A DNA stretch of 64,000 nucleotides from Kiloniella spongiae (lineage in GTDB: Bacteria; Pseudomonadota; Alphaproteobacteria; Kiloniellales; Kiloniellaceae). Shown piece after piece: positions 1-64,000 of this stretch (positions are counted from its first letter, which is position 1; every line of letters begins with the position of its first letter). The stretch lies in contig NZ_LAQL01000003.1 in the NCBI RefSeq assembly GCF_001026905.1, positions 434,001 to 498,000 on the forward strand, written 5' to 3'. The notes beneath the pieces are model-generated. The model saw only the letters and a list, made by a program, of their open reading frames with translations. It was not told the DNA's origin and did not search any database. Position numbers and translations under genes: made by a program.

Positions 1-78
1 AGTGAACTGGGCAAGGGGACTGTGGCAACAGTGATTTTCCCGGCCGAAAGAATTGTTGAAAAACCAGTGATACAGTGA
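1..78 (+). CDS. Sensor histidine kinase, C-terminal fragment
   Basis: The window opens inside a reading frame of 25 codons followed by TGA. The visible residues (GKGTVATVIFPAER) match the end of a GHKL/HATPase_c domain, where a GxGT turn precedes the last beta strand. The rest of the gene lies upstream, so its sensor domain cannot be judged. It reads in the same direction as the LysE gene that follows after about 140 bases. Confidence 0.6.
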   Translation, partial: SELGKGTVATVIFPAERIVEKPVIQ

Positions 79-219
79 TTGGTTTGTGTCGCTTTATATT
101 AAAATATATAGTTCGTTCAGAAGCGAAGCATTTTTTGGGAAAATTCTGCTATACTCTTCTTTTATAATTTGTAGGTATTTCTTTACCTTTAGGAATGGAA
201 GTGCCTGAAAGGGAGTATT

Positions 220-861
220 ATGGATAGCATTGCAATATATTTACCCGGTATTCTTCTTGCTTATGCAGCTTTTCTTATTTCAATCGCAAGCCCTGGCCCA
301 AATGTATTGGCCGTTATTGGCACATCGATGGAAGTTGGACGTAAATCGGGCATGGCGTTGGCACTCGGCGTTTCTTTGGGGTCGTTCTGTTGGGCAATGC
401 TTACCGTGCTCGGGTTATCTGCGTTGTTATCAACCTATGCAATAGCTTTGACCATTATCAAGGTTGGTGGTGGACTATATCTGTTATGGCTGGCGTATAA
501 ATCATTCAAGGCTGCCCGCCAGAAAACTGATCTAGTTACGAAGACCTTGGCCGGGGGAGATCGAAGCCCTGTAGGTTACTTTTTACGTGGTTTGGCTATT
601 CAAATGACAAATCCGAAAGCAGTATTAGCGTGGATTGCCATTATTTCAATTGGTTTAACAGAAGGTGCTCCGGTTTGGGTTGGGGTGACAATTGTTGCCG
701 GTACATCTCTGTTGTCTGTGATTATTCATTTAACTTATGCTGTATCTTTCTCAACACCAGTGATGGTGCATCTATACGCTAAAGCGCGTCGTTCCATTCA
801 ATTTGCATTAGGAAGTTTTTTTGCTTTTGCGGGTATCAAGCTTTTGAGTTCCCGTTTGTAA
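220..861 (+). CDS. LysE/RhtB family amino-acid exporter
   Basis: A 213-residue inner-membrane protein with about six hydrophobic segments. It carries the LysE family N-terminal signature SPGPN around residues 24-28 and the LYLLWLAYKS-type segment near residue 90. Family members export amino acids or derivatives by proton antiport. The substrate is not readable from sequence. The ATG is preceded by AAAGGGAG. The gene converges on the LysR gene 15 bases downstream and lies near an amino-acid-type oxygenase. A second LysE protein of similar length is encoded at 23979-24623. The family call is firm; any link to the oxygenase is inference. Confidence 0.9.
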   Translation: MDSIAIYLPGILLAYAAFLISIASPGPNVLAVIGTSMEVGRKSGMALALGVSLGSFCWAMLTVLGLSALLSTYAIALTIIKVGGGLYLLWLAYKSFKAARQKTDLVTKTLAGGDRSPVGYFLRGLAIQMTNPKAVLAWIAIISIGLTEGAPVWVGVTIVAGTSLLSVIIHLTYAVSFSTPVMVHLYAKARRSIQFALGSFFAFAGIKLLSSRL

Positions 862-876
862 GTGAAAAGCGATTAA

Positions 877-1791
877 TCATGATAATTCGGAAGCTGTGAA
901 ATCTTTTTGACAGTAATCGATGAAGTTTAAAAGGATGCCAGGTAAGACTATTCTTGGTTTGTAGGCTATTACGATTTCGGTTGGATCAATACGCTCTTTG
1001 ATTTTTATAGGGACGACAATATGTCCGTCATAGGTCTGTGTTGTTTGCGGGCGCATTGTAAGGAGAGAAAAGCCCAAACCATGACCAACAGCACTGCGTA
1101 CTGATTCCAGTGACGTTGATCGAAAGGCAATCTGTGGGGTAATATTGTGTGCCGCGAAAATGGTGTAAAAATATTCTCTACTGCCCGGAGCGTCGAATAA
1201 GACGTATGGCTCGTCGGCCAGATTTTGCAAACTTAGCGATTGATGTCCTGACAGTGAATGATTTTCTGGCAAGAGAATATAGGGGCTGGGTCTCGTTAAA
1301 ATATGCCAGGATAATTCAGAAGGATCTAGATCAAGGTTATAGAGAATAGCCAGATCAAGTTCTTCATCCAATAATTTTGAAATAAGTTTTTCCTGTAGAT
1401 GTTCCTCTGCGTCAATCCGAATTCGTGGCACTTGTTTGCGATAGCTACTGACTAATCGGGCAATATGGAATGGAGCGATAGATTGGAAACATCCAAGTCT
1501 TATTGCGCCTTGTAAATTTGAGGCAATATTTTCGGTACTTCTGTGAACAGCTTCAGCATGGTTAAGTAAATCACGAACTTCCAAAAGAAAACTCCGCCCG
1601 GCGATGGTCAGGGACATACCCTTTGCATGTTGTCTGTCGAAGAGTTGAAGCCGGGTTATATCTTCAAGTTTATCAATTGCCTGGGCTATTGCCGGTTGAG
1701 AGATATTTAAGACACGGGCAGCCTGTGCAATGCCGCCCTGTTCAGCAACGACAGCAAAATAATGACATTGTTTGATTGTATATCTAACCAT
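877..1791 (-). CDS. LysR family transcriptional regulator
   Basis: 304 residues with the LysR layout: an N-terminal winged helix-turn-helix (residues about 5-65, with AEQGGIAQAARVLNISQPA as the recognition region) and a periplasmic-binding-like effector domain (about 90-295). LysR proteins usually activate a divergent gene in response to a small ligand. Here the divergent gene is the 2OG-Fe(II) oxygenase at 1882, and an inverted repeat of the TTGTA/TACAA type lies between them. The LysE gene upstream of the window-side end converges on this gene and could also be a target. The effector is unknown. Confidence 0.93.
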   Translation of the reverse strand: MVRYTIKQCHYFAVVAEQGGIAQAARVLNISQPAIAQAIDKLEDITRLQLFDRQHAKGMSLTIAGRSFLLEVRDLLNHAEAVHRSTENIASNLQGAIRLGCFQSIAPFHIARLVSSYRKQVPRIRIDAEEHLQEKLISKLLDEELDLAILYNLDLDPSELSWHILTRPSPYILLPENHSLSGHQSLSLQNLADEPYVLFDAPGSREYFYTIFAAHNITPQIAFRSTSLESVRSAVGHGLGFSLLTMRPQTTQTYDGHIVVPIKIKERIDPTEIVIAYKPRIVLPGILLNFIDYCQKDFTASELS

Positions 1792-1805
1792 ATTTTTCTT
1801 TCTTT

Positions 1806-1823
1806 ATTGTAAGATAATACAAT
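1806..1823. promoter_or_regulatory. LysR-box-like inverted repeat
   Basis: ATTGTA, six bases, TACAAT form a perfect inverted repeat in the 90-base gap between the divergent lysR gene and the oxygenase gene. It satisfies the T-N11-A form of LysR boxes. Position and symmetry make it the best candidate operator for the LysR protein encoded at 877-1791. Confidence 0.55.
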
Positions 1824-1881
1824 GTTTTTTGAATTAATAAAGTGAGATAGAGTGGCGAGATAACGCAATGTAAGGGAACAG

Positions 1882-2664
1882 ATGATGAGCTTGGTAAATA
1901 TTATCGATTTAAAAAAGCACCCGATATCGGATGAGGGCTTTATGAAATCCTGTCAGGAAAAGCTTGATCAAGATGGGGCCTTGGTTCTTGAAGGGTTTTT
2001 GTTGCCCGAGGCTGTTGCGCAGGTAAAAGCAGAAGGTGAAAGGCATGAGGATCAAGCCTATTTCTGCGCACAAAAACATACTGTTTACTTAAGCCCTCAA
2101 GATCCTGACTTTGATGATAACCATCCTCGAAATCGCCAGGTAATTTCCTCTAAGGGATGTATTACTGATGATCAAATTCCGCAGAACTCTCCTCTGCAAA
2201 CGCTTTATCATGACGCTGAGTTTCAGGAGTTTCTCTGTACTGTTTTAAATGAAAAAGCTCTGTATCAATATGCCGACCCTTTATCATCCATCAACCTGCA
2301 TTATGCGCGAACGGGTCAGGAATTGGGGTGGCATTTTGATAATTCGTCCTTTGCAACGACCCTGATGATCCAAGAACCTGAAGCGGGGGGTGCTTTTGAA
2401 TATGTAGGTGATTTACGCGATGCCGATCAGGGGGACATGAATTTTGCAGGTGTTGGCAAAGTTCTTGATGGTGAGATACCAGTTAGCCGACTTTCTATGG
2501 GCGCGGGTGCTCTCGTTCTTTTCCGGGGGCGTAATGCTATTCACAGGGTTGCCCCGGTTGAAGGTGAACGAACCCGTATGTTGGTGGTTCTGGCTTATAA
2601 CTCGGAATCTGGCGTTGCCCTTTCAGAAGCTGCACGTATGACGTTTTACGGGCGTTTGGGCTGA
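1882..2664 (+). CDS. BesD/HalD-type 2OG-Fe(II) dioxygenase, probable amino-acid hydroxylase
   Basis: A 260-residue protein resembling the BesD/HalD family that acts on free amino acids. The facial triad is visible: H151 and D153 (GWHFDNS), then distal H221, with R232 (RTRML) placed to bind 2-oxoglutarate. In the halogenases of this family the Asp is Gly or Ala, opening a chloride site. An Asp here predicts hydroxylation, even though automated names may say halogenase. Two ATG codons overlap (1882 and 1885); AAGGGA at 1872 is better spaced for 1885. It is divergent from a LysR regulator and close to a LysE exporter, which fits an amino-acid derivative. The substrate is not known. Confidence 0.8.
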   Translation: MMSLVNIIDLKKHPISDEGFMKSCQEKLDQDGALVLEGFLLPEAVAQVKAEGERHEDQAYFCAQKHTVYLSPQDPDFDDNHPRNRQVISSKGCITDDQIPQNSPLQTLYHDAEFQEFLCTVLNEKALYQYADPLSSINLHYARTGQELGWHFDNSSFATTLMIQEPEAGGAFEYVGDLRDADQGDMNFAGVGKVLDGEIPVSRLSMGAGALVLFRGRNAIHRVAPVEGERTRMLVVLAYNSESGVALSEAARMTFYGRLG

Positions 2665-2697
2665 GGATAGGTCTGGAAGGTTTATTAATTACATAGA

Positions 2698-3867
2698 TTA
2701 ATAAATGACGTGCGGCAGAAATCGGGAACTATCTTTGGTAATGGGGGAGTTATCTTCGCGAATTCCCATGCCACATGGTTTACTAGCCACAAGCCAGGAT
2801 CCGATAACCGTGTGATTTCCTTCAAACACAGGTAAAGGATGCAAAGCCTGGACAACATGACCTTCTTCGCCGTAAGGGCCTGCAACTTTTAAGGGTTGCT
2901 CTCCTTGGCGTATCATTTCGATATTACTGCCCTCTCTAGAAAATAGCGGCTTTTTTACATAATCGCCTTCGAGGTTTGCAGCGCTTGGATCATTCGCGAA
3001 ATAGGAGGGTAAAAGATTTGGATGTCCTTCGAACATTTCCCACAAAAGAGGGAGAAGGCCCTTGTTAGATAGAATAGATTTCCAGGCTGGCTCGATAAAA
3101 GTCACTCCACTTTGCGGAACAGCTTTGCCAAAATCGTCTGTCATGATCCATTCCCATGGATATAGCTTGAACAGTGTTCTGATGCCCATGTCGTCAAGGT
3201 CGGTGAAGTGGCCGTTCGCATCTACACCGATTTCTTCCATAAACAAGAATCTGGTGTCCAATCCTGCCTGGGTGGCGCATTCTTCTAAATAACGAACAGT
3301 ACCTTCATCTTCTGGCGTATCCTGGCATGCGGCGAGGTGTAATTTTCCATCAATATCTTTATTGCGGTGCATGTTCTGAAAAGCTTCTACAAGCTGTTCA
3401 TGAATAGAGTTGTACTGGTCGCAACCTTTGGGGATAAGGTCAAGTTCCATGGCTTGTTCAAGCCAAAGCCATTGAAAAACCGAACTTTCGTAGAGTGATG
3501 TCGGTGTGTCTGCGTTATATTCCAAAAGTTTGGCAGGGCTTTGTCCGTCATAGGAAAAATCAAGTCGTCCGTACAGGTTCTTTTCCTGATTAAACCAGCT
3601 CGCGCGAATATAGTCCCAAAAATCGGTAGGGATTGCGAGTTTCGTGAGTATTTCTTCTGAATTGATCGCTCTTTGCACAACTTCAAAGCAGAGGTTTTCA
3701 ATCTCTTCACTGGGATCTTCGATATCGTTTTCTATTTGCTCTAGGCTAAAACGATAGCATGCGCTCTCATCCCAATAGGGCGCATCATCAATTGTGTGAA
3801 AGTTGAAACCTAAATTTTCAGCCTGTGTTTTCCAATCATCACGTTGTTCCAGCGAAATACGTTGCAT
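2698..3867 (-). CDS. YgiC/YjfC-like ATP-grasp protein (glutathionylspermidine synthase family)
   Basis: A 389-residue homologue of the synthetase domain of glutathionylspermidine synthase, without the amidase half. This matches E. coli YgiC/YjfC in length. Family marks include KLLEYNADTPTSLYE near residues 113-127, a glutamate-rich ATP/Mg region, and KKPLFSREGSN near residue 307. It is likely a cytosolic ATP-dependent C-N ligase, but the substrates of stand-alone members are unsettled. It lies 55 bases downstream of a YgiB-like lipoprotein gene on the same strand, the conserved ygiB-ygiC order. A 9-bp AT-only dyad overlaps its stop codon. Confidence 0.88.
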   Translation of the reverse strand: MQRISLEQRDDWKTQAENLGFNFHTIDDAPYWDESACYRFSLEQIENDIEDPSEEIENLCFEVVQRAINSEEILTKLAIPTDFWDYIRASWFNQEKNLYGRLDFSYDGQSPAKLLEYNADTPTSLYESSVFQWLWLEQAMELDLIPKGCDQYNSIHEQLVEAFQNMHRNKDIDGKLHLAACQDTPEDEGTVRYLEECATQAGLDTRFLFMEEIGVDANGHFTDLDDMGIRTLFKLYPWEWIMTDDFGKAVPQSGVTFIEPAWKSILSNKGLLPLLWEMFEGHPNLLPSYFANDPSAANLEGDYVKKPLFSREGSNIEMIRQGEQPLKVAGPYGEEGHVVQALHPLPVFEGNHTVIGSWLVASKPCGMGIREDNSPITKDSSRFLPHVIY

Positions 3868-3922
3868 AAGTTTGTACCCAACTTAAAGAGGACGATTATA
3901 ATGTAAAATACGGTCTGTATAT

Positions 3923-4471
3923 CTAGCCGCCGAAACTTCGTCGAGATGATGTCGTACGTGGGGCGCTGGCGCCAAAGCCGCCACGTCTAACCGTGCTCGT
4001 CTTTGTCGTCGGTGCTTTTGCTACATTCGCAGGAACCTTTGATACGCCTGTTTTTCCCGCAACCTTTTGATTATCACCGGTTCTGAAATTCTTGGGGTCG
4101 TCTGCAGATCTATAAAGAGGCTGCGTTGCAACACGCGAACCACCACTTAGCATGTTACCCATCATATAGCCCATCATTAAGGGCATGAAAACAGATCCAC
4201 CACTTGATGTTTGTACCGGAGCAATTTCACATTGTGTTGACCCAAAATCAGCTTCACAATCTTCTACAGATGTATATTTCGGCGAAACCCGAATATGCTC
4301 TTCCTTAGCAAGTTGCATGTTTTCTTCGCAAGAGGCACGATCAAAACCATCCTGTTGAGAGCACTGGTCCGCATTTTCAAAAATGGCAACATCTTGGGGT
4401 TCTTCACAGGCACTCAAAGCCAGAACGCTTGCACCCATGAGTGCAATTTTTAGCGATTTTGATCTTTTCAT
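3923..4471 (-). CDS. YgiB-like DUF1190 lipoprotein
   Basis: A 182-residue protein with a lipoprotein signal peptide: basic start, hydrophobic core, lipobox LSAC with Cys22. Cys pairs follow in the mature part (DQCSQQDGF...SCEENM; DCEADFGSTQCE), as in DUF1190/YgiB. A Met/Gly-rich stretch (LMMGYMMGNMLSGG) and a Ser/Arg/Gly-rich tail with alternating SRR and GG come next. It is the first gene of a two-gene unit with the YgiC-like ligase. Function is unknown in the family; an envelope role is inferred from the lipobox. Confidence 0.8.
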   Translation of the reverse strand: MKRSKSLKIALMGASVLALSACEEPQDVAIFENADQCSQQDGFDRASCEENMQLAKEEHIRVSPKYTSVEDCEADFGSTQCEIAPVQTSSGGSVFMPLMMGYMMGNMLSGGSRVATQPLYRSADDPKNFRTGDNQKVAGKTGVSKVPANVAKAPTTKTSTVRRGGFGASAPRTTSSRRSFGG

Positions 4472-4728
4472 AAAATGAAATTCCGTGTTCAGTAGGTAAT
4501 TTTATCTTAGTTTCTGAGTGTCAATGTAGGTCTTAGGACCGCAGTTGCAAGAATAAAATCAAGTAATTACGTGAGAAATTATCAGGGCATGAAAATGTTT
4601 CTTATGTTTATCAACAATAATAAATGTTGTTAGAAGATATAAAGACGCTTCTCTAAAACATTCATTATGGCATACAAATTGCTTGTTTAGTTACATGTAC
4701 TTTCTATTCATACAAATGGATAAGGGCC

Positions 4729-5439
4729 ATGTTGCTAAGTAGGACAAATGCTGTAATTGAGGCGAACCAAAGGGTTAGTCGGGTTGAAGAGCAGTTGAAA
4801 TTGACAAAAGTTCAGGCTGCAAGAGATTACAACCTGGCAAAAACTGCCTATGCGTCAAATGAGGCCGCGGCAAAAAGTGCAACTTCTTCCTATAAAGATA
4901 TTACGACAGGTAAGAATGACCCGGTAACTGAAACAGCCGGAGCCATTACACTGGCTGGTGCGCAGACTTCGCAAACACTTTTTTATGCGCAACAAATTGC
5001 CTCTAATGTGCCGGATGCTGATGTCAGTCAATACCTCACGCCTTTAGCTGATGATCAAAGCGAGCATGACAAATCAGTTGCAGCATTTAAGGATATTATC
5101 GGACAGACTCCTGGCGAGCGGATGCGGGCTCAAGTTTTGAGGTCTCTTGGTCTGACCGAAGACGATCTCAAAAACATGACGCCGGAAGATCGCAAAAAAA
5201 TTGAAGAGAAAATAGCTAAGCTTATTGACGAGAATGTCAAAAACTCTGTGTCAGAAAATTTTACACCAGCAAGTGAGACTGATCTGGAAAATGGTGAGAA
5301 GAGCCAGCTTCAGGCAAATTTGAATCTTGGTAATGAACAGGGTAATGAAACGCTTACTGGTGCGGAAAAACAAAGTTTTTCCGTCGATGAGCAACGAAGA
5401 GATGGCATTCGCAAAACGATTTTACAGAATATTATTTAA
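4729..5439 (+). CDS. Hypothetical coiled-coil protein
   Basis: 236 residues, no signal peptide and no membrane segment. The N-terminal third is helical and coiled-coil-like (RVEEQLKLTKVQAARDYNLAK). The centre is Ala/Thr-rich, and the C-terminal half is charged, including TPEDRKKIEEKIAKLIDEN. I do not recognise the family. AAGGG sits only two bases before the ATG, so TTG at 4732 may be the true start. It is separated from the ygiB-like gene by a 257-base divergent gap. Confidence 0.6.
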   Translation: MLLSRTNAVIEANQRVSRVEEQLKLTKVQAARDYNLAKTAYASNEAAAKSATSSYKDITTGKNDPVTETAGAITLAGAQTSQTLFYAQQIASNVPDADVSQYLTPLADDQSEHDKSVAAFKDIIGQTPGERMRAQVLRSLGLTEDDLKNMTPEDRKKIEEKIAKLIDENVKNSVSENFTPASETDLENGEKSQLQANLNLGNEQGNETLTGAEKQSFSVDEQRRDGIRKTILQNII

Positions 5440-5587
5440 ACGAGTGTTCATATCGAAGTCCCAGTCTTTTGTTTGAGACAAAGAAATACTTTTTATAGTT
5501 GAAATATAACTTTTCGAATATCTTATATTTACGTATATTGCCCCAAGGTTATTCTGTTTCTTGCGGATTAAATAGGGGGTTTAAAGA

Positions 5588-6109
5588 GTGGGACAATACG
5601 CTGATCTCGATAGTTTGGCAGCGCCGGTCAGGGCTATATATGAATATTGGGAAGCATTGCCAAAATTTCAGGGATTACCCTTAAAATCTTCTCTCGATCC
5701 GGTAGATATGCCATTGGAATATCTACCTTATGTTTTTCTTGTCCAGTTAGAATATAATCCTTTTGCTGCTTTAATTCGCTTGCAGGGTACTTATATCAAT
5801 CACTCACTTGGGGAATATTTTACAAACAAATATATTGATGAAAGTACCTTTGGAGAAAGCGCGCCAACTATTTTGGCGGGGTATGAAGAATCAGCAATCA
5901 AGCGTATTGCCTATGTCTCTCATGAAGAAGTCCATGGAATATCAGGTCAAACGATGGTAATTGAAGCCATTCACCTGCCTATGGTGGATGAAGAGGGGCA
6001 GGTGAATTATTTTCTTGGGGCTTTGTCGCGAATTTCTGGTTCGACAAATCATGACCATGAATTCAGAGGGCGTCGTTGGGATCTTAAAGCGATAAGTAAT
6101 ATTGCCTGA
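5588..6109 (+). CDS. PAS_5-type PAS domain protein, copy 1
   Basis: 173 residues made almost wholly of one PAS_5-like domain, a small stand-alone family common in alphaproteobacteria. The Y-E/D-YW pattern is at residues 19-22 (YEYWEALP), followed by a PLEYLPYVFLVQLEYNPFAALIRLQGTYI-type core. No output domain is attached. The start is GTG after a purine-rich AGGGGG...AAAGAG stretch. The next gene is a close paralogue in tandem. Function is unknown; a sensory or adaptor role is inferred. Confidence 0.82.
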   Translation: MGQYADLDSLAAPVRAIYEYWEALPKFQGLPLKSSLDPVDMPLEYLPYVFLVQLEYNPFAALIRLQGTYINHSLGEYFTNKYIDESTFGESAPTILAGYEESAIKRIAYVSHEEVHGISGQTMVIEAIHLPMVDEEGQVNYFLGALSRISGSTNHDHEFRGRRWDLKAISNIA

Positions 6110-6329
6110 TCTAATCTTCTCAGTAAGCCCTGATTGCCCGATAAGATAATGCTCTTGAAAGAGGTTTTGCTTCTTAAGTCAATTTCAATTGTTCTGCGCG
6201 TCTTCAAAGGCAAGATTAAGTTCTTCAGTTGAATTCGTATCGTTAAATTATAATTTCTAGCTTATCATATATTTAAGAATATTGAGCCATATTTTAGGTT
6301 TAGATAAAGTTGCTACGGGATAGTAAAGC

Positions 6330-6863
6330 GTGGAACAATCCAGTGATTTGGCCACTGATTTGAATAATCTGACTGCACCTGTGAAAGGGGTGTATGAGTA
6401 TTGGCAATCGCTTCCAAGGTGTAAGGGATTGCCGCTTAAATCAGCGCTTGCGCCTATGGAGATTCCACTGGAATTCCTGCCACACGTCTTCCTTATGGAG
6501 CTTGAATACAATCCTTTTGCGGCTTTGGTCCGTTTACAAGGGACTTACATCAATTATTCGTTGGGACAGCATTTTACAGATAAGTATGTTGATGAAAGCA
6601 CTTTTGGGGAAAGTGCGGTGGCTATTCTTGCCAGTTATGAAGAGGCGGCAATTAAACGTATCGCCTATGTTTCTCAGGAAGAGATTCTTTCTACATCCCA
6701 ACAGACAATGTTGATTGAGGCGATACATTTACCCATGGTTGATGACGCGGGGGAGGTCAAATTTATTCTTGGTGCGTTATCGCGCCTTTCCGGTTCTGAC
6801 AATCCTGATCAAGAATTTAGGGGGCGGCATTGGGACGTTAAGGTGAGAAATCAAATCGGCTGA
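6330..6863 (+). CDS. PAS_5-type PAS domain protein, copy 2
   Basis: 177 residues, aligned end to end with the protein at 5588-6109 apart from a four-residue N-terminal extension. They share YEYW, GLPLKS, LEYNPFAAL, RLQGTYIN, DESTFGES, AIKRIAYVS, EAIHLPMVD, LGALSR and EFRGR. The start is GTG. The 220-base gap before it resembles the stretch before copy 1, so the duplication seems to have included the promoter region. Function unknown. Confidence 0.82.
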   Translation: MEQSSDLATDLNNLTAPVKGVYEYWQSLPRCKGLPLKSALAPMEIPLEFLPHVFLMELEYNPFAALVRLQGTYINYSLGQHFTDKYVDESTFGESAVAILASYEEAAIKRIAYVSQEEILSTSQQTMLIEAIHLPMVDDAGEVKFILGALSRLSGSDNPDQEFRGRHWDVKVRNQIG

Positions 6864-6942
6864 TGTATCTTATCATCAAGGCGTACTAGGGTATTTTCTG
6901 CTGAATGCTTGTCGGGCTCTTTTTGAAATATAGGTAATTTAC

Positions 6943-7398
6943 GTGAACGAGGAACCAAACCGAGACAATTCGCAACGTCCCGAGATTAATCAATCCATTG
7001 TTTTCACCTATTGTGATGATCTTGAACTGGCATCTAAATTTTTTCGCGAAACGATGGAGTTAGAGTTTGTTGTTGATCAGGGCGCTTGTCATATCTATCG
7101 ACTAACAGGGTTGAGCTATTTGGGTGTTTGCTGCTTGCCGGATCGTCCCGGTTCGGTATCTCGTTCTCAAGCGGGTGTTATGATCACCATCGTTTCCAGC
7201 GATGTTGATGGTTGGCATGATTTCCTAACGTCAAAGGGAGTTAATTATATCAAGAAACCAAGTCATTCAGAACGGTTCTCTGTTTATAGCTCTCTGTTTG
7301 AAAGTCCGCACGGGTATCGGATAGAAATTCAGAGTTTTGATGATAAAAATTGGCATAAAAAAACATCACATAGCAAGGTCGCCGATCTCCCGTTTTAA
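6943..7398 (+). CDS. VOC family (glyoxalase/bleomycin-resistance fold) protein
   Basis: 151 residues with one VOC module pair: FTYCDDLELASKFFRETMELEFVVD begins the first beta-alpha-beta unit, and SSLFESPHGYRIEIQSF ends the second with the typical Glu of the metal site. GTG start. Such proteins are metal-dependent lyases, dioxygenases or binding proteins; nothing here fixes the substrate. It lies downstream of the PAS pair on the same strand, but 79 bases separate them. Confidence 0.75.
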   Translation: MNEEPNRDNSQRPEINQSIVFTYCDDLELASKFFRETMELEFVVDQGACHIYRLTGLSYLGVCCLPDRPGSVSRSQAGVMITIVSSDVDGWHDFLTSKGVNYIKKPSHSERFSVYSSLFESPHGYRIEIQSFDDKNWHKKTSHSKVADLPF

Positions 7399-7479
7399 CC
7401 TCTCCTCTGGATAATCTGTTTTCTATCCTTGAATTGGTTCGCTCGGCTAGTTTGATTTTACTCTAACTCTCTTACCCCT

Positions 7480-9033
7480 CTAGTTTACGTTCCTCTCTAG
7501 TTTACGTTCCAGGGCCTTGGCTGTGGGGGTCATGGCCAAGCCACCTTTCCCGGTACAGCGAAGTTCGCAGGGGAGGGATTGTCCAACCTTGTGCATGGCA
7601 ATGATAACTTCATCCAAGGGGATAAGATGGTCAAAGCCGGCCATTGCCATATTTGCCGCTGATAATGCATTGCCAGCCATCATAACATTTTTCCCCAGAC
7701 AGGGCGCTTCAACGCGATTTGCGACGGGATCACAAATAAGGCCAAAGGTGTTTTGCAAAGCCATTGATGCTGCGGAAAGACATTGATCAAATGACCCGCC
7801 GAGTAAAGTGACCAGCCCGGCGGCGGCCATACCGGAACCTGACCCAGTTTCAGCCTGGCACCCCCCGATTTCAGCAGAAAAGGTCGCCATGCGGGCAATG
7901 AAAACACCAATCAGACCTGCTGCCAGCATTGCCTTTACTTTTTGATCTTCGTCCATGTTAAGGGCTGTTGCGACGCCAAGGCAGGTGCCGGGTAGAGTCC
8001 CGCATGAACCCGCCGTCGGGGCGGCAACAATAACGCCCATGGAACTCTTTACATCCATCAGGGCGGTTACCGAGAGAATTGCATCGTTGTAAAGCCCCAT
8101 ATTGAGAAAAGAATTCCCAGCTATTTTTTGCTTAAAGGCGGGGGCTTGTGCCGGATAAATCCGATCCATGTACTGGGTACCCTCAATGCCATCTGCAATG
8201 GACTTTTCAAGAATACGTACAATGTCGCGCATTTTTTCGAAGACTTCAGTTTCCGATATATTACCGCGTGCACTTTCGTACTTTAAGGCGAGTTCCCAAA
8301 GCGAGAGGTTTTTATCTTTGTTGTCGGAAATCATTTCTTCACTGGTGGTGAAGGGAAGTTTCATTTGGGTTGAGCTGCCAACCGGAAGGATGGGTGCCAG
8401 GTTTTTAATAGCTTTTATCTGATACTTGGCAGGCAAATTTTGCTCGGACAGTGCCTGTTGTCCTTTAATCCGTAGGACTTTCCCCTGTAATCCCTGATGT
8501 TCTTCAACTGTATCGACAAAAGATAAGTTATTTAATTGTTGGTGAAGGCTTGTATCTTCGGTCCAGATAAAGGTTTCATGGTAATCCCCGTAGAGAGATA
8601 ATTTGATGTCATCAATGGCGATGATTTCAATAATGCCGCCACCAATCGAGATCGCAATGATGCAGCAACTTTCACTATCATTGGTCAGAGTAAGTTTATA
8701 AGTATTGGGGTGTGTTGCGCCATAGTCGGTTATGGCTATTTCAACATCTGTGCCTTTCGCCTCAAGATGCTGTTGCGCATCTACCATACGATCATCTGTA
8801 ATCTCCCAACCCAGTAATCCTGTAAACAATCCCATGTCAGAACCTTGGCTGTCATGGGTTGGTTCCAGTGATCCGTTGGGATCGTATTCAATCAAAACTC
8901 TAGTGAACTCTCCGTTCATATAATCTCGTCCCAACCGCCCAATTCGATAGGCGGCAGCGACATGAGAGCTGGATGCTCCGCGCATAACAGGGCCAATGGC
9001 ATCGTTGAGAATAGAAGGGAAGTAATTATCCAT
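7480..9033 (-). CDS. L-serine ammonia-lyase, iron-sulfur-dependent, fused beta-alpha form
   Basis: 517 residues. The N-terminal part (about 1-215) is the beta/ASB and ACT-like region, starting with the GPVMRGASSSHVAA motif. The C-terminal part (about 240-515) is the alpha domain. Cluster cysteines are visible at C344 (PTAGSCGTLPG), C392 (EIGGCQAETG) and C434 (GLICDPVANR). The enzyme converts L-serine to pyruvate and ammonia in the cytosol. It is transcribed alone; the ABC/DapA-like operon behind it ends in a strong terminator. A CCACCC/GGGTGG dyad lies in its leader near 9098-9112. The 3' end carries a 17-bp tandem duplication that creates the present stop. Confidence 0.9.
   Translation of the reverse strand: MDNYFPSILNDAIGPVMRGASSSHVAAAYRIGRLGRDYMNGEFTRVLIEYDPNGSLEPTHDSQGSDMGLFTGLLGWEITDDRMVDAQQHLEAKGTDVEIAITDYGATHPNTYKLTLTNDSESCCIIAISIGGGIIEIIAIDDIKLSLYGDYHETFIWTEDTSLHQQLNNLSFVDTVEEHQGLQGKVLRIKGQQALSEQNLPAKYQIKAIKNLAPILPVGSSTQMKLPFTTSEEMISDNKDKNLSLWELALKYESARGNISETEVFEKMRDIVRILEKSIADGIEGTQYMDRIYPAQAPAFKQKIAGNSFLNMGLYNDAILSVTALMDVKSSMGVIVAAPTAGSCGTLPGTCLGVATALNMDEDQKVKAMLAAGLIGVFIARMATFSAEIGGCQAETGSGSGMAAAGLVTLLGGSFDQCLSAASMALQNTFGLICDPVANRVEAPCLGKNVMMAGNALSAANMAMAGFDHLIPLDEVIIAMHKVGQSLPCELRCTGKGGLAMTPTAKALERKLERNVN
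7481..7514. repeat. 17-bp tandem duplication at the 3' end of the serine dehydratase gene
   Basis: TAGTTTACGTTCC recurs with a period of 17 bases. On the minus strand the first copy reads as ERKLE and the second, shifted by two bases, as NVN-stop. Without the duplication the frame would end LEG-stop two codons after KL. It is a recent-looking in-gene duplication of no obvious function. Confidence 0.8.
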
Positions 9034-9166
9034 TGTTCGACCTGTCTTATTATCTGGTTAGGTATGAGCGGTTATAATGTACCTTAATAAAGTGTATCCA
9101 CCCATCGGGTGGTTTGTTAATTAAATCGTTTGCTACCCGGGCGTTTCATCGCGTGGAACAGGGAGG

Positions 9167-9202
9167 AAAAAAGCTGGACGAGGCAGCAGAAGCTCGTCCA
9201 GC
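9167..9202 (-). terminator. Rho-independent terminator of the ABC/DapA-like operon
   Basis: Read on the minus strand, GCTGGACGAG, a ten-base loop and CTCGTCCAGC form a perfect 10-bp stem followed by six T. It lies 27 bases past the stop of the DapA-like gene. Confidence 0.88.
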
Positions 9203-9228
9203 CGAGTAACTCTCAGTGATAGGGAAAA

Positions 9229-10122
9229 CTAGAGAGTGGGTAGTTCTGGACGGCAAGCGATTGCGTCGCGGATAATTTTTTCGGCTTTTTCACGCTGTGC
9301 GCCAATCAATGGCATACGTGGCATACGACAGCGATCGTTTGAACCGAGTTCAATCTGTTCAGCCAGCTTGATATTCTGAACGAGGTAAGTAGATACATCA
9401 AGATCCAGTAGAGGACGGAACCAGCGATAGATTTCAAGCGCTTCCTGATTACGACCAGCTTGCATTAGACGATAGATAGCAACAGTTTCTTTCGGGAAGG
9501 CAACCACAAGACCGGCAACCCATCCGATAGCACCGACGCTCAGAGCTTCATATCCAAGGTTATCTACGCCTGTGAAAACATCAAAACGGTCACCGAACTT
9601 GTTGATGATTTCAGTAGTGCGACGAATATCGTCAGAGCTTTCTTTGATCGCAACAAAACGTTTTTCGTCTGCGAGTTCTTCCATGATTTCTGGTGTCACA
9701 TCAACACGGTAAGCAACACGGTTTGAATAAATCATGATCGGAAGATCACTTGCTTCGGCAACCTGGCGCATGCTGGCGACAGTTTCGCGCGGATCTGTGT
9801 GGTAAATCGGACTTGGAACCAACATGATACCATCAGCGCCAGCTTCTTGAGATGCCTGGGCCATTGCACAGGCGTCACGGGTAGCGGCTTCGTTGATGGT
9901 CATGATTGCCGGTTTGTCGCCAGTGGACTCTTTTGCTGTTTTCAGAACAGCAATTTTCTCTTCTTTGGAAAGCATAGAGCCTTCACCAAGAGAGCCTGCG
10001 ACGATCAGACCGTCACAACCTGCATCCATTTGATAATCAAAGCAGCGTTTCATTTCTGCATGGTCGAGATTATCGTTCTCATCAAATTTTGTCGTGACGG
10101 CTGGGATAACGCCTTTCCACAT
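9229..10122 (-). CDS. Dihydrodipicolinate synthase/N-acetylneuraminate lyase family protein
   Basis: 297 residues with the TIM-barrel class I aldolase layout. The Schiff-base lysine is K160 (FVAIKESSDD), the barrel tyrosine Y132 (IMIYSNR), and the pyruvate-carboxylate loop GSLGEG at 43-48. True DapA has GTTGE at that loop, so lysine biosynthesis is unlikely. It is the last gene of an amino-acid ABC operon, which suggests catabolism of the imported compound. A pyrroline-4-hydroxy-2-carboxylate deaminase-like role (hydroxyproline degradation) is one option, but no epimerase or oxidase lies nearby. Substrate unassigned. Confidence 0.82.
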   Translation of the reverse strand: MWKGVIPAVTTKFDENDNLDHAEMKRCFDYQMDAGCDGLIVAGSLGEGSMLSKEEKIAVLKTAKESTGDKPAIMTINEAATRDACAMAQASQEAGADGIMLVPSPIYHTDPRETVASMRQVAEASDLPIMIYSNRVAYRVDVTPEIMEELADEKRFVAIKESSDDIRRTTEIINKFGDRFDVFTGVDNLGYEALSVGAIGWVAGLVVAFPKETVAIYRLMQAGRNQEALEIYRWFRPLLDLDVSTYLVQNIKLAEQIELGSNDRCRMPRMPLIGAQREKAEKIIRDAIACRPELPTL

Positions 10123-10191
10123 GGTCTTATTCCTGTACTGATTTCAAAAATGGTTAAGGGTAGTATATTTTATCCGGAAGAACAGTGATTC

Positions 10192-10914
10192 CTATCGGAC
10201 GTTTGCTAAAAACTTTTGGGTATGAACAGATTGTGGCGCACCAAAGATCTGTTCGGGCGGGCCAACTTCTTCCATGACACCCTGGTGGAAATAGGCAACA
10301 CGATCTGAAACATCACGGGCAAAGCCCATTTCATGAGTCACACAGATCATAGTCATGCCTTCTTCTGCCAGAAGTCTCATGGTATCAAGAACTTCGCCGA
10401 CCAATTCGGGATCCAGAGCAGAGGTTGCTTCGTCAAACAACATGTATTCGGGTTCCATAGCCAATGCTCGTGCGATAGCCAGACGTTGTTGCTGTCCCCC
10501 AGACAATGCTGACGGATAGACATCCAGTTTGTCGCCGAGCCCGACGTGTTTGAGTTGCTTTTCTGCGATGGATTTTGCTTGATCTCTGGATACCTTTTTG
10601 ACGATTTTAGGTGCCAGAGCAACATTTTCCAAAGCGGTGAGGTGGGGAAAGGAATTCCATTGCTGAAAGACCATCCCTAAACGCTGGCGCAGTTTATTGA
10701 TGTCGGTTTTCCTGTCATGAACAGGGGTACCGTCAACGACAACCTGGCCTTGTTGAATTTCTTCCAGTCCATTGATGCAGTAAAGCAGAGTTGATTTACC
10801 TGATCCGGAAGAACCAATAATGCTCAGAACTTCGCCTTTACTGACATTCAGGTCGATCCCCTGTAGCACGTGGAGAGCCCCGAAATATTTATGGAGTTGT
10901 TTGATCTCTATCAT
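10192..10914 (-). CDS. Amino-acid ABC transporter ATP-binding protein
   Basis: 240 residues from the ATG that overlaps the permease stop (ATGA). Walker A is [10 protein letters not shown]-loop VFQQWNSF, signature LSGGQQQR, Walker [13 protein letters not shown] and switch His VTHEMGF. This is the HisP/GlnQ subfamily for polar amino acids. The frame is open another 26 codons upstream, but that part overlaps the permease and shows no domain match. It supplies ATP hydrolysis at the inner membrane for the two permeases encoded upstream. Confidence 0.93.
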
Positions 10915-11573
10915 GAGGCCCAACCTTCTTCGAGCTTTTTGGAGTATTTGGATAGGGGGTAAGACAGGGCAAAGTAGAATGCCCCGGCACATGCCAGAAT
11001 TATAAAGGGTTCTTGTGTTCTGGTAATCAGGATCTGGGATGCTCTCAGTAGCTCCAGATAACCCAAGACAGAAACCAGAGCACTATCCTTGATTACACTG
11101 AGCGCAACGCCGACCCATGAAGGGAACACGGCCCGCAGGCCGATTGGCCAGACAACGTAACGTAGATCATGCCAGTACGACATGCCAAGTGATCTGGCTG
11201 CGCGGCGCATGGGATCACCAACGGCGTCGATACCGCCGCGAACAACGTTGGCAACTAGAGCCGCCGTGTAGATGCTGAGAACAAACGCACCGGCAGCGAA
11301 GGGGCCCATTTTCCAACCGATGATCGGAAAGAAGTTATAAAACAGGATCAGCTGGATAATTAAAGGAACAGATCTAAAGACATCAAGAATGGTTCCGATA
11401 GTTACTTGTGCGAGCCATTTGGACTCTTGAAGCGCCCATCCGAATACACAGCCTAAAACAGTACCTATTGTAATCGAGACAGCAGAAATTCCGAGTGTGC
11501 GGCCTGCTGCTTCACCCAGAAAAAGTAAATCCGTGATCTGGAAGTCGCTGAAAAAGGAAGCAGAAGTACTCAT
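10911..11573 (-). CDS. Amino-acid ABC transporter permease (HisM/GlnP type)
   Basis: 220 residues with about five membrane helices and the EAA-loop pattern [23 protein letters not shown] near residues 143-165. This loop contacts the ATPase. The preceding permease gene lies 14 bases upstream, and the ATPase start overlaps the stop by four bases. This is tight operon packing typical of the polar amino-acid uptake family. Confidence 0.92.
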
Positions 11574-11587
11574 CTAGTTTTCCTCTC

Positions 11588-12247
11588 TCAATATCTGAAC
11601 AAACGTCTGGCGACAAGATTTGATGCCAGAAGAATGATTTTGACGATGATGTAATAAATGACAGCAGTCACAGCGAAGTATTCAAAAATGCGGTAGGTTT
11701 TTGACGCAAAGAACTGGGTTTCACCAGATAGTTCACGAAAACCGACCAGCATCCCCAGCGAGCTCATAAGCACAGCCCAAACCATTTGGTTTGTCATGGG
11801 GTGATAAACAATTTTCAAAACCTGCGGGATTATAATACGGACGTAAGTCTGTATCGCCGTCATGCCCAGAGATCTTGCCGCACGGACCTGGGTTTCCGGA
11901 ACCGCGAGAAAGCCACCACGGAAGTTTTCAGCCAGGTACCCCGCATTGTTAAAGGTTAGTCCCGCCAACACAATCAGATAGGGGGAAAGATGAAGACCAA
12001 AAGCACCCAAACCAAAGCCAAAGAAAAAGAGCTGGAAAAGGGCTGGTGTATTTCTGGCGATCTCAACCCAGGTTGTTGCGATCTGGCGCAGAGGTGTTGG
12101 CCCCTTCATACGAAGTAACGCAAGCCCCAGCCCGATTGCAATGCCAAGCAACATGGACAATACAGCTACTTCCAATGTTAAGAGACCTGCTTCCAATAAC
12201 TCTGGAATTTTTCTTAATACCGGACGCCAGTGAAAATTATAGTCCAC
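11588..12247 (-). CDS. Amino-acid ABC transporter permease
   Basis: 219 residues from a GTG start preceded by GGAG with eight-base spacing. Its size matches its partner (220). Membrane helices and the EAA loop (AARSLGMTAIQTYVRIIIPQVLK) are evident. The frame stays open 30 codons further upstream, but that extension is not typical. It pairs with the permease at 10911-11573 to form the heterodimeric channel. Confidence 0.9.
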   Translation of the reverse strand: MDYNFHWRPVLRKIPELLEAGLLTLEVAVLSMLLGIAIGLGLALLRMKGPTPLRQIATTWVEIARNTPALFQLFFFGFGLGAFGLHLSPYLIVLAGLTFNNAGYLAENFRGGFLAVPETQVRAARSLGMTAIQTYVRIIIPQVLKIVYHPMTNQMVWAVLMSSLGMLVGFRELSGETQFFASKTYRIFEYFAVTAVIYYIIVKIILLASNLVARRLFRY

Positions 12248-12396
12248 AAGTATTACTCCAACTAACCTCGACAAGGCACTGATCAAACACACAAAATAGT
12301 GCTTTGCCGAGAAGAAGAATGTTTGATGAATAATCACAGATCATCATGATTGCCAAACATCCTTAAGAGGTACCATTTGCCTGATACAATTGCGCC

Positions 12397-13212
12397 CTAG
12401 TACAGAACGCCGGGAATACGTAATTCAGGTGCTTCTCCACCAACATAGGCGTCCCAGAGTTCTTGATAACGGCCAGAACGTACCTGATGGGTTACAAAAA
12501 GGTTCAGATAGTTCAACCAGGTCACATCTTTACGCGGACCAACAACTGATGTGTAATCTGTTGTCCATGGCATACGGGGGCCAGCAACTATTGTATCGTA
12601 TTTTTCAACGATTGGCTTAACTGCCGTATTCGTTGTGATACCAACATCCGCTTTGCCTTGAGCAACAGCCAGGAAAACTTCGTTTTCACTTTGGTATCCT
12701 TGATAGAGGTTTTCTGTACCCCATTCCTTTGCAATCTTGAGGAATTCCTGTTCCGGAACAGTCCCGACAGCAGCAGCGACACGTTTGCCTTTCATGTCTT
12801 CAAAGGTCTTAATACCAGTTTCCTTACCTACAACAGCCTGAGCATAGTAAATTGCGTAGGGAATGGAAAAACCAACAGTCTTGGCACGGGCGAGGGAATC
12901 AGATGTACCACCAAATACAACATCAGCAGAGTTGGTCACAATCACAGGCAGGCGCTCTGCCCATGTGACCGGTAGAATTTCGTGTTCAACTTCCAGAGCA
13001 GCGGCGAGATCTTTACAATACTCGACATCAAAGCCAGCAGGCTCGTTGTTAGCATCGCGATAACCGATGGGGGGAAAGTCAAGAACAACGCCGCAACGTA
13101 GAACACCTTCGTCAATAACATCATCCAGCTTATCAGCTTGTGCTGCTGGTTGAGCAACAAATGCAGCCAGGCATCCGCCGAGCGCAAGTGTTTTCATAAA
13201 ACCTTTTATCAT
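12397..13212 (-). CDS. Amino-acid ABC transporter substrate-binding protein (SBP_bac_3)
   Basis: 271 residues from ATG 13212, with GGAGG five bases before it. Signal peptide about residues 1-26 (LGGCLAAFVAQPAAQA). The mature part starts DDVIDEGVLRCGVVLDFPPIGYRD and contains GFDVEYCKDLAAAL, typical of family-3 periplasmic binding proteins for polar amino acids. First gene of the five-gene import/aldolase operon, with a FadR-type palindrome in its promoter. The ligand is not known. Confidence 0.93.
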   Translation of the reverse strand: MIKGFMKTLALGGCLAAFVAQPAAQADKLDDVIDEGVLRCGVVLDFPPIGYRDANNEPAGFDVEYCKDLAAALEVEHEILPVTWAERLPVIVTNSADVVFGGTSDSLARAKTVGFSIPYAIYYAQAVVGKETGIKTFEDMKGKRVAAAVGTVPEQEFLKIAKEWGTENLYQGYQSENEVFLAVAQGKADVGITTNTAVKPIVEKYDTIVAGPRMPWTTDYTSVVGPRKDVTWLNYLNLFVTHQVRSGRYQELWDAYVGGEAPELRIPGVLY

Positions 13213-13330
13213 TTTTTCCTCCAACTGTTGAATTCGCTTTGTACCTTGTTGGTAAACGTTCCGATTAATTTTCCGGGATAACGTTCAGGCCAGTCGTCTT
13301 ATTTTTTATCTGGTTCTTGGTAGCCTAATT

Positions 13331-13362
13331 ATTGTATAATTCAGATTGTATACAATATTCAA
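13331..13362 (-). promoter_or_regulatory. Promoter and FCD-GntR operator of the amino-acid ABC operon
   Basis: ATTGTATACAAT (13345-13356) is a perfect palindrome and fits the FadR-subfamily operator form T-x-GT-xx-AC-x-A. A partial copy, ATTGTATAAT, starts at 13331. On the minus strand TTGAAT (13357-13362) and TTATAC (13334-13339) are spaced by 17 bases, so the palindrome fills the spacer of the likely operon promoter. This suggests repression by the GntR protein encoded at 13492. Confidence 0.65.
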
Positions 13363-13491
13363 TATAAATTTTTGCATTATTGCTTCTGCTTTAATAGATT
13401 TGCTTGAGCAACAAATATGAAAATAAAGTGATGCCTTTGTTACAAAAGAATTTTTTTAGAATTATGAAAGATTTACCTGAGGAGAAAAATA

Positions 13492-14157
13492 TTGAAAATT
13501 TTTGCAACGAACCTGGCAAAAACGGCTTCTTCTTCAGATGTGATCTTTGATGCGCTACGGGATTCTATTATTAGTGGGCAGATTCAGGCCGGGGAGTCGA
13601 TGCGACAAGCCCATATTGCAGAGCTGTTTAATGTGTCCCGTATTCCCGTCAGAGAAGCACTGAAAAGACTGGAAGCACAGGGCTTGGTTCAGTCCCTGCG
13701 ATACAAAGGTTATGTCGTTTCACCTTTGTCTCATGCAGAAATGGAAGAGATATACGAAATTCGAGCCAATCTTGAGCCGATTGTTATTGAAAAATCCGTA
13801 GCTAATATGAGTGACGAAACGCTGGAAGAGGCAAAGGAATACTGTGACAGCTTTTCTACAGAAGCTGAGGCATCTAAATGGGGAGAGTGGAACCGATTAT
13901 TTCACGAAACCTTATATAGAGATGCAGAACGTCCTTATCATCTCAAACTTGTAGGTGAGGCTATTGATCGGGTTGATTCCTATCTTCGGGCGCAGTTGGT
14001 CCTGACCAACGGGATGGAAATCGCCATTCGTGAACATCATGGCATTTTGGAAGCTTGTTTACAAAGAGATGGTGCGCTGGCAGCAAAACGAACGAGAGAA
14101 CATATCCTTGGATCTTATCGAGTGTTAATTGATTATCTTGGCAATCAATCGAAGTAA
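13492..14157 (+). CDS. GntR family (FCD subfamily) transcriptional regulator
   Basis: 221 residues with an N-terminal winged HTH (residues about 10-75, with AHIAELFNVSRIPVREALKRLEAQGLV) and a C-terminal all-helical FCD effector domain (about 80-215, metal/ligand residues near EIRANLE and HHGILEAC). TTG start seven bases after GAGGAG. It is divergent from the amino-acid import operon and faces a matching palindrome, so it is the likely local regulator, with the imported substrate or a product as effector. Confidence 0.92.
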   Translation: MKIFATNLAKTASSSDVIFDALRDSIISGQIQAGESMRQAHIAELFNVSRIPVREALKRLEAQGLVQSLRYKGYVVSPLSHAEMEEIYEIRANLEPIVIEKSVANMSDETLEEAKEYCDSFSTEAEASKWGEWNRLFHETLYRDAERPYHLKLVGEAIDRVDSYLRAQLVLTNGMEIAIREHHGILEACLQRDGALAAKRTREHILGSYRVLIDYLGNQSK

Positions 14158-14162
14158 ATTAG

Positions 14163-14612
14163 TTAAGCAAGATGGTCTTTTGTCTTGAGAAGAACACAAA
14201 CCAAAAGGCGCGTTACATCCGTACCGTTATCTGACAGGGGAAGCATCAGGCGGGAATATTTAATGTAATCTCTGTCCAGCCAACTGGCATCCAGATCGTG
14301 TAAAGTCGGTTCTTTGTGGGTAACAACATATTTGAATTGGGCTGTTACCTGGTCATATACAGGGCCGAGTATAATATCTTCTACAAATTTTCCTGTGTAA
14401 TCTACGCCCCAAATCTCTACTACTTTTGTGCCCATTAAAGTCGCTTCGTATCGCAGAGGATCGCTGTGAACTTTGTAAAGGCAGAGATTAGGGAGAAGAA
14501 GGGGAAAATCGATAGGATCAATATCTTTTCTGCCAGGGGCAAAGCGGTCACCGCGTTTTTTGTCCCAGTAATCATAGAGTTGTTTGTGTTCCGGGTAAGC
14601 AAACTCTAACAT
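14163..14612 (-). CDS. PAS_5-type PAS domain protein
   Basis: 149 residues from ATG 14612 (AGGA five bases before; a TTG lies one codon earlier). YDYWDKKRGDRFAPGRKDID is the family's opening pattern and DPLRYEATLMGTKVVEIWG its core. It is more divergent from the pair at 5588-6863 than those are from each other. A single sensory domain with no output domain; role unknown. It converges on the GntR gene with five bases between them. Confidence 0.78.
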   Translation of the reverse strand: MLEFAYPEHKQLYDYWDKKRGDRFAPGRKDIDPIDFPLLLPNLCLYKVHSDPLRYEATLMGTKVVEIWGVDYTGKFVEDIILGPVYDQVTAQFKYVVTHKEPTLHDLDASWLDRDYIKYSRLMLPLSDNGTDVTRLLVCVLLKTKDHLA

Positions 14613-14834
14613 CAATATCCTATTCGTGAAGCGCAGGAGCCATTACTGCTATGACCTAATAATGACACAAACAAAGGGAATTGGAAATTCTGTTTGTTAC
14701 GTCTGTTTATCCTTGGGTGATACAAGATCTTGTGAACAGGCAAGAGGGGTGATATTTAAGCCAGATCATTCACGGGTGACTGATGTAAGAACGGGACACC
14801 CTGCGCAAGATTTATTCTTTAGGGAACCATCGCG

Positions 14835-15824
14835 ATGGGCGACAAAAATCAGGACTTTCAGCAAGCGCTAATAAATAGGCTTACTGATGCTACTTACCCC
14901 GAACTTCCAAAGCATTATCAAGGCAAGGTTCGGGATGCGTATGATCTTCCTGATGGCCGTCGGATCATGATTGCGACAGATCGGCAGTCTGCGTTTGACC
15001 GTATATTAGCAGCAGTCCCCCACAAAGGACAAGTTCTGAACCAGACAGCCCGTTTCTGGTTTGAACAAACGGAAGACATTTGCCCGAACCATGTTATCAA
15101 CTTTCCGGACCCAAATGTTGTTATTGGTCGCAACCTTGAAATGCTGCCGATTGAAATGGTGGTTCGTGATTACATGACTGGGTCAACTGAAACATCAATC
15201 TGGCCCATGTACCAGCGGGGCGAACGCAATCTTTACGGTCACGATTTCCCGGAAGGTTTGAAAAAAAACCAGAAGCTTCCTGAGACAATTATCACGCCGA
15301 CAACAAAGGCTGCCCAAGGTGACCATGATGCCCCGATTACGGCGGCTCAAATTGTTGATCAGGGTGTTTTATCCAAAGGTGTTTGGGAAGAACTGGCGCG
15401 CTTGTCCCTGGCTCTTTTTGCCCGCGGTCGTGAAATTGCAGCGAAAAACGGACTTATTCTGGTTGATACAAAGTATGAATTTGGGGTTGATCAAGACGGT
15501 CGAATTACATTGGCTGATGAAATTCATACACCGGATTCAAGTCGTTATTGGATCGCTGAAAGCTATCAGGAACAGATGGGCAAAGGCCTTGAACCTGAAA
15601 GTCTGGATAAAGAATTTTTGCGTTTATGGGTAAGTCAGCGTTGCGACCCCTATAGAGATGATATTCCCGAAATTCCAGATGAAACCTTAGAAATTTTCAG
15701 TGAAAAATATATAAACCTGTTTGAACGGGTGACGGGTGAAGTCTTTAATCGCGAAAGCTTTGATCAACCGCTGAGAAATCGTATTCGGGATAACCTGGCA
15801 AAAATCTTACCTGAGTATTTTTAG
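14835..15824 (+). CDS. purC: Phosphoribosylaminoimidazole-succinocarboxamide synthase
   Basis: 329 residues. SAICAR synthase joins aspartate to CAIR with ATP in purine synthesis. Visible marks are GKVRDAYDLPDGRRIMIATDRQSAFDR (22-50), EMVVRDYMTGSTETS (112-126), LILVDTKYEFGVD and DEIHTPDSSRYW. Its length is that of the long form found in some bacteria and in eukaryote-like lineages, rather than the ~240-residue form. ATG follows AGGGA. It stands alone, apart from other pur genes. Confidence 0.93.
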   Translation: MGDKNQDFQQALINRLTDATYPELPKHYQGKVRDAYDLPDGRRIMIATDRQSAFDRILAAVPHKGQVLNQTARFWFEQTEDICPNHVINFPDPNVVIGRNLEMLPIEMVVRDYMTGSTETSIWPMYQRGERNLYGHDFPEGLKKNQKLPETIITPTTKAAQGDHDAPITAAQIVDQGVLSKGVWEELARLSLALFARGREIAAKNGLILVDTKYEFGVDQDGRITLADEIHTPDSSRYWIAESYQEQMGKGLEPESLDKEFLRLWVSQRCDPYRDDIPEIPDETLEIFSEKYINLFERVTGEVFNRESFDQPLRNRIRDNLAKILPEYF

Positions 15825-15860
15825 GGTATAGGCTATTATCTTGGTTAAAGGGGGCTTGTG

Positions 15861-16187
15861 ATGCCCGAGCAATCATATTGTTACATATGGGAATTTATCG
15901 TCAAAGAAGGCGCGAATAGCCATTTTGAAGACTTTTACGGCTCCGAAGGTGATTGGGTGCAGCTCTTTACCATGGGGGCTGGCTATATCAGAACAGAACT
16001 GGTTCAGGACCAAACAGATCCTCAACGTTATCTGACTGTTGACTATTGGGTTACCGAAGAAGATTTTCATGAGTTCAAGAAAATCTTTAGTCAGGAATAC
16101 CGTGATCTTGATCAGGAATGCGAAACCCTGACGCTTAAAGAGAGAAAGATTGGGGAGTTTGCCAATCTAAACACTGCTTTTCATTAA
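15861..16187 (+). CDS. Small ABM/dimeric alpha-beta barrel-like protein
   Basis: 108 residues from ATG 15861 (GTG one codon earlier), after GGGGG. The pattern WEFIVKEGANSHFEDFYGSEGDWVQLF, then a strand region GYIRTELVQD and a helix FHEFKKIFSQEY, matches the ferredoxin-like dimeric barrel of antibiotic-biosynthesis-monooxygenase-type proteins. No catalytic residue can be named. It follows purC by 36 bases and may be co-transcribed. A hairpin ends the unit. Confidence 0.65.
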   Translation: MPEQSYCYIWEFIVKEGANSHFEDFYGSEGDWVQLFTMGAGYIRTELVQDQTDPQRYLTVDYWVTEEDFHEFKKIFSQEYRDLDQECETLTLKERKIGEFANLNTAFH

Positions 16188-16220
16188 TGGTGGCTCTTTC
16201 TTTATTTTGTAGTTAACGCA

Positions 16221-16249
16221 ATGGCCACACTTTACCGATGTGTGGCCAT
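16221..16249. terminator. Bidirectional hairpin between convergent genes
   Basis: ATGGCCACAC, a nine-base loop, and GTGTGGCCAT give a perfect 10-bp stem between the plus-strand ABM-like gene and the minus-strand chemoreceptor. The T tracts on both sides are weak, so efficiency is uncertain. Confidence 0.55.
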
Positions 16250-16265
16250 TGTTAATTTGAGGATC

Positions 16266-18239
16266 TTACGCAACCTTCACTTGTTGGATAAAGCTCGATA
16301 CGTAGGAATTGAGTTTTCCTGATTCCCCTGAAAGTTCAACGGATGCCTGTTTGACTTGAATGGCCGCGACTTCACTTTCTTTGGCTGTTGTGCTGACGCT
16401 ATTAATATTCTGGGTCACAGAGTCAGTACCGTTTGCCGCTCGTTCGACATTGCGGGCAATTTCCTGTGTTGCAGCCATCTGTTGTTCAACAGCAGCAGCA
16501 ATTGCCGAGGCTATTTCATCCATTGTGCCTATGGTTTGACCTATGGAACCAATGGCTTGAACAGCATTGCCTGTGGCATTTTGTATGCCAGTAATTTGGT
16601 TTCCAATTTCTTCTGTCGCGCTAGAGGTCTGGCTGGCGAGGCTCTTTACTTCTGAGGCCACAACAGCAAAACCTTTACCGGCTTCACCTGCGCGTGCCGC
16701 TTCGATTGTTGCATTCAGGGCGAGAAGGTTTGTTTGTTCTGCAATATCATGGATCAGGGCAAGAACTTCGCCAATCTTCTGAGCAGATTGATCTAATCCC
16801 TGAATGACAGAGTTGGTATTATCTGCCTGTTTCACGGCATCGGAAGCTACTTGGGTTGATTTACTAACTTGTAAGCCAATCTCTTTAATGGATGCTGCTA
16901 ATTGCTCTGAAGCTGATGCGACAGTTTGAACGTTGGCAGAGGCTTCGTTTGCGGCATTGGCAACAGCAGTTGATTGTTTACTGACCTGATCTGCCGAGTT
17001 GTTCATAGAACTGGCAGTATCTTCCATTTGCCCCACAGCCCCATCAACTGAGCCAAGGATTTTTTTGATTTGCGCTTCAAAATCTTCGGTTAACTGGTTG
17101 ATACTGTTAGACCGTTTAAGTTTCTCAGCTTGTTCCGCAGCCTGAGCTATGGCGAGTTCTTCAGCCTTAATCATGTTCTCTTTGAAAACCAAAACAGCCC
17201 GCGCCATCTCACCTAACTCGTTACTTCTATCTGTGACGGGCACATCGGTTTCTTTATTCCCGCCTGCTAAACCGGTCATACTCTGGGTCAGACTTTTCAG
17301 TGGAATTGTTATGCCTTTGCCAATCAGTAAGCCAATCGTTAATACGATTAGCGTAACAATTATAATCATCATTAACGTCAAATTTTGACTGTCGTTAACC
17401 GCTGTTGTTCCTTTCGTTGCGGCTTCATGAAAATTTTTCTGAGTGTTTTCAAAAACCAGATCAAAGTGGGGAGCCATATCAGCAAATATTGCGCTGAGAA
17501 GCTTTATGTTATTTTCTGTTTGCAGTCTTGTGGCCGCGAGTGCTTTAAAGTCGCTGAGATAAGAAGCTAATAATGTTGAAACTTCTTTCTTCGAGGCTGT
17601 TGGTATGTCGGATTTAGCCAAATCGGCACTGAATTCTTCCAGGCGCGTATCCATGCGGCCAATGTATTTGTCTTGTAAACGTAAGAGAAAATCTTTTTCA
17701 TGGCGTCGCATCATTAACATGGTGACAAGCAAGCGATCATTTTTGAACTCTTTAAGCTTACTTTCTACATTATGAACTGAACTTCTAAGTTTTCCGCGTA
17801 ACCCTTCTTCTTCGCTCAGACCCATTTTGATCCATTCGTTCGTAACGAGGTCAAATTGAGTTTGATATTTTTTTATTCCGTCTTGCGTCATATCGATGGC
17901 GGTTAAAACGTCTGGTTCAGTTAACAGATTTCTTAGCTGGGTTAATTCACTGGATGCTTTGGTAATTACCTCGGCATGCTGCCCAATATATTTTTCGTTC
18001 AGTCTGATCAAAAAATCTTTTTCGCGACGACGAGCGTTGAGAAACTCGTATTTAACACTGGAAACGAGCTCCATGGCCTTTGCAGAGCGTGTTTGTGTTT
18101 CTTGCGAGGAGAGTACGGTTTTTGAGCTGGTGAATAGGATGCCGCCGACAATAATAAACCCCATTAAGGCAATAATGCCTGTTAGATTAACTTGGTATGC
18201 CAGCTTTAAATTGCGGAAAGAAAATTTTGACAGAGACAT
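16266..18239 (-). CDS. Methyl-accepting chemotaxis protein with HBM-type sensor
   Basis: 657 residues from ATG 18239, which has GAGG seven bases ahead; twelve further codons are open upstream. Order: TM1 (about 15-38), periplasmic helical sensor, TM2 (about 290-312), HAMP, and a cytoplasmic signalling domain with the hairpin tip [21 protein letters not shown]. The sensor has two copies of an RR-x-EKDFL-x-RL-x-(E/D)KYIG motif about 145 residues apart, the signature of the helical bimodular (HBM) domain, which in known cases binds organic acids. It would feed CheA/CheW at the cell pole. Ligand unknown. Confidence 0.92.
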
Positions 18240-18423
18240 GAACCGACCTCTTCTAAACAGGTTAAAAGACAACACACATGCTTATGAAAAAGTGGGGGAA
18301 CTACTGCCTTCTACCCCAGCAATAGTCGAAATTTTGCATCTTTATGATTAATTTATAATTAAAAGTACAGTCTTGAGTTATCTGTGTTTATTCTGGAGAG
18401 TTTGCGAAATTAAAAATTCCAAC

Positions 18424-20397
18424 TCAAAAGTTCCAACGTAATCCTGTGCGAAGAGATGTACCAAAATTGTCTGTGGTATTGTCGTTATTCAAGCCGAGTT
18501 TAATTTCGCTATCAATATAAAATTCTGCACCATTATCAAGGGTATATGAAAAATTTAGACCTGCAATACCATCAATTACTTGATCCGAACCCTTTTGATT
18601 AATTGTGATATCATTACCTAACACAGTTAAGTCAGTTGATCTGTCTCCGATTGTACTTCGACCATCAATACCTGCTCTAACAGCTGATTTTAAAATACCG
18701 TTTCTTGTTTGAATGTCATTTAGCTCTGCCTTAAGCATGGCTCTGCCGCCTAATATGTTGCTGTACTGATCTTCGACATTGTGATCGGCGATAGATCCGG
18801 TTTCTTTATAACTTTCGGTATATTGGCCGTTATAGCGAAATGTCAGCGAGGGAACGAGGACCCCCCATTCATGAAATGTTGTTTTACTGACGGTAAGAGA
18901 GGGACTGATAAAGTAGCTGTTATAGTCTGCAGAGGCTACGTCTGAAGAAACTTTACGTTCGCTTTCATTGAAGGAGATGCCGGTAGTTAGTTGTATATCA
19001 ATGTTTAAATCATTGACTTTCGTACTCGCGTAACCTCCTGCAATTACACCATTGCTTTTTATATCCCTGAATTTTTTCTCGCCAAGTTCAAGTTGAGCGA
19101 TAAAGCCCCCACCAAACACGCCAAAGGTATATCCGCGTTCTGTCGTGGGCAAATCTATGCCTCCAAGCACTCCTCCGCTTCTAGTTTGACTGAAACTTGC
19201 ATCGTTGTGGCGGGGGCGCTCTTGATATGATCCGAAACCTTCTACCCAGGCGGTTGTTGGTTCATTAGATCTCTCAAATGCTTCTGCTAGCTCTGGGAAG
19301 TCACTTAATAGGATCTCTGCATCTGCTATTTGTAAACCTATTGGCGTGCCTTCATCCTTGTTCATATGGGTTTGGAATAAATGATTATGAACTAAATTAT
19401 CTGAATTTATAGCGACCTGAGTAATTGCGAGATCGGCACGGGCAAAGATATCTGGCGAAATGATTGCGATTGTATCGTTGTTTTCAACTAAAACACTGTT
19501 ACCAATGTCTCCACTAGCAATTGATTGTGCTGTTTCCAGGGTATGTGTTCCTACGATATTGGGAACAGCAATAGGTACTTTTTTTACGGCGATTCCGCCC
19601 CCGGTTGAAGGAGGTACCACAACATTCTGCAGCTTTACTTTACCACCTGTGCTGGCTCTGAAATCAATATCTCCGTTTATGTTCGAGCCCGTTGTCAGGA
19701 CAACGGTGGTATTATTACCGGATATTGATATGGCGTCAGATCCGGCGCCAGTAACGTCGATAGTTCCTGCGTTTGTAATCGTGGCTCCGGTTCCCTGTGA
19801 AAAAATACCATGAGCGCTACCATTTGTTGTTGTGATGGTGCCGGTATTATTAATGACGGCATTTGTTCCTGTGGTATTAATGCCGCTTGAATTGCCGTTA
19901 GTTGTTGTGATGCTACCGGAATTATTAATAACTGTATTATTGCCAACAGAGAGAATGCCGTCTGCAATATTACCTGTTGTAGAAATGGATCCCGAATTGG
20001 ATATCGTTGTGTTCAGGTTATTCGTTACGATGCCATATGTTGCAGCACCCTGTGTTGAAATTGAGCCTGCATTTGTAACATTCGCATTGGTTCCACGAGA
20101 AAAAATACCAAACGAATTGTCGCCGGTAGTCGTGAGCGTACCCGAACTTGAAATTATCGCGTTGTTCGCATCTGAACGAATGGCGTAATTTGTATTCCCA
20201 ACTGTTGAAATAGCTCCACCTTGTTCGACGATGCCAACATCGCCATCAGTGGAAAGTAATTGTGTTGTTGTTTCTGTCTGTCCATTGATAATTGTGAAAT
20301 CGGCTGAAAAAGAAATAGAGATGTATGTTAGCGCTGAGACAGTAATCAGCACTGTTTTATAAAAAAATAATGTGCAAGATTTCTTTTTTTGCACCAT
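18424..20397 (-). CDS. Autotransporter with short repetitive passenger and C-terminal beta-barrel
   Basis: 657 residues. N-terminal signal region about 1-31. Six 25-residue repeats follow at 79-228, each with an NxG(S/T)I(S/T)T(T) core and ending in a GI-type turn, as in a right-handed beta-helix stalk. An Asn/Ser/Thr-rich linker comes next. A type V autotransporter barrel runs from about 370 to 657, with WVEGFGSYQ at its start and an outer-membrane C-terminal Phe (GLRWNF). The passenger is very short, about 200 residues, and has no visible enzymatic domain, so adhesion or a surface coat is the likeliest role. Confidence 0.87.
   Translation of the reverse strand: MVQKKKSCTLFFYKTVLITVSALTYISISFSADFTIINGQTETTTQLLSTDGDVGIVEQGGAISTVGNTNYAIRSDANNAIISSSGTLTTTGDNSFGIFSRGTNANVTNAGSISTQGAATYGIVTNNLNTTISNSGSISTTGNIADGILSVGNNTVINNSGSITTTNGNSSGINTTGTNAVINNTGTITTTNGSAHGIFSQGTGATITNAGTIDVTGAGSDAISISGNNTTVVLTTGSNINGDIDFRASTGGKVKLQNVVVPPSTGGGIAVKKVPIAVPNIVGTHTLETAQSIASGDIGNSVLVENNDTIAIISPDIFARADLAITQVAINSDNLVHNHLFQTHMNKDEGTPIGLQIADAEILLSDFPELAEAFERSNEPTTAWVEGFGSYQERPRHNDASFSQTRSGGVLGGIDLPTTERGYTFGVFGGGFIAQLELGEKKFRDIKSNGVIAGGYASTKVNDLNIDIQLTTGISFNESERKVSSDVASADYNSYFISPSLTVSKTTFHEWGVLVPSLTFRYNGQYTESYKETGSIADHNVEDQYSNILGGRAMLKAELNDIQTRNGILKSAVRAGIDGRSTIGDRSTDLTVLGNDITINQKGSDQVIDGIAGLNFSYTLDNGAEFYIDSEIKLGLNNDNTTDNFGTSLRTGLRWNF
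19714..20163 (-). repeat. Six 75-bp repeats encoding the autotransporter stalk
   Basis: Six in-frame units of 25 residues (protein residues 79-228) share the pattern N-x-x-(I/V)-x-N-(S/A/T)-G-(S/T)-(I/L)-x-(T/V)-x-G, then GI and a Gly/Thr/Asn end. A shorter, diverged unit precedes them. DNA copies have drifted but stay in register, with no frameshift. Confidence 0.75.
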
Positions 20398-20704
20398 TCA
20401 ATTTCAATCTAATTCTTTTTTTAAGCCCAGTTACCAAACTTAATTATAAAATATTCATTTAATATGATTAATTTATCCTAAATATTAGTGTTTTGATATG
20501 GTGTGTTTAATCGTGCAAATACCTTGATTGAGAGGATAAGGGGAGAGTTATATTGATGATTGTGGTTTCTATTTGGGAACATAACGAAAATTTAGTTTTC
20601 TGAATTTAAAATCTGACATAAGTTTTTCACGTCACTGTTTTTGATCATTGTGTAAGTTAGGTGAATGTTTCTCGAAGCTGAGAGGATTAAAGGAGAATTC
20701 AGTT
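20398..20704. other. Intergenic region, divergent promoters
   Basis: 307 AT-rich bases between the divergent autotransporter and rhodanese genes. A TATAAT on the minus strand near 20440 could serve the autotransporter, without a good -35. AGGAG at 20691-20695 is the rhodanese ribosome binding site. No ORF or RNA structure was recognised. Confidence 0.4.
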
Positions 20705-21088
20705 ATGATTAAGTCCGTAGTGGAGATTGTGGCACAAGCCAAGGCAGAGGTGCCAACAATCAGTCCCGCCGGGTTAATGGAAGTATTGGGTCAGAGCAAC
20801 GTGGTTGTTATTGACGTAAGGGATGCGCAGGAACTTGAAGCAACAGGCATGATCCCTGGAGCAATTAATATTTCCCGTGGTATGTTAGAGTTCAAGGCGG
20901 ATCCCACGACGCCAATGCACCAGAAAGAACTGACACGTGACAAAATGGTTGTTCTTTACTGTGCGTCAGGTGGGCGATCAGCGCTTAGCGGTAAAGTCCT
21001 CATGGACATGGGCTATGAGAATGTTCGCAATCTTGGTGCGATCAAAGACTGGGTTGATGCTGGTGGGGAAGTTGATACCGCAGAATAA
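20705..21088 (+). CDS. Rhodanese-like domain protein
   Basis: 127 residues from ATG 20705, nine bases after AGGAG. An upstream TTG at 20648 keeps the frame open but lacks a ribosome binding site. A single rhodanese domain: VVIDVRDAQELEATGMIPGAINI, then the catalytic loop CASGGRSA with the active Cys, and AIKDWVDAGG at the end. Single-domain members move sulfane sulfur or sense persulfides; the acceptor is unknown. Transcribed alone and closed by a 13-bp-stem hairpin. Confidence 0.9.
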   Translation: MIKSVVEIVAQAKAEVPTISPAGLMEVLGQSNVVVIDVRDAQELEATGMIPGAINISRGMLEFKADPTTPMHQKELTRDKMVVLYCASGGRSALSGKVLMDMGYENVRNLGAIKDWVDAGGEVDTAE

Positions 21089-21159
21089 AAAGCAGAATAA
21101 AAATAGGGGATAGTTATCTGTACAGCCCCTAAAATTATTTGAAATGCATATTGAAAATT

Positions 21160-21194
21160 AACAGGCCAAATTCGGACTAATAATTTGGCCTGTT
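21160..21194. terminator. Bidirectional terminator hairpin
   Basis: AACAGGCCAAATT, nine bases, AATTTGGCCTGTT: a perfect 13-bp stem between the rhodanese gene and the convergent chemoreceptor gene. Confidence 0.7.
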
Positions 21195-21205
21195 GACTCT
21201 TTTGC

Positions 21206-23281
21206 TTACGAAGCTCTTAGCCCTTGGATGAAGTGATCAACTTCGGCTCTAAGTGTTTCTGATTGTTTCGAAAGTTCTCCTGCGGCTTCTAATACTTCGT
21301 TTGAAGATGCTCCGGTTTGTTCAGCTGCTTGTTGAACCGTCGTTATATTGGTTGAAACTTGTTGAGTTCCGACTGCTGCTTCCTGCACATTTTTTGATAT
21401 TTCTTGTGTCGCACTTGTTTGTTGATCTATTGCCGCAGAAATAGATGTCGTGTTTGTACTTATGCTTTTGATGATTTCAGTAATTCCTTCGATAGAATTC
21501 ACAGTACCATCTGTTGCATTTTGCATTTGAGTAACTTGGATTGAAATGTCCTCGGTTGCTTTTGCTGTCTGATTTGCAAGGGATTTGACCTCGGAAGCCA
21601 CAACAGCAAAACCTTTTCCTGCTTCTCCTGCTCTTGCGGCTTCTATTGTAGCGTTTAGCGCTAGCAGGTTGGTCTGTTCTGCGATGTCAGAAATCAACCC
21701 AACAACTTCGCCAATTTTTTGTGCTGCGTTTGACAGTCCCTTCACATTTTCATTTGCGGTATCTGCATCTTTAACTGCTTTTTGTGCAATTGTTGTGGAT
21801 TCCTCAATCTGACGATTAATTTCTCCGATAGACGCAGAGAGTTCTTCTGTCGCTGACGCAACAGTCTGGACATTTGCTGAGGCATCTTTTGAAGCAGAGC
21901 GAACTGCATTTGACTGCGTATTTGTTTCGTCTGCTGTTGAAGACATTGATTGAGCCGTATGTTGTAGCTCTGTGGCGGCAGAAGATACGGTACTGATAAT
22001 AGATCCGACACTGCTTTCGAACTTATCTGCCATTTCTTGTGTTCGGCGTTTATTTTCTTCTTCTAAACGCTGTTCTTGCGCAATTTTTTCGGCCTGCATT
22101 TTTTTCACTGCAATTGCATTATCTTTAAAGACCTGAACAGCTTCTGCCATATTACCGATCTCGTCTTTTTGCCCAATTGCTGGAATGTCAGTTTCTAGAT
22201 CTCCGTCAGCAAGATTGTTCATAGCAGAAGTCATGTTGTTAACTGGGCCAGCGATCATGCGTCCTGTGAAAAATGACAGAACTATGCCGATGATGATAGC
22301 ACCGATAGAAATGATCGCAGTAATCATCACTGTTTCACCCATAGATTTCACTGCTCTAGGACCTAGTTCATCCTGAAGCGCTTTGTTTTGTAATTTTAGC
22401 TGTTCTGTTTCATCAGCAAGGGCAGGGCCAATAACATCAAGGGTTCCTGTAATTATGGCGTTTCTATTGTTGATAATCTCAACGGTCTCTTTAAACGTGA
22501 CAAGATACTGACTGGCGAGATCCTTTACTTCTTGAGCTAACTTTTGGCGGGCAGGATTTTCTAACTCCTGAAGCATTTTATCAGCTGTAGTATTGAAGCT
22601 TGTTAATTCAGATATAGAACGTTCTGCACTCGCATCTGTATTATCGACGAGATAACGGGTTGCATAAAGCCGAGCTAACAATAAGTGTCTTAACGTTACA
22701 CCAGCCATATGACTGGCAGAAGCATCGCCGTCCTCATAAGCACTTTCCATGATACGTGTCAGGCTTTTTTCCGAAAGAGGTCCAATGGTGTTCATTTTCT
22801 CAACATGTTCATTCCGATCGTTCACGTATTCTCTTACTTGTTGAAATGAACTTTGATAGGTAAGCATGTCTTCTTCGGCTTGTTTCATCAGCTTTACAGC
22901 TTCTGGGCGAGTGAATAGATCACTAGAACTTTCGATTAAATCTACTGTTGTCTGAATACGTTCTGAAACCTTCTCAGCAGATGAATCTTTGTTCGTTTTA
23001 ATATAATCTTTCGCAAAAAGTCTTGCGGTTAAGAGGTTGGCTTGAATACGCCCCATCTGATTGGTTTGCAGGGCATATGAACGATATTCAGAAAAGTTTT
23101 TTTCGGCTTGAGACGTGCCATAGTAAGAAATAAAACCAACAACCGCGAGAAGGAAGAGGGTGAGAGCCGAACCCAGCCCTATCTTCCTTCCGACTTTCAT
23201 GTTTGTGAAAAAATTACCGGGCGAAGAACTGAGGGGTAATGAGACTTTTGTCTCTTGATTTTTGATAGTATCGCTGGTCAT
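21206..23281 (-). CDS. Methyl-accepting chemotaxis protein with HBM-type sensor
   Basis: 691 residues. TM1 about 32-52, periplasmic region about 53-315, TM2 about 316-340, HAMP about 342-395, signalling domain about 400-690 with [21 protein letters not shown] at the tip. The periplasmic part repeats a helical motif ([12 protein letters not shown]...[11 protein letters not shown] and [12 protein letters not shown]...[11 protein letters not shown]), again an HBM layout but diverged from the receptor at 16266. AAGG lies eight bases before the ATG. The presence of two receptors of one class suggests related ligands. Confidence 0.92.
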
Positions 23282-23538
23282 TTATCAAACCTTATCTTAT
23301 TTTTACATTTGATTTACGCATACTATTGTATGCAACAATGTTAATATAAGTTTAATTTTTGACAAATTTGGTGCGTTTAGTATCACTTTGGCAGAAAAGT
23401 ATGCTCACGTTTGCCTTTTTGTATAAGGTAAAGATAAATTTTTGGTTTAATTTTATATTTGTTTTCAATTTATGCGTGTTTATGGGTGTCTAATTTCACC
23501 ATCTACATTGAAGCGGATTTTATACTGGGAAATAAATT

Positions 23539-23859
23539 TTATGTTGGTGAAAAGACTTTTAACCCAACAATGCCTGATACGATAAGAAGCAAACATATAA
23601 TGCGCATAATATCGTGGCTCTCACCAAAGAGCACCATTCCTAAAATGGCAACCCCAACCGTTCCTATACCTGTCCAGACGGCGTAAGCTGTCCCCACGGG
23701 GATGCTTTTCATTGCAGCAGATAACAGCCAGAAACTTAGCGCCATTGCAGCAATGGTCAAAAGTGAGGGAACAAGTTTGGACCAGCCATCAGCGTATTTG
23801 AGGCCGATGGCCCATCCACATTCGAAAATACCCGCCAGAACCAGATACACCCAGGGCAT
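23539..23859 (-). CDS. sugE: SMR family exporter of the Gdx/SugE guanidinium type
   Basis: 106 residues, four helices, with the SMR glutamate at E13 (GIFECGWAIGLKY) and the Gdx-type segment KSIPVGTAYAVWTGIG. Gdx proteins export guanidinium in exchange for protons as antiparallel dimers. Some members also move quaternary ammonium compounds. No guanidine riboswitch was found upstream, but a hairpin covers the ribosome binding site. Single gene. Confidence 0.9.
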   Translation of the reverse strand: MPWVYLVLAGIFECGWAIGLKYADGWSKLVPSLLTIAAMALSFWLLSAAMKSIPVGTAYAVWTGIGTVGVAILGMVLFGESHDIMRIICLLLIVSGIVGLKVFSPT

Positions 23860-23864
23860 TATTG

Positions 23865-23911
23865 ATCACTCCATAAGAAATAAAGGATCATTTCTCTTCT
23901 CATGGAGTGAT
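23865..23911 (-). promoter_or_regulatory. Leader hairpin masking the sugE ribosome binding site
   Basis: ATCACTCCAT at 23865-23874 pairs with ATGGAGTGAT at 23902-23911 (10 bp). The inner AAGAAAT/ATTTCT extends the stem. On the minus strand the proximal arm contains GGAG, nine bases before the ATG, so the folded leader would block ribosome entry. It has one ACGA nearby, not the paired ACGR loops of the guanidine-II class. Confidence 0.55.
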
Positions 23912-23978
23912 TGTTGTTTCAAGTCGTTATATATGTTTTTCAGATGAAGTTTGCCTAATAACTTTATCTTCTGGAGTT

Positions 23979-24623
23979 CTATCGCAGAGTCAGTAGCTTG
24001 AAGCTGGCAAAACCAAAAATCAAGGCGGCTGTGCCTTCAATCCAGCGTCTGAATGATTTATATAGCGAGATCATCTTTTGAGTAGAAAAAGCCAGCGCAT
24101 AGCCACCAAACACAAGAACACCTAACAGAATACACCCGCCAACAATGATAAAAGATACACTGGCAGGTGCATCCGGTTTGATGCCAATGGCAATAATGGA
24201 TATCCAGGCAAAAATGGATTTGGGGTTTGTCAGGTGAATGCAGAGACCAAGCAGGAAGTATTGGAGGTGACTGCGATTGTTACCTGTTTTCATAGCCTTT
24301 GGTGCCTGGGATCCGAATGCGGACTTGAGCGATTTATAAGCAAGCCATAACAAATACAAGCCACCAACAATGCGCAGCGCTGTCATCAACCATGCATAAG
24401 AAGACAGAAGGCTGGAAAGGCCGACTGCTGTTAATATTCCCCATGTCAAAGACCCGATGATTACACCAGAAGCCAAAAGCAGACCAGGTTTACGGCCTTC
24501 ACTCATGGACGTTGACATAATAGCAAGATTAGCAGGCCCGGGGCTGATCGTAGCGACGAGGTAAGCGATGTAGGAAACCGTAATAGTCGAGAGGTGGGGG
24601 AGGATATCTTGAAAAGCAGACAT
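23979..24623 (-). CDS. LysE/RhtB family amino-acid exporter
   Basis: 214 residues with six hydrophobic segments and the LysE signature ATISPGPANLAIMSTSMSEGRK. GGLYLLWLAYKSLKSAF is shared with the exporter at 220-861. It begins eight bases after the stop of the EamA transporter gene, so the two form an operon, probably controlled by the MocR protein encoded divergently. Substrate unknown. Confidence 0.9.
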   Translation of the reverse strand: MSAFQDILPHLSTITVSYIAYLVATISPGPANLAIMSTSMSEGRKPGLLLASGVIIGSLTWGILTAVGLSSLLSSYAWLMTALRIVGGLYLLWLAYKSLKSAFGSQAPKAMKTGNNRSHLQYFLLGLCIHLTNPKSIFAWISIIAIGIKPDAPASVSFIIVGGCILLGVLVFGGYALAFSTQKMISLYKSFRRWIEGTAALIFGFASFKLLTLR

Positions 24624-24631
24624 TTGGGATC

Positions 24632-25582
24632 CTACTTTGTTGTATTGATATTTGCCAGATTGGACGCTGTCGGATCAGTCGATACCTGATTATTAGATAT
24701 CTGGCTTGCCAGAGTATTACCCTGCCCAAAACGTTTCGCCCCGGCGACGCAGAGAACAACAGCAAAAGTTACGGTCATCATGGTTGCATTCACTGCTTCG
24801 TTTAAAAGAAGGGTAGCGAGTATCAGGCTGAAAAAGGGCTGAAGCAGTTGCAGTTGACCGACAGAGGCGATACCGCCTTCGGCCAAACCCCGGTACCAGA
24901 AGATAAAGCCGATCAGCATGCTAAAGAGAGAAACATAAGCCAAACCTATCCAGGATGGTGTTGTTACATCTGCAAAATTGTCAGGCATTGTATAGAAAGT
25001 AATTGGAAGCATTAGCGGGAGCGAGAGGACAAGCGCCCAGGATATAACCTGCCACCCACCCAATCGACGAGATAGTTTTGCGCCTTCGGCATAGCCAAGT
25101 CCACAGAGCACAATTGCGGCAAACATCAACAGATCCCAGAGACTGAATGATCCTGCGCTTTCAATAAGAGCGTATCCAGCGACCAAGGCCGATCCCAATA
25201 ATGAAAATAACCAGAATACTGCCTGCGGTTTTTCATTTCCCCGAAGAACACCAAAAATTGCTGTGGCAAGGGGGAGCAAGCCAATAAAAACTGTCGAGTG
25301 CGCGGCTGTAACATGTTCCAGAGCATAGGCGGTGAGAAGTGGAAAACCAATAACAACACCAAGAGCCACGATTAAGAGGGAAAGCAGGTCTTTTGTCTGT
25401 GGGCGTTTTTCTTTGAATAGAAAGAGAAGCGTGAGGCCGAGTAACCCGGCAATGCACCCCCGGGCCAATGTCAGAAAGACAGGATCGAAAGAACCAACTG
25501 CGGCACGTGTTGCAGGCAGGGAAGCGCTGAAAATTGTCATGCCGATAAAGCCGTATATCCAGCCTTTGTTTATGTTCTTCAT
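24632..25582 (-). CDS. EamA/DMT family transporter
   Basis: 316 residues with ten hydrophobic helices in two EamA repeats of about 140 residues (TRAAVGSFDPVFLTLARGCIAG in the first, VSLFSMLIGFIFWYRGLAEGGIASVGQLQLLQPF in the second). The drug/metabolite superfamily includes amino-acid and metabolite exporters. First gene of a two-exporter operon divergent from a MocR regulator, a common arrangement for these carriers. Substrate unknown. Confidence 0.9.
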   Translation of the reverse strand: MKNINKGWIYGFIGMTIFSASLPATRAAVGSFDPVFLTLARGCIAGLLGLTLLFLFKEKRPQTKDLLSLLIVALGVVIGFPLLTAYALEHVTAAHSTVFIGLLPLATAIFGVLRGNEKPQAVFWLFSLLGSALVAGYALIESAGSFSLWDLLMFAAIVLCGLGYAEGAKLSRRLGGWQVISWALVLSLPLMLPITFYTMPDNFADVTTPSWIGLAYVSLFSMLIGFIFWYRGLAEGGIASVGQLQLLQPFFSLILATLLLNEAVNATMMTVTFAVVLCVAGAKRFGQGNTLASQISNNQVSTDPTASNLANINTTK

Positions 25583-25692
25583 AATTCTAACTTTCTGTCA
25601 TTTATTGGCCCGTACGGAATTCCGGGCCGAAATGGAATTGAAGGTGATAAAGGTGTTACCCGGTCTCAATACTTATGTAGGTTGCTAAAGAA

Positions 25693-25757
25693 AACTGTAC
25701 CAGATACGGTTAGGTACAGTTTAATTAAACTGTACTGGTTACAGAATAGGTACAGAT
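25693..25757. promoter_or_regulatory. MocR operator array
   Basis: GTACAGTTTAATTAAACTGTAC at 25714-25735 is a perfect 22-bp palindrome. Including it, four GGTACAG(T/A)-type half-sites alternate in orientation at 25693-25701, 25713-25721, 25728-25736 and 25749-25757, just before the MocR ATG. MocR proteins typically bind such paired sites and control themselves and the divergent gene. Confidence 0.7.
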
Positions 25758-25760
25758 ACG

Positions 25761-27143
25761 ATGTTGGCAGAAGAAACGACCCTGGTTGAACAGACAATGG
25801 AGGCGATCAGGCAACGGATCGCGGGACGTACGCTTGCGCCCGGATCCAGGTTACCCTCTATCCGGCGTTTTGCTGAAGATATGCAGGTTTCCAAATCGAC
25901 CGTTGTTGAAGCCTATGATCGATTGTCAGCCGAGGGGACGATTATATCGCGTCCGGGATCCGGGTTTTATGTGGCGGGACAGTTGGCACCTTTGTCACTG
26001 GCGGAAATCGGTCCAAAACTCGACCGTGAAGTTGATCCCTTGTGGGTATCGCGTCAGTCACTTGAGGCCGGAGGAGATTTTTTGAAACCGGGCTGTGGCT
26101 GGATGCCACCGTCGTGGATGCCAGAGGTGGCTATTCGCAAGGCGCTGAGATCTTTGTCACGGGCAAATGATGCAATCTTGACTGAATATGGGTCGCCGTT
26201 GGGGTTGTCAGAACTACGGCACTTTCTGGCCAGACGGGCAGGGGGGTATGGTATCGACGCCAGCCCGGATCAAATAATCCTCACGGGATCTGGTACTCAG
26301 GCAATTGACCAACTGTGTCGCTTTTTGTTGGAACCGGGGCATTGCGTCATTGTTGATGATCCCTGTTATTTTAACTTTCATGCGCTTTTAAGAGCGCACC
26401 GTGTCAACGTTATCTCTGTTCCCTTTACCCCGAACGGACCTGATGTTGCGGCGTTCGAGCAAGCGTTGATTGCGCACAAACCAAAGCTTTATATTACCAA
26501 CTCTGGTCTGCATAACCCCACCGGGGCAACATTGTCACCTGTTGTTGCTCACCGGGTTCTAAAGCTTGCTGAACAACACAATCTAACAATTATCGAAGAT
26601 GATATCTTTGCGGATCTGGAGCATGAACACGCCCCGCGTTATGCAGCTTTTGACGGGTTAGAGCGAGTTGTTCATATCGGTAGTTTCTCTAAAACGCTCT
26701 CGGCTTCTGTACGTTGTGGTTATATTATTGCCCGACCAGATTGGATAGATGGTTTGGTTGATCTGCGCATCGCCACGTCGTTTGGGGCAGGACATTTTTC
26801 TGCCGAGCTTGTGCTGTCGGTTCTAAAAGACGGCAGCTATCGCAAACATCTTGACGCGCTTAAAACAAAGTTAGCCGATACAATGGGCACGACAGCTGCA
26901 CGTTTGACAAAACTTGGTATCAAACCCTGGATTGAACCGCGTGGGGGCATGTTTCTCTGGTGTGAACTACCCAAAGGGGTGAATGCTGCTGACCTGGCCC
27001 AACGTGCTTTGGCCCGTGATATCATTCTGGCCCCTGGCAGCGTTTTTAGTATAACACAGTCCGCGGATAATTATGTCCGTTTTAATGCGGCTCAATCACA
27101 GAACCCCAAAATTTTTGAAGTACTTGAAGATTTACTTGGATGA
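25761..27143 (+). CDS. MocR-type regulator: GntR HTH fused to aminotransferase-like domain
   Basis: 460 residues. A GntR winged HTH at 8-75 (SRLPSIRRFAEDMQVSKSTVVEAYDRLSAEGTI) is followed by a fold-type I aminotransferase domain at about 105-455. PLP lysine is K311 (GSFSKTLSASVRCG), with the Asn/Asp pocket at NPTG 252-255 and EDDIF 279-283. PLP serves as an effector in this class. Divergent from the EamA-LysE operon with a palindromic array between them, so these exporters are the probable targets. No strong ribosome binding site; the leader may be very short. Confidence 0.92.
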   Translation: MLAEETTLVEQTMEAIRQRIAGRTLAPGSRLPSIRRFAEDMQVSKSTVVEAYDRLSAEGTIISRPGSGFYVAGQLAPLSLAEIGPKLDREVDPLWVSRQSLEAGGDFLKPGCGWMPPSWMPEVAIRKALRSLSRANDAILTEYGSPLGLSELRHFLARRAGGYGIDASPDQIILTGSGTQAIDQLCRFLLEPGHCVIVDDPCYFNFHALLRAHRVNVISVPFTPNGPDVAAFEQALIAHKPKLYITNSGLHNPTGATLSPVVAHRVLKLAEQHNLTIIEDDIFADLEHEHAPRYAAFDGLERVVHIGSFSKTLSASVRCGYIIARPDWIDGLVDLRIATSFGAGHFSAELVLSVLKDGSYRKHLDALKTKLADTMGTTAARLTKLGIKPWIEPRGGMFLWCELPKGVNAADLAQRALARDIILAPGSVFSITQSADNYVRFNAAQSQNPKIFEVLEDLLG

Positions 27144-27205
27144 ATCTCTCGAGATAAAACCATTGAGATAAATAATGAGCTTTCAACTAAATGGTTTTCC
27201 TCCTG

Positions 27206-27691
27206 CTAGATAGCTTTTTCCATGTTGATATCGGTGGTTTTATAGCCAAGCGAGGCATAGAGCGCGTGCGCGGTTTTGTTAAAGGCAAAAACATGTAGGC
27301 CAATTTTGTTAATGCCGAGTTTTTTCACTTCTTCTTCCAGGGCGAGCATGGTGGCTTTACCTAAGCCTTTGCCACGTTCAGCCAAATTAATTTCAATGTC
27401 ATAGATAAATGCAGTCTTTTTTCCGTAATGCTCTTTTACCGCAAACCAAAGAGTTCCAACGGGTTGTTCCGACGAATTCATAATTGTGAAAATGTAATTG
27501 TCCGGCGTGTTTAATCCCTTTGGTAAGCCTGTTGTGTATGACTCTTCTGATAGCTTCAAAGCATTTTCAGGGCTGTAGCCTGATTGTGCTTTGTCTGCGG
27601 CGTAGGTTTTAATACCGTGGTCGCGCCAGATCGGGTAATCAGATTCTGCCATGGGTACGAGAATGGCTGTGCGGCCAGTTTGAATGCTCAC
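27206..27691 (-). CDS. GNAT family N-acetyltransferase
   Basis: 161 residues with the GNAT acetyl-CoA loop AERGKGLGKATMLALEEE (motif A, Q/RxxGxG/A form) around residues 108-125, and a C-terminal NKTAHALYASLGYKTTDINM (motif B) typical of small-molecule acetyltransferases. Acceptor unknown. It follows the MocR gene in the opposite orientation. Confidence 0.88.
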   Translation of the reverse strand: MSIQTGRTAILVPMAESDYPIWRDHGIKTYAADKAQSGYSPENALKLSEESYTTGLPKGLNTPDNYIFTIMNSSEQPVGTLWFAVKEHYGKKTAFIYDIEINLAERGKGLGKATMLALEEEVKKLGINKIGLHVFAFNKTAHALYASLGYKTTDINMEKAI

Positions 27692-27787
27692 GTCTTAAAT
27701 TCCTTTGTCAATAAGGGTGCCCTTAAATGTATTGTTTTTAGATGGTCTATTAATGATAGGTTGTGTTTTAATATGGAGAGAAAACAT

Positions 27788-27825
27788 TAAAATGAAAAGG
27801 AGCCACAATAAAAATTGTAGCTCCT
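27788..27825 (-). terminator. Terminator of the DEAD-box helicase gene
   Basis: On the minus strand AGGAGCTACAAT, TTTT, ATTGTGGCTCCT form a 12-bp stem with one mismatch, followed by TTTTCATTTT. It lies about 45 bases after the helicase stop. Confidence 0.7.
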
Positions 27826-27869
27826 GTATTATTTAAGCAGATAAAGGTGGGGGGACTGACTTTAGATAA

Positions 27870-30422
27870 TCAGTCCTTTTTAGGTGCTTTTTTCCGTTTT
27901 AGTGTGGATGCACCTGCTTTATCGCTTGTTGGTTTTCCTGATTTACCCTTGAAGGGCTTTGCACTTGACTTTGGACCTTTGGCGTTATCGCGGAAAGGTT
28001 TTTTGCCAAATGGCTTTTTGTCACTCTTGCCACGTTTGGTGCTATCACCTTCGCTACGCTTGCTATCAGAGCTGTCGTCAAACCAAGGTTTTTTCCCGCT
28101 ATCATCCTGAGGGCCTTGGAACTTGCCATCGGTGCCAAATTTGCCTTTGAACTTGGTTTTAGCTTTGGGATTGTGATCTTTCTTTGCGTAATCCCGTTCA
28201 CCAGCCTTACGGTCACCAAATTTCTTTTTGCCGTAAGGTTTATCCCCAAATTTCTGGTCTTCGGGTTTTCTGTCGCCAGATTTATCATCACGATCTTTGA
28301 AATCGTTACCTTCGGCTGCACGGCGGCTGTATTCTTTACTGCGGTCGCTTCGGTTGAAATTATCCCGAAACGGCTTTTGTTTATGCTTTTTACTTTCGCC
28401 TCTTTTGCTTTCTCTGGGCTGGCGGTGGTATCCTGGGCCGTCTTTATCGTCGAGGGTATCTTCAGGCAGATCCGGAACGCCTTCCAGGCGTTTGACGGTA
28501 ATGGTTTTTTCAATCCGGTTGCTGCCACCAATGGTCTCAAAGAATTTTTCGGCACCTTTCGGTGTAAGTTCTACATGGGTTTCAGCCATGTGAATACGGA
28601 TGGCACCAATTTCCTTTTTGGTGATACAGCCCGCGCGACAAACCATAGGTAATAGCCATTTGGGATCGGCAGTGTGCTTGCGCCCGACAGTCATGGAAAT
28701 CCAGACGCCATCTTCGAAATCTACCCGTTCTTTACGAGATCCGGGGGCGTTGTTGCGTCTGCCACCGTTACCGTATTCGTAATCTTCATCACGATCACGT
28801 CCGCGATCTCTGTCACGATCTCTGCCGCCCCGATCTCTTTCTCGTGATGGCCTTTCCGGACGGTCAATTAATTCTTCAGGTGCAGGGCGTCCGGCACTTT
28901 GTGTTCGGATCAGGGCCGCCGCAATCTGTTCAGCACCATGTTTTTCAATAAGCTCTTTGATGAAAGCCTGTTCTTCTTCTTTAACAGGTTCGGTCAGGGT
29001 CGGATTGGCAAGGAAGCGTTCGCGATCCCGCTGCAAAATCTCTTCAACAGATGGTGGCTTGGCCCAAGTTGCTTGGACCTTGGCACTTTCCAACAGACGT
29101 TCTGTTCGCTTGCGCCAGTTAAAAGGTACAATAAGAGCAGAAACCCCCTTGCGTCCCGCACGACCCGTTCTGCCGGATCTGTGTAACAGCGGTTCACGGC
29201 TTTTGGGAATGTCGGCATGAACTACAAGTTCCAGATCGGGTAAGTCGATACCGCGCGCGGCAACATCTGTGGCAATACAGACTTGCGCCCGGCCATCACG
29301 CAGCGCCTGTATAGCATGGCTACGAAGGTTCTGGCTCAACTCGCCGGACAGGGCAACCACTGAAAAGCCGCGATTGGAAAAACGACTGGTCATGTGGTTT
29401 ACCGTTGCACGGGTCGCACAGAAAACAATCGCATTTTTCGGCTCATAATAACGAACCAGATTAATGATCGCATTTTCCTTGTCGTTAGGGGCAACGGTCA
29501 GGGCGCGATATTCGATATCGCTGTGCTGTTTTTCTTCGGCTTTGGTGCTGATGCGCACTGCATTTCGCTGATAACGCTTGGCGAGCATGGCGATAGAGCG
29601 TGGGACAGTGGCAGAGAACATCAGAGTACGACGTTCTTTCGGTGTGGTATCCAGCATGTATTCCAGATCATCCCGGAAACCAAGATCAAGCATTTCATCG
29701 GCTTCATCGAGAACCACAGCTCGCAGCGCACTGATGTTCAGGGAGCCGCGTTCAATATGGTCGCGAAGACGTCCGGGTGTGCCAACAACAATATGGGCAC
29801 CGCGTTCCAGCGCACGCCGTTCATTGCGCATATCCATACCGCCAACACAGGTTGCTGTTCGGGCACCTGTATCGCCATAGAGCCACTCAAGCTCGCGCAT
29901 TACCTGCAATGCAAGTTCGCGGGTCGGAGTAATGATAAGAGCAAAGGGGGCATCGGCGCGTTTGAAATGGTCTTGCCCTTCCAACAACGTTGGAGCCAGC
30001 GCAATACCGAAAGCAACAGTTTTACCGGAACCAGTTTGCGCAGAAACCAAGGCATCCGCATCCGCCAGCTCTGGATCTAGAACGGCTTTTTGAACAGGTG
30101 TTAGTTTGGCATAGCCTTTTTTTGCGAGCGCTTTTGCGAGTGGTGCTGCAACACCTTCAAAAGGATCTGCCTGTTCGGGGGCTTCGTCAGTAGTACCAGT
30201 GTCAGTATTTGTTTCTGTCTTTGAACTGGTTTCAGTCTCAGTGACATCACCGTTATTATCGGCATTCGTATCCGTATTCGGGGTTTCGGACTGCTGGTCC
30301 TGTGCTGTAACGTCAGGATCGTTTTCTTCGGAAATGGTTTCCGAGGAATTGGTTTCTACTGGATTATTTTCTTTTGGGGCTTCTTCTGGAGTGTCGTTGA
30401 CGGGCTTATCCGAGTTGGACAT
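27870..30422 (-). CDS. DEAD-box RNA helicase with DbpA-type RNA-binding domain and long basic tail
   Basis: 850 residues. An acidic, Glu/Thr/Asn-rich extension (1-88) precedes the helicase core: Q region, Walker A AQTGSGKT 128-135, GG, PTREL 166-170, TPGR 215-218, DEAD 239-242, SAT, and HRSGRTGRAGRKG. An RDRDRGRDRDED-type linker follows near 565, then a DbpA-like RNA-binding domain (about 600-680) and a 170-residue Lys/Gly/Phe-rich basic tail. The layout matches DeaD/CsdA-like proteins that remodel rRNA or mRNA in the cold, but both tails are unusually long. ATG is followed by a low-complexity run, so the start is not certain. Confidence 0.9.
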   Translation of the reverse strand: MSNSDKPVNDTPEEAPKENNPVETNSSETISEENDPDVTAQDQQSETPNTDTNADNNGDVTETETSSKTETNTDTGTTDEAPEQADPFEGVAAPLAKALAKKGYAKLTPVQKAVLDPELADADALVSAQTGSGKTVAFGIALAPTLLEGQDHFKRADAPFALIITPTRELALQVMRELEWLYGDTGARTATCVGGMDMRNERRALERGAHIVVGTPGRLRDHIERGSLNISALRAVVLDEADEMLDLGFRDDLEYMLDTTPKERRTLMFSATVPRSIAMLAKRYQRNAVRISTKAEEKQHSDIEYRALTVAPNDKENAIINLVRYYEPKNAIVFCATRATVNHMTSRFSNRGFSVVALSGELSQNLRSHAIQALRDGRAQVCIATDVAARGIDLPDLELVVHADIPKSREPLLHRSGRTGRAGRKGVSALIVPFNWRKRTERLLESAKVQATWAKPPSVEEILQRDRERFLANPTLTEPVKEEEQAFIKELIEKHGAEQIAAALIRTQSAGRPAPEELIDRPERPSRERDRGGRDRDRDRGRDRDEDYEYGNGGRRNNAPGSRKERVDFEDGVWISMTVGRKHTADPKWLLPMVCRAGCITKKEIGAIRIHMAETHVELTPKGAEKFFETIGGSNRIEKTITVKRLEGVPDLPEDTLDDKDGPGYHRQPRESKRGESKKHKQKPFRDNFNRSDRSKEYSRRAAEGNDFKDRDDKSGDRKPEDQKFGDKPYGKKKFGDRKAGERDYAKKDHNPKAKTKFKGKFGTDGKFQGPQDDSGKKPWFDDSSDSKRSEGDSTKRGKSDKKPFGKKPFRDNAKGPKSSAKPFKGKSGKPTSDKAGASTLKRKKAPKKD

Positions 30423-30798
30423 CTTTTATCTTTCTGATTAATAAGCCGTAATATCCCATATGGATATTCTGGGCAATTTTCTGGCTGCGCGGCAAGGGCC
30501 ATCAAAAGGATAGCTAACGAACAGGCGCGGCAGGTGTAACATGTATGGGAACCTCTATCTCTATCAGAAAGGTCCACCATAAATACTTAAAAGCTGGCGT
30601 CCTTGTACGTTGTGTAGCCGAGAAAGTAAAGCACACAGAGGTTAAGCAATTACCCTGGTCTTCTGGAGCAATGCGGATATTAATTTTCAGGGTGAATTGC
30701 TTGCGAAAATTGAGTACCTTTCTTGTAACAAAGCATAAAAATGCACCAAACAAATTATCTAAATACAGAATAACCATATCAAAACAGGGATAAAGCAA
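30423..30798. other. Intergenic region upstream of the DEAD-box helicase
   Basis: 376 bases between the divergent helicase and GFA genes. AATATCC, five bases, GGATATT (30450-30468) form a hairpin in the helicase leader. Two overlapping short ORFs exist on opposite strands, without ribosome binding sites or recognisable products, and I do not call them. Long leaders are common upstream of cold-induced RNA helicases; whether that applies here is inference. Confidence 0.4.
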
Positions 30799-31158
30799 GT
30801 GGAAGCAACGTGCCATTGCAAGTCAGTTCGCCTGAAGATCAAGGAAAAACCGGAATTTCTTTTGAGCTGTAACTGTTCGATCTGCCATCGTTACGGGGCG
30901 CTCTGGACCTATTCAACACCGGATCAAATCAAGGTTGAATATTCTAACGGAGAAACAAAAGCCTATAAACATAGCGATGAAACAATTGCCTTCCATCACT
31001 GTGAAAACTGCGGCTGTGTCACCCACTGGATTGGGACGGATAAATACCCAGAACCCCGAATGGCGGTAAATGCACGTTTGTTCGACCGTAGCGATATCGA
31101 AGGTATTAAAGTCCGCAAATTCGATGGTGCGGATACCTGGAGCTTTATTGGTGAGTAA
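30799..31158 (+). CDS. GFA family zinc-binding protein (CENP-V/GFA domain)
   Basis: 119 residues. Zinc-site cysteines are in the family order: CHCKS near 5-8, CNCSICHR near 24-31, and CENCG near 71-75. GTG start. Named after glutathione-dependent formaldehyde-activating enzyme, but enzymatic activity is unproven for most members. A second, different GFA protein is encoded at 61201-61593. Confidence 0.87.
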   Translation: MEATCHCKSVRLKIKEKPEFLLSCNCSICHRYGALWTYSTPDQIKVEYSNGETKAYKHSDETIAFHHCENCGCVTHWIGTDKYPEPRMAVNARLFDRSDIEGIKVRKFDGADTWSFIGE

Positions 31159-31176
31159 CTTCGTTACTTCGTATAG

Positions 31177-31599
31177 ATGACTAAAATTAAAATGTTGAAG
31201 TTTCGAGAGGGAGTGGTTGATTGGATCCAAAGCCTCAGGAAAAAATATCCCAGATGTAAAATTATAATTTCCTCTCGGTATAACCATGAACTGGAAATCA
31301 TCGATGAGTATCTTGATATTGAATTCCAATTATCTCAGCCTAGTTACTGTCCCTGCTTGATGACACTTGTACAATTCGAAACGAAAGATCGGATGGGAAC
31401 TGTAACAATTTGGGAAGATTATTTTTATATGGAGTATGAGGTTATTGATTTAGAGACTGACACCATGACTGCCGAACGGTTTGGTAAAGTTCCTGAGATT
31501 GATAGAATTAAGTTTTATATGGAAATGGTTGTGAAGAAAGTTTTGGAACGTGGAAGATTAGAAATGGAAATATATCCAGTTGATGGTGAACATCATTAA
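31177..31599 (+). CDS. Hypothetical protein
   Basis: 140 residues, acidic, no signal peptide or membrane segment. Predicted mixed alpha/beta, with aromatic and acidic residues in the middle (IWEDYFYMEYEVIDLETD). No family recognised. It starts 18 bases after the GFA gene on the same strand; a small GTAAC/GTTAC dyad lies in the gap. No good ribosome binding site precedes the ATG. Confidence 0.55.
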   Translation: MTKIKMLKFREGVVDWIQSLRKKYPRCKIIISSRYNHELEIIDEYLDIEFQLSQPSYCPCLMTLVQFETKDRMGTVTIWEDYFYMEYEVIDLETDTMTAERFGKVPEIDRIKFYMEMVVKKVLERGRLEMEIYPVDGEHH

Positions 31600-31605
31600 A
31601 AGCGC

Positions 31606-33114
31606 TTATGTCCCACAAAAAGTGGCATGGACAATTTCTTCTGGTTTGGGGGGCTGTTCGTAGAGAACATTTTCAGGTTGTTCATCGAAGGGGGCTGACA
31701 GGATACTGTGGAGCTGTTCAAAGAGGGCATAGTCTCCTCTAACAGCAGCTTGGATCATGGCTTCGACCTGATGGTTTCGGGGGATGAAGATCGGGTTTGA
31801 TGTGCGCATGATCTCGAGGCGTTCTTTGGGTGGTGTTTTTTCCTGATCTTGTCGAGCTTGCCATTGCGGGAGCCAGTTGGTCAGGGCTTGCGGGTCTTTG
31901 AATAGATCTAGTAACTTTTCTTTATGATTTTCGTCGTTTACATCTAGTCCTAAATTAGATCGGGCGAAGCCCGTGAGATGACGGAAGAAGAGAGTGAAAT
32001 CAACTTCGTTGTCTGACATGAGCTTGAGACTGTCGCCAATAAAATCTGGATCACCATTTTGTAAGGTCAGAAGACCGAATTTCTTGCCAAAACCCTCGAA
32101 GTAATAGTCGCTAAAAATATCCTGAAATTCATCTATTGTTTCCTGGCCAATGCCAACGGCAACTTGTGCGTCTTCGTGCAAAATGGGGAGCAGGGATTGG
32201 GCAAATTGTGAAAGATTCCAGTGTGCCATACCGGGCTGTTTGGCCCAAGCATAACGGCCAGCGTGATCAATTGAGCTAAAGACAGTGCCGGGATGATAAG
32301 TATCCATAAAGGCACAGGGGCCAAAGTCGATGGTTTCGCCCGCGATGGACATATTATCCGTGTTCATGACGCCGTGAATAAAGCCAACTTGCATCCATTT
32401 GGCAATCAATCTGGCTTGCCTGTCCATCACCATTTCAATAAGCGCGCGATAGGGGGTTTGAGCTTGTTTTGCTTCGGGATAATGACGATCAATGACATAG
32501 TTTGCCAATGTGCGCAGGGCGTCTTTGTCGCCACGGGAATAGTGATATTGAAAGGTACCGACTCTGATATGGCTTTGGGCAACCCGTGTGATAATGGCGC
32601 CGGGCAAAGGGCCTTCTTCGCGGAGGACTTTGTTGCCCGTTTCAACGGCGGCCAGTGCACGTGTCGCCGGAATGTTCAAGGCTGCCATGGCTTCACTGAC
32701 GATATATTCACGTAAAACCGGACCAAGCCAGGCGCGTCCGTCGCCACCCCGGGAATAGGGTGTACGTCCTGATCCCTTTAGTTGGATGTCTCTGCGGATA
32801 CCATCAGTCCCGACGGTTTCCCCCAACAAAATAGCGCGCCCATCACCCAGACGCGGTGACCATCCGCCGAATTGATGCCCGGCATACACCATCGCCAGCG
32901 GAGAAGCACCATCGGGTACGCTGTTTCCCGCGAGCATCTGAACACCAGCATCTGTTTCTAACTCAGCAGGGTCAATACCCATCAGTGTTGCTAGGTCTTT
33001 GTTCACTTTAATCAGCTTCGGTGCCTTAACGGGGACAGGTTCTTGCCGTGTGTAAAATTGATCGGGCAGTTCAGAAAAGCTGTTATCAAAGGGTATGTTT
33101 AAACGCGAAGTCAT
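31606..33114 (-). CDS. selO: Protein adenylyltransferase SelO (YdiU family)
   Basis: 502 residues from ATG 33114; twelve more codons are open upstream to a TTG. SelO is a pseudokinase-fold enzyme that attaches AMP to protein Ser/Thr/Tyr, linked to redox stress. Visible marks are YAGHQFGGWSPRLGDGRA, QLKGSGRTPYSRGGDGRAWLGPVLRE, HGVMNTDNMSIAGETIDFGPCAFMD (catalytic/metal Asn-Asp) and the C-terminal NPIFIPRNHQVE. The C-terminal redox cysteine is plausible (FCGT). Single gene. Confidence 0.93.
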   Translation of the reverse strand: MTSRLNIPFDNSFSELPDQFYTRQEPVPVKAPKLIKVNKDLATLMGIDPAELETDAGVQMLAGNSVPDGASPLAMVYAGHQFGGWSPRLGDGRAILLGETVGTDGIRRDIQLKGSGRTPYSRGGDGRAWLGPVLREYIVSEAMAALNIPATRALAAVETGNKVLREEGPLPGAIITRVAQSHIRVGTFQYHYSRGDKDALRTLANYVIDRHYPEAKQAQTPYRALIEMVMDRQARLIAKWMQVGFIHGVMNTDNMSIAGETIDFGPCAFMDTYHPGTVFSSIDHAGRYAWAKQPGMAHWNLSQFAQSLLPILHEDAQVAVGIGQETIDEFQDIFSDYYFEGFGKKFGLLTLQNGDPDFIGDSLKLMSDNEVDFTLFFRHLTGFARSNLGLDVNDENHKEKLLDLFKDPQALTNWLPQWQARQDQEKTPPKERLEIMRTSNPIFIPRNHQVEAMIQAAVRGDYALFEQLHSILSAPFDEQPENVLYEQPPKPEEIVHATFCGT

Positions 33115-33324
33115 AAGGGCCAGTTTGGTTGTGTGTATTAATATTCTCAATAGTTAGGGATTATTGTGGAAATGGACAACGAAAAAGCATGGCTCGTAGG
33201 TTTTGAGTTTAAATAGAAAATAAAATGCTTACCTTTGTCTGGAAAATTAGCCTTAGACTAGATAGTGAAAAGAGGATGTACTGTTCCTGGGTAACTAAAC
33301 AGATTTGAATTAGGGAAATCAAGA

Positions 33325-34647
33325 GTGTCAAAAGGCAGCCGTTATACCCCCGATCTGGTATCGGATTTGGATCAGACGTTTAATCACGCTCAAAGTGCCG
33401 GATTAAAGCTGGCTATTGTCGGGCGGTCAGTTTCTTTGTTGATTTTGGGTATTTGGCTTGTTTTGTCTCGGTTGGCCTTACCGGGTGTTTCATTGAAATT
33501 TAGCATTCTTATTATGGTTCTTATTTCTCTGGGGCTTGTTCATCATTGGATAATTGGAACACGGTGGGATAAGTTCTGGGTGAAGTATCTCTTTGTTGCC
33601 ATTGATGTTTCAATACTCTCGATTTTAATTGCAACACAGCCGCTTTACCAGACCGCAGATTTACCTCAGGTAATGATTTTTCGTAGTCCACTGCTAACCT
33701 ACTATTTCATTATTGTTGCCGTTGTGGCCTTTAGCTTTTCGCCACGGCTTGTTTTGTGGGCTGGCGGTATTGGTGCTGCGGGATGGCTTAGTGCCTATGC
33801 CTGGGTCGTGCAACAGGATGGTGGTGTTCTCGATTGGGGGGATGTTCCCGCCAATCCGACCGCAGAAGATGCGATAAGTGTTATTCTAGACCCCGCATTT
33901 GGTGCGACGGGAAGCCGTATTCAGGAAGCGATTATACTGGTGGTCGTATCGGTGCTAATCGCAATCGTGATGAAAAGAGCGCAAAACACCTTAAGAGACA
34001 AATTGGCAGCAGAACGAGATCGGCAATCTATCACAGGGATATTCGGACGGTTTGTACCTGAACCTATTGTCGAAGCAATGATTAACGATCAAGGGCTTTT
34101 GGCACCGCTAGAAAGAGAGGCGACTATTCTTTTTGCTGATGTCGTGGGCTTTACCAGCCTGACAGAGCGTTTAGGACCTGCAAAAACAGTTGATGTTCTC
34201 AATCGTTATTTTGACGAAATGACAGATATCATTATGGAAAATAACGGTATTGTTGCGACCTTCCACGGGGATGCTATTCTTGCGATTTTTAATGTACCAT
34301 TAGAAGATCCCAAGCATGCGGAACATGCTTTAAATGCCGCGCAAGCAATGTTGAAACGTGTAGAACAAGATGGTTTTGCAGGGGAGAAATTGTCTATTCG
34401 CATCGGCATTAATACCGGATCTGTTGTTGCAGGTAATGTCGGCGGTGGTGGCCGACAAAGTTATACTGTTTATGGCGATGCAGTGAACCTTGCCGCCCGT
34501 TTGGAAGCCTTGGCAAAAGAAAAGAGGCAACCTCTTCTTGTATCTGGACATACCCATACAAAATTGACTGCCCCAAACTTATGCTTGCACGGAGAGACGA
34601 CTGTCAGAGGGCAAACCCAACCTGTTGAATTTTACGGGCTGAGGTAG
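33325..34647 (+). CDS. Membrane-bound adenylate/guanylate cyclase (class III)
   Basis: 440 residues. Six hydrophobic segments lie within residues 28-218, followed by a short helical linker and a class III cyclase domain (about 262-438). Metal aspartates D272 (FADVVGFTSLTER) and D316 (FHGDAILAIF) are present, as is the NTGSVVAGNVGGGGRQSYTVYGDAVNLAARLEAL region. The GTG start follows AGGGA. It likely makes cAMP in response to a membrane signal. The sensor part has no named domain. Confidence 0.9.
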   Translation: MSKGSRYTPDLVSDLDQTFNHAQSAGLKLAIVGRSVSLLILGIWLVLSRLALPGVSLKFSILIMVLISLGLVHHWIIGTRWDKFWVKYLFVAIDVSILSILIATQPLYQTADLPQVMIFRSPLLTYYFIIVAVVAFSFSPRLVLWAGGIGAAGWLSAYAWVVQQDGGVLDWGDVPANPTAEDAISVILDPAFGATGSRIQEAIILVVVSVLIAIVMKRAQNTLRDKLAAERDRQSITGIFGRFVPEPIVEAMINDQGLLAPLEREATILFADVVGFTSLTERLGPAKTVDVLNRYFDEMTDIIMENNGIVATFHGDAILAIFNVPLEDPKHAEHALNAAQAMLKRVEQDGFAGEKLSIRIGINTGSVVAGNVGGGGRQSYTVYGDAVNLAARLEALAKEKRQPLLVSGHTHTKLTAPNLCLHGETTVRGQTQPVEFYGLR

Positions 34648-34680
34648 AGCGAGTTAATCTCACTTCACATATAAATTTTC

Positions 34681-34730
34681 TTGACATGATACTAAAAGGT
34701 ATTATATTAAATGATACCATAAGGTATTAT
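34681..34730 (+). promoter_or_regulatory. ArsR-operon promoter with twin operators
   Basis: TTGACA (34681-34686), 16 bases, TATATT (34703-34708) make a good promoter. ATGATACTAAAAGGTATTAT (34686-34705) and ATGATACCATAAGGTATTAT (34711-34730) are two copies of one imperfect inverted repeat, 25 bases apart. They cover the spacer and the expected transcription start, so autorepression by the ArsR protein is likely. Confidence 0.78.
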
Positions 34731-34743
34731 GTTAGGTGCGACA

Positions 34744-35088
34744 ATGCATATACAGGAAACATTCAGGGCACTTGCTGATCCGACACGGCGTGAGATTTTG
34801 ATGCATCTTAGCCGACAGGAAATGACCATCGGTGAGGTGACCGATAGGTTTGAGATAACTCGGGCTGCGGTAAAGAAACATTTGAATATTCTGGAAGAGG
34901 GACAACTGATTTCGGTTCACGTTCAAGGGCGCGAGCGTATTAATCGACTTGAAGCGCAGGGGTTATCGGCCGTTTCTGATTGGATCGGTTATTTCAACCA
35001 ATTCTGGGATCAACGTCTGGGCGCTTTGAAAACTGCTGTGGAAGATGCTGAAGCAGCAAAGCGAAAATCAATTAAGGGAAAGATATAG
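34744..35088 (+). CDS. ArsR family transcriptional regulator
   Basis: 114 residues from ATG 34744, which begins the typical HIQETFRALADPTRREIL opening and has AGG seven bases before it. ATG 34729 is in frame but lies inside the second operator. Winged HTH with recognition segment ITRAAVKKHLNILEEGQL. No metal-binding CxC motif is present. It belongs to the class that is co-transcribed with SRPBCC/AHSA1 proteins, as here (three-base gap), rather than to metal sensors. Confidence 0.9.
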   Translation: MHIQETFRALADPTRREILMHLSRQEMTIGEVTDRFEITRAAVKKHLNILEEGQLISVHVQGRERINRLEAQGLSAVSDWIGYFNQFWDQRLGALKTAVEDAEAAKRKSIKGKI

Positions 35089-35091
35089 ATC

Positions 35092-35511
35092 ATGACAACA
35101 TCAACAATCACGAAAACAGTTTTCTTTAACGCAACCCGGGAAACTGTTTGGTCTTTCCTAACTGAGCGAGACAAAATTGGTCTTTGGTTCCATCCGCCTA
35201 AAGCAGATTTGGCTGCGGGTGAAGATTATGAACTGATGTTAACCAGAGACAATGGTGAAAAGGTAAAGGTATGTTGGGGCAGTGTTTTGGAAATGCACGG
35301 TCCTGAAAAAATGGTTTGGTCTTTTATACTGAACGATTCACAGACAACAGTCACCTGGGTATTGGAAGAAGTTCTTTGTGGGACAAGGTTAACGCTCCAA
35401 CACGAAGGAGTTGAAGGCATAGCTGGGGAAGCAGCTGCTATGGACTTGATCATGTCGCTGGATGCGGGGTGGGATGAACATTTTGCTTCTCTTCGAAAAG
35501 CTTTGTCCTAA
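35092..35511 (+). CDS. SRPBCC/AHSA1 family protein
   Basis: 139 residues with the START-like AHSA1 layout: ITKTVFFNATRETVWSFLTERDKIGLWF at the N terminus, central strands, and MDLIMSLDAGWDEHFASLRKAL as the long C-terminal helix. The fold has a hydrophobic ligand pocket; the ligand is unknown. It starts three bases after the ArsR gene and so shares its promoter and operators. A hairpin 75 bases downstream ends the unit. Confidence 0.88.
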   Translation: MTTSTITKTVFFNATRETVWSFLTERDKIGLWFHPPKADLAAGEDYELMLTRDNGEKVKVCWGSVLEMHGPEKMVWSFILNDSQTTVTWVLEEVLCGTRLTLQHEGVEGIAGEAAAMDLIMSLDAGWDEHFASLRKALS

Positions 35512-35586
35512 TAAAAGAGCGATGAATGTGGATTAGCGCCGCGATTTTATAGGTAATTGGAATGTTGTATTTTTAGATGTTCTGAG

Positions 35587-35626
35587 TGCTCTCTATTTCT
35601 GGGAATGTATATCAGAAAAGAGAGCA
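35587..35626 (+). terminator. Hairpin after the ArsR-AHSA1 operon
   Basis: TGCTCTCT-A-TTTCTG, an 11-base loop, CAGAAA-AGAGAGCA give a 14-bp stem with one bulge, followed by TTCTCGTTT. It stands between this operon and the convergent histidine kinase gene. The T tract is short. Confidence 0.55.
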
Positions 35627-35698
35627 TTCTCGTTTATACTCAACACATGATTAAAGCTTTTACCAACGAGGTTTGTTGTTTCTGGGGTTTTAGGTTTC

Positions 35699-37612
35699 CT
35701 AAGCTGCGTTGGCTGATCTTTCATGAACAAGGCGTTTGAGGGTTTTTAACAGGTCATCCATGTTCAAGGGCTTTGAACATGTCGCGTTCATACCGCACGC
35801 AATGTATTCCTTTAGGTTGCTGGCTTCGATATCAGCTGTTAGTGCAATGATGGGAATAGACGATTTTGTCGTATCCGTCAGAGAGCGTATTTTCTTGGTT
35901 GCTTCAACGCCATCCATTTCTGGCATGTGGATATCCATCAGGATGATATCATAATTATTGGTTGTTACTTTTTCGATGGCTTCAAAGCCGTTATCGGCTG
36001 TATCCACAGCTTGTCCACTTTTCTCAAGTAGGGCTTTTGCCATGATCTGGTTAACTTTAATATCCTCTACAAGCAGCAGCTTGAGATCTGTCAAATCATG
36101 TTCAGGTATCTCTTCTTGTGGTTGGTAGAGTGCTTTAGCTTTGTCCAGTGTAACTTCGAACCAGAAAGTACTACCTTTTTCCACTTCACTATCAACGCCG
36201 ATTTGACCATCCATAGCCAGTACAAGCTGTTTATTAATCGCAAGACCTAAACCTGTACCGCCATAATTTCGGGTTGTTGATACATCGGCTTGGGAAAAAG
36301 CATTGAAGAGAGAGGTCTGTTTAGATTCAGGAATACCGATACCTTCGTCAGACACTTCAAAGCGTAGTTTTTGGGTGAATTCATCTTCTGATTTTAGAGT
36401 AATACTTAGCTTGATGGTGCCATTTGTCGTAAATTTCACCGCATTTGAGAGGAAGTTCATCAGGATTTGCCGCAACCTGACACTATCGCCAAGGACCCAT
36501 CTGTGAATATTTTCCGGGAGCACGACATCAAGGGTGTTATTTTTTTCCCTTGCGGCCAGAACCATCATGCTACTGGTTTCTTCGATAAGCTCGGCTAAGC
36601 TCATGGTACTTTTTTCGAGTACAAGTTCACCGGCTTCGATTTTCGAGAAATCAAGAATATCACCAATCAAATCCATTAAGTGATTGCCTGAACTGGAAAT
36701 AGTTTTGATGTAGTTCTGTGTTTCTTTGGGCAGGGCCTGAATATCTTTGTTGCCAAGGGCAAGATCTGCATAACCAAGAATAGAGTTCAGAGGTGATCTT
36801 AATTCATGGCTCATATGAGCCAAAAACATTGATTTTGCTTTGTTTGCAACCTGTACTTCTTCGATTTTATTTTTAATTGCTTCGGACATACCCTCCATAT
36901 CGCGAGCTAAATCACCGAGTTCATCATTGGATGTGATATCAATATGATCAATCGGTTCTTGTTTGGAAATTTGTGATGCAGCTTCTTTTAAGTGATTAAT
37001 GGGTTGAATAAGAAGGCGGCGGGTAATAAGAGTGAGTAACCCACCCATTAAAAGAATAGAAATAAGAGATACGCCAATTGTTACAAGCTGAATGATCGAG
37101 ACCTGTTGTGTAACATCGGCTTCCGGGCGGGACACAAAAATGACCCAGTTCCAATTTGGTTTATTAAACGAGGAAGATGCATATAGCGTATTGATATTAT
37201 CTTTTACTTGAAAAGATCCAAAGGTTTGTCCTTTGAGCGATAGGGCAAGCACGCTCCATTCTTTAAGAACACTGGGATCTTTGCTCTCGCTGCAATAGAT
37301 CGGGGTTCCATCTTGGGAAATAATAAAATACCGGCGGTTTGTGACAGCAGCCAAATCGTCCAGTTCTTTGAAAACTTCATCTTTATAGGATTGAACGAAT
37401 GCCGGTATATCGGTGAGGCCTGCTTGTTCCAACAATTCATGACGTGATGAAATGATATGATGCACTGCTTCGTTTAGAAGCAGGTTCATATTTTCTTCTT
37501 CACTTTCATAGAGTGCATTTCTTGAGTGGGTGAAAGACCAGAAACCAAGAGAGCCAATACAAATCAAAATGATTGGCAACATGGTTAAAAAATATTTTTG
37601 ATATAATCTCAT
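35699..37612 (-). CDS. Hybrid sensor histidine kinase/response regulator
   Basis: 637 residues: TM1 5-27, periplasmic Cache-like sensor 30-165, TM2 172-195, HAMP 196-250, HisKA with H269 (MSHELRSPL), HATPase_c 370-490 (N390; DEGIGIP; GGTGLGLAI), and a receiver at 510-630 with phospho-acceptor D560. The last gene of a two-gene unit, nine bases after a substrate-binding protein gene. That spacing suggests the binding protein delivers the signal. The receiver implies a phosphorelay to a histidine phosphotransferase that is not in the window. Confidence 0.92.
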   Translation of the reverse strand: MRLYQKYFLTMLPIILICIGSLGFWSFTHSRNALYESEEENMNLLLNEAVHHIISSRHELLEQAGLTDIPAFVQSYKDEVFKELDDLAAVTNRRYFIISQDGTPIYCSESKDPSVLKEWSVLALSLKGQTFGSFQVKDNINTLYASSSFNKPNWNWVIFVSRPEADVTQQVSIIQLVTIGVSLISILLMGGLLTLITRRLLIQPINHLKEAASQISKQEPIDHIDITSNDELGDLARDMEGMSEAIKNKIEEVQVANKAKSMFLAHMSHELRSPLNSILGYADLALGNKDIQALPKETQNYIKTISSSGNHLMDLIGDILDFSKIEAGELVLEKSTMSLAELIEETSSMMVLAAREKNNTLDVVLPENIHRWVLGDSVRLRQILMNFLSNAVKFTTNGTIKLSITLKSEDEFTQKLRFEVSDEGIGIPESKQTSLFNAFSQADVSTTRNYGGTGLGLAINKQLVLAMDGQIGVDSEVEKGSTFWFEVTLDKAKALYQPQEEIPEHDLTDLKLLLVEDIKVNQIMAKALLEKSGQAVDTADNGFEAIEKVTTNNYDIILMDIHMPEMDGVEATKKIRSLTDTTKSSIPIIALTADIEASNLKEYIACGMNATCSKPLNMDDLLKTLKRLVHERSANAA

Positions 37613-37621
37613 GCAAGGTAT

Positions 37622-38767
37622 CTATCGGTAAATGTTTTTGCCAGCGAGCTTTAAAAGTGAAGAAGGAATAACGGTTCCCAATTCTGTGGCTGTTGTCACA
37701 TTGATGCTGACTAAATAACTGTTGGGGCGTGTAACCGGAATATCGCCTGCTTTTGTGCCTTTAAAGATTTGGTTGACCATTTCGGCTGCTGCAATGCCGT
37801 TTACTTCTGCATTGGATACCATAGAGATCATGGCCCCGGATTTCACTGCCGCTGTGTTGTTGGCAAAGATCACCGGGATATTTTTTTCGTTCAAGATTTG
37901 AAAAAGCTCTGAATCATTCCCTAAGGGGCCTGTAACAAACCAGAGAGCATCGTAGTCAGAGCGGTTTCCTTCAATTATTTTTAATGCGCTCTCACGTAAG
38001 GCATCACTGTTTTCAGAACCAGGTTGGTATTCAAAATTTAAATCAATAAAGCTCAATTCATTAACTTGCTTGTTAATTTCCATTAGTTGAGCTGTTTCAC
38101 TTAAAGCCGATGGATAGGTGGAATTGACGATCCCTATTCTCAGCGGAGATTTATCTGTTAATGGTTTTAATGCCTGTTTGACGACTTCGAGTTTGGCAGC
38201 TGGCGGGACAATATGTGTTTTCCCGGTCATATTGGTACCGGTTTTTTGACCAACAGCACTAACAAAACCTTCTTGATCAGGATAAGAGACAAAAATAAAT
38301 ACTTGGGGAATTTTTTTGTCTTTGAGAAGGCTATGAGTAGCCCTTGTTGCCAGTGTTGCGACAGACATTACCATGTCGGGCTTTTGGTTATTTAGCTCGG
38401 CTTCCAGCAAGCTGTGTGCTTTGTCGATGTTGCCTTCGGCATTGAGAATGACATATTCAACATTCGACCCTTCGGTATAACCCAGGTCACTCATTCCCTG
38501 GCGGAACCACTTTGTCGCATCTTGAAGAACCGGAACAGCCATGGTTTCTAATACAATAATTCTTTTTAATGATTGGGCTGTGGCCTGTGTGATAACGCTA
38601 AAGCTAAGTGCAAAAGCAAGCAGAACGTATATGGCAACGACCAGTTTGATAAACTGGTGACTTCCTTTGGTAATGCGAGCAGAAAGTGGCAAAGCTGAAA
38701 CCTCATCGTAACTTTTATTGATTAATAAGAAAGATTGGTTCAGAGAAGGTCTCTCTTCTCGCGACAA
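37622..38767 (-). CDS. ABC-type substrate-binding protein (PF04392-like), no transporter nearby
   Basis: 381 residues from TTG 38767 (AGG six bases earlier). A long 40-residue N-region precedes a hydrophobic segment (41-65), so it is either secreted or membrane-anchored. The mature part has the ABC_sub_bind pattern: QGMSDLGYTEGSNVEY, PDMVMSVATLATRA, IPQVFIFVSYPDQEGFV, and the end IPVTRPNSYLVSINVTTATELG. Members often bind aromatic or nucleobase-like ligands. No permease or ATPase gene is adjacent; the partner is the hybrid kinase, so it probably serves in sensing. Confidence 0.85.
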   Translation of the reverse strand: MSREERPSLNQSFLLINKSYDEVSALPLSARITKGSHQFIKLVVAIYVLLAFALSFSVITQATAQSLKRIIVLETMAVPVLQDATKWFRQGMSDLGYTEGSNVEYVILNAEGNIDKAHSLLEAELNNQKPDMVMSVATLATRATHSLLKDKKIPQVFIFVSYPDQEGFVSAVGQKTGTNMTGKTHIVPPAAKLEVVKQALKPLTDKSPLRIGIVNSTYPSALSETAQLMEINKQVNELSFIDLNFEYQPGSENSDALRESALKIIEGNRSDYDALWFVTGPLGNDSELFQILNEKNIPVIFANNTAAVKSGAMISMVSNAEVNGIAAAEMVNQIFKGTKAGDIPVTRPNSYLVSINVTTATELGTVIPSSLLKLAGKNIYR

Positions 38768-38860
38768 TCAAACCTATAGTTATTCCTCTTTTACAATGAT
38801 ATCTGTTAACAAGGGGCTAATATAGCCAGAGGTTTCAGCTTTAATTAGAGAGGTAAAATG

Positions 38861-40159
38861 TTATGCCTTTTTAGTGGAGTTTGGCGTGATTTTTATGCCT
38901 CCAACCCATTTTGTGGAGGGCATGAAGTCCTGATAGTTCAGTTTTCCTGATAATAGATCTAGACCAATTTCTGTAATACCAATCAATCGTTCCGGCCAAG
39001 GTTGAGGTATTTGTGTTGTTTCGGTGTGAAGTAGGGCTATTTTTGATTTCTTGAGCTGGCTCAACTCATACCAGTACATCAAATCGCCTAGGTAAGGGAG
39101 AGGTTCGTATTCCCGCATTAGGATTGCAAATAGTTCTTTACCTTTTAAGGGGCCTTTGTCGGCCAGAATACGAAGGGTCAATTCCTGCGTCAGGCCAAGA
39201 CCGTTTTTATGTGAGGGGAGCTCTTTTAAGTGCCGTTTTAAGGCATTGGTCATGAGGGGAAGTTCTGGTGTTCTGGTTTCTATAATTTTTTCAAGATCCA
39301 GAGACGTTTCCTGTTTTAAAGCACCCCATATTCTTTCACCCATCATGAGTTGTTCGTCAGTTATTGATGATCGCTGATTTTCCCACAGCCATATTAACAT
39401 TTCAGGGGCGAGTTGCCCAAGTCCGACAAAATCAGGCACACCCGGTACACTATTTACACAAATAATCTCTAGTTTGGGGCGAGAGACAAGTGAAGAAAGG
39501 TGGTTCAGCAAAAAGGCAAGAATAAGCTGATCGTAGCTATCATGCTCGAACCATAAAACGACCCGCTCATAATCCCAAAGTTTATCCAGTTTCTCATAGG
39601 CGATTTTTTGATTTGCGATAATTTCTTTCGAGGGAATGCCATAAGCATCAGAGATGAAATCGGCTCTTATCTTTAGAAGCTCGCGACTGTTGCCTTTAGG
39701 GATAGGGCCTTGGCAGAAAGGATCACTGAATTCGTGAAACTCACCCTTAAATCCGGCAATCTTTAAACCGTGTTTGATATCAGATCCACAGCGTATATGT
39801 AGAGTACTGACGTCATCAAGTTCCGGAATATGTCCTGAATTAATCTGGTTTTGCTTTATCTTTAGCTGATCACAATGCGCTTTTAATTGAAGCCATGATG
39901 GAAAACCTGCTTCGCGGGCTATACACAACTGACAATCAGCAAGTGTTATCGCGTTTGAATTTATGGCTTTTTTTGCAAACCGGGGATGAAAACGTTTCAG
40001 TTTTACCTGGACCTTTTCCCGAGCAGTCTGATTTTGATTCTTGGATGCTTTTAAAAGTTCTTTTGCGCGCTTTTTTTGTTGCTCGTAATTAAGAGAACCA
40101 TGGAACATTGTTCGGGGGAACGTCGGGGACGCCAGATCTGATTCTGGTTTGGTATTCAT
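38861..40159 (-). CDS. DUF1835 domain protein with N-terminal AREAGFPSW-type module
   Basis: 432 residues from ATG 40159, seven bases after GAGGA. The N-terminal 90 residues carry the QQKKRAKELLKAS...LADCQLCIAREAGFPSWLQLKAH module often seen at the N terminus of ankyrin-type proteins. DUF1835 follows (about 120-240; LHIRCGSDIKHGLK, WFEHDSYDQLIL), then a helical C-terminal part. Function is unknown in the family. Single gene. Confidence 0.8.
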   Translation of the reverse strand: MNTKPESDLASPTFPRTMFHGSLNYEQQKKRAKELLKASKNQNQTAREKVQVKLKRFHPRFAKKAINSNAITLADCQLCIAREAGFPSWLQLKAHCDQLKIKQNQINSGHIPELDDVSTLHIRCGSDIKHGLKIAGFKGEFHEFSDPFCQGPIPKGNSRELLKIRADFISDAYGIPSKEIIANQKIAYEKLDKLWDYERVVLWFEHDSYDQLILAFLLNHLSSLVSRPKLEIICVNSVPGVPDFVGLGQLAPEMLIWLWENQRSSITDEQLMMGERIWGALKQETSLDLEKIIETRTPELPLMTNALKRHLKELPSHKNGLGLTQELTLRILADKGPLKGKELFAILMREYEPLPYLGDLMYWYELSQLKKSKIALLHTETTQIPQPWPERLIGITEIGLDLLSGKLNYQDFMPSTKWVGGIKITPNSTKKA

Positions 40160-40335
40160 ACGATTATCCTCTGAATAACAACCTGCGTCCGCCAATCAGG
40201 TTAGGAAATCGTTTATATAGATCATAAACTTAATTTTGGGCGCAGCCCTTTCCGCGAACATGGAGGCTTAAATAAAGCCAAGAAATTTATGCCACGAGGA
40301 AAAGAAGGCGTCAATATTGATCATTAATATTTAAA

Positions 40336-40653
40336 TTAAGGATGGGGAGCAGCCCCACCAAAGTGTTTTGCCAGATATGCGGTGATCTCTTTCGGGTCGG
40401 TCAGGCTTTTTTTATCACCGATAATGAGTACCGGAAGCCACTGATTTTCTTTGCCGAGATACTCAATCACTTCAATCCTTGGTTTTGGATGATCAATGCG
40501 CCTAACTTCAATATGATCAAGCCAATGAGGGTTTATCGAAAGTGCTCCTTCGATCATTGCACAGTGGGTGCAAAACCAGCCGCTTTTATTTTTTGAAGGA
40601 AGATCTTTATCTTCAAACGGCATCTTTAGAATAAAAAGAACAGGTTTAGTCAT
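40336..40653 (-). CDS. DUF3088 family thioredoxin-like protein
   Basis: 105 residues from ATG 40653. An opening TKPVLFILKMPFEDKDL, the cysteine pair WFCTHCAMIEGAL (CxxC near residues 27-30), VRRIDHPKPR and NQWLPVLII match DUF3088. This is a thioredoxin-fold family with a CPHC-like motif. Redox activity is plausible but unproven. It lies 59 bases after a VOC gene on the same strand. No strong ribosome binding site; the frame is open 32 codons further upstream. Confidence 0.75.
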   Translation of the reverse strand: MTKPVLFILKMPFEDKDLPSKNKSGWFCTHCAMIEGALSINPHWLDHIEVRRIDHPKPRIEVIEYLGKENQWLPVLIIGDKKSLTDPKEITAYLAKHFGGAAPHP

Positions 40654-40712
40654 ATGAAATATCTGCACACTGGATGTTTTTTTTGTTGATCTTAAACTTG
40701 TTGAGTTTTGCC

Positions 40713-41162
40713 TTATTGAGGGGCGTTTCCAATAGGGATGCCTACGCAAATTATGTAGCCGTCTGGATCTCGAAGGTAGAGTTCATTCATGCCATACCAT
40801 TGTTGCAAAGGGCCTTTTACAATAATATTTTGAGGGACTTTGTTGAGGATAATTTCAGGCGATAAGCCACGGAAATAGATTGTTCCAGATGGGGTTGGAG
40901 AGTTTTCAGAACTATAGATCGGTAGTTCATCGGCTAGACTTTGCGCTGTTTGAAGCATTATTTGTCCGCCTGATTGGGCTTCGTTGTTTTTATTATTTTG
41001 GTTTTTCCATTCCAGTGTCGCAAAAGCTGCACCTGCACCATTTCCTTCAAAAGAAACATCTTTTTGAGGCGAAACAAGAACAACAAGCTCCATTCCCAAG
41101 ATGTCTCTGTAAAAGCTAAGGGATTTTTCTATGTCAGTTACCAAGAGATTGGGGATAATCAT
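40713..41162 (-). CDS. VOC family protein
   Basis: 149 residues with a full VOC domain: IIPNLLVTDIEKSLSFYRDILGMELV at the start and NELYLRDPDGYIICVG at the end (metal-site Glu replaced by Cys in the usual E-x-x position, so metal binding is doubtful). An Asn/Lys-rich insertion lies at about 53-63. Four 17-bp tandem repeats lie directly upstream of its start. Confidence 0.8.
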   Translation of the reverse strand: MIIPNLLVTDIEKSLSFYRDILGMELVVLVSPQKDVSFEGNGAGAAFATLEWKNQNNKNNEAQSGGQIMLQTAQSLADELPIYSSENSPTPSGTIYFRGLSPEIILNKVPQNIIVKGPLQQWYGMNELYLRDPDGYIICVGIPIGNAPQ

Positions 41163-41173
41163 TGACTGCTTTC

Positions 41174-41241
41174 TAATATCATTTTGGGGCTAATATCATT
41201 TTGAGGCTAATATTATTTTTGAGCTAATATGATTTTGAGGA
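41174..41241. repeat. Four 17-bp tandem repeats upstream of the VOC gene
   Basis: Units TAATATCATTTTGGGGC, TAATATCATTTTGAGGC, TAATATTATTTTTGAGC and TAATATGATTTTGAGGA lie head to tail. They begin 11 bases before the VOC gene start, in its leader or promoter. Confidence 0.85.
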
Positions 41242-41331
41242 AAGAGGCTTTGAAGAGTGCAGTCATAGCATCATATAATCGATGATGCAATTATCGGCGT
41301 GATGAAAGTTTAGTTACATACTATCGTTATG

Positions 41332-41370
41332 TTTTACCTTAATATTTTACCCTAATATTTTACCCGGTCA
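41332..41370. repeat. 13-bp tandem repeats at the 3' end of the GGDEF-EAL gene
   Basis: TTTTACCTTAATA, TTTTACCCTAATA and TTTTACCCGGTCA follow one another with a 13-base period. The last unit contains the stop codon of the GGDEF-EAL gene (ACCGGGTAAAA on the minus strand). Confidence 0.75.
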
Positions 41371-43066
41371 TTCGTTGGGTGTGCCATGCAATAAACTGAT
41401 CAGCAGGGACGGGACGGCTAATATAATAACCCTGAGCAGAATGGGCTCCTTGGCGCTTTAGAAAATGTAGGTGGTCTTCTGTTTCAACACCTTCGCCAAC
41501 GACATGAAGATCCAGTGCTTTGCCAAGAGAAATAACTGCGGTTGCAATACCGGCATGTTCAGGATCTTCCATAATATTGGCAATAAAAGAGCGATCAATT
41601 TTCAGAACATCAAAGGGAAGCTGCTTTAAATAAGTTAGCGATGAATAGCCTGTGCCAAAATCATCTAAAGCAAACGTAAAGCCCATGCTTTTTAGTTCAT
41701 TCATCTTGGATGCTGTTTCTTCTATATCGGCCAACATGGCGCTTTCGGTCAGTTCCAGTTCAAGTCTGTCTGGGCTGATGTTGGTATCTTTGATGATCTG
41801 TTCTATGGTTTCTACAAAATTTGGTGCATGGAATTGCTTGGCACTTATATTGACAGAAATTCGGGGAATTTTCGGGAAACTATGGAGTTGTTCGCAAGCA
41901 GTCCTAAAGATAAGAGCACCGAGGGGGTGGATCAATCCGCTTTGTTCTGCTGACGGAATAAAATCAAGTGGCGAGATTAGGCCTTTTTCTGGATGTATCC
42001 ATCTGACAAGCGCTTCTGCCCCCAAGACATTCCCTGAATTAACACAAACTTGAGGTTGGTAATAAAGTTCAAACTGTTTTTTTGGTATAGCTTGGCGCAG
42101 GTCATTTTCTAAAGCCAACTTATATTTTACTGTCTTTTCCATTTCGTCCTGGAAAAACTTTATAGTATTACGTCCAGCTGCTTTTGCTTCATACATTGCT
42201 GTGTCGGCATGTTTTAATACGGTATCTGCGCAGGTGGTATTTTTCCCTGAAAACAGAGAAGCCCCAATAGAAAGACCGATATGTAACAGGTGGTCCCCCA
42301 ATTTAAATGGTAGGCTTAGTGTATGAATGATTTCGTCAGCGATCTGCTGTGCTTTTAAAGCAGCATCTTCTTTCTTTTTCGAAATTTCCGGCAGAAGAAT
42401 AATAAATTCATCGCCGCCGGGGCGTGCCACAGATGCAGTCTCTTTTAAGATACTGCTGAGGCGTTTCGATACTTCTATAAGTAAATTATCACCGACAGAG
42501 TGTCCCAAGGAGTCATTGATAATCTTAAAACTGTCCAAATCGAGAAAAAGTAAAGCACTGTGGCGTTGATGTCTTGAGAACCTGATCAAGGTACGTTCAA
42601 GTCGATCAATTAATAGATTTTTATTTGGTAAGCCAGTAAGAGCATCGTGATAGGCTAGATACTGAATATGCTCTTCGGCTTTTTTATGCTTGAGAGAATA
42701 TCGGATAGCCATTTCGATGGAATAGGGCGTTAGTTCTTGTTTTAAAAGAAAGTCTTGAGCACCTGATTCCATAGCCTTTAGATCGGCTTCGCGATTGTTT
42801 TCGTCAGAAAGAAAAATTATAGGAACCATAATTTTGAGCTCATTAATCACATGATTAACAAACTCTATACCGTCCTTACCCGTTGATTTGTAATCCAACA
42901 GAACAAGATCGTAATTTTCCAATTTTATCTTTTCAACACCTGTAATAAGGCTGGTGACTTTGTCATAACGGTGATTGTCATGGAAAGCCTGTTTCAGGCA
43001 ACTTTTAACCAGAAGGTTTTGTTCCTGCTCGTCTTCTAGGAGCAATATATTGAGCTGCTCTTCCAT
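41360..43066 (-). CDS. Response regulator with GGDEF and EAL domains (c-di-GMP turnover)
   Basis: 568 residues from ATG 43066 (AGGAAG six bases before; a TTG lies six codons upstream). Receiver 4-122 with phospho-acceptor D58 (LVLLDYKSTGKDG); GGDEF domain about 135-300 with intact GGDEF 217-221; EAL domain about 315-560 with EALVRW at 351-356 and ELTESAML, DDFGTGYSSL and KIDRSFI. No RxxD inhibitory site lies before GGDEF. It follows a histidine kinase gene by 79 bases on the same strand, a likely cognate pair. Synthesis or breakdown direction cannot be read. Confidence 0.93.
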   Translation of the reverse strand: MEEQLNILLLEDEQEQNLLVKSCLKQAFHDNHRYDKVTSLITGVEKIKLENYDLVLLDYKSTGKDGIEFVNHVINELKIMVPIIFLSDENNREADLKAMESGAQDFLLKQELTPYSIEMAIRYSLKHKKAEEHIQYLAYHDALTGLPNKNLLIDRLERTLIRFSRHQRHSALLFLDLDSFKIINDSLGHSVGDNLLIEVSKRLSSILKETASVARPGGDEFIILLPEISKKKEDAALKAQQIADEIIHTLSLPFKLGDHLLHIGLSIGASLFSGKNTTCADTVLKHADTAMYEAKAAGRNTIKFFQDEMEKTVKYKLALENDLRQAIPKKQFELYYQPQVCVNSGNVLGAEALVRWIHPEKGLISPLDFIPSAEQSGLIHPLGALIFRTACEQLHSFPKIPRISVNISAKQFHAPNFVETIEQIIKDTNISPDRLELELTESAMLADIEETASKMNELKSMGFTFALDDFGTGYSSLTYLKQLPFDVLKIDRSFIANIMEDPEHAGIATAVISLGKALDLHVVGEGVETEDHLHFLKRQGAHSAQGYYISRPVPADQFIAWHTQRMTG

Positions 43067-43145
43067 ATTGAACTTCCTGTGCAATTAATTATTATAAAAC
43101 AATCGGTTCCAGTTAGAAGTATTATCTAGTTTATTGCTTGTCCGT

Positions 43146-45392
43146 TTATGTAGGGGCCTTTTTCTTCGAAGAATGTATTGTTCTGGACGGAGGAAATAAT
43201 AGGGTGACCTTTGTTCCGACATCTATTGTGCTGTCAACTTTGAGATTGCCGCCAAAAAGCTTCATAAAACTATGACACAAGAAGAGACCCAGTCCTGTTC
43301 CTTCATGCTTTCGGGGATGCAAACGGCTTGTTTGTTCGAAAGCTTGCATCGCACATTCCAGATCCTGCTCAGACATTCCCATTCCTGTATCCTCGACTGT
43401 AATAACAAGGCCGTTATCTTTCTCTGTTGTTGCCTGTACAAGAATAGTTCCTTCTTCAGGCGAGTATTTGATTGCATTGGATATAAGGTTGTTCAAGATT
43501 TGTATTATTGCCCGTTTATCGCCGTTCAAATTGGGGAGTTCGGGTGGTACCTCCATCTTGAGATCCTGTTGGGAACTTTCGGCCATTAGCTCCAACTGCT
43601 TAAATGATATCGCGATGAGTTCTTTTATTTCTAAAGGCTCTTCAGCGAGTTCATATTTGCCTGCTTCTATCTTTGAAAGGTCAAGAATATCATTAATCAG
43701 GCTGATCAACAGGGTTCCGCTATTATGGATGTCGCGGACATATTCTTCATACCTAGGATGTCCTAGTTTCCCAAACGTTCTGTTAAGCATGATGTCGCTA
43801 AAACCAATGATGGCAGTAAGTGGAGTTCTGAGGTCATGGCTCATATTTGCTAGGAAATCGGATTTTGATTTATTGGCGCGTTCTGCCTCGTCGCGCGCTT
43901 TTTTTAATTCGTGTTCTGCTTTCTTGCGTTTGGTAATATCTGATGCTGATCCTCTATGGCCTTTGTACCTGCCTGAGTCGTCATAAAGAGGGATACCATT
44001 AATCAGAGCGTGATAAATTTTACCATTTTCTCCTCGGTATTTGTAATGAAAATCTTTGATCTCTTCGCGATCATCAATCGCTTGTTGATATAGATACCAA
44101 TCTTCAGATGTCATGGTATCGCCAGCCAGCTCTTGCCGGGTCATTCCCTGTATGTCAGTGAATTTTCGACCCCGGTAACCCAGTTTCTTTCTCGCTGATT
44201 CCCAAACAATTTGGCCTTTGTCATCAGTTTCCCAAAGCCAATCAGATGCGGTTGAGGCAAATTCCTTAAATCTTTCCTCGCTTGTTCTTAGGCGGCGTTC
44301 AATTTTCTCCAGTTCGTTGACCATTGAATTAAAAGAGTGGACGAGATCATTGGCTTCTCTGAGAACGAATGTGTGAAATGAAGGTACTCTTGCGTTTAAC
44401 TTGCCAGAGGCAACATCCCCTGCAACATGAACAACTGCTTGCATTGGTCGAGAGAGGTAACGTGCTAAAAGCCAACTAACGATGGCCGCAGCCAAAACAC
44501 CGAGAAATGTAATAATAATAACTGCTGTCCTTACGCCATTGGCGCGTTCTTCCAGCTCTGATAAAGGTTGAGGGATCATGACACCCCAACCAATTTTGGG
44601 CAAAGACGTGAAGCCCGCGATCATATCTGCTTGCATTGCTGGTGAATAAAAGGTTGTGACACCTGTTTGGGCTGCCATCATAAGGGAAACGGGTTTGATA
44701 TTGGAAATATCTTTTATTTCGTTTTGCCATAGAGAATTGGGATGAGAAAGAACCTGTCCTTTATGATCCACAATCGCAGCATGACCAAGATCGCCGAAAG
44801 AGATTTTCTTTCCAATATCAACAATATAATCAGTATCAAGTCCACCGATAACCAAAGAACCGTTGAGGTCAGATTTTATTAGATAAATTGTTGGTTTTCC
44901 TTGGGAATTGTGAAAGGCGGGGGAAAAGAAAACATGATCAGGTAAGAGCCTGGCACGTTCAATGTCAAGTGATAGCTTGGCCAGCATTTCTTGGGAAAGA
45001 TGACCATTGTTTTTGATAGTGGTTTTCCCTTGCTTGTCTGTATTGATACTGAATACACGCCCTGTTTTATAAGTTATGCAAATATGGTTGAAATTAACGA
45101 TCTTCATTAGATCACTAATTTGTTCGACGGACTCTTTTGTCTGAAGGTATTGGGCGGAAACCCGGAAAATTTGCTCGGCATCCTGAGCGTAACGATCTAA
45201 TGCGCCCGTCAGGTTTTTTGCTAATAGTAAATGTTTGTCTTCTGTTGCCGAGTATTCATTTTCGATGGCAGTTTTTTGCACCCATACTGCTAGGAAGAAG
45301 ACAGGTATGATTGAGATAAGAGTAAACCCTACAAAAAGTACGTGATGCAGACGAACTTTCTTTGGACTTATTTTCTTGCCACCTGTGTCCAT
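43146..45392 (-). CDS. Cache-HAMP-PAS sensor histidine kinase
   Basis: 748 residues: TM1 15-38, double-Cache-like periplasmic domain 40-285, TM2 288-310, HAMP 311-365, PAS 372-490 (TASDWLWETDDKGQIVWES), HisKA with H519 (MSHDLRTPL), and HATPase_c 620-740 (NLISNAIKYSPEEG, EDTGMGMS, GTGLGLFL). No receiver; the REC-GGDEF-EAL protein encoded next is the probable target. Cache domains bind small extracellular metabolites. Confidence 0.93.
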   Translation of the reverse strand: MDTGGKKISPKKVRLHHVLFVGFTLISIIPVFFLAVWVQKTAIENEYSATEDKHLLLAKNLTGALDRYAQDAEQIFRVSAQYLQTKESVEQISDLMKIVNFNHICITYKTGRVFSINTDKQGKTTIKNNGHLSQEMLAKLSLDIERARLLPDHVFFSPAFHNSQGKPTIYLIKSDLNGSLVIGGLDTDYIVDIGKKISFGDLGHAAIVDHKGQVLSHPNSLWQNEIKDISNIKPVSLMMAAQTGVTTFYSPAMQADMIAGFTSLPKIGWGVMIPQPLSELEERANGVRTAVIIITFLGVLAAAIVSWLLARYLSRPMQAVVHVAGDVASGKLNARVPSFHTFVLREANDLVHSFNSMVNELEKIERRLRTSEERFKEFASTASDWLWETDDKGQIVWESARKKLGYRGRKFTDIQGMTRQELAGDTMTSEDWYLYQQAIDDREEIKDFHYKYRGENGKIYHALINGIPLYDDSGRYKGHRGSASDITKRKKAEHELKKARDEAERANKSKSDFLANMSHDLRTPLTAIIGFSDIMLNRTFGKLGHPRYEEYVRDIHNSGTLLISLINDILDLSKIEAGKYELAEEPLEIKELIAISFKQLELMAESSQQDLKMEVPPELPNLNGDKRAIIQILNNLISNAIKYSPEEGTILVQATTEKDNGLVITVEDTGMGMSEQDLECAMQAFEQTSRLHPRKHEGTGLGLFLCHSFMKLFGGNLKVDSTIDVGTKVTLLFPPSRTIHSSKKKAPT

Positions 45393-45622
45393 TAAGGTAC
45401 CCCGATTATCCTTTGGGATGGCTGGTCCCTCGCAATGTCGCGATGGTATGAGTATAGTAGCCTCAAATATTACAATCTAGGGATTTCTAATTCATTAATG
45501 CGCAACCCATGATGATTGATTTGGTGTTGTTTCATTAACATCCTATAAATAGCGATAAGATAAGATGGTTTTCTGTTTAGGGTGGTATGGGTAATTATTT
45601 TAATTAATACAAGGCGTTATTA

Positions 45623-46879
45623 ATGTCCCTTAAAGGTTTAAGTGCTTTCAAGGAAACTTTACCAAAAAAGCTATTCTTCATTGGATTTTGTTGTTTAATT
45701 GCTCTTACAACGAAGCCAACGATCTCTCAAGAAACGTCTAATGACATCAAATTACAGGCGAAAAACGAACTGATTTTTGGTATGTCGACCGCCTTATCTG
45801 GCCCCGCTGCTGAACTTGGTAAAAATATGCGTCTTGGTATACAAATTCGCCTGGAACGCGAAAATATCGCAGGAGGAATTGCGGGGCGCAAAATCAGATT
45901 GATTGCCTGGGATGATGGGTATGAGCCAGAGCGCACAATTCCGAACATGCGAGACCTTATTAATCAGGAAGACGTTTTGGCTGTTATTGGAAATGTAGGC
46001 ACCCCGACAGCTATATCAGCTATTCCGATTGTGAATGAAGAAAAAACGCTTCTCTTTGCTCCCTACACTGGGGCTGGTGTTTTAAGAAAAAATCCCCCGG
46101 ATCGCTATGTTATCAACTATCGTGCAAGCTATGCAGAAGAAACGTCTGCGATGGTAAATGCCTTGATTAAGGAAGGCGGATTGAAACCAGATGAAATTGC
46201 TTTTTTTACGCAACGAGACAGCTATGGTGATGCTGGATATATCGGTGGTATCACTGCTTTGAAAAAGCATGGTTTAAAATTGGAAACGGATATTGTCCAT
46301 AGCCGATACGAAAGGAACACACTGGTTGTTGAGAGTGCGCTGGCGGATATTTTGTTGGCTGATCCCCTACCAAAAGCGATTATCATTGTTGGAGCTTATG
46401 CCCCGTCAGCCAAATTCATGAAACTCGCCCGCAGTGCAGGGTTGAATAGCCTTTTCCTGAATGTGTCGTTTGTGGGGAGTGCCCCACTGGCCAAAGAGCT
46501 CGGCAGTGAAATGAAAAGGGTAATTGTTACTCAGGTTGTACCTTATCCCGAAGATCTGTCCGTCCCAATTGTGCGTGCTTATCACGATGATATGAAAAAC
46601 TACGGCAGTGGTCGAAAAACATCTTTTGGTAGTTTAGAGGGATACATTGCCATGGAGATATTGATCAAGGCGATGCATGATGTTGACGGTCAACCTGGTC
46701 GGGAAAGTATTATTGATGCGCTTGAAAATTTGAGGGAATTTGAAATTGGGTTGGGGCACAAGCTTTTTTATGATCGGAAAAACCATCAGGCAAGCCATAA
46801 GGTTTGGTCAACCATTTTAAGGCAGGGTGAATTCGTTCCCTTTGATTGGAAAAACATCCCATCATTATTGGTTCCCTGA
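45623..46879 (+). CDS. Branched-chain-type ABC substrate-binding protein, no transporter nearby
   Basis: 418 residues. Signal peptide about 1-36. The mature part matches Peripla_BP_6 (LivJ-like): GMSTALSGPAAELGKNMRLGIQIRLE, RKIRLIAWDDGYEPER, VLAVIGNVGTPTA and GSLEGYIAMEILIKAM. No permease or ATPase genes adjoin; the next gene, nine bases on, is a histidine kinase. Amino-acid-like or urea/amide-like ligands are usual. Probably the sensing subunit of the kinase. Confidence 0.87.
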   Translation: MSLKGLSAFKETLPKKLFFIGFCCLIALTTKPTISQETSNDIKLQAKNELIFGMSTALSGPAAELGKNMRLGIQIRLERENIAGGIAGRKIRLIAWDDGYEPERTIPNMRDLINQEDVLAVIGNVGTPTAISAIPIVNEEKTLLFAPYTGAGVLRKNPPDRYVINYRASYAEETSAMVNALIKEGGLKPDEIAFFTQRDSYGDAGYIGGITALKKHGLKLETDIVHSRYERNTLVVESALADILLADPLPKAIIIVGAYAPSAKFMKLARSAGLNSLFLNVSFVGSAPLAKELGSEMKRVIVTQVVPYPEDLSVPIVRAYHDDMKNYGSGRKTSFGSLEGYIAMEILIKAMHDVDGQPGRESIIDALENLREFEIGLGHKLFYDRKNHQASHKVWSTILRQGEFVPFDWKNIPSLLVP

Positions 46880-46888
46880 GGCGTATTA

Positions 46889-48784
46889 ATGACCGAAGAT
46901 AGTCATGTAAAAAGAATAAAACGAATGCTGTGGGCATTGATTGGCCTGAGCATTGTTATTCCGCTTGTGGTTAATCTTTTCCTGGGATGGGGCGTTGTTA
47001 ATCAACAAGAACAAAAGGGGTCATTAATAGAGCGGGAAAAGATTTTTAACGAAGATGTTTTGAATATTAATGAGAAAATTAGAACTGGTATATTCGAAAT
47101 AGAACGTTTGCTGGAAACTTCTGAACGGACAAAACCTATTGAAGGTATCAAGGCTATAAGAGGGTTAGAAGGTGCTATCAATGGATTGTCTGTGAATAAT
47201 AATACGCAACTCCAACAACTTAAAAATTCTCTTAAAGAACAATCAAAACAGCTTCTGGGAGTTCTGTTTAAATCAGCGGACTGGCGTGGACGGAACGATC
47301 GGATTTTTGAAAATATTAGCCGTGATGTAACTCTTAATGATGTTCGCGGACACCTAACAAAGATCCAGGTACTCATTAATGCCGTTATCGGGAAACTACG
47401 GTTGGATATGGTACTTTCGCTGAAAGAATATGAAGAACGGGAAAAGAGCGGAATCTCAAAACAGGCTGTTGATAAGATTATTAGCGAGCACAAGGATTTA
47501 TTAAGCAGAAATGTTGGCAACCTTTTAACTGAGCTGGCGGATTTACAGCGGTTGGTAGAGGTTCTGTCCGGAGAGAAAGATTACGACCGTTTGTCGGATA
47601 TAAAAGACAATCGTCTAAGGCCAAGTTTTGAACGTCTTGAAAGAGCTGTGCGTTCTATTAACCTTGGTACTAATGTAAATAATGACTTAGATAATGAATT
47701 GTTAGGACTAAAAGCAAAGCTCCTTGGAGCAGAGTATATTGGCAAAATCACACCAAAAAAAGATGTTGATGTCAGCCTTTATTCTGTTATGCAGGATTAC
47801 TTGGGCTTACAGGTTCGGAACAAAGAGCTCCAAGATGAGTTAGATAGCATTCTCGTTACGTTGGATCAGGACTGGGTATCTTTTGTCAACATAACACGCA
47901 ATATACATGAGCTCTCTGTTGTGAAATCCAATGAAAATTTATCCCGGACTTGGATTACCGTTTCGATGATCAGTTTATGGGGCGGTTTGATTTTCCTTGT
48001 GGTGATCTGGTTGATATTCAAAGCCGTTTCAAAACAGGTTGAGACACTTAGTAACCTGAGACGCCAAGCAGAAGCAGCCAGTCAATCCAAAGATAATTTT
48101 CTGGCGTCCATGAGCCATGAGTTGCGGACTCCTTTAAATGCAATAATCGGTTTTTCCGAGATTATGAAAATGCAGGCTTTTGGTCCACTGGGAAATGACA
48201 AATATATTGAGTATTGTCAGGATATTAAGAGGTCCGGTGCCCATCTATTGGACATAATTAATGACATTTTGGACGTTTCTGCGATTGAGGCTGGGTCTTT
48301 CAAGGTAAATGAGGGAGAGTTTATTTTTGAAACGGCCCTGAACGAAGCTGTGTTGATGGTCAAACTGCAGGCAGAGGAAGAGAACGTCAAGCTTTGTAAT
48401 GATGTTCAACACCAACGATTGGTGCTTTTTGCCGACGAGAGGCTGGTCAGGCAAATTATTATGAATTTGCTGGTTAATGCCGTGAAATTCACCCCCAAAG
48501 GTGGCACGATCTGTATCCGGGATAACTTTGAGAAAAATGGTGATTATCACCTTGTTATAGTTGACACTGGTATTGGTATGGATGAAGAGGGGGTTGAAAC
48601 TGCGTTGACCCCGTTTGGTATGGTCAGAAGTGCTTATGACGATAACACAAAAGGGACCGGTCTTGGATTACCATTGGCCAAACGGATGATGGAAATTCAC
48701 AATGGAACAATTGAAATAAAATCAGAACCCGGACAAGGAACTGAGGTCATGCTGATCTTTCCTTCTGAAAGAGTGCGCGGTTAA
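46889..48784 (+). CDS. Sensor histidine kinase paired with a binding protein
   Basis: 631 residues: TM1 13-34, a long helical periplasmic region 40-350 with heptad-like character, TM2 354-378, HisKA with H410 (MSHELRTPL), and HATPase_c 520-628 (NLLVNAVKFTPKGG, DTGIGMDEE, GTGLGLPLA). No HAMP is obvious and there is no receiver. The all-helical sensor lacks a ligand pocket motif, which fits reading the state of the partner binding protein encoded nine bases upstream. Confidence 0.9.
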   Translation: MTEDSHVKRIKRMLWALIGLSIVIPLVVNLFLGWGVVNQQEQKGSLIEREKIFNEDVLNINEKIRTGIFEIERLLETSERTKPIEGIKAIRGLEGAINGLSVNNNTQLQQLKNSLKEQSKQLLGVLFKSADWRGRNDRIFENISRDVTLNDVRGHLTKIQVLINAVIGKLRLDMVLSLKEYEEREKSGISKQAVDKIISEHKDLLSRNVGNLLTELADLQRLVEVLSGEKDYDRLSDIKDNRLRPSFERLERAVRSINLGTNVNNDLDNELLGLKAKLLGAEYIGKITPKKDVDVSLYSVMQDYLGLQVRNKELQDELDSILVTLDQDWVSFVNITRNIHELSVVKSNENLSRTWITVSMISLWGGLIFLVVIWLIFKAVSKQVETLSNLRRQAEAASQSKDNFLASMSHELRTPLNAIIGFSEIMKMQAFGPLGNDKYIEYCQDIKRSGAHLLDIINDILDVSAIEAGSFKVNEGEFIFETALNEAVLMVKLQAEEENVKLCNDVQHQRLVLFADERLVRQIIMNLLVNAVKFTPKGGTICIRDNFEKNGDYHLVIVDTGIGMDEEGVETALTPFGMVRSAYDDNTKGTGLGLPLAKRMMEIHNGTIEIKSEPGQGTEVMLIFPSERVRG

Positions 48785-48819
48785 ATTTTATCCCGTACAT
48801 AGTGGGTGCGATTGAGGTT

Positions 48820-51800
48820 TTAACCCGATTGTCCGATCAAAATAACTCGTTCTGAAGCCGTTGATAAACCCTGAAGTAAAGTGCTTCTGAATGCAGTATC
48901 TAGCATTACTTGTGTATGGGAAACAGGGGCCTGCATCGGAAGTATCAGGATTGTTGCCGGGGATTGCTGATTTGGGTTTTTGCTGACAGGAAGCGCGTAG
49001 GCGAGGCTTATGACATCGAGTTCTCCAAACGCAAAGTCATGATTCTTGCCAGCGAATTCGATCGTTATCCGCCCCTCATCCAGATATCCCTTTTCGTCAC
49101 TGGTTTGAGGAATATCATCACGGGTGATATCCTTAATAAAACCAATATCACTTGTGGTTAGATCCTTTTCGCAATCACTTTCTTGCAAAATAACTTTATC
49201 GCCAACTTTATATCGAACACCAAACCTCTGTAAGTTGAGACTATGCTGTTGATCGTTCAGCAGATTTTGAAGCTGAAACGTCAGGTTTTGTGGCCCAATC
49301 ATTTGTTTGGCCATGCTTATGACCTGAATATCTTTTATGGGATTGTATTTAAAGCTCTTGGGTAAACGGTTCTTGATAACTTCGACCAGTTTCCGTTGTG
49401 TATCCTGCTCATTCTCGGCAGGAATAAAATAGAAACTGCCGGGGCTTTGCGTATCAGAGGTGTAGCTGATGTTTTCGCCAATGCTGAGTTTTAATGTGTT
49501 CTGAGCAAGTTTGTTATCTTGAAATTTTGTCGATAACTGATCAAGGACCAGTTCACTGTGATCAACTGTCTCAAGAAGTCTGGTTAGAGGTCTGCCAGTC
49601 CCGGAGAGCAAGCTATCTTGCCGAGTTGAAGTGATGGATAAGTGACTTTTTATCAAGAGCAGGGCTGTGGTCTCTGACAAGGAGTCAAGTACAGCCAGTA
49701 GAGTTGAATGATCCAAGAGATCTGCCTGATCGATAATCAGAAGCTGACAATCCAATGGTTTTCTTGTGTTACGTTTGTAGCTTCTATTCTTTGTATTGTA
49801 TTCAAGCAGCTTGGTTACTGAAACTGTGTCTGTATCCAGTGTAGAACTGGCTCCCTTTACCTGAGTAGAAGAAGGAACAGCAATTGTTGTTGATATATTT
49901 TTCGCTGTAACGATCTTGGCAAAGGCTTTGACAATGTCCTCTTTGCCTGTTCCGGGAACGCCTTCCATGACGGTGAGTTTGGTTTTCAACAACTTGGCAA
50001 CAGCGCTTTTTTGATATTCCGTTAGATCAATTTTATCGCGGTTGACGACCCAGTCTATTGCTTTTGTCGTATCAATTTCTCCCCAGGGCACAATGCCTTC
50101 GCACAATGTGCTTAAACGCTTTTTGATTTTTGTATTAGCTTGCCAGTCCTGTTTCAGGATCAAGAATTCTTGAGAGCTTCCTGTCGCATCTTTTTCTTTG
50201 TAGCTATGTATGTGTTTGGCTTCGATTTCTTTCGTCATCGCCAGCTCAAGAATATCGGTCGGGATTTCCAGACGTTTATTCAGCAGTGCCAGAAGATTGT
50301 TTTTTTCCCGAATATCATCAGCCTGAGAAAGCGCGTAATACAACGCGGCACCAGCCCGCTCCAGACAATGCGCTTCCCGTCCAAGTTTGTGGGCTATGCT
50401 ATCAGGAACATCAAAGGGAATAGATTTTGTATTCCGGACGATACAATAGGGATTGTCTTTGAGTTTCGATATTGTGTCTTTTCCGAAAATGTCGAAAAGA
50501 CGGTAGGACCGGGCAGGATCAACACTGTGATTGTGCAGGAAAGTAGCAATTTCAGAGAGGATCTTTCTTTCTTCGGACCATTCTTCCAGAAGCTTAACCT
50601 TCCCCTTTGGCAGGGATGTTTCTGTTGCAAGCTTTTCGGGTGTTTCCAAAATCACCTTTAGCGCATCGGGGCCAAAGCTTTCAACCAGTTGCTTTGCGGC
50701 CTTTGCTCCTAGCCCTTTGATCATGCCGTCAGAGAGTTGCTTTTCAAGGTTTTCGAGAATTTTCTCTGGACTTGGTCCTTTCCCGCCGAGGTGCTCGTCC
50801 AGAAATTCACGACAGACGTTAAAATCGGACGTATAGTCCTTGGGAAGCTTTAATCCCTTGTTTTGGGCAACGGACTTTGCCGTTTCTTTCATCTTGTCCG
50901 TTGGCTTGCCTTTACCCGCATTTTTCGGCATTGCCACGCCTGTATTGATTTTAGGTGCAGTGGCTGCATTGGTCTTGAGAATACCGATAAGGCGTTCTGT
51001 GTCATTGCCGATATCGTCCCAAACCTGTCGAGCGGTCTGTTTCCCCTCGAGTACATCATCCAGATTCATTTCCCACATGGCAGTGACGCCGGGATCAACC
51101 AGTTCAGGGGCTGCGGTTTTCAGTGTCTTATAAAGGGTAAGGCCTGCGTCTGTTGGGATAATGTGTTTTCCGCTCTGGGCCAGAAAGTTTTGCAGTTTTA
51201 GCCCTGTGATCACGGCGGCGCGTGTCGCTGGTGTTCCGATGCCTTTGGCTTCTTTCAGACGCTCCTTTAAATCCTTGTTTTCGACAAACCGCCAGGCATT
51301 CTGCATGGCATCAATCAAAGTCCCTTCGTTGTAACGTGGCGGTGCTTTGGTTTTCTTGGTATCTGTTGTGACAGGAGAGAGAACAGCCATGTCTCCGTCC
51401 TGAATGGGCGGAAGTTCACCTGCGTGATCTTCCTTTTTTTCCATGACATCAGTATAGACAGCTTTCCACCCCTGTTCTTTGGGGATGTTACCCGTCACTT
51501 TGAAATCCAGAAGGGTTTCTTTATCTTTCCCAGCCTCTTCATCACGAAGGGTTACAGGAACTTCCATTGAAACGCTGGTTGATTCATAGACGTAATCTGG
51601 CATCAGGATCGCGAGATAGGAGCTGGCAACGAGATCGAACATACGCTGTTCGTCCTGGGTCAGGCGTGCATAGATGACTTCTACACGGTCCATCGTGTTT
51701 TTGTTGGGAACAATCGCGTGGTGAGATACGCCCTTCAAACCTGCATCAGAAAAGTGGCCGGATTTTCCCTTGCGAACTTCTGGGGATGACAGATCGATCC

Positions 51801-52830
51801 CCTGGTATTGTGGAAGCTTGGTCAGTCCCTGAATAATTTCACGGATGTCGTCTATCTGGTTTTCTGCCAGATACCGGGATTCAGCACGGGGATAGGTCTG
51901 AATTTTCTTACCTTCCCCGTCGTATAGTTCCTGAGCAATGTTTAGTGTTTTGTCGGCGCTCCACCCCCAACGGCGGGCACATATTTTTTGCAATTCAGGC
52001 AAATCAAGAAGACGCGGCGGTTTCGTTTTCTTGATTTTCTTTTCTGTTTTGAGCGGACCTTCATAGCCTTCAACAGCTATGCGGAGTTGTTCTGCCTTTT
52101 CCGGGGTCAGAATACGGTCCTTGGGGGCATGACGAAGGTCCAGTTCGCCACTTTCGGCCTTTGCCGTTGCGACAAGGTGGTAATAATCCTGAGGGGTGAA
52201 ATCAAGGATTTCTAACTCGCGCATGCAGACAATTGCCATGGTCGGTGTCTTAACACGGCCGATACCAATTGCGCCGTATTGTCCGGGCTGTTTGAGGGCA
52301 ACAGTGGCTGCGCGGGTCAGGGATAGATTATAAACCTGATCCGCTTGCTGGCGGACAACAGCGGCTTGACCCAGATTATGGTATTTGTCATTGGGTTCCA
52401 GGTTGTCGAAAGCTTGCCTCAGGGTTTTTTCATCTTGCGCGGTGAACATGGCGCGCTGAACCTGTCCGGCGAATTTATAGTGTCGTAAAATCTCTTCGCC
52501 AATAAGCTGGCCTTCGCGGTCACAGTCGGTTGCGATGATGACACGCTTGGCGGTTTTTAGCGCCTTGGCAATGGCTTCGAGTTTGTTTTTTGCGGATGGT
52601 GACGCATCTGGTGCTGGGCAAGTTGGATAAAAATCATCGGGCTTGAGTAAATCAAATGACCAGCGCCCCCAGCTGCTTTGAATCTGTTGCGGTTCCTGCA
52701 AGCTTAACAGGTGCCCTTCTGCGGGAAGGATTTGCCCGTATTTACTGCCGATTGCCGCTTGAACATCGCGCTTTTGCGAAGTTTTTTCCGTAATAATAAT
52801 GGTGGACAATCTGAAACCCTTTACCGTCAC
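48820..52830 (-). CDS. Topoisomerase III fused to a degenerate RecD2-like helicase
   Basis: 1336 residues. Residues 8-625 are a type IA topoisomerase: TOPRIM E15 (ITEKTS) and DxDxE D102/D104/E106 (ATDCDREG), gate region, and active tyrosine Y313 (QTYPRAES). TopB zinc fingers are absent. Residues 660-1336 follow RecD2: helix-hairpin-helix 700-750, Q-motif LTEYQ 936-940, Walker A-like GVPGTGKE 957-964 (Thr/Ser after Lys replaced by Glu), Walker B-like LIIDQA 1031-1036 (DE became DQ), altered motifs III/IV, and an SH3-like insert about 1205-1270. The usual TVHKSQG motif is replaced by PVSKNPNQ at 1281-1288. Start is GTG 52830 or, better spaced after AAAGGG, TTG 52809. Inferred: active topoisomerase, ATP-dead binding module. 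Confidence 0.85.
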   Translation of the reverse strand: MTVKGFRLSTIIITEKTSQKRDVQAAIGSKYGQILPAEGHLLSLQEPQQIQSSWGRWSFDLLKPDDFYPTCPAPDASPSAKNKLEAIAKALKTAKRVIIATDCDREGQLIGEEILRHYKFAGQVQRAMFTAQDEKTLRQAFDNLEPNDKYHNLGQAAVVRQQADQVYNLSLTRAATVALKQPGQYGAIGIGRVKTPTMAIVCMRELEILDFTPQDYYHLVATAKAESGELDLRHAPKDRILTPEKAEQLRIAVEGYEGPLKTEKKIKKTKPPRLLDLPELQKICARRWGWSADKTLNIAQELYDGEGKKIQTYPRAESRYLAENQIDDIREIIQGLTKLPQYQGIDLSSPEVRKGKSGHFSDAGLKGVSHHAIVPNKNTMDRVEVIYARLTQDEQRMFDLVASSYLAILMPDYVYESTSVSMEVPVTLRDEEAGKDKETLLDFKVTGNIPKEQGWKAVYTDVMEKKEDHAGELPPIQDGDMAVLSPVTTDTKKTKAPPRYNEGTLIDAMQNAWRFVENKDLKERLKEAKGIGTPATRAAVITGLKLQNFLAQSGKHIIPTDAGLTLYKTLKTAAPELVDPGVTAMWEMNLDDVLEGKQTARQVWDDIGNDTERLIGILKTNAATAPKINTGVAMPKNAGKGKPTDKMKETAKSVAQNKGLKLPKDYTSDFNVCREFLDEHLGGKGPSPEKILENLEKQLSDGMIKGLGAKAAKQLVESFGPDALKVILETPEKLATETSLPKGKVKLLEEWSEERKILSEIATFLHNHSVDPARSYRLFDIFGKDTISKLKDNPYCIVRNTKSIPFDVPDSIAHKLGREAHCLERAGAALYYALSQADDIREKNNLLALLNKRLEIPTDILELAMTKEIEAKHIHSYKEKDATGSSQEFLILKQDWQANTKIKKRLSTLCEGIVPWGEIDTTKAIDWVVNRDKIDLTEYQKSAVAKLLKTKLTVMEGVPGTGKEDIVKAFAKIVTAKNISTTIAVPSSTQVKGASSTLDTDTVSVTKLLEYNTKNRSYKRNTRKPLDCQLLIIDQADLLDHSTLLAVLDSLSETTALLLIKSHLSITSTRQDSLLSGTGRPLTRLLETVDHSELVLDQLSTKFQDNKLAQNTLKLSIGENISYTSDTQSPGSFYFIPAENEQDTQRKLVEVIKNRLPKSFKYNPIKDIQVISMAKQMIGPQNLTFQLQNLLNDQQHSLNLQRFGVRYKVGDKVILQESDCEKDLTTSDIGFIKDITRDDIPQTSDEKGYLDEGRITIEFAGKNHDFAFGELDVISLAYALPVSKNPNQQSPATILILPMQAPVSHTQVMLDTAFRSTLLQGLSTASERVILIGQSG

Positions 52831-53070
52831 TCAACTCTAGTATGCTTTTACCGTAAAGAGGGGTTCGGGATAAAGCCTCTCTTTTGAAAAAGTTTGTTTG
52901 TTGAGGGTTGGATTGGGATTTTCTTGTAAATGGATTTCGTTGGTCGGTTTTAGATGAATTGTTCGGCTTACCTGTCGGGTATAAAATAGGGGTGGGAAAG
53001 TGGGTGTGATTCCCGTTTTAGGGGCGCATGTGCCCTATCCCATTCTGTTTTACATCTGGTGGGAGGAAAA

Positions 53071-53520
53071 ATGAGTGATCCGGATCTAAAGCAGCAGCTT
53101 ACCGAACGGCAAAAAAGGTTTGTTGAAGAATATCTGGTTGATTTGAATGCGACGCAAGCCGCCCTTCGGGCAGGGTATAGTCCTAAATCAGTTAAGCAGA
53201 GTGCCAGCCGAACACTGAAAAATCCCTTGGTGCAAGATGCCATTGAACAGGCAAAAACTGCGCGATCCCAACGATTACAGGTCGATGCTGATTATGTCCT
53301 GAAGGGGGCTGTGGAGTTATTTGAACGCTGTATGCAGCGCAACCCGGTTGCGGATGCTGATGGTGAATACAAGTTCCAGCACACGGGGGCGGGAAAAGCG
53401 TTGGAGATTATCGGGCGACATGTGTCGGTTCAGGCCTTTAAGGAAAAGGTTGAAATGTCGATTGAAAATGAACTGGTTGATCGCCTGATGCGGGGGCGTA
53501 AGCGACTGAATAATAAGTAG
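53071..53520 (+). CDS. Phage terminase small subunit
   Basis: 149 residues from ATG 53071 with GGGAGG just upstream. It has the Terminase_2 opening LTERQKRFVEEYLVDLNATQAALRAGYSPKSVKQSAS, a helix-turn-helix for binding the packaging site, then a helical oligomerisation part. The large subunit gene follows 57 bases on. It is the first gene of a phage-like block and lies beside the divergent topoisomerase gene. Confidence 0.9.
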   Translation: MSDPDLKQQLTERQKRFVEEYLVDLNATQAALRAGYSPKSVKQSASRTLKNPLVQDAIEQAKTARSQRLQVDADYVLKGAVELFERCMQRNPVADADGEYKFQHTGAGKALEIIGRHVSVQAFKEKVEMSIENELVDRLMRGRKRLNNK

Positions 53521-53577
53521 ATTAAATAAGTCAGTGTTATTTTTACTATTTTTTCCATCTGATTATAGAGGTATCTG

Positions 53578-55041
53578 ATGACCCACGGGGTTGATCTGGA
53601 TCTTGCCGAGGATTGTGCGCAGTTCTATGCCGATCCGCTGGGGTTTGTGCTGTGGGCCTTTGACTGGGGACAGGGCGAATTGGTCGATTTTAAAGGCCCG
53701 CGCGACTGGCAGTTGGCCTATCTGGAAGATCTGGGCGTGCAAATCAAAGAACGCGGGTTTGACGGCCTTCACCCTGTTGCCCCCATGGATATGGCAACGG
53801 CATCTGGCCATGGTATTGGGAAATCAGCGATGTCGGCCTGGCTTATTCTCTTTATTATGTCGACACGCCCTTTTGCCAAGGGGGTTGTGACATCCAATAC
53901 AAGTGATCAACTGCGCACCAAGACTTGGGCCGAATTGGGGAAATGGCATAAGCGCTGTTTAACGGGGCATTGGTTCAACTATAGCGCCAGTAAGGGGAAC
54001 ATGGCGCTGGTGCATAAACGTCACCCTGAAAGTTGGCGGTGCGATGCACAAACCTGTCGTGAGGAAAACTCTGAAAGCTTTGCCGGATTGCACGCCGCGA
54101 ATTCGACGCCCTTTTATCTCTTCGATGAGGCATCAGCCGTGCCTGATAAAATCTGGGAGGTTTCAGACGGAGGCCTGACCGACGGTGAACCCATGCGCTT
54201 TGTCTTTGGCAATCCTACACGAAACTCCGGACGCTTTTTTGAGTGTTTCAATCGGTTGCGCCATCGCTGGAAAACCAGACAGATTGACAGCCGGACGGTG
54301 ACCGGAACCAACCAGAACCTGATGCAGCAATGGGTTGAGGACTATGGTGAGGATAGTGACTTTGTTCGCGTGCGTGTCCGGGGTGTATTCCCAAGAGCAG
54401 GCTCAACCCAGTTTATCAGCAATCTTATTGTCGAAGAGGCTCTAAATCGCCAACTTTCGGCTCAACCACAAGATGCTATCGTCATTGGTGTTGATGTTGC
54501 CCGTTTCGGTGATGATCAATCGGTAATTTTGGTGCGTCAGGGACGTAAGGTGCTGGAAATCAAAAAGTACCGCGTGGATACGATGACACTGGTCGGACAT
54601 GTGGTTGAAGTCATACGCCAATATCGTCCTGATGGTGTGTTGGTGGACGGCGTGGGCGTTGGTGGCGGCGTTGTCGATCGTATGAAGCAATTGGGTCATG
54701 ACTGTATTGATGTGAACGCCGGAGCCAGAGCGCAGGACCAGAAGACCTACATGAACAAACGCGCTGAAATGTGGGGCGAGATGCGCGATTGGCTCAAGGG
54801 TGGTGATATCCCCACTGATGATCGGGAGCTTGAAACCGACCTCACAGCTATTGAGTACGGCTTTGATGCCAAGAACAGGCTGCAGCTTGAGCGTAAGGAA
54901 GACATGAAGAAGAGGGGATTGCACTCACCAGATGTAGCAGATGCATTGGCGCTGACCTTTGCCGAGGATATCGTGAAGTGGTCAGAGGATGACTACGGCG
55001 ATATGGAGGTTGCTATCTCGGATTATGAGCCGGGGGGGTAG
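53578..55041 (+). CDS. Phage terminase large subunit
   Basis: 487 residues. ATPase domain with Walker A SGHGIGKS 76-83 and Walker B FDE 182-184; the RNase H-like nuclease domain starts IGVDVARFGDDQS (D306), with acidic residues VDGVGVGGGVVDR and DVADALALTF following. Length and motifs look complete, so the packaging motor is intact, although no portal, capsid or tail gene follows. Its last 19 bases overlap a convergent minus-strand gene. Confidence 0.9.
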   Translation: MTHGVDLDLAEDCAQFYADPLGFVLWAFDWGQGELVDFKGPRDWQLAYLEDLGVQIKERGFDGLHPVAPMDMATASGHGIGKSAMSAWLILFIMSTRPFAKGVVTSNTSDQLRTKTWAELGKWHKRCLTGHWFNYSASKGNMALVHKRHPESWRCDAQTCREENSESFAGLHAANSTPFYLFDEASAVPDKIWEVSDGGLTDGEPMRFVFGNPTRNSGRFFECFNRLRHRWKTRQIDSRTVTGTNQNLMQQWVEDYGEDSDFVRVRVRGVFPRAGSTQFISNLIVEEALNRQLSAQPQDAIVIGVDVARFGDDQSVILVRQGRKVLEIKKYRVDTMTLVGHVVEVIRQYRPDGVLVDGVGVGGGVVDRMKQLGHDCIDVNAGARAQDQKTYMNKRAEMWGEMRDWLKGGDIPTDDRELETDLTAIEYGFDAKNRLQLERKEDMKKRGLHSPDVADALALTFAEDIVKWSEDDYGDMEVAISDYEPGG

Positions 55042-55325
55042 ATTTTTTTTATTTTTAGATTAAGTCTTTCAAGTTCGGGGACCACTAGCTTTTTCCCACC
55101 TTTAAATTCGTTCCACTTGAGTGGGGTTGGTTTTCCTTTTTTTAAATTCACATGACCATAAGCAACTCCATATATTGCTTTTGAGGCATAATCATTCTTA
55201 TCATACTCAAGCAGATAACGAGTAGATCTACCGAACCCATAATTTTTCAAGAATGTTGTCTCGCCTAAATTGTCACATTCATCTATTGCTTTTTTGACTG
55301 CGTCTAATGTGATGCGTTGTTCCAT
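55023..55325 (-). CDS. Stand-alone ScoMcrA-like N-terminal head domain protein
   Basis: 100 residues from ATG 55325 (AGGAAGAG before it). ITLDAVKKAIDECDNLGETTFLKNYGFG, then STRYLLEYDKNDYASKAIYGVAYGH, is the pattern found at the N terminus of ScoMcrA-type and other HNH restriction proteins (FLxxYGF, Y-x-SKAI-x-G-x-A). The nuclease part is absent. Function of the isolated domain is unknown. It overlaps the 3' end of the terminase gene and heads a minus-strand cargo group. Confidence 0.6.
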   Translation of the reverse strand: MEQRITLDAVKKAIDECDNLGETTFLKNYGFGRSTRYLLEYDKNDYASKAIYGVAYGHVNLKKGKPTPLKWNEFKGGKKLVVPELERLNLKIKKIYPPGS

Positions 55326-55387
55326 GATTCTCTTCCTTATTGAATGTAAAATTCTGAGCTTCACAGATGAATGAGTCAAGGTTGCGC

Positions 55388-55738
55388 CTAATCGAACGCC
55401 TCAACCTGTTGTTGTGTAGAGAAAGTTTTTTTACGATTTTTTTTGACAGCAAAGAAGACCCAAAAGAGATCTACGAGAAGGAATAGCCCCTGAAAGAGAA
55501 AAATAAACCCTATATAAGTTGCTAACTCTGCTAAGTGCATGTCTAGAGCGGGGGATATGTCCTCAAACTCTTGCCCAAATGGAACCGATGACATCATATA
55601 AACGAAGATACCAAGATTAATAACGCAGCAACTTACGTAGATCATAGCTGTCTTCATACGCCCCAAATACCACCGATGCCCACCGAAGACACCAGTGAAC
55701 AGCCAGAGTAAGTACGCTATGGGGAGGGATTTATTCAT
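55388..55738 (-). CDS. TM2 domain membrane protein
   Basis: 116 residues. The N-terminal TM2 unit (AYLLWLFTGVFGGHRWYLGR, then a second helix from residue 31) is followed by a third long hydrophobic segment (about 72-95) and a basic tail. TM2 proteins are small inner-membrane proteins of unknown role. Part of the minus-strand group inserted after the terminase gene. Confidence 0.8.
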   Translation of the reverse strand: MNKSLPIAYLLWLFTGVFGGHRWYLGRMKTAMIYVSCCVINLGIFVYMMSSVPFGQEFEDISPALDMHLAELATYIGFIFLFQGLFLLVDLFWVFFAVKKNRKKTFSTQQQVEAFD

Positions 55739-55757
55739 GGGGGGCTCATTACACTAA

Positions 55758-56120
55758 TTAGTAAGCGTCCACTATTAGATAGATTGTTATTGCTACGAAC
55801 CAAAATATACAAGTAAAAAGCACTAGGGGAATGTTTTCTATAAAGTCTCTTGCGTGACTTTTTCCTATCGTGGGTTCTGTACTTAAAAGTCTCCCCATTC
55901 TAAGATCTCCGTGATCAAAGCCGCTGAACTGATAGTAAACGACTAAGATCAACCCTCCCCAAAAGTCTAAATAAGGGTATTTAATATCTAAGATAGCAAC
56001 TTCTGTGTTTAATATATTTTGACAGAACTCTGCGGCAAGTACACCAGATACCCCAAACCCTGCCACTCCGAAGATATAAACGACAGCTAGATTAAGGATT
56101 TTATCAAACGCTTTCCGCAT
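55758..56120 (-). CDS. Hypothetical small membrane protein
   Basis: 120 residues from ATG 56120 (GGGGGA about ten bases before). Hydrophobic segments at about 10-32, 47-65 and 96-118. No family recognised. It is 19 bases upstream of the TM2 gene and likely co-transcribed with it. Confidence 0.6.
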   Translation of the reverse strand: MRKAFDKILNLAVVYIFGVAGFGVSGVLAAEFCQNILNTEVAILDIKYPYLDFWGGLILVVYYQFSGFDHGDLRMGRLLSTEPTIGKSHARDFIENIPLVLFTCIFWFVAITIYLIVDAY

Positions 56121-56218
56121 CAAGATGGATTCCCCCAAACAAAGAAGGAAGAGGGCAAGGGTTAGAAGGAAATTTATATAATTTATTTTGCACTAGCTCA
56201 ACCAAGATCAATGAGTAG

Positions 56219-56329
56219 GTGAGGGTGACTGCCAAGGGTATCGCCAAGCTTGGTGAGTTGTTTGAGAAAGAAGAGGTGAGCAGTGTGCCGCCGCCTTCGT
56301 TGGGTGGGAGTGCGCATACGGTTATCTAA
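56219..56329 (+). pseudogene. Plus-strand remnant, probable C-terminus of a lost phage gene
   Basis: An open frame of 36 codons follows a TAG and encodes VTAKGIAKLGELFEKEEVSS and then a Pro/Gly/Ser tail (PPPSLGGSAHTVI). It runs in the terminase direction and is closed by a strong terminator five bases later. The terminator placement suggests a gene end, not a random frame. The upstream part is missing. It could also be a genuine small ORF with a GTG start. Confidence 0.4.
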
Positions 56330-56333
56330 AGCT

Positions 56334-56355
56334 AAGGCCCTTCGGGGCCTTTTTT
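56334..56355 (+). terminator. Rho-independent terminator
   Basis: AAGGCCC, TTCG, GGGCCTT and six T in total on the plus strand. It lies just after the remnant frame at 56219-56329 and before a convergent gene end. Confidence 0.85.
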
Positions 56356-56364
56356 ATAACTATT

Positions 56365-57567
56365 TTATTGAGGACATCTGCGTAAGGCAGCGTCTTTACG
56401 TCTTTGCCATTCAAAACGACTAGATTCAATCGCTTTTGGTAGCGACCAAAATCCTTTATCGTTACTCAACGAAGCTGTCCTTTTCTCGATGTCTATACCT
56501 CTCATGACACTAGTTATGTCTATGAGTGTACTTTCCATTTCTGCATAATATGAGTGGCCAAACAGATTGAATTTAACACCATTTACTTCAATGGCATCAA
56601 TACCCCTTAAGTTATTAATAGATGTTAGTTTTTCTAAATCACTGCTATCCCCTAGCCTGGGATGCCCAACATGAACGCTTTTTGATGTTTTTAGAGGGTT
56701 ATCATTATTTGAAGCGTAAATTGTGGTTTTTCTAGATAGTGTTTGAAATTGAGGTGAAATTACATTTTTGAAAGTTTGAGTATCGATATCCGCACCTACT
56801 AAAATAATTTGATTAAAAAGCTTACTTTTTTTAGGTTCTTGTATTCTTATTTGCTCAAGTGCTTCTCCTAATAATCCAGCTCCCAAACTATGAGCTAGAA
56901 TGAAAACATTTTTGGATTTTTTATTCTCGGTAGCTAAAAGTAAAAAGTCTGCGAGATCTTTTTTAGCCCATTCTTTATTCGTCCAAGCTCGTAAGTAGTC
57001 TGACGGAAGATCGAAACCTTTTGTAGTACTCCCTGATGGCCAAGAAAAAATTACAGGAGTTAAGGTTAAGTCTTTTGATTCTAAGTCAGTTGTCAATTGG
57101 GCGGCTCTGAAAATGGCGTCTTCAAAAGTATTATTATAACCATGAATGTATATGAAAAGGGCATCACCTTTAGAGTTTCTTACCGCTGCTTTAAACTCTG
57201 AATAGTCTAAATTGCCAGAATTGATTATTTGAAAAAAACACTCATCAGGATAGAAAAAAGAACTAACAGATCTCCTTTCTATTTTAGTTTTTTTATGTGA
57301 CGGAGGGATGAGGACGTTCTTGTATCCAAGCTCAATTGAGTTTTTTCTATCAAAGGTATTAGATCTTTCGTCCAGATAATCAGCGTTATTAAGATTGGAT
57401 TGTGGGTCTCTTTTCCGATTAGTTCCGTATAGCACTTTTACAATGTTTGGTGGGGGTTCTGAGGTGACTATGCTTAACAGTTTTGAATCATAAATTTGGG
57501 GACTAGCGTTCTTATTCTGGCCGCATCCAAATACGAAAAGAAGCATTACTAGTAGCAGAAACTTCAT
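56365..57567 (-). CDS. Alpha/beta hydrolase lipoprotein (DUF900 family)
   Basis: 400 residues with a lipobox VFGC (Cys15). DUF900 marks: VKVLYGTNRKRD near 43-54, FIYIHGYNNTFEDAIFRAAQL 138-158, FSWPSGS 174-180, nucleophile S227 (ILAHSLGAG), acid likely in LVGADIDTQTF, and a late His (FGHSYYAEMES). A membrane-anchored serine hydrolase of unknown substrate. Its AT-rich base use stands out from the terminase genes, pointing to separate acquisition as cargo. Confidence 0.85.
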   Translation of the reverse strand: MKFLLLVMLLFVFGCGQNKNASPQIYDSKLLSIVTSEPPPNIVKVLYGTNRKRDPQSNLNNADYLDERSNTFDRKNSIELGYKNVLIPPSHKKTKIERRSVSSFFYPDECFFQIINSGNLDYSEFKAAVRNSKGDALFIYIHGYNNTFEDAIFRAAQLTTDLESKDLTLTPVIFSWPSGSTTKGFDLPSDYLRAWTNKEWAKKDLADFLLLATENKKSKNVFILAHSLGAGLLGEALEQIRIQEPKKSKLFNQIILVGADIDTQTFKNVISPQFQTLSRKTTIYASNNDNPLKTSKSVHVGHPRLGDSSDLEKLTSINNLRGIDAIEVNGVKFNLFGHSYYAEMESTLIDITSVMRGIDIEKRTASLSNDKGFWSLPKAIESSRFEWQRRKDAALRRCPQ

Positions 57568-57647
57568 AATGATTATCCCCTAATTTATATGTATCCCATT
57601 GCGTTCTAACTCAATATCTCTTATCATTCTCGCGGGCTAGTTCGCCC

Positions 57648-57676
57648 AAAGGCTCTGCAGACGCAGGGCCTTTTTT
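57648..57676 (+). terminator. Rho-independent terminator
   Basis: AAAGGCTCTGC, AGAC, GCAGGGCCTTT then more T (six in all) on the plus strand, with one G-T pair. It abuts the 3' end of the minus-strand lipoprotein gene, so it may work for both directions. No intact plus-strand gene now precedes it. Confidence 0.75.
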
Positions 57677-57677
57677 G

Positions 57678-57971
57678 TTATGTGTTTGGGTCTTTTGGCT
57701 TGGCGTAATGCCAGCAATCGCTCTCATCTGATAGATTACATGCTTTGACTAGGGTTACTCGATCAGCTTGCTCTTGGGTGATTGCTTGGCAGTGTCTTCC
57801 GTCTCTAGAGCAGACTTGGATCGGCGCCTTAGCGCTCATGATATCAATTGATGCATCAATTGCATCTAGGCTTTGATCAAATGCAAATGTCGCCCCCATA
57901 TCTACGAATGGGTCTGTTTGGCAGGAAGCTAGAGATGCGGACAGCAACAAAACACTAATTCGAACAAACAT
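57678..57971 (-). CDS. Small hypothetical lipoprotein
   Basis: 97 residues. Signal peptide with lipobox LASC (Cys17), then an acidic stretch and two Cys pairs (VCSRDGRHC; ACNLSDESDC) that could form disulfides. No family recognised. It lies on the minus strand between phage-type plus-strand pieces. Confidence 0.65.
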   Translation of the reverse strand: MFVRISVLLLSASLASCQTDPFVDMGATFAFDQSLDAIDASIDIMSAKAPIQVCSRDGRHCQAITQEQADRVTLVKACNLSDESDCWHYAKPKDPNT

Positions 57972-58040
57972 AACAACCCCCGTTATCTGCTCTTATGATG
58001 AGAGTGGAATCAGGAAGAGTCAACTATAAGGAGTTTAGAA

Positions 58041-58961
58041 ATGGCAGCAGGACCAAGTGGAAAGGGCAATGCAGACGCAGCAAGCGGACGGGGAGGAGGA
58101 AGCTCGAACCCGGATAGAGATAGCCCTCGTGGTGGGAATAACAACAAAAGAGACTGGAGTGCGCGCGGTGGCGGGTTCTCAACCAAGAACAAACCGGGGT
58201 TTAGTAAAGCTAAAACAAAAGCTAAGAAAAGAAGAGGCTTTCAGCCCACACCAGCCCCGGAAGATGATGAAACTTTTAGTCACCCTAATGGTGTACAATC
58301 CCCTGAAGCCCGTCGGGAATATGCAGATCGTTATAATCGAGCAAATGGTATAGGTAAGTATTCAGGTCGCGGACAAGACTATGGAAGGAAAGTCCCTGAC
58401 CATATACTTCAAGGCTTAAGCATTGAAGAGAAAAAGGCTACCGCTGAGAATATCGCCCCCGAACGCAGTTTTGGCAATTCAGTTGGTAATTTTTTTAGTG
58501 GGCGGCTTGGGCAAAATTTCGCAAAAGCTGGACTAACAATCAATAATGCAGGAGAGCTTGCATACGAGGAGGATATTAATCCGGTTGGCTATGCAGCCGG
58601 GCAGGCCGTGAAGGGGTTGACGGGAAGCGGTTTTCTTGGGGGGCTTGCTGGTAAAGCTGTGTCGAGGTTCGGAGGCGCAATCTCACACACAACATCCGCC
58701 GAAAAAGTAGATCAACGTGCAGACGCCAATGGAGACAACCGCCAACGAGCTGGTGCTGGTGTTGGGCAGGGGAATAGAGCAGGGAGCGGATTTCTATCTG
58801 AAAAACCACTCTTCGACCGCGCCCAGCAAACACTCTACCCACAGCAGGAAGAAGACAAGCCGCAGCTAGGCGTAGGTGTGAGCCAAGGCAAATCCAAGGT
58901 CAGGAGAGCGCCGCAGTTGTCTGTGCTGAATGTGCGCAGGCCTACGTTTGGGAGGGGTTAA
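58041..58961 (+). CDS. Hypothetical Gly-rich basic protein, possibly phage-derived
   Basis: 306 residues after AAGGAG. The first 75 residues are low-complexity (Gly, Asn, Arg, Lys, Ser). A region of PEARREYADRYNRANGIGKYSGRGQDYGRKVPDH follows, then Gly/Ala-rich stretches (VGYAAGQAVKGLTGSGFLGGLAGKAVSRFGG) and a basic tail. No domain recognised. Its orientation, matching the terminases, and its composition suggest a structural or ejection-type phage protein, but this is inference. Confidence 0.55.
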   Translation: MAAGPSGKGNADAASGRGGGSSNPDRDSPRGGNNNKRDWSARGGGFSTKNKPGFSKAKTKAKKRRGFQPTPAPEDDETFSHPNGVQSPEARREYADRYNRANGIGKYSGRGQDYGRKVPDHILQGLSIEEKKATAENIAPERSFGNSVGNFFSGRLGQNFAKAGLTINNAGELAYEEDINPVGYAAGQAVKGLTGSGFLGGLAGKAVSRFGGAISHTTSAEKVDQRADANGDNRQRAGAGVGQGNRAGSGFLSEKPLFDRAQQTLYPQQEEDKPQLGVGVSQGKSKVRRAPQLSVLNVRRPTFGRG

Positions 58962-59103
58962 GGGATAATTTTTTTCTTATGAATTGTTTCTTTGGTAAAA
59001 ACACTGACAATTATGATTGTGTTGATTGAAAATATTTTCTAACGTTGATTGTATAGGTGTATGTGAAAAATATTCTTGAATAATTTACGAATTGTTGACA
59101 TAT

Positions 59104-59580
59104 ATGGCAACACAATGCAATTTGAAGATACTAAAAGATAGATTTTATGAGTGGGAGGTTTTAACAGATGAGAATGCATGTCCCTGCCGTAAACTATTTC
59201 TCATTAATGAATTTGAAGATTGGTATCATAGAGAACTTACAACTTTGAAAAAAGATCGAGGCATTATATCTCCTAAGTATCAAGTCATTGCTTTCTTTGA
59301 CGAATTTGTAGGAAACATAAATGCTAAGTTTGTCAGTGATTTCCAAAATCTCAACCCTCAAGGCGATGATGTGTATGAAATGAGAATAACGGATGTAAGG
59401 ATATTTGGGTGGTTTCTTATTCCAGGTGTTTTCATTGCTGTTTCTGGAGTTTTAAAAAGGGAAGCAAAAGGCAAAAGTCTTAAACCTTATCTTAAGAAAG
59501 TTATTAAGGTGAGGGAGGGGCTAAAATTACATCAACCAGATAGTGTTCGTTCAAAGGTAGGTATCCATGAACTCTTATAA
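59104..59580 (+). CDS. Hypothetical protein, possible RelE/HigB-like toxin
   Basis: 158 residues from ATG 59104 (an in-frame TTG lies four codons upstream; neither has a good ribosome binding site). The section YEMRITDVRIFGWFLIPGVFIAVSGVLKRE resembles the strand pair and K/R-rich end of RelE/HigB-type proteins (phage Gp49-like), and it overlaps the start of an HTH gene by 14 bases. The N-terminal 80 residues do not match the short toxins. AT-rich. The assignment is tentative. Confidence 0.5.
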   Translation: MATQCNLKILKDRFYEWEVLTDENACPCRKLFLINEFEDWYHRELTTLKKDRGIISPKYQVIAFFDEFVGNINAKFVSDFQNLNPQGDDVYEMRITDVRIFGWFLIPGVFIAVSGVLKREAKGKSLKPYLKKVIKVREGLKLHQPDSVRSKVGIHELL

Positions 59581-59965
59581 ATATAAGATTGACCCAAGAG
59601 ATGGAGCTTATATCAAATCACTGAATAAGGTTCATTTTGAATGGGCAAATATTATTGAAGATTTCAAATCTCAGGGCGTAACTATTTCAGACTTAGCAAA
59701 AAAGCTTGGTGTTAATAAGTCTGTTCTTTCGCGCAGATTTAAGGGTGAAAGCAATGTCACTCTCAAGTCGCTTTCGGATATAGCTTGGCTATCGGGAAAG
59801 GATTTGGAGATTAAATATACTGATCGATCCAGTCAGAGCAATAGGGTTGGAACGAAGTATATTAATGAACAGAATACTAAATCTAATTCTGTTGAATTAG
59901 ATAATAGGGACGTAAGATTCGCCAAGTCGAACCAATCTAACTATTCGACTGTTTCTTTTGATTGA
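59567..59965 (+). CDS. XRE-type helix-turn-helix protein, possible antitoxin
   Basis: 132 residues. The HTH lies at about 37-80 (GVTISDLAKKLGVNKSVLSRRFKGE, then NVTLKSLSDIAWLSGKDLEI). The C-terminal 45 residues are Asn/Ser-rich and probably disordered. Its start overlaps the preceding gene by 14 bases, and the third gene begins eight bases after its stop. Toxin-first order with an HTH partner is that of HigBA-like modules. It could equally be a phage repressor. Confidence 0.7.
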   Translation: MNSYKYKIDPRDGAYIKSLNKVHFEWANIIEDFKSQGVTISDLAKKLGVNKSVLSRRFKGESNVTLKSLSDIAWLSGKDLEIKYTDRSSQSNRVGTKYINEQNTKSNSVELDNRDVRFAKSNQSNYSTVSFD

Positions 59966-59972
59966 GTAAAAA

Positions 59973-60764
59973 ATGACTAGTTTTGCTACGTGTAAATTTT
60001 TTGATGATTGTCGGACGGAAGTCAATGGGAAGAAGACATACATTGGTGGTTATGGAAATGATTTAATAGCTGGCAGTCTTCCAATAAAGTTGAATACATT
60101 ATGGGTACAGCTTAGCTATGGTTCGAGTGTTGATGCTCCAGAACTCCCAGTAAGAGTAAATATTTCCATACCAGGCAAAACTGATAAGATCAGCTTGGAT
60201 CTCCCTGTTAGTGAAATGCCAGAAATACCTAAAGATGTAGATGTTAAAGCATTTCGAGTAAGTTTTGATTTTCCTATTTTTGACGTAGTTTTAAGTGAAC
60301 AAGGGCGGATTGTTGTCGAAGTCGAAACCGAAAATCAAAATGTAGTACGTGCAGGTGTACTTAAAATTACATCAAACTCTTCACCTGATGCTAATAGCAT
60401 ACACCTTCCTCACATGGATATACCTGAATTAATTGAAGCTTTTTCACGAATTCAGGAAATTAAATCTGATAGTACAAGTCATTATAAGAACATTACTTCA
60501 AAGATATTCGATGAATTTTTGTGCCAAATCCCAAAACTACCAAGTTCTATAAATAAAGAAATTAGACTACAAGTAGGGGAGAATCGGATTTTGGTTTTCT
60601 TTGAAAAGCAATTCAAAGAAATACCTTCTGTTCACGTAACATCTTTAAGTGATGATATTAAATTTCGAGTGACAGAAATTTATAAGTACGGCTTTTCTTT
60701 AGATATTGAATATCTGAGCTCAGTTCAAGATCATCCTAGGTTTTTATTTAAATACGAAACATAA
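59973..60764 (+). CDS. Hypothetical protein, DUF6941-like
   Basis: 263 residues, no signal peptide. The N-terminal part (ATCKFFDDCRTEVNGKKTYIGGYGNDLIAG, then LPVRVNISIPG) resembles DUF6941, a predicted beta-sandwich of unknown function. The C-terminal third is beta-rich and unassigned. It is the third gene of a tightly packed AT-rich unit and is followed by a strong terminator. Confidence 0.5.
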   Translation: MTSFATCKFFDDCRTEVNGKKTYIGGYGNDLIAGSLPIKLNTLWVQLSYGSSVDAPELPVRVNISIPGKTDKISLDLPVSEMPEIPKDVDVKAFRVSFDFPIFDVVLSEQGRIVVEVETENQNVVRAGVLKITSNSSPDANSIHLPHMDIPELIEAFSRIQEIKSDSTSHYKNITSKIFDEFLCQIPKLPSSINKEIRLQVGENRILVFFEKQFKEIPSVHVTSLSDDIKFRVTEIYKYGFSLDIEYLSSVQDHPRFLFKYET

Positions 60765-60827
60765 AAATCTCACCCCCATTGCATTTCATAACGATTGCAG
60801 ATATTATTTCCCACGGATCATTCCGTC

Positions 60828-60860
60828 AGCCTCATGTTTTCACACATGGGGCTTTTTTTG
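60828..60860 (+). terminator. Rho-independent terminator
   Basis: GCCTCATGT, a six-base loop, ACATGGGGC (one G-T pair) and seven T. It closes the three-gene unit 59104-60764 from about 60 bases downstream. Confidence 0.85.
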
Positions 60861-60968
60861 TGGGAGAAATATGCAGTTAGCCGAAACGGTTATCTTTATA
60901 TGAACCTTTTACATTATGCTGACGACTAAGGGTATAAATCTTTGTGCAATTTATAGTCGGAGGGCAGA

Positions 60969-61151
60969 ATGGGGTTCGTTATTTTTCTTGTAGGTCTTGT
61001 TGGTGTCGTATTTGGGATGTGGGGGATATACACGGATGCTGGCCGGGCTCGGTTTGATGAAATGGATGGCCTCTACCCTATGTTTAGTGCTCTGCTGGGC
61101 GGAATCCTGGTCCTTGTTTCCATCATCGTGATTTATTATCGCAGTCGTTAA
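60969..61151 (+). CDS. Small two-helix membrane protein
   Basis: 60 residues with GGAGG five bases before the ATG. Hydrophobic helices at about 2-20 and 38-56, with a charged loop (DAGRARFDEMDG) between. No family recognised. The clear ribosome binding site supports translation. Confidence 0.7.
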   Translation: MGFVIFLVGLVGVVFGMWGIYTDAGRARFDEMDGLYPMFSALLGGILVLVSIIVIYYRSR

Positions 61152-61200
61152 AGTTTGAGGGATAAAATTGTTTGTGAGACATAAATACACATTTTAACGC

Positions 61201-61593
61201 CTACATCTTTTCAAGGTGATCCGGTATACGTGCCCAAATCGGTGCTTGAGAGGTAAATACTTTTTTTGTTGGTTTGAACAGGTTAGGGGCATCAAGGGAG
61301 CCAGCGGCGACAGAGATCAAACCAAATTCTGTTTGTCCCCATAAATTTGATCCGCAAGTACCGCAGAAATGGCGGTGTACTTTGCGATTTTCCTTTGATG
61401 TTTTTGTATGCACTGTCGGGGTTCCAGAGGTAAGTTGAAAGTCCGTTTCCTTTACCATGTATCCGGCGTAACCATCTGTCCCTGATATTGCTAAACAGTC
61501 CTGGCAAAAACACAATAATTGTAAAACAGCAGGGCCTGTTATTTTATATCTGATTTCTTTACAAAAACATCCTCCTTCTATGATCTCTGTCAT
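61201..61593 (-). CDS. GFA family zinc-binding protein (CENP-V/GFA domain)
   Basis: 130 residues. Cysteines in the family order: GGCFCKEI near 8-11, CFCQDC near 28-33 (DCLAISG follows) and FCGTCGSNLW near 76-82. It is a different subgroup from the GFA protein at 30799. Activity unproven. Single gene. Confidence 0.87.
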   Translation of the reverse strand: MTEIIEGGCFCKEIRYKITGPAVLQLLCFCQDCLAISGTDGYAGYMVKETDFQLTSGTPTVHTKTSKENRKVHRHFCGTCGSNLWGQTEFGLISVAAGSLDAPNLFKPTKKVFTSQAPIWARIPDHLEKM

Positions 61594-61698
61594 GTTTATA
61601 ACTCCTATACTGCTTAATTTATTTTCTTTTATTGTAACAGGTTAAACCTGTTTGTGGTGGGATTAGATATTTTTGTGAATATGGAATGCGAAAATATT

Positions 61699-61962
61699 TT
61701 AAAATTGATCAAAGCTTCTCGCTAGAAAGAACAGGCAAGGTAACGCAGCATATACGGTGATAATCAAAAGCCAGAATTGGGTGAGTTGATAGTAAATATC
61801 TGGTTGGTTGATAAAGAGAAAGTAGCAAACTCCACCTGCATATAGGATTGTTATTATTGTACTGATTGTTGGGGAGATACGCTCACTGACCCAAACGGAC
61901 AGACAAAGATGCGGAAAGAGTATAAGTAAAAACAGGTCTAACAGCCTTTGCTTGAAAATCAT
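61699..61962 (-). CDS. Hypothetical small membrane protein
   Basis: 87 residues with three hydrophobic segments (about 8-24, 33-51, 62-82). GGAA lies seven bases before the ATG. No family recognised. Confidence 0.55.
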   Translation of the reverse strand: MIFKQRLLDLFLLILFPHLCLSVWVSERISPTISTIITILYAGGVCYFLFINQPDIYYQLTQFWLLIITVYAALPCLFFLARSFDQF

Positions 61963-62043
61963 TCGACTGTTCCAGATATTCGTGAGTTATTAATCTGCAT
62001 TGACGCTTCATTTAATTGGATCTAGTTGTGTTTTGGAGAATAG

Positions 62044-62086
62044 TGATCAGGCGCGTATATTAAGTCAATATACGATGGCGTGATCA
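62044..62086. repeat. Long inverted repeat of unknown role
   Basis: TGATCA at 62044 and 62081 flank a perfect inner dyad, CGTATATT (62054-62061) and AATATACG (62067-62074), with loop AAGTC. It resembles an operator or recombinase site in form, but no nearby gene explains it. Confidence 0.55.
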
Positions 62087-62155
62087 TTTCTCAAAAAGTG
62101 ATTGTAAAATTTCCTAATTTCATTAGGTTTATTGTGACTGATTGATTGTACCGAG

Positions 62156-62187
62156 CGCCGCAAACCTTTTGAGGGGCGCGGCGTTTT
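62156..62187 (+). terminator. GC-rich hairpin with short T tract
   Basis: CGCCGC (62156-62161) pairs with GCGGCG (62178-62183), with an inner CCT/AGG, followed by TTTT. It has terminator form on the plus strand, yet no plus-strand gene ends nearby, so a small RNA or a lost gene is possible. Confidence 0.45.
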
Positions 62188-62328
62188 GGTGTTTGGTGTT
62201 TAGTGCTTAAGTTAATATTCATGACAAACTGTGGTTTAGCTTAAAAACGGCAACCAGATTATCCATGAACAAAACTAAGAAAAAGGGGTGGCCAAAGTGA
62301 GCGCTTTCTGCGTTATCTTTAGTGATAA

Positions 62329-62490
62329 TCAGCTGCGCATATTTCCCAACGCATAGCCTATGCTAGAGCAGACGAGTAGTAAAATTATCGTCGTTATTCC
62401 ATAAGTGCCGCCAATAAAACTGATACTAAACCAGCTTAATAACAGAGCAATAGTTGTACCGATAAGTGCGCCCAATAAACTATTTTTCAT
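62329..62490 (-). CDS. Small hydrophobic protein, 53 residues
   Basis: ATG 62490 to TGA 62329. Two hydrophobic helices (LLGALIGTTIALLLSWFSISF; ITTIILLLVCSSIGYALG) are separated by GGTYG, with a basic C terminus (NMRS). Glycine-rich helices resemble small inner-membrane or glycine-zipper proteins. No convincing ribosome binding site, so translation is uncertain. Confidence 0.45.
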   Translation of the reverse strand: MKNSLLGALIGTTIALLLSWFSISFIGGTYGITTIILLLVCSSIGYALGNMRS

Positions 62491-62651
62491 AGGAATATAC
62501 CGTGAATATGTGTCCTTATGGTTGTGTTTATTTTGAATGGATTTTTACTCGCCGTCAATATTTTGCTGTGAAAAAGTTGTGACTTTAAGGAATGTTATTT
62601 CTAATTAATTTTTGCTTTTTGACTTTGTTGCCATCTGTACCTCTAGCTGAT

Positions 62652-63227
62652 TTAAAGGATGTCCCGATATTCGTTATACAACCCAAGAGGTTCAAACATG
62701 CATTTTAGGGGATCATGTTCGGATATAGGGCGAAAGCGTGAACTTTTGGTTTGAAGAGCTTTTTGGTCTTCTGCTTGCAAAGGAATACCTTGGGCCATTT
62801 TGTTGAAGGCTATGTGATGCCCTGATGTCATGAGGTTATCCCAAGTGTCTTTGGTGTTACAGGCACACATTTTGGATTGTTCTACTGGTTTTAGATTAAT
62901 AAGCCTATTTACCGCCTTCCTCATGAAGCTTTTTTGTTTTTGGGTGATCTGAGGATGCTCAATGTATTGGTTGAATTCATTAACGATACTATCTTTTGTC
63001 AAGTTGGTATCTGCCTGCTTCATGCATGCCATATAGCCAATTGACTTGCCAGGTTGATCGAACAATCCTGTGACTTGCTTTAGCTCGTTTAAAATTTCTG
63101 GCGGGTATTTTGTGAACTCGCCATTTCTCATTTGACGTTCAAGTTCCTTAGCATCAACTGATTGCGCATAAGATGCATTGGTTATTAACAAGCTAGAGAT
63201 GAAAAATATCGAGGCAAGAAAGCGCAT
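62652..63227 (-). CDS. Hypothetical secreted protein, tandem paralogue
   Basis: 191 residues with a signal peptide (1-22, ending SYAQS). AGGA lies seven bases before the ATG. It aligns with the protein encoded next to it: GEF-x-x-Y, PGK, a NR-L-NLKPVEQSKMCAC segment followed by TW, FNKMAQGI, KC and EPLGLYNEY. Paired Cys (CAC, KC) suggest a disulfide. Family not recognised. Confidence 0.7.
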   Translation of the reverse strand: MRFLASIFFISSLLITNASYAQSVDAKELERQMRNGEFTKYPPEILNELKQVTGLFDQPGKSIGYMACMKQADTNLTKDSIVNEFNQYIEHPQITQKQKSFMRKAVNRLINLKPVEQSKMCACNTKDTWDNLMTSGHHIAFNKMAQGIPLQAEDQKALQTKSSRFRPISEHDPLKCMFEPLGLYNEYRDIL

Positions 63228-63263
63228 GAGTTAATCCTGTCAGGTGCAGTGAATTGGTAGGGA

Positions 63264-63926
63264 TTAATACAATCTAAAACGAGTTTTCAGTTCACTATAT
63301 AATCCCATAGGTACAAGAGTACATTTTACTGATTTGGGTATTTTTCCAGAAGGCTTTGTTGCAACCAGGGTGTATGCGAGATCAAGTATTTCTTCCGAAG
63401 TTGTATCAATCCCCAATGCGAGTTTGTTAAAAGTCTCTTTCTGATTATCAGGGAAGTCTTTCCAGGTGTAATCGGCCATGCAAGTGGCAGTTTTGGAAGA
63501 CTCTTCGGGTGTCATGTTGAGAATGCGATCTTTCAGTTTTTCAAAAAATACAATATGTGAATGAGGGGCGCCGGGTTTTGATTTTAAGTCATCAAATAGC
63601 TTGGCGACTTTTTGCCGTTCTGCTGGGTCTGTGATGTCCTGATAATTATAGCGATAGATGACGGCTTTGCCGGGGATATCGACCAACTTTCTATCCAACG
63701 CAAGAGTATCAAGTGTTTTTTGATCGTAGTGTTTAAACTCACCGGATGTCAGCGCGTGCTTCAGTTCGAAGATGTTGGTTATGCTCTTTGCCATATGAAG
63801 AGGATGATGGTGCGAATAGTTATCGTCAGATTTTGTCTGTGTTGCGGCTTTGTCCTGGTTAGCATTGGAGGTCGTTTGACATCCTACCAAAACCATAAGG
63901 AAAGCCAACGAAAGAATTATGCGCAT
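63264..63926 (-). CDS. Hypothetical lipoprotein, tandem paralogue
   Basis: 220 residues with lipobox LVGC (Cys16). It aligns with the protein at 62652-63227 from GEFKHYDQKTL to VPMGLYSEL, including ILNMTPEESSKTATC, TW, FNKLALGI and KC. A short His/Asp/Ser stretch (NYSHHHPLH) follows the lipid anchor. It is 36 bases upstream of its paralogue on the same strand, so one copy is membrane-anchored and the other soluble. Function unknown. Confidence 0.7.
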   Translation of the reverse strand: MRIILSLAFLMVLVGCQTTSNANQDKAATQTKSDDNYSHHHPLHMAKSITNIFELKHALTSGEFKHYDQKTLDTLALDRKLVDIPGKAVIYRYNYQDITDPAERQKVAKLFDDLKSKPGAPHSHIVFFEKLKDRILNMTPEESSKTATCMADYTWKDFPDNQKETFNKLALGIDTTSEEILDLAYTLVATKPSGKIPKSVKCTLVPMGLYSELKTRFRLY

Positions 63927-64000
63927 TTTTAAGATCTAACCATATGAGAAAATGATAAGTAAGGTTCAATTTCTCGTAACGGTAGAATGTTAATACTTTT

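Follow-up and report, generated by a model that had tools for sequence, protein, structure and literature searches.

A topoisomerase III fused to a RecD2-type helicase body with lost motor motifs in Kiloniella spongiae

Partnerships between helicases and topoisomerases are usually read as a motor coupled to a gate. A gene in the window, the 64,000-nucleotide stretch of Kiloniella spongiae DNA analysed here, raises the question of what a topoisomerase might do with a helicase whose motor has been erased. An ORF of 1336 aa with a GTG start was confirmed at positions 48820–52830 of the minus strand, on which all features given below also lie, and ORF, Pfam, NCBIfam and alignment evidence identified the whole gene as a topoisomerase III (TopIII)/pseudo-RecD2 fusion. 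Pfam matches were Toprim (residues 10–119) and Topoisom_bac (149–603, E = 2.4e-87) in the topoisomerase half, and HHH_RecD2 (758–837), AAA_30 (936–1059) and, under its cut-off, SH3_13 (1186–1239) in the helicase half. The NCBIfam models topB (8.3e-120) and helicase_RecD2 (8.4e-84, across residues 692–1334) both matched under their curated cut-offs. The protein is a complete TopIII followed by a RecD2 helicase body without the RecD2 N-terminal domain.

The gene belongs to a family found in marine bacteria. We compared 13 distinct fused sequences (8 from the Kiloniella genus group, 4 from the Sneathiella genus group and 1 from Aestuariispira), and the fusion was intact in the 12 that are full-length; the thirteenth, G455, is cut off by a contig end before its protein start, and the topoisomerase tree does not include it. 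A further 3.3 kb contig, L031, which matches residues 3–223, was not counted because it may or may not be fused. The fused rows formed one clade in the tree of each half, with support of 100/100. One fusion event is therefore the simplest reading, and these trees indicate that the fusion most likely arose once, in line with the initial annotation, which had proposed that the helicase was captured by fusion. One member, G223 of the Sneathiella group, sits on a very long branch, which suggests weaker constraint in that copy. Presence was patchy (4/24 genomes of the Sneathiella genus group and 1/43 in the order of Aestuariispira), so these lineages manage without the fused gene. Separate, adjoining TopIII and RecD2 genes were found in the alphaproteobacterium G136 and on a Geobacillus plasmid, which suggests a precursor state for the fusion.

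The topoisomerase core (residues 1–640; 50911–52830) carries the Toprim acidic residues and the active-site tyrosine expected of a type IA enzyme, from which we assign it as a probable TopIII with all catalytic residues in place. The codon of the tyrosine, Y313, lies at 51892–51894; in E. coli TopIII the aligned position is 328. E15, D102, D104, E106 and Y313, which the initial annotation had described as kept, were invariant in the 11 fused proteins of the residue alignment (G223 and G455 were found later and are not part of it). Scores against topB models were under cut-off (401.4 bits vs 515.75 for TIGR01056; 427 vs 597 for NF005829), and in the tree this half grouped with divergent TopIII rows, many of them plasmid-borne. 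The nearest unfused relatives were ~50–54% identical across most of residues 1–680, and the match of unfused relatives extended to residue 677–680 in 13 of 17 rows. Because of this, and because the RecD2 match starts only at ~692, we assign the conserved segment of residues 641–683 (50782–50910), which ends in FLDEHLGG, to the topoisomerase. In the 14 of the 17 rows with a match to at least residue 664, just 2–164 aa followed, without a helicase body.

The helicase half closely matched RecD2 by profile. Alignment to free RecD2 with hhalign gave a probability of 100 over 614 columns, the first of which is residue 107 in the free protein, and the profile of this half matched the RecD2 structures 3e1s/3gp8 in the PDB at 2.1e-38; the TIGR01448 (RecD2) score was 282 bits, short of the curated cut-off of 500. 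The RecD2 order of HHH, RecA1 and RecA2/SH3 was present (the SH3_13 match is the one under its Pfam cut-off), and the half is thus predicted to adopt an SF1B fold. The architecture described at the outset stands in this order of HHH, 1A, 2A and SH3 regions, but not at its N-terminal end. Since residues 641–683 belong to the topoisomerase and the RecD2 match begins only at ~692, the RecD2 N-terminal domain is missing, and ~12 residues lead from the topoisomerase segment into the RecD2 columns. Of the five columns that free RecD2 conserves ahead of residue 696, four were gaps in all 13 fused sequences, in an alignment that had been pre-cut at residue 683, which makes the accounting of lengths the stronger argument.

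None of the 13 fused sequences had an intact motor. For comparison, we used 27 free RecD2 rows for 26 genes, as L045 and the copy in the G136 operon represent a single gene; this non-random set holds the complete best-scoring free loci of the class-genome search, 2 from the search of the Aestuariispira order, the copy from the G136 operon and one gene of a Geobacillus plasmid, and excludes the partial free RecD2 loci L062–L064. The Walker B Glu and the motif IV Arg were each found in 0/13 fused and 27/27 free rows, the motif VI Arg in 1/13 vs 27/27, and the Walker A Thr in 2/13 vs 27/27 (2 more fused copies have Ser, without the Lys). The Walker A GK was retained in all 8 Kiloniella-group proteins, and the Lys was missing in the other 5 sequences, which have G, R, C, L or S instead. 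Altogether, 0–4 of 8 motor residues remained per fused copy, compared to 8/8 in each of the 27 free rows, and the replacements at ATPase sites varied from copy to copy. In the window protein, alignment bore out the substitutions first described: former motif I (Walker A; residues 953–966; 49933–49974) reads GVPGTGKE, former motif II (Walker B; 1032–1041; 49708–49737) has DQ for DE, and former motif III (GDxxQ; 1059–1068; 49627–49656) and the former HKSQG motif (1279–1290; 48961–48996) are lost, as is former motif VI (1316–1330; 48841–48885). HKSQG and motif Ia, both also lost in the fused family, contact ssDNA as well in SF1B helicases. By its sequence, the helicase half should be unable to hydrolyse ATP or translocate.

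The loss was selective: the motor motifs are scrambled and the remainder is retained. Mean pairwise identity of the motor motifs was 0.20–0.44 among fused copies vs 0.64–0.89 among free RecD2, and the free consensus was retained at 0.29 in motif columns (n = 52), 0.52 in the other columns of residues 861–1330 (n = 32) and 0.75 in HHH columns (n = 21; Mann-Whitney, motif vs other P = 0.008, motif vs HHH P = 7e-6). The HhH/HHH region (residues 696–860; 50251–50745), the best kept part of this half, the 2A/2B (SH3) region (1173–1280; 48991–49314) and a hairpin preceding motif II (1009–1031; 49738–49806) were conserved at about the level of free RecD2. The hairpin was placed from its alignment to 3e1s and its analogy to the 1B domain of human PIF1, and we read it as the likely 1B strand-separation pin; its positions 1023–1024 were both basic in 13/13 fused sequences vs 0/27 free rows. 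General DNA affinity was not evident, because the net charge of the helicase half was not clearly raised, and its 2A/2B region carried slightly more negative charge than that of free RecD2.

A helicase half that has lost its motor could be a decaying passenger on its way out, and fused homologues with intact motifs would fit a single decaying copy. We found no fused homologue with a live motor in 385 genomes of the class and 61 of its own order, in 25 genomes of the order of G223 and 43 of that of Aestuariispira, or in 398 genomes of the phylum (these sets overlap). None was found among genome contigs searched with short exact stretches of the window protein, which reach close relatives alone, nor in plasmids among the matches listed, where 3 records were covered to at least 80% and were annotated as separate adjoining genes. 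No phage record was covered to 80%. A scan of viral contigs returned 2, both with the Kiloniella fusion: one encodes a protein identical to that of K. litopenaei, and the second (L112), near K. majae and kept outside the 13, has motifs that are likewise dead. The loss of ATPase motifs, first proposed for the window protein, is shared by the family.

Decay could still be running through the family as a whole. In close pairs, omega was ~0.02 for the topoisomerase half and ~0.1 for the helicase half (0.09–0.15 in five close pairs, with the K. laminariae pair at 0.28), values that are rough because dS was near saturation (~1) and one of the seven pairs was not computable. The helicase half thus changes more quickly than the topoisomerase half and, at 1.3–2.2 times their omega, somewhat more quickly than two neighbouring genes, and the copy-to-copy differences at ATPase sites and the insertions of 32 and 59–79 aa in the K. 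laminariae copies would also fit decay. However, omega is far under 1, close pairs show purifying selection on both halves, the helicase half has 41 invariant residues across the 13 sequences, and the whole ORF is kept in 12/12 sequences that do not reach a contig end, across three genus groups. Plain decay is therefore quite improbable, and retention under selection, which had been argued from the open frame, is supported by these values.

A terminase-like pair adjoined the fusion or sat within ~3.5 kb in 8/8 Kiloniella-group loci, and a DEAD-box gene was near it in G223 and in Aestuariispira; no neighbour was common to all fused loci compared. Given these recurring neighbours, we set aside a mobile-element gene, despite the unfused relatives that are often plasmid-borne. 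A prophage gene was set aside as well, the terminase-like pair being seen beside the fusion solely in the Kiloniella group; Phage_portal (PF04860) had no match in the 4/4 Kiloniella-group genomes searched.

We favour the reading that an ATP-dead RecD2-type SF1B fold joined to TopIII probably serves as a passive strand-holding module, a more specific form of the DNA-binding role that the initial annotation had suggested beside an allosteric one. One fusion event, perhaps from adjoining TopIII and RecD2 genes, would have removed the N-terminal domain of RecD2; loss of the motor would date to the common ancestor of the fused family or to shortly afterwards. A junction of single- and double-stranded DNA may be engaged by the HhH domain together with the basic hairpin, and a strand may be held in the 2A/2B groove, so that exposed single-stranded DNA would be placed at the TopIII gate, aiding strand passage and directing the enzyme to forks, hemicatenanes or recombination joints. 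More tentatively, the dead SF1B body might hold the junction open and feed the gate, giving a single-chain TopIII with its own ATP-free strand-separation wedge. Such a wedge could do, passively and in cis, part of the work that RecQ-family helicases do for eukaryotic TopIII.

Instead of binding DNA, the helicase half might serve as an allosteric platform or a docking site for SSB, RecQ or the replisome. Protein contacts can be made through HhH domains too, and it is the HhH columns that are best kept; several motifs thought to contact ssDNA are lost, and RecQ was encoded in 7/7 genomes examined. For E. coli, the available part of PMC7140829 places TopIII at the fork, with SSB and DnaX as its likely links. 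Pure docking, however, would need neither a hairpin and 2A/2B region kept at about the level of free RecD2 nor a uniformly basic hairpin, and the fused loci share no common neighbour; we consider this explanation unlikely, if a serious competitor. The Walker A GK kept in the 8 Kiloniella-group proteins would suit an ATP sensor, in which nucleotide binding without hydrolysis switches the topoisomerase, and an isolated reverse gyrase helicase domain changes conformation with ATP and DNA (available part of PMC10233626). Yet the Walker A Lys is missing in all 5 sequences outside the Kiloniella group, the motif IV Arg in 13/13 and the motif VI Arg in 12/13. These losses make a family-wide ATP-dependent role very improbable; one confined to Kiloniella may exist.

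With the motor erased and the rest kept about as in free RecD2, including the likely strand-separating hairpin, this family separates holding from pulling, and could show, in a natural setting, whether TopIII can be directed to its substrate by a passive SF1B fold alone. No description of a TopIII–RecD2 fusion was found in the available portions of the open-licence PMC literature. Compared to RecD2 (SF1B; TIGR01448, 3e1s/3gp8), with which it shares the order HHH, 1A, 2A and SH3-like 2B, the fusion lacks the N-terminal domain and the extreme C-terminal tail, has degenerate motifs in 13/13 copies and is joined to a topoisomerase. It shares ~50–54% identity and the segment 641–683 with bacterial TopB of the alphaproteobacterial-plasmid branch, whose rows have no helicase body. 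Reverse gyrase, as described in the source above, also places a helicase module and a type IA topoisomerase in one chain, but its helicase is SF2, N-terminal and ATP-dependent, whereas that of the fusion is SF1B, C-terminal and, by prediction, ATP-dead; the rgy profile scored 74.2 bits against a cut-off of 471.7, with its best stretch within the topoisomerase part. The fusion would be a further reuse of a dead SF1 helicase, beside TraI and RecC/AddB. In TraI of F-family plasmids, an N-terminal transesterase precedes a RecD2-like helicase that has become inactive and, in the available parts of PMC3912908 and PMC6362355, retained ssDNA binding; unlike the fusion, TraI is a relaxase and has a second, active helicase. 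The resemblance is one of organisation only: when the profile of the helicase half was compared with the PDB, no TraI chain matched at E = 0.001. AddB and RecC, with their inactivated SF1 domains, provide a precedent for a motor-less helicase fold reused to read or hold ssDNA, as far as the accessible text of PMC4824097 describes them, in their case with a UvrD-like SF1 fold and within helicase-nuclease complexes.

The open reading frame that the initial annotation had placed at 48820–52830 was found there on the minus strand and encodes 1336 aa, with a type IA topoisomerase III as its N-terminal half and a RecD2-like region at residues 692–1334 (Pfam, NCBIfam). All topB and RecD2 model scores fell below their curated cut-offs, which marks the fusion protein as a diverged relative of the two families. 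The type IA topoisomerase residues claimed to be kept were all in place and were invariant in 11 fused proteins. Profile comparison with free RecD2 aligned 614 columns at a probability of 100, from the HhH region through motif VI, with only the N-terminal domain and extreme C-terminal tail of RecD2 absent from the fusion; the SF1B/RecD2 fold of the helicase half (residues 692–1336) is assigned by homology. A search of the genome from which the window comes gave one further match to the whole protein, a type IA gene (29% identical, 900-aa frame) taken to be TopA, and at E 1e-10 nothing RecD2-like besides the fusion itself.

Compared to 27 free RecD2 rows, all of which kept eight of eight motor residues, each of the 13 fused proteins kept 0–4. 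All 13 lacked both the glutamate of Walker B and the arginine of motif IV; the Walker A lysine was present in the 8 Kiloniella-group proteins and gone from the other 5. Two fused proteins had the Walker A threonine and two others a serine, both without the lysine. The copies nearest to an intact Walker A (KEL199, GLHETGKT) and to an intact motif III (T64) were still not intact, and replacements at motor residues varied from copy to copy, as expected once function is lost. Thus, the degeneracy of the helicase motifs noted initially was borne out: judged by its motifs, the motor is dead in every one of the 13 fused copies, and a search for fused homologues with intact motifs found none among them.

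Across the seven motif segments, pairwise identity averaged 0.20–0.44 per segment in fused proteins vs 0.64–0.89 in free RecD2, compared to 0.59 vs 0.53 for the HhH start, 0.56 vs 0.49 for the hairpin before motif II, 0.59 vs 0.54 for the NRLPK-DIQ stretch, 0.44 vs 0.46 for the remaining HHH and 0.48 vs 0.50 for the 2A/2B region, where the trustworthy contrast is motif vs non-motif inside each set, as the two sets are unequal in breadth. Retention of columns conserved in free RecD2 was 0.29 in motifs (52 columns), 0.75 in the HHH (21) and 0.52 elsewhere (32). At positions 1023–1024 of the hairpin, 13/13 fused proteins had RK or KK, whereas 0/27 free rows had two basic residues and 5/27 had one. 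From its location directly before former motif II, and from the RecD2 structure, the hairpin (residues 1009–1031) is taken as the putative 1B separation pin. The assignment also draws on two published descriptions: domain 1B of human PIF1 (280–300) precedes Walker B Glu 307 (PMC6451128), and in RecD2 the pin belongs to domain 1B (PMC8469786). The helicase halves of K. laminariae loci L025 and L030 contain 32 aa inserted after residue 1115, and 59–79 aa after 1244, that the window protein lacks.

The proposal that the helicase half is under selection also held, with omega values that are all rough because dS was near 1. In five close Kiloniella pairs, omega was 0.019–0.025 for the topoisomerase half and 0.088–0.148 for the helicase half; the K. 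laminariae pair gave 0.067 and 0.280, and the pair involving a more distant MAG was saturated. Neighbouring genes gave 0.022–0.056 (terL-like gene, computable in 5/6 pairs), 0.052–0.068 (histidine kinase, 4/6) and 0.065–0.088 (binding protein, 5/6). Where all of these values were computable (four close pairs), constraint on the helicase half was 1.3–2.2 times looser than on the histidine kinase and binding protein. This comparison indicates that the helicase half is clearly under constraint, more weakly than these two neighbours.

The fusion was present in 8/9 Kiloniella genus group genomes (the ninth being 77% complete), 4/24 Sneathiella genus group genomes and one Aestuariispira genome out of 43 genomes of its order. 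Frames >1,200 aa occurred in 4 of 385 class genomes (G000, G004, G223, G266) and, among 398 phylum genomes, in the window's own only. The fused sequences, 13 distinct ones in all, formed one clade in the helicase tree (13/40 rows, 100/100, bootstrap not fully settled) and in the topoisomerase tree (12/29 rows, 100/100), from which the thirteenth was absent, its topoisomerase half missing at a contig end. Both trees were midpoint-rooted, with long branches for G223 (Sneathiella group), Aestuariispira and T64; a single fusion event is the simplest reading of these sequences.

Separate TopIII and RecD2 genes do occur side by side. The alphaproteobacterium G136 encodes a TopIII (778 aa, 51% identical to the fusion's N-terminal half), a 120-aa ORF without a Pfam match (L096, 10395–10757) and a 729-aa RecD2 whose motifs are intact (28% identical to the fusion over 689 columns) and whose start overlaps the ORF by 4 bases; the set adjoins an ORF that, judged by eye, resembles a tyrosine recombinase. 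A Geobacillus plasmid has lepB, a type IA topoisomerase gene and a T4SS DNA-transfer gene in one stretch with a gene annotated as a RecD-like helicase, and the same gene names stood beneath one match in a Brevibacillus plasmid and in two records from Paenibacillus. Since the helicase tree (40 rows) split all fused from all free sequences and picked out no nearest free row, these pairs are at most candidate precursors. An unfused TopIII of the same branch (L101, G401) has an open frame of just 530 aa and is apparently a broken copy.

A terminase small/large subunit-like pair (53059–55041, plus strand) adjoins the fusion or sits within about 3.5 kb in 8/8 Kiloniella-group loci. The large subunit was strongly constrained (omega 0.02–0.06), no phage structural family was matched by the 8 other neighbouring proteins scanned, and no Phage_portal match was found in 4/4 genomes searched; the pair may be a domesticated packaging pair. 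Two viral-collection contigs (L111, L112) include the fusion gene and terminate exactly at its stop codon, and are possibly provirus calls attracted by the terminase-like pair. A DEAD-box/DbpA-domain helicase gene (27870–30422 in the window, about 18 kb from the fusion; L103, 13694–15958; L106, 14639–16819) adjoins the fusion or lies within 1 kb in G223 and Aestuariispira.

The best reading is that the dead helicase half is a passive DNA-holding module, which would bind DNA, feed a strand to the topoisomerase and affect decatenation. The helicase half showed no clear rise in overall charge, which counts against a simple reading. RecQ was encoded in 7/7 genomes examined, and thus the fusion is no substitute for absent RecQ; part of a review describes the RecQ-TopIII link as poorly supported in E. 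coli and established in eukaryotes (PMC7140829). Reverse gyrase also joins a helicase module to a type IA topoisomerase, although its module is SF2 and ATP-driven (PMC10233626). Inactivated SF1 domains in AddB and RecC are thought to scan ssDNA, according to a passage of PMC4824097. The nearest precedent in organisation is TraI, in which a transesterase precedes a vestigial RecD2-like helicase; this helicase has lost activity and retained ssDNA binding (PMC3912908, PMC6362355).
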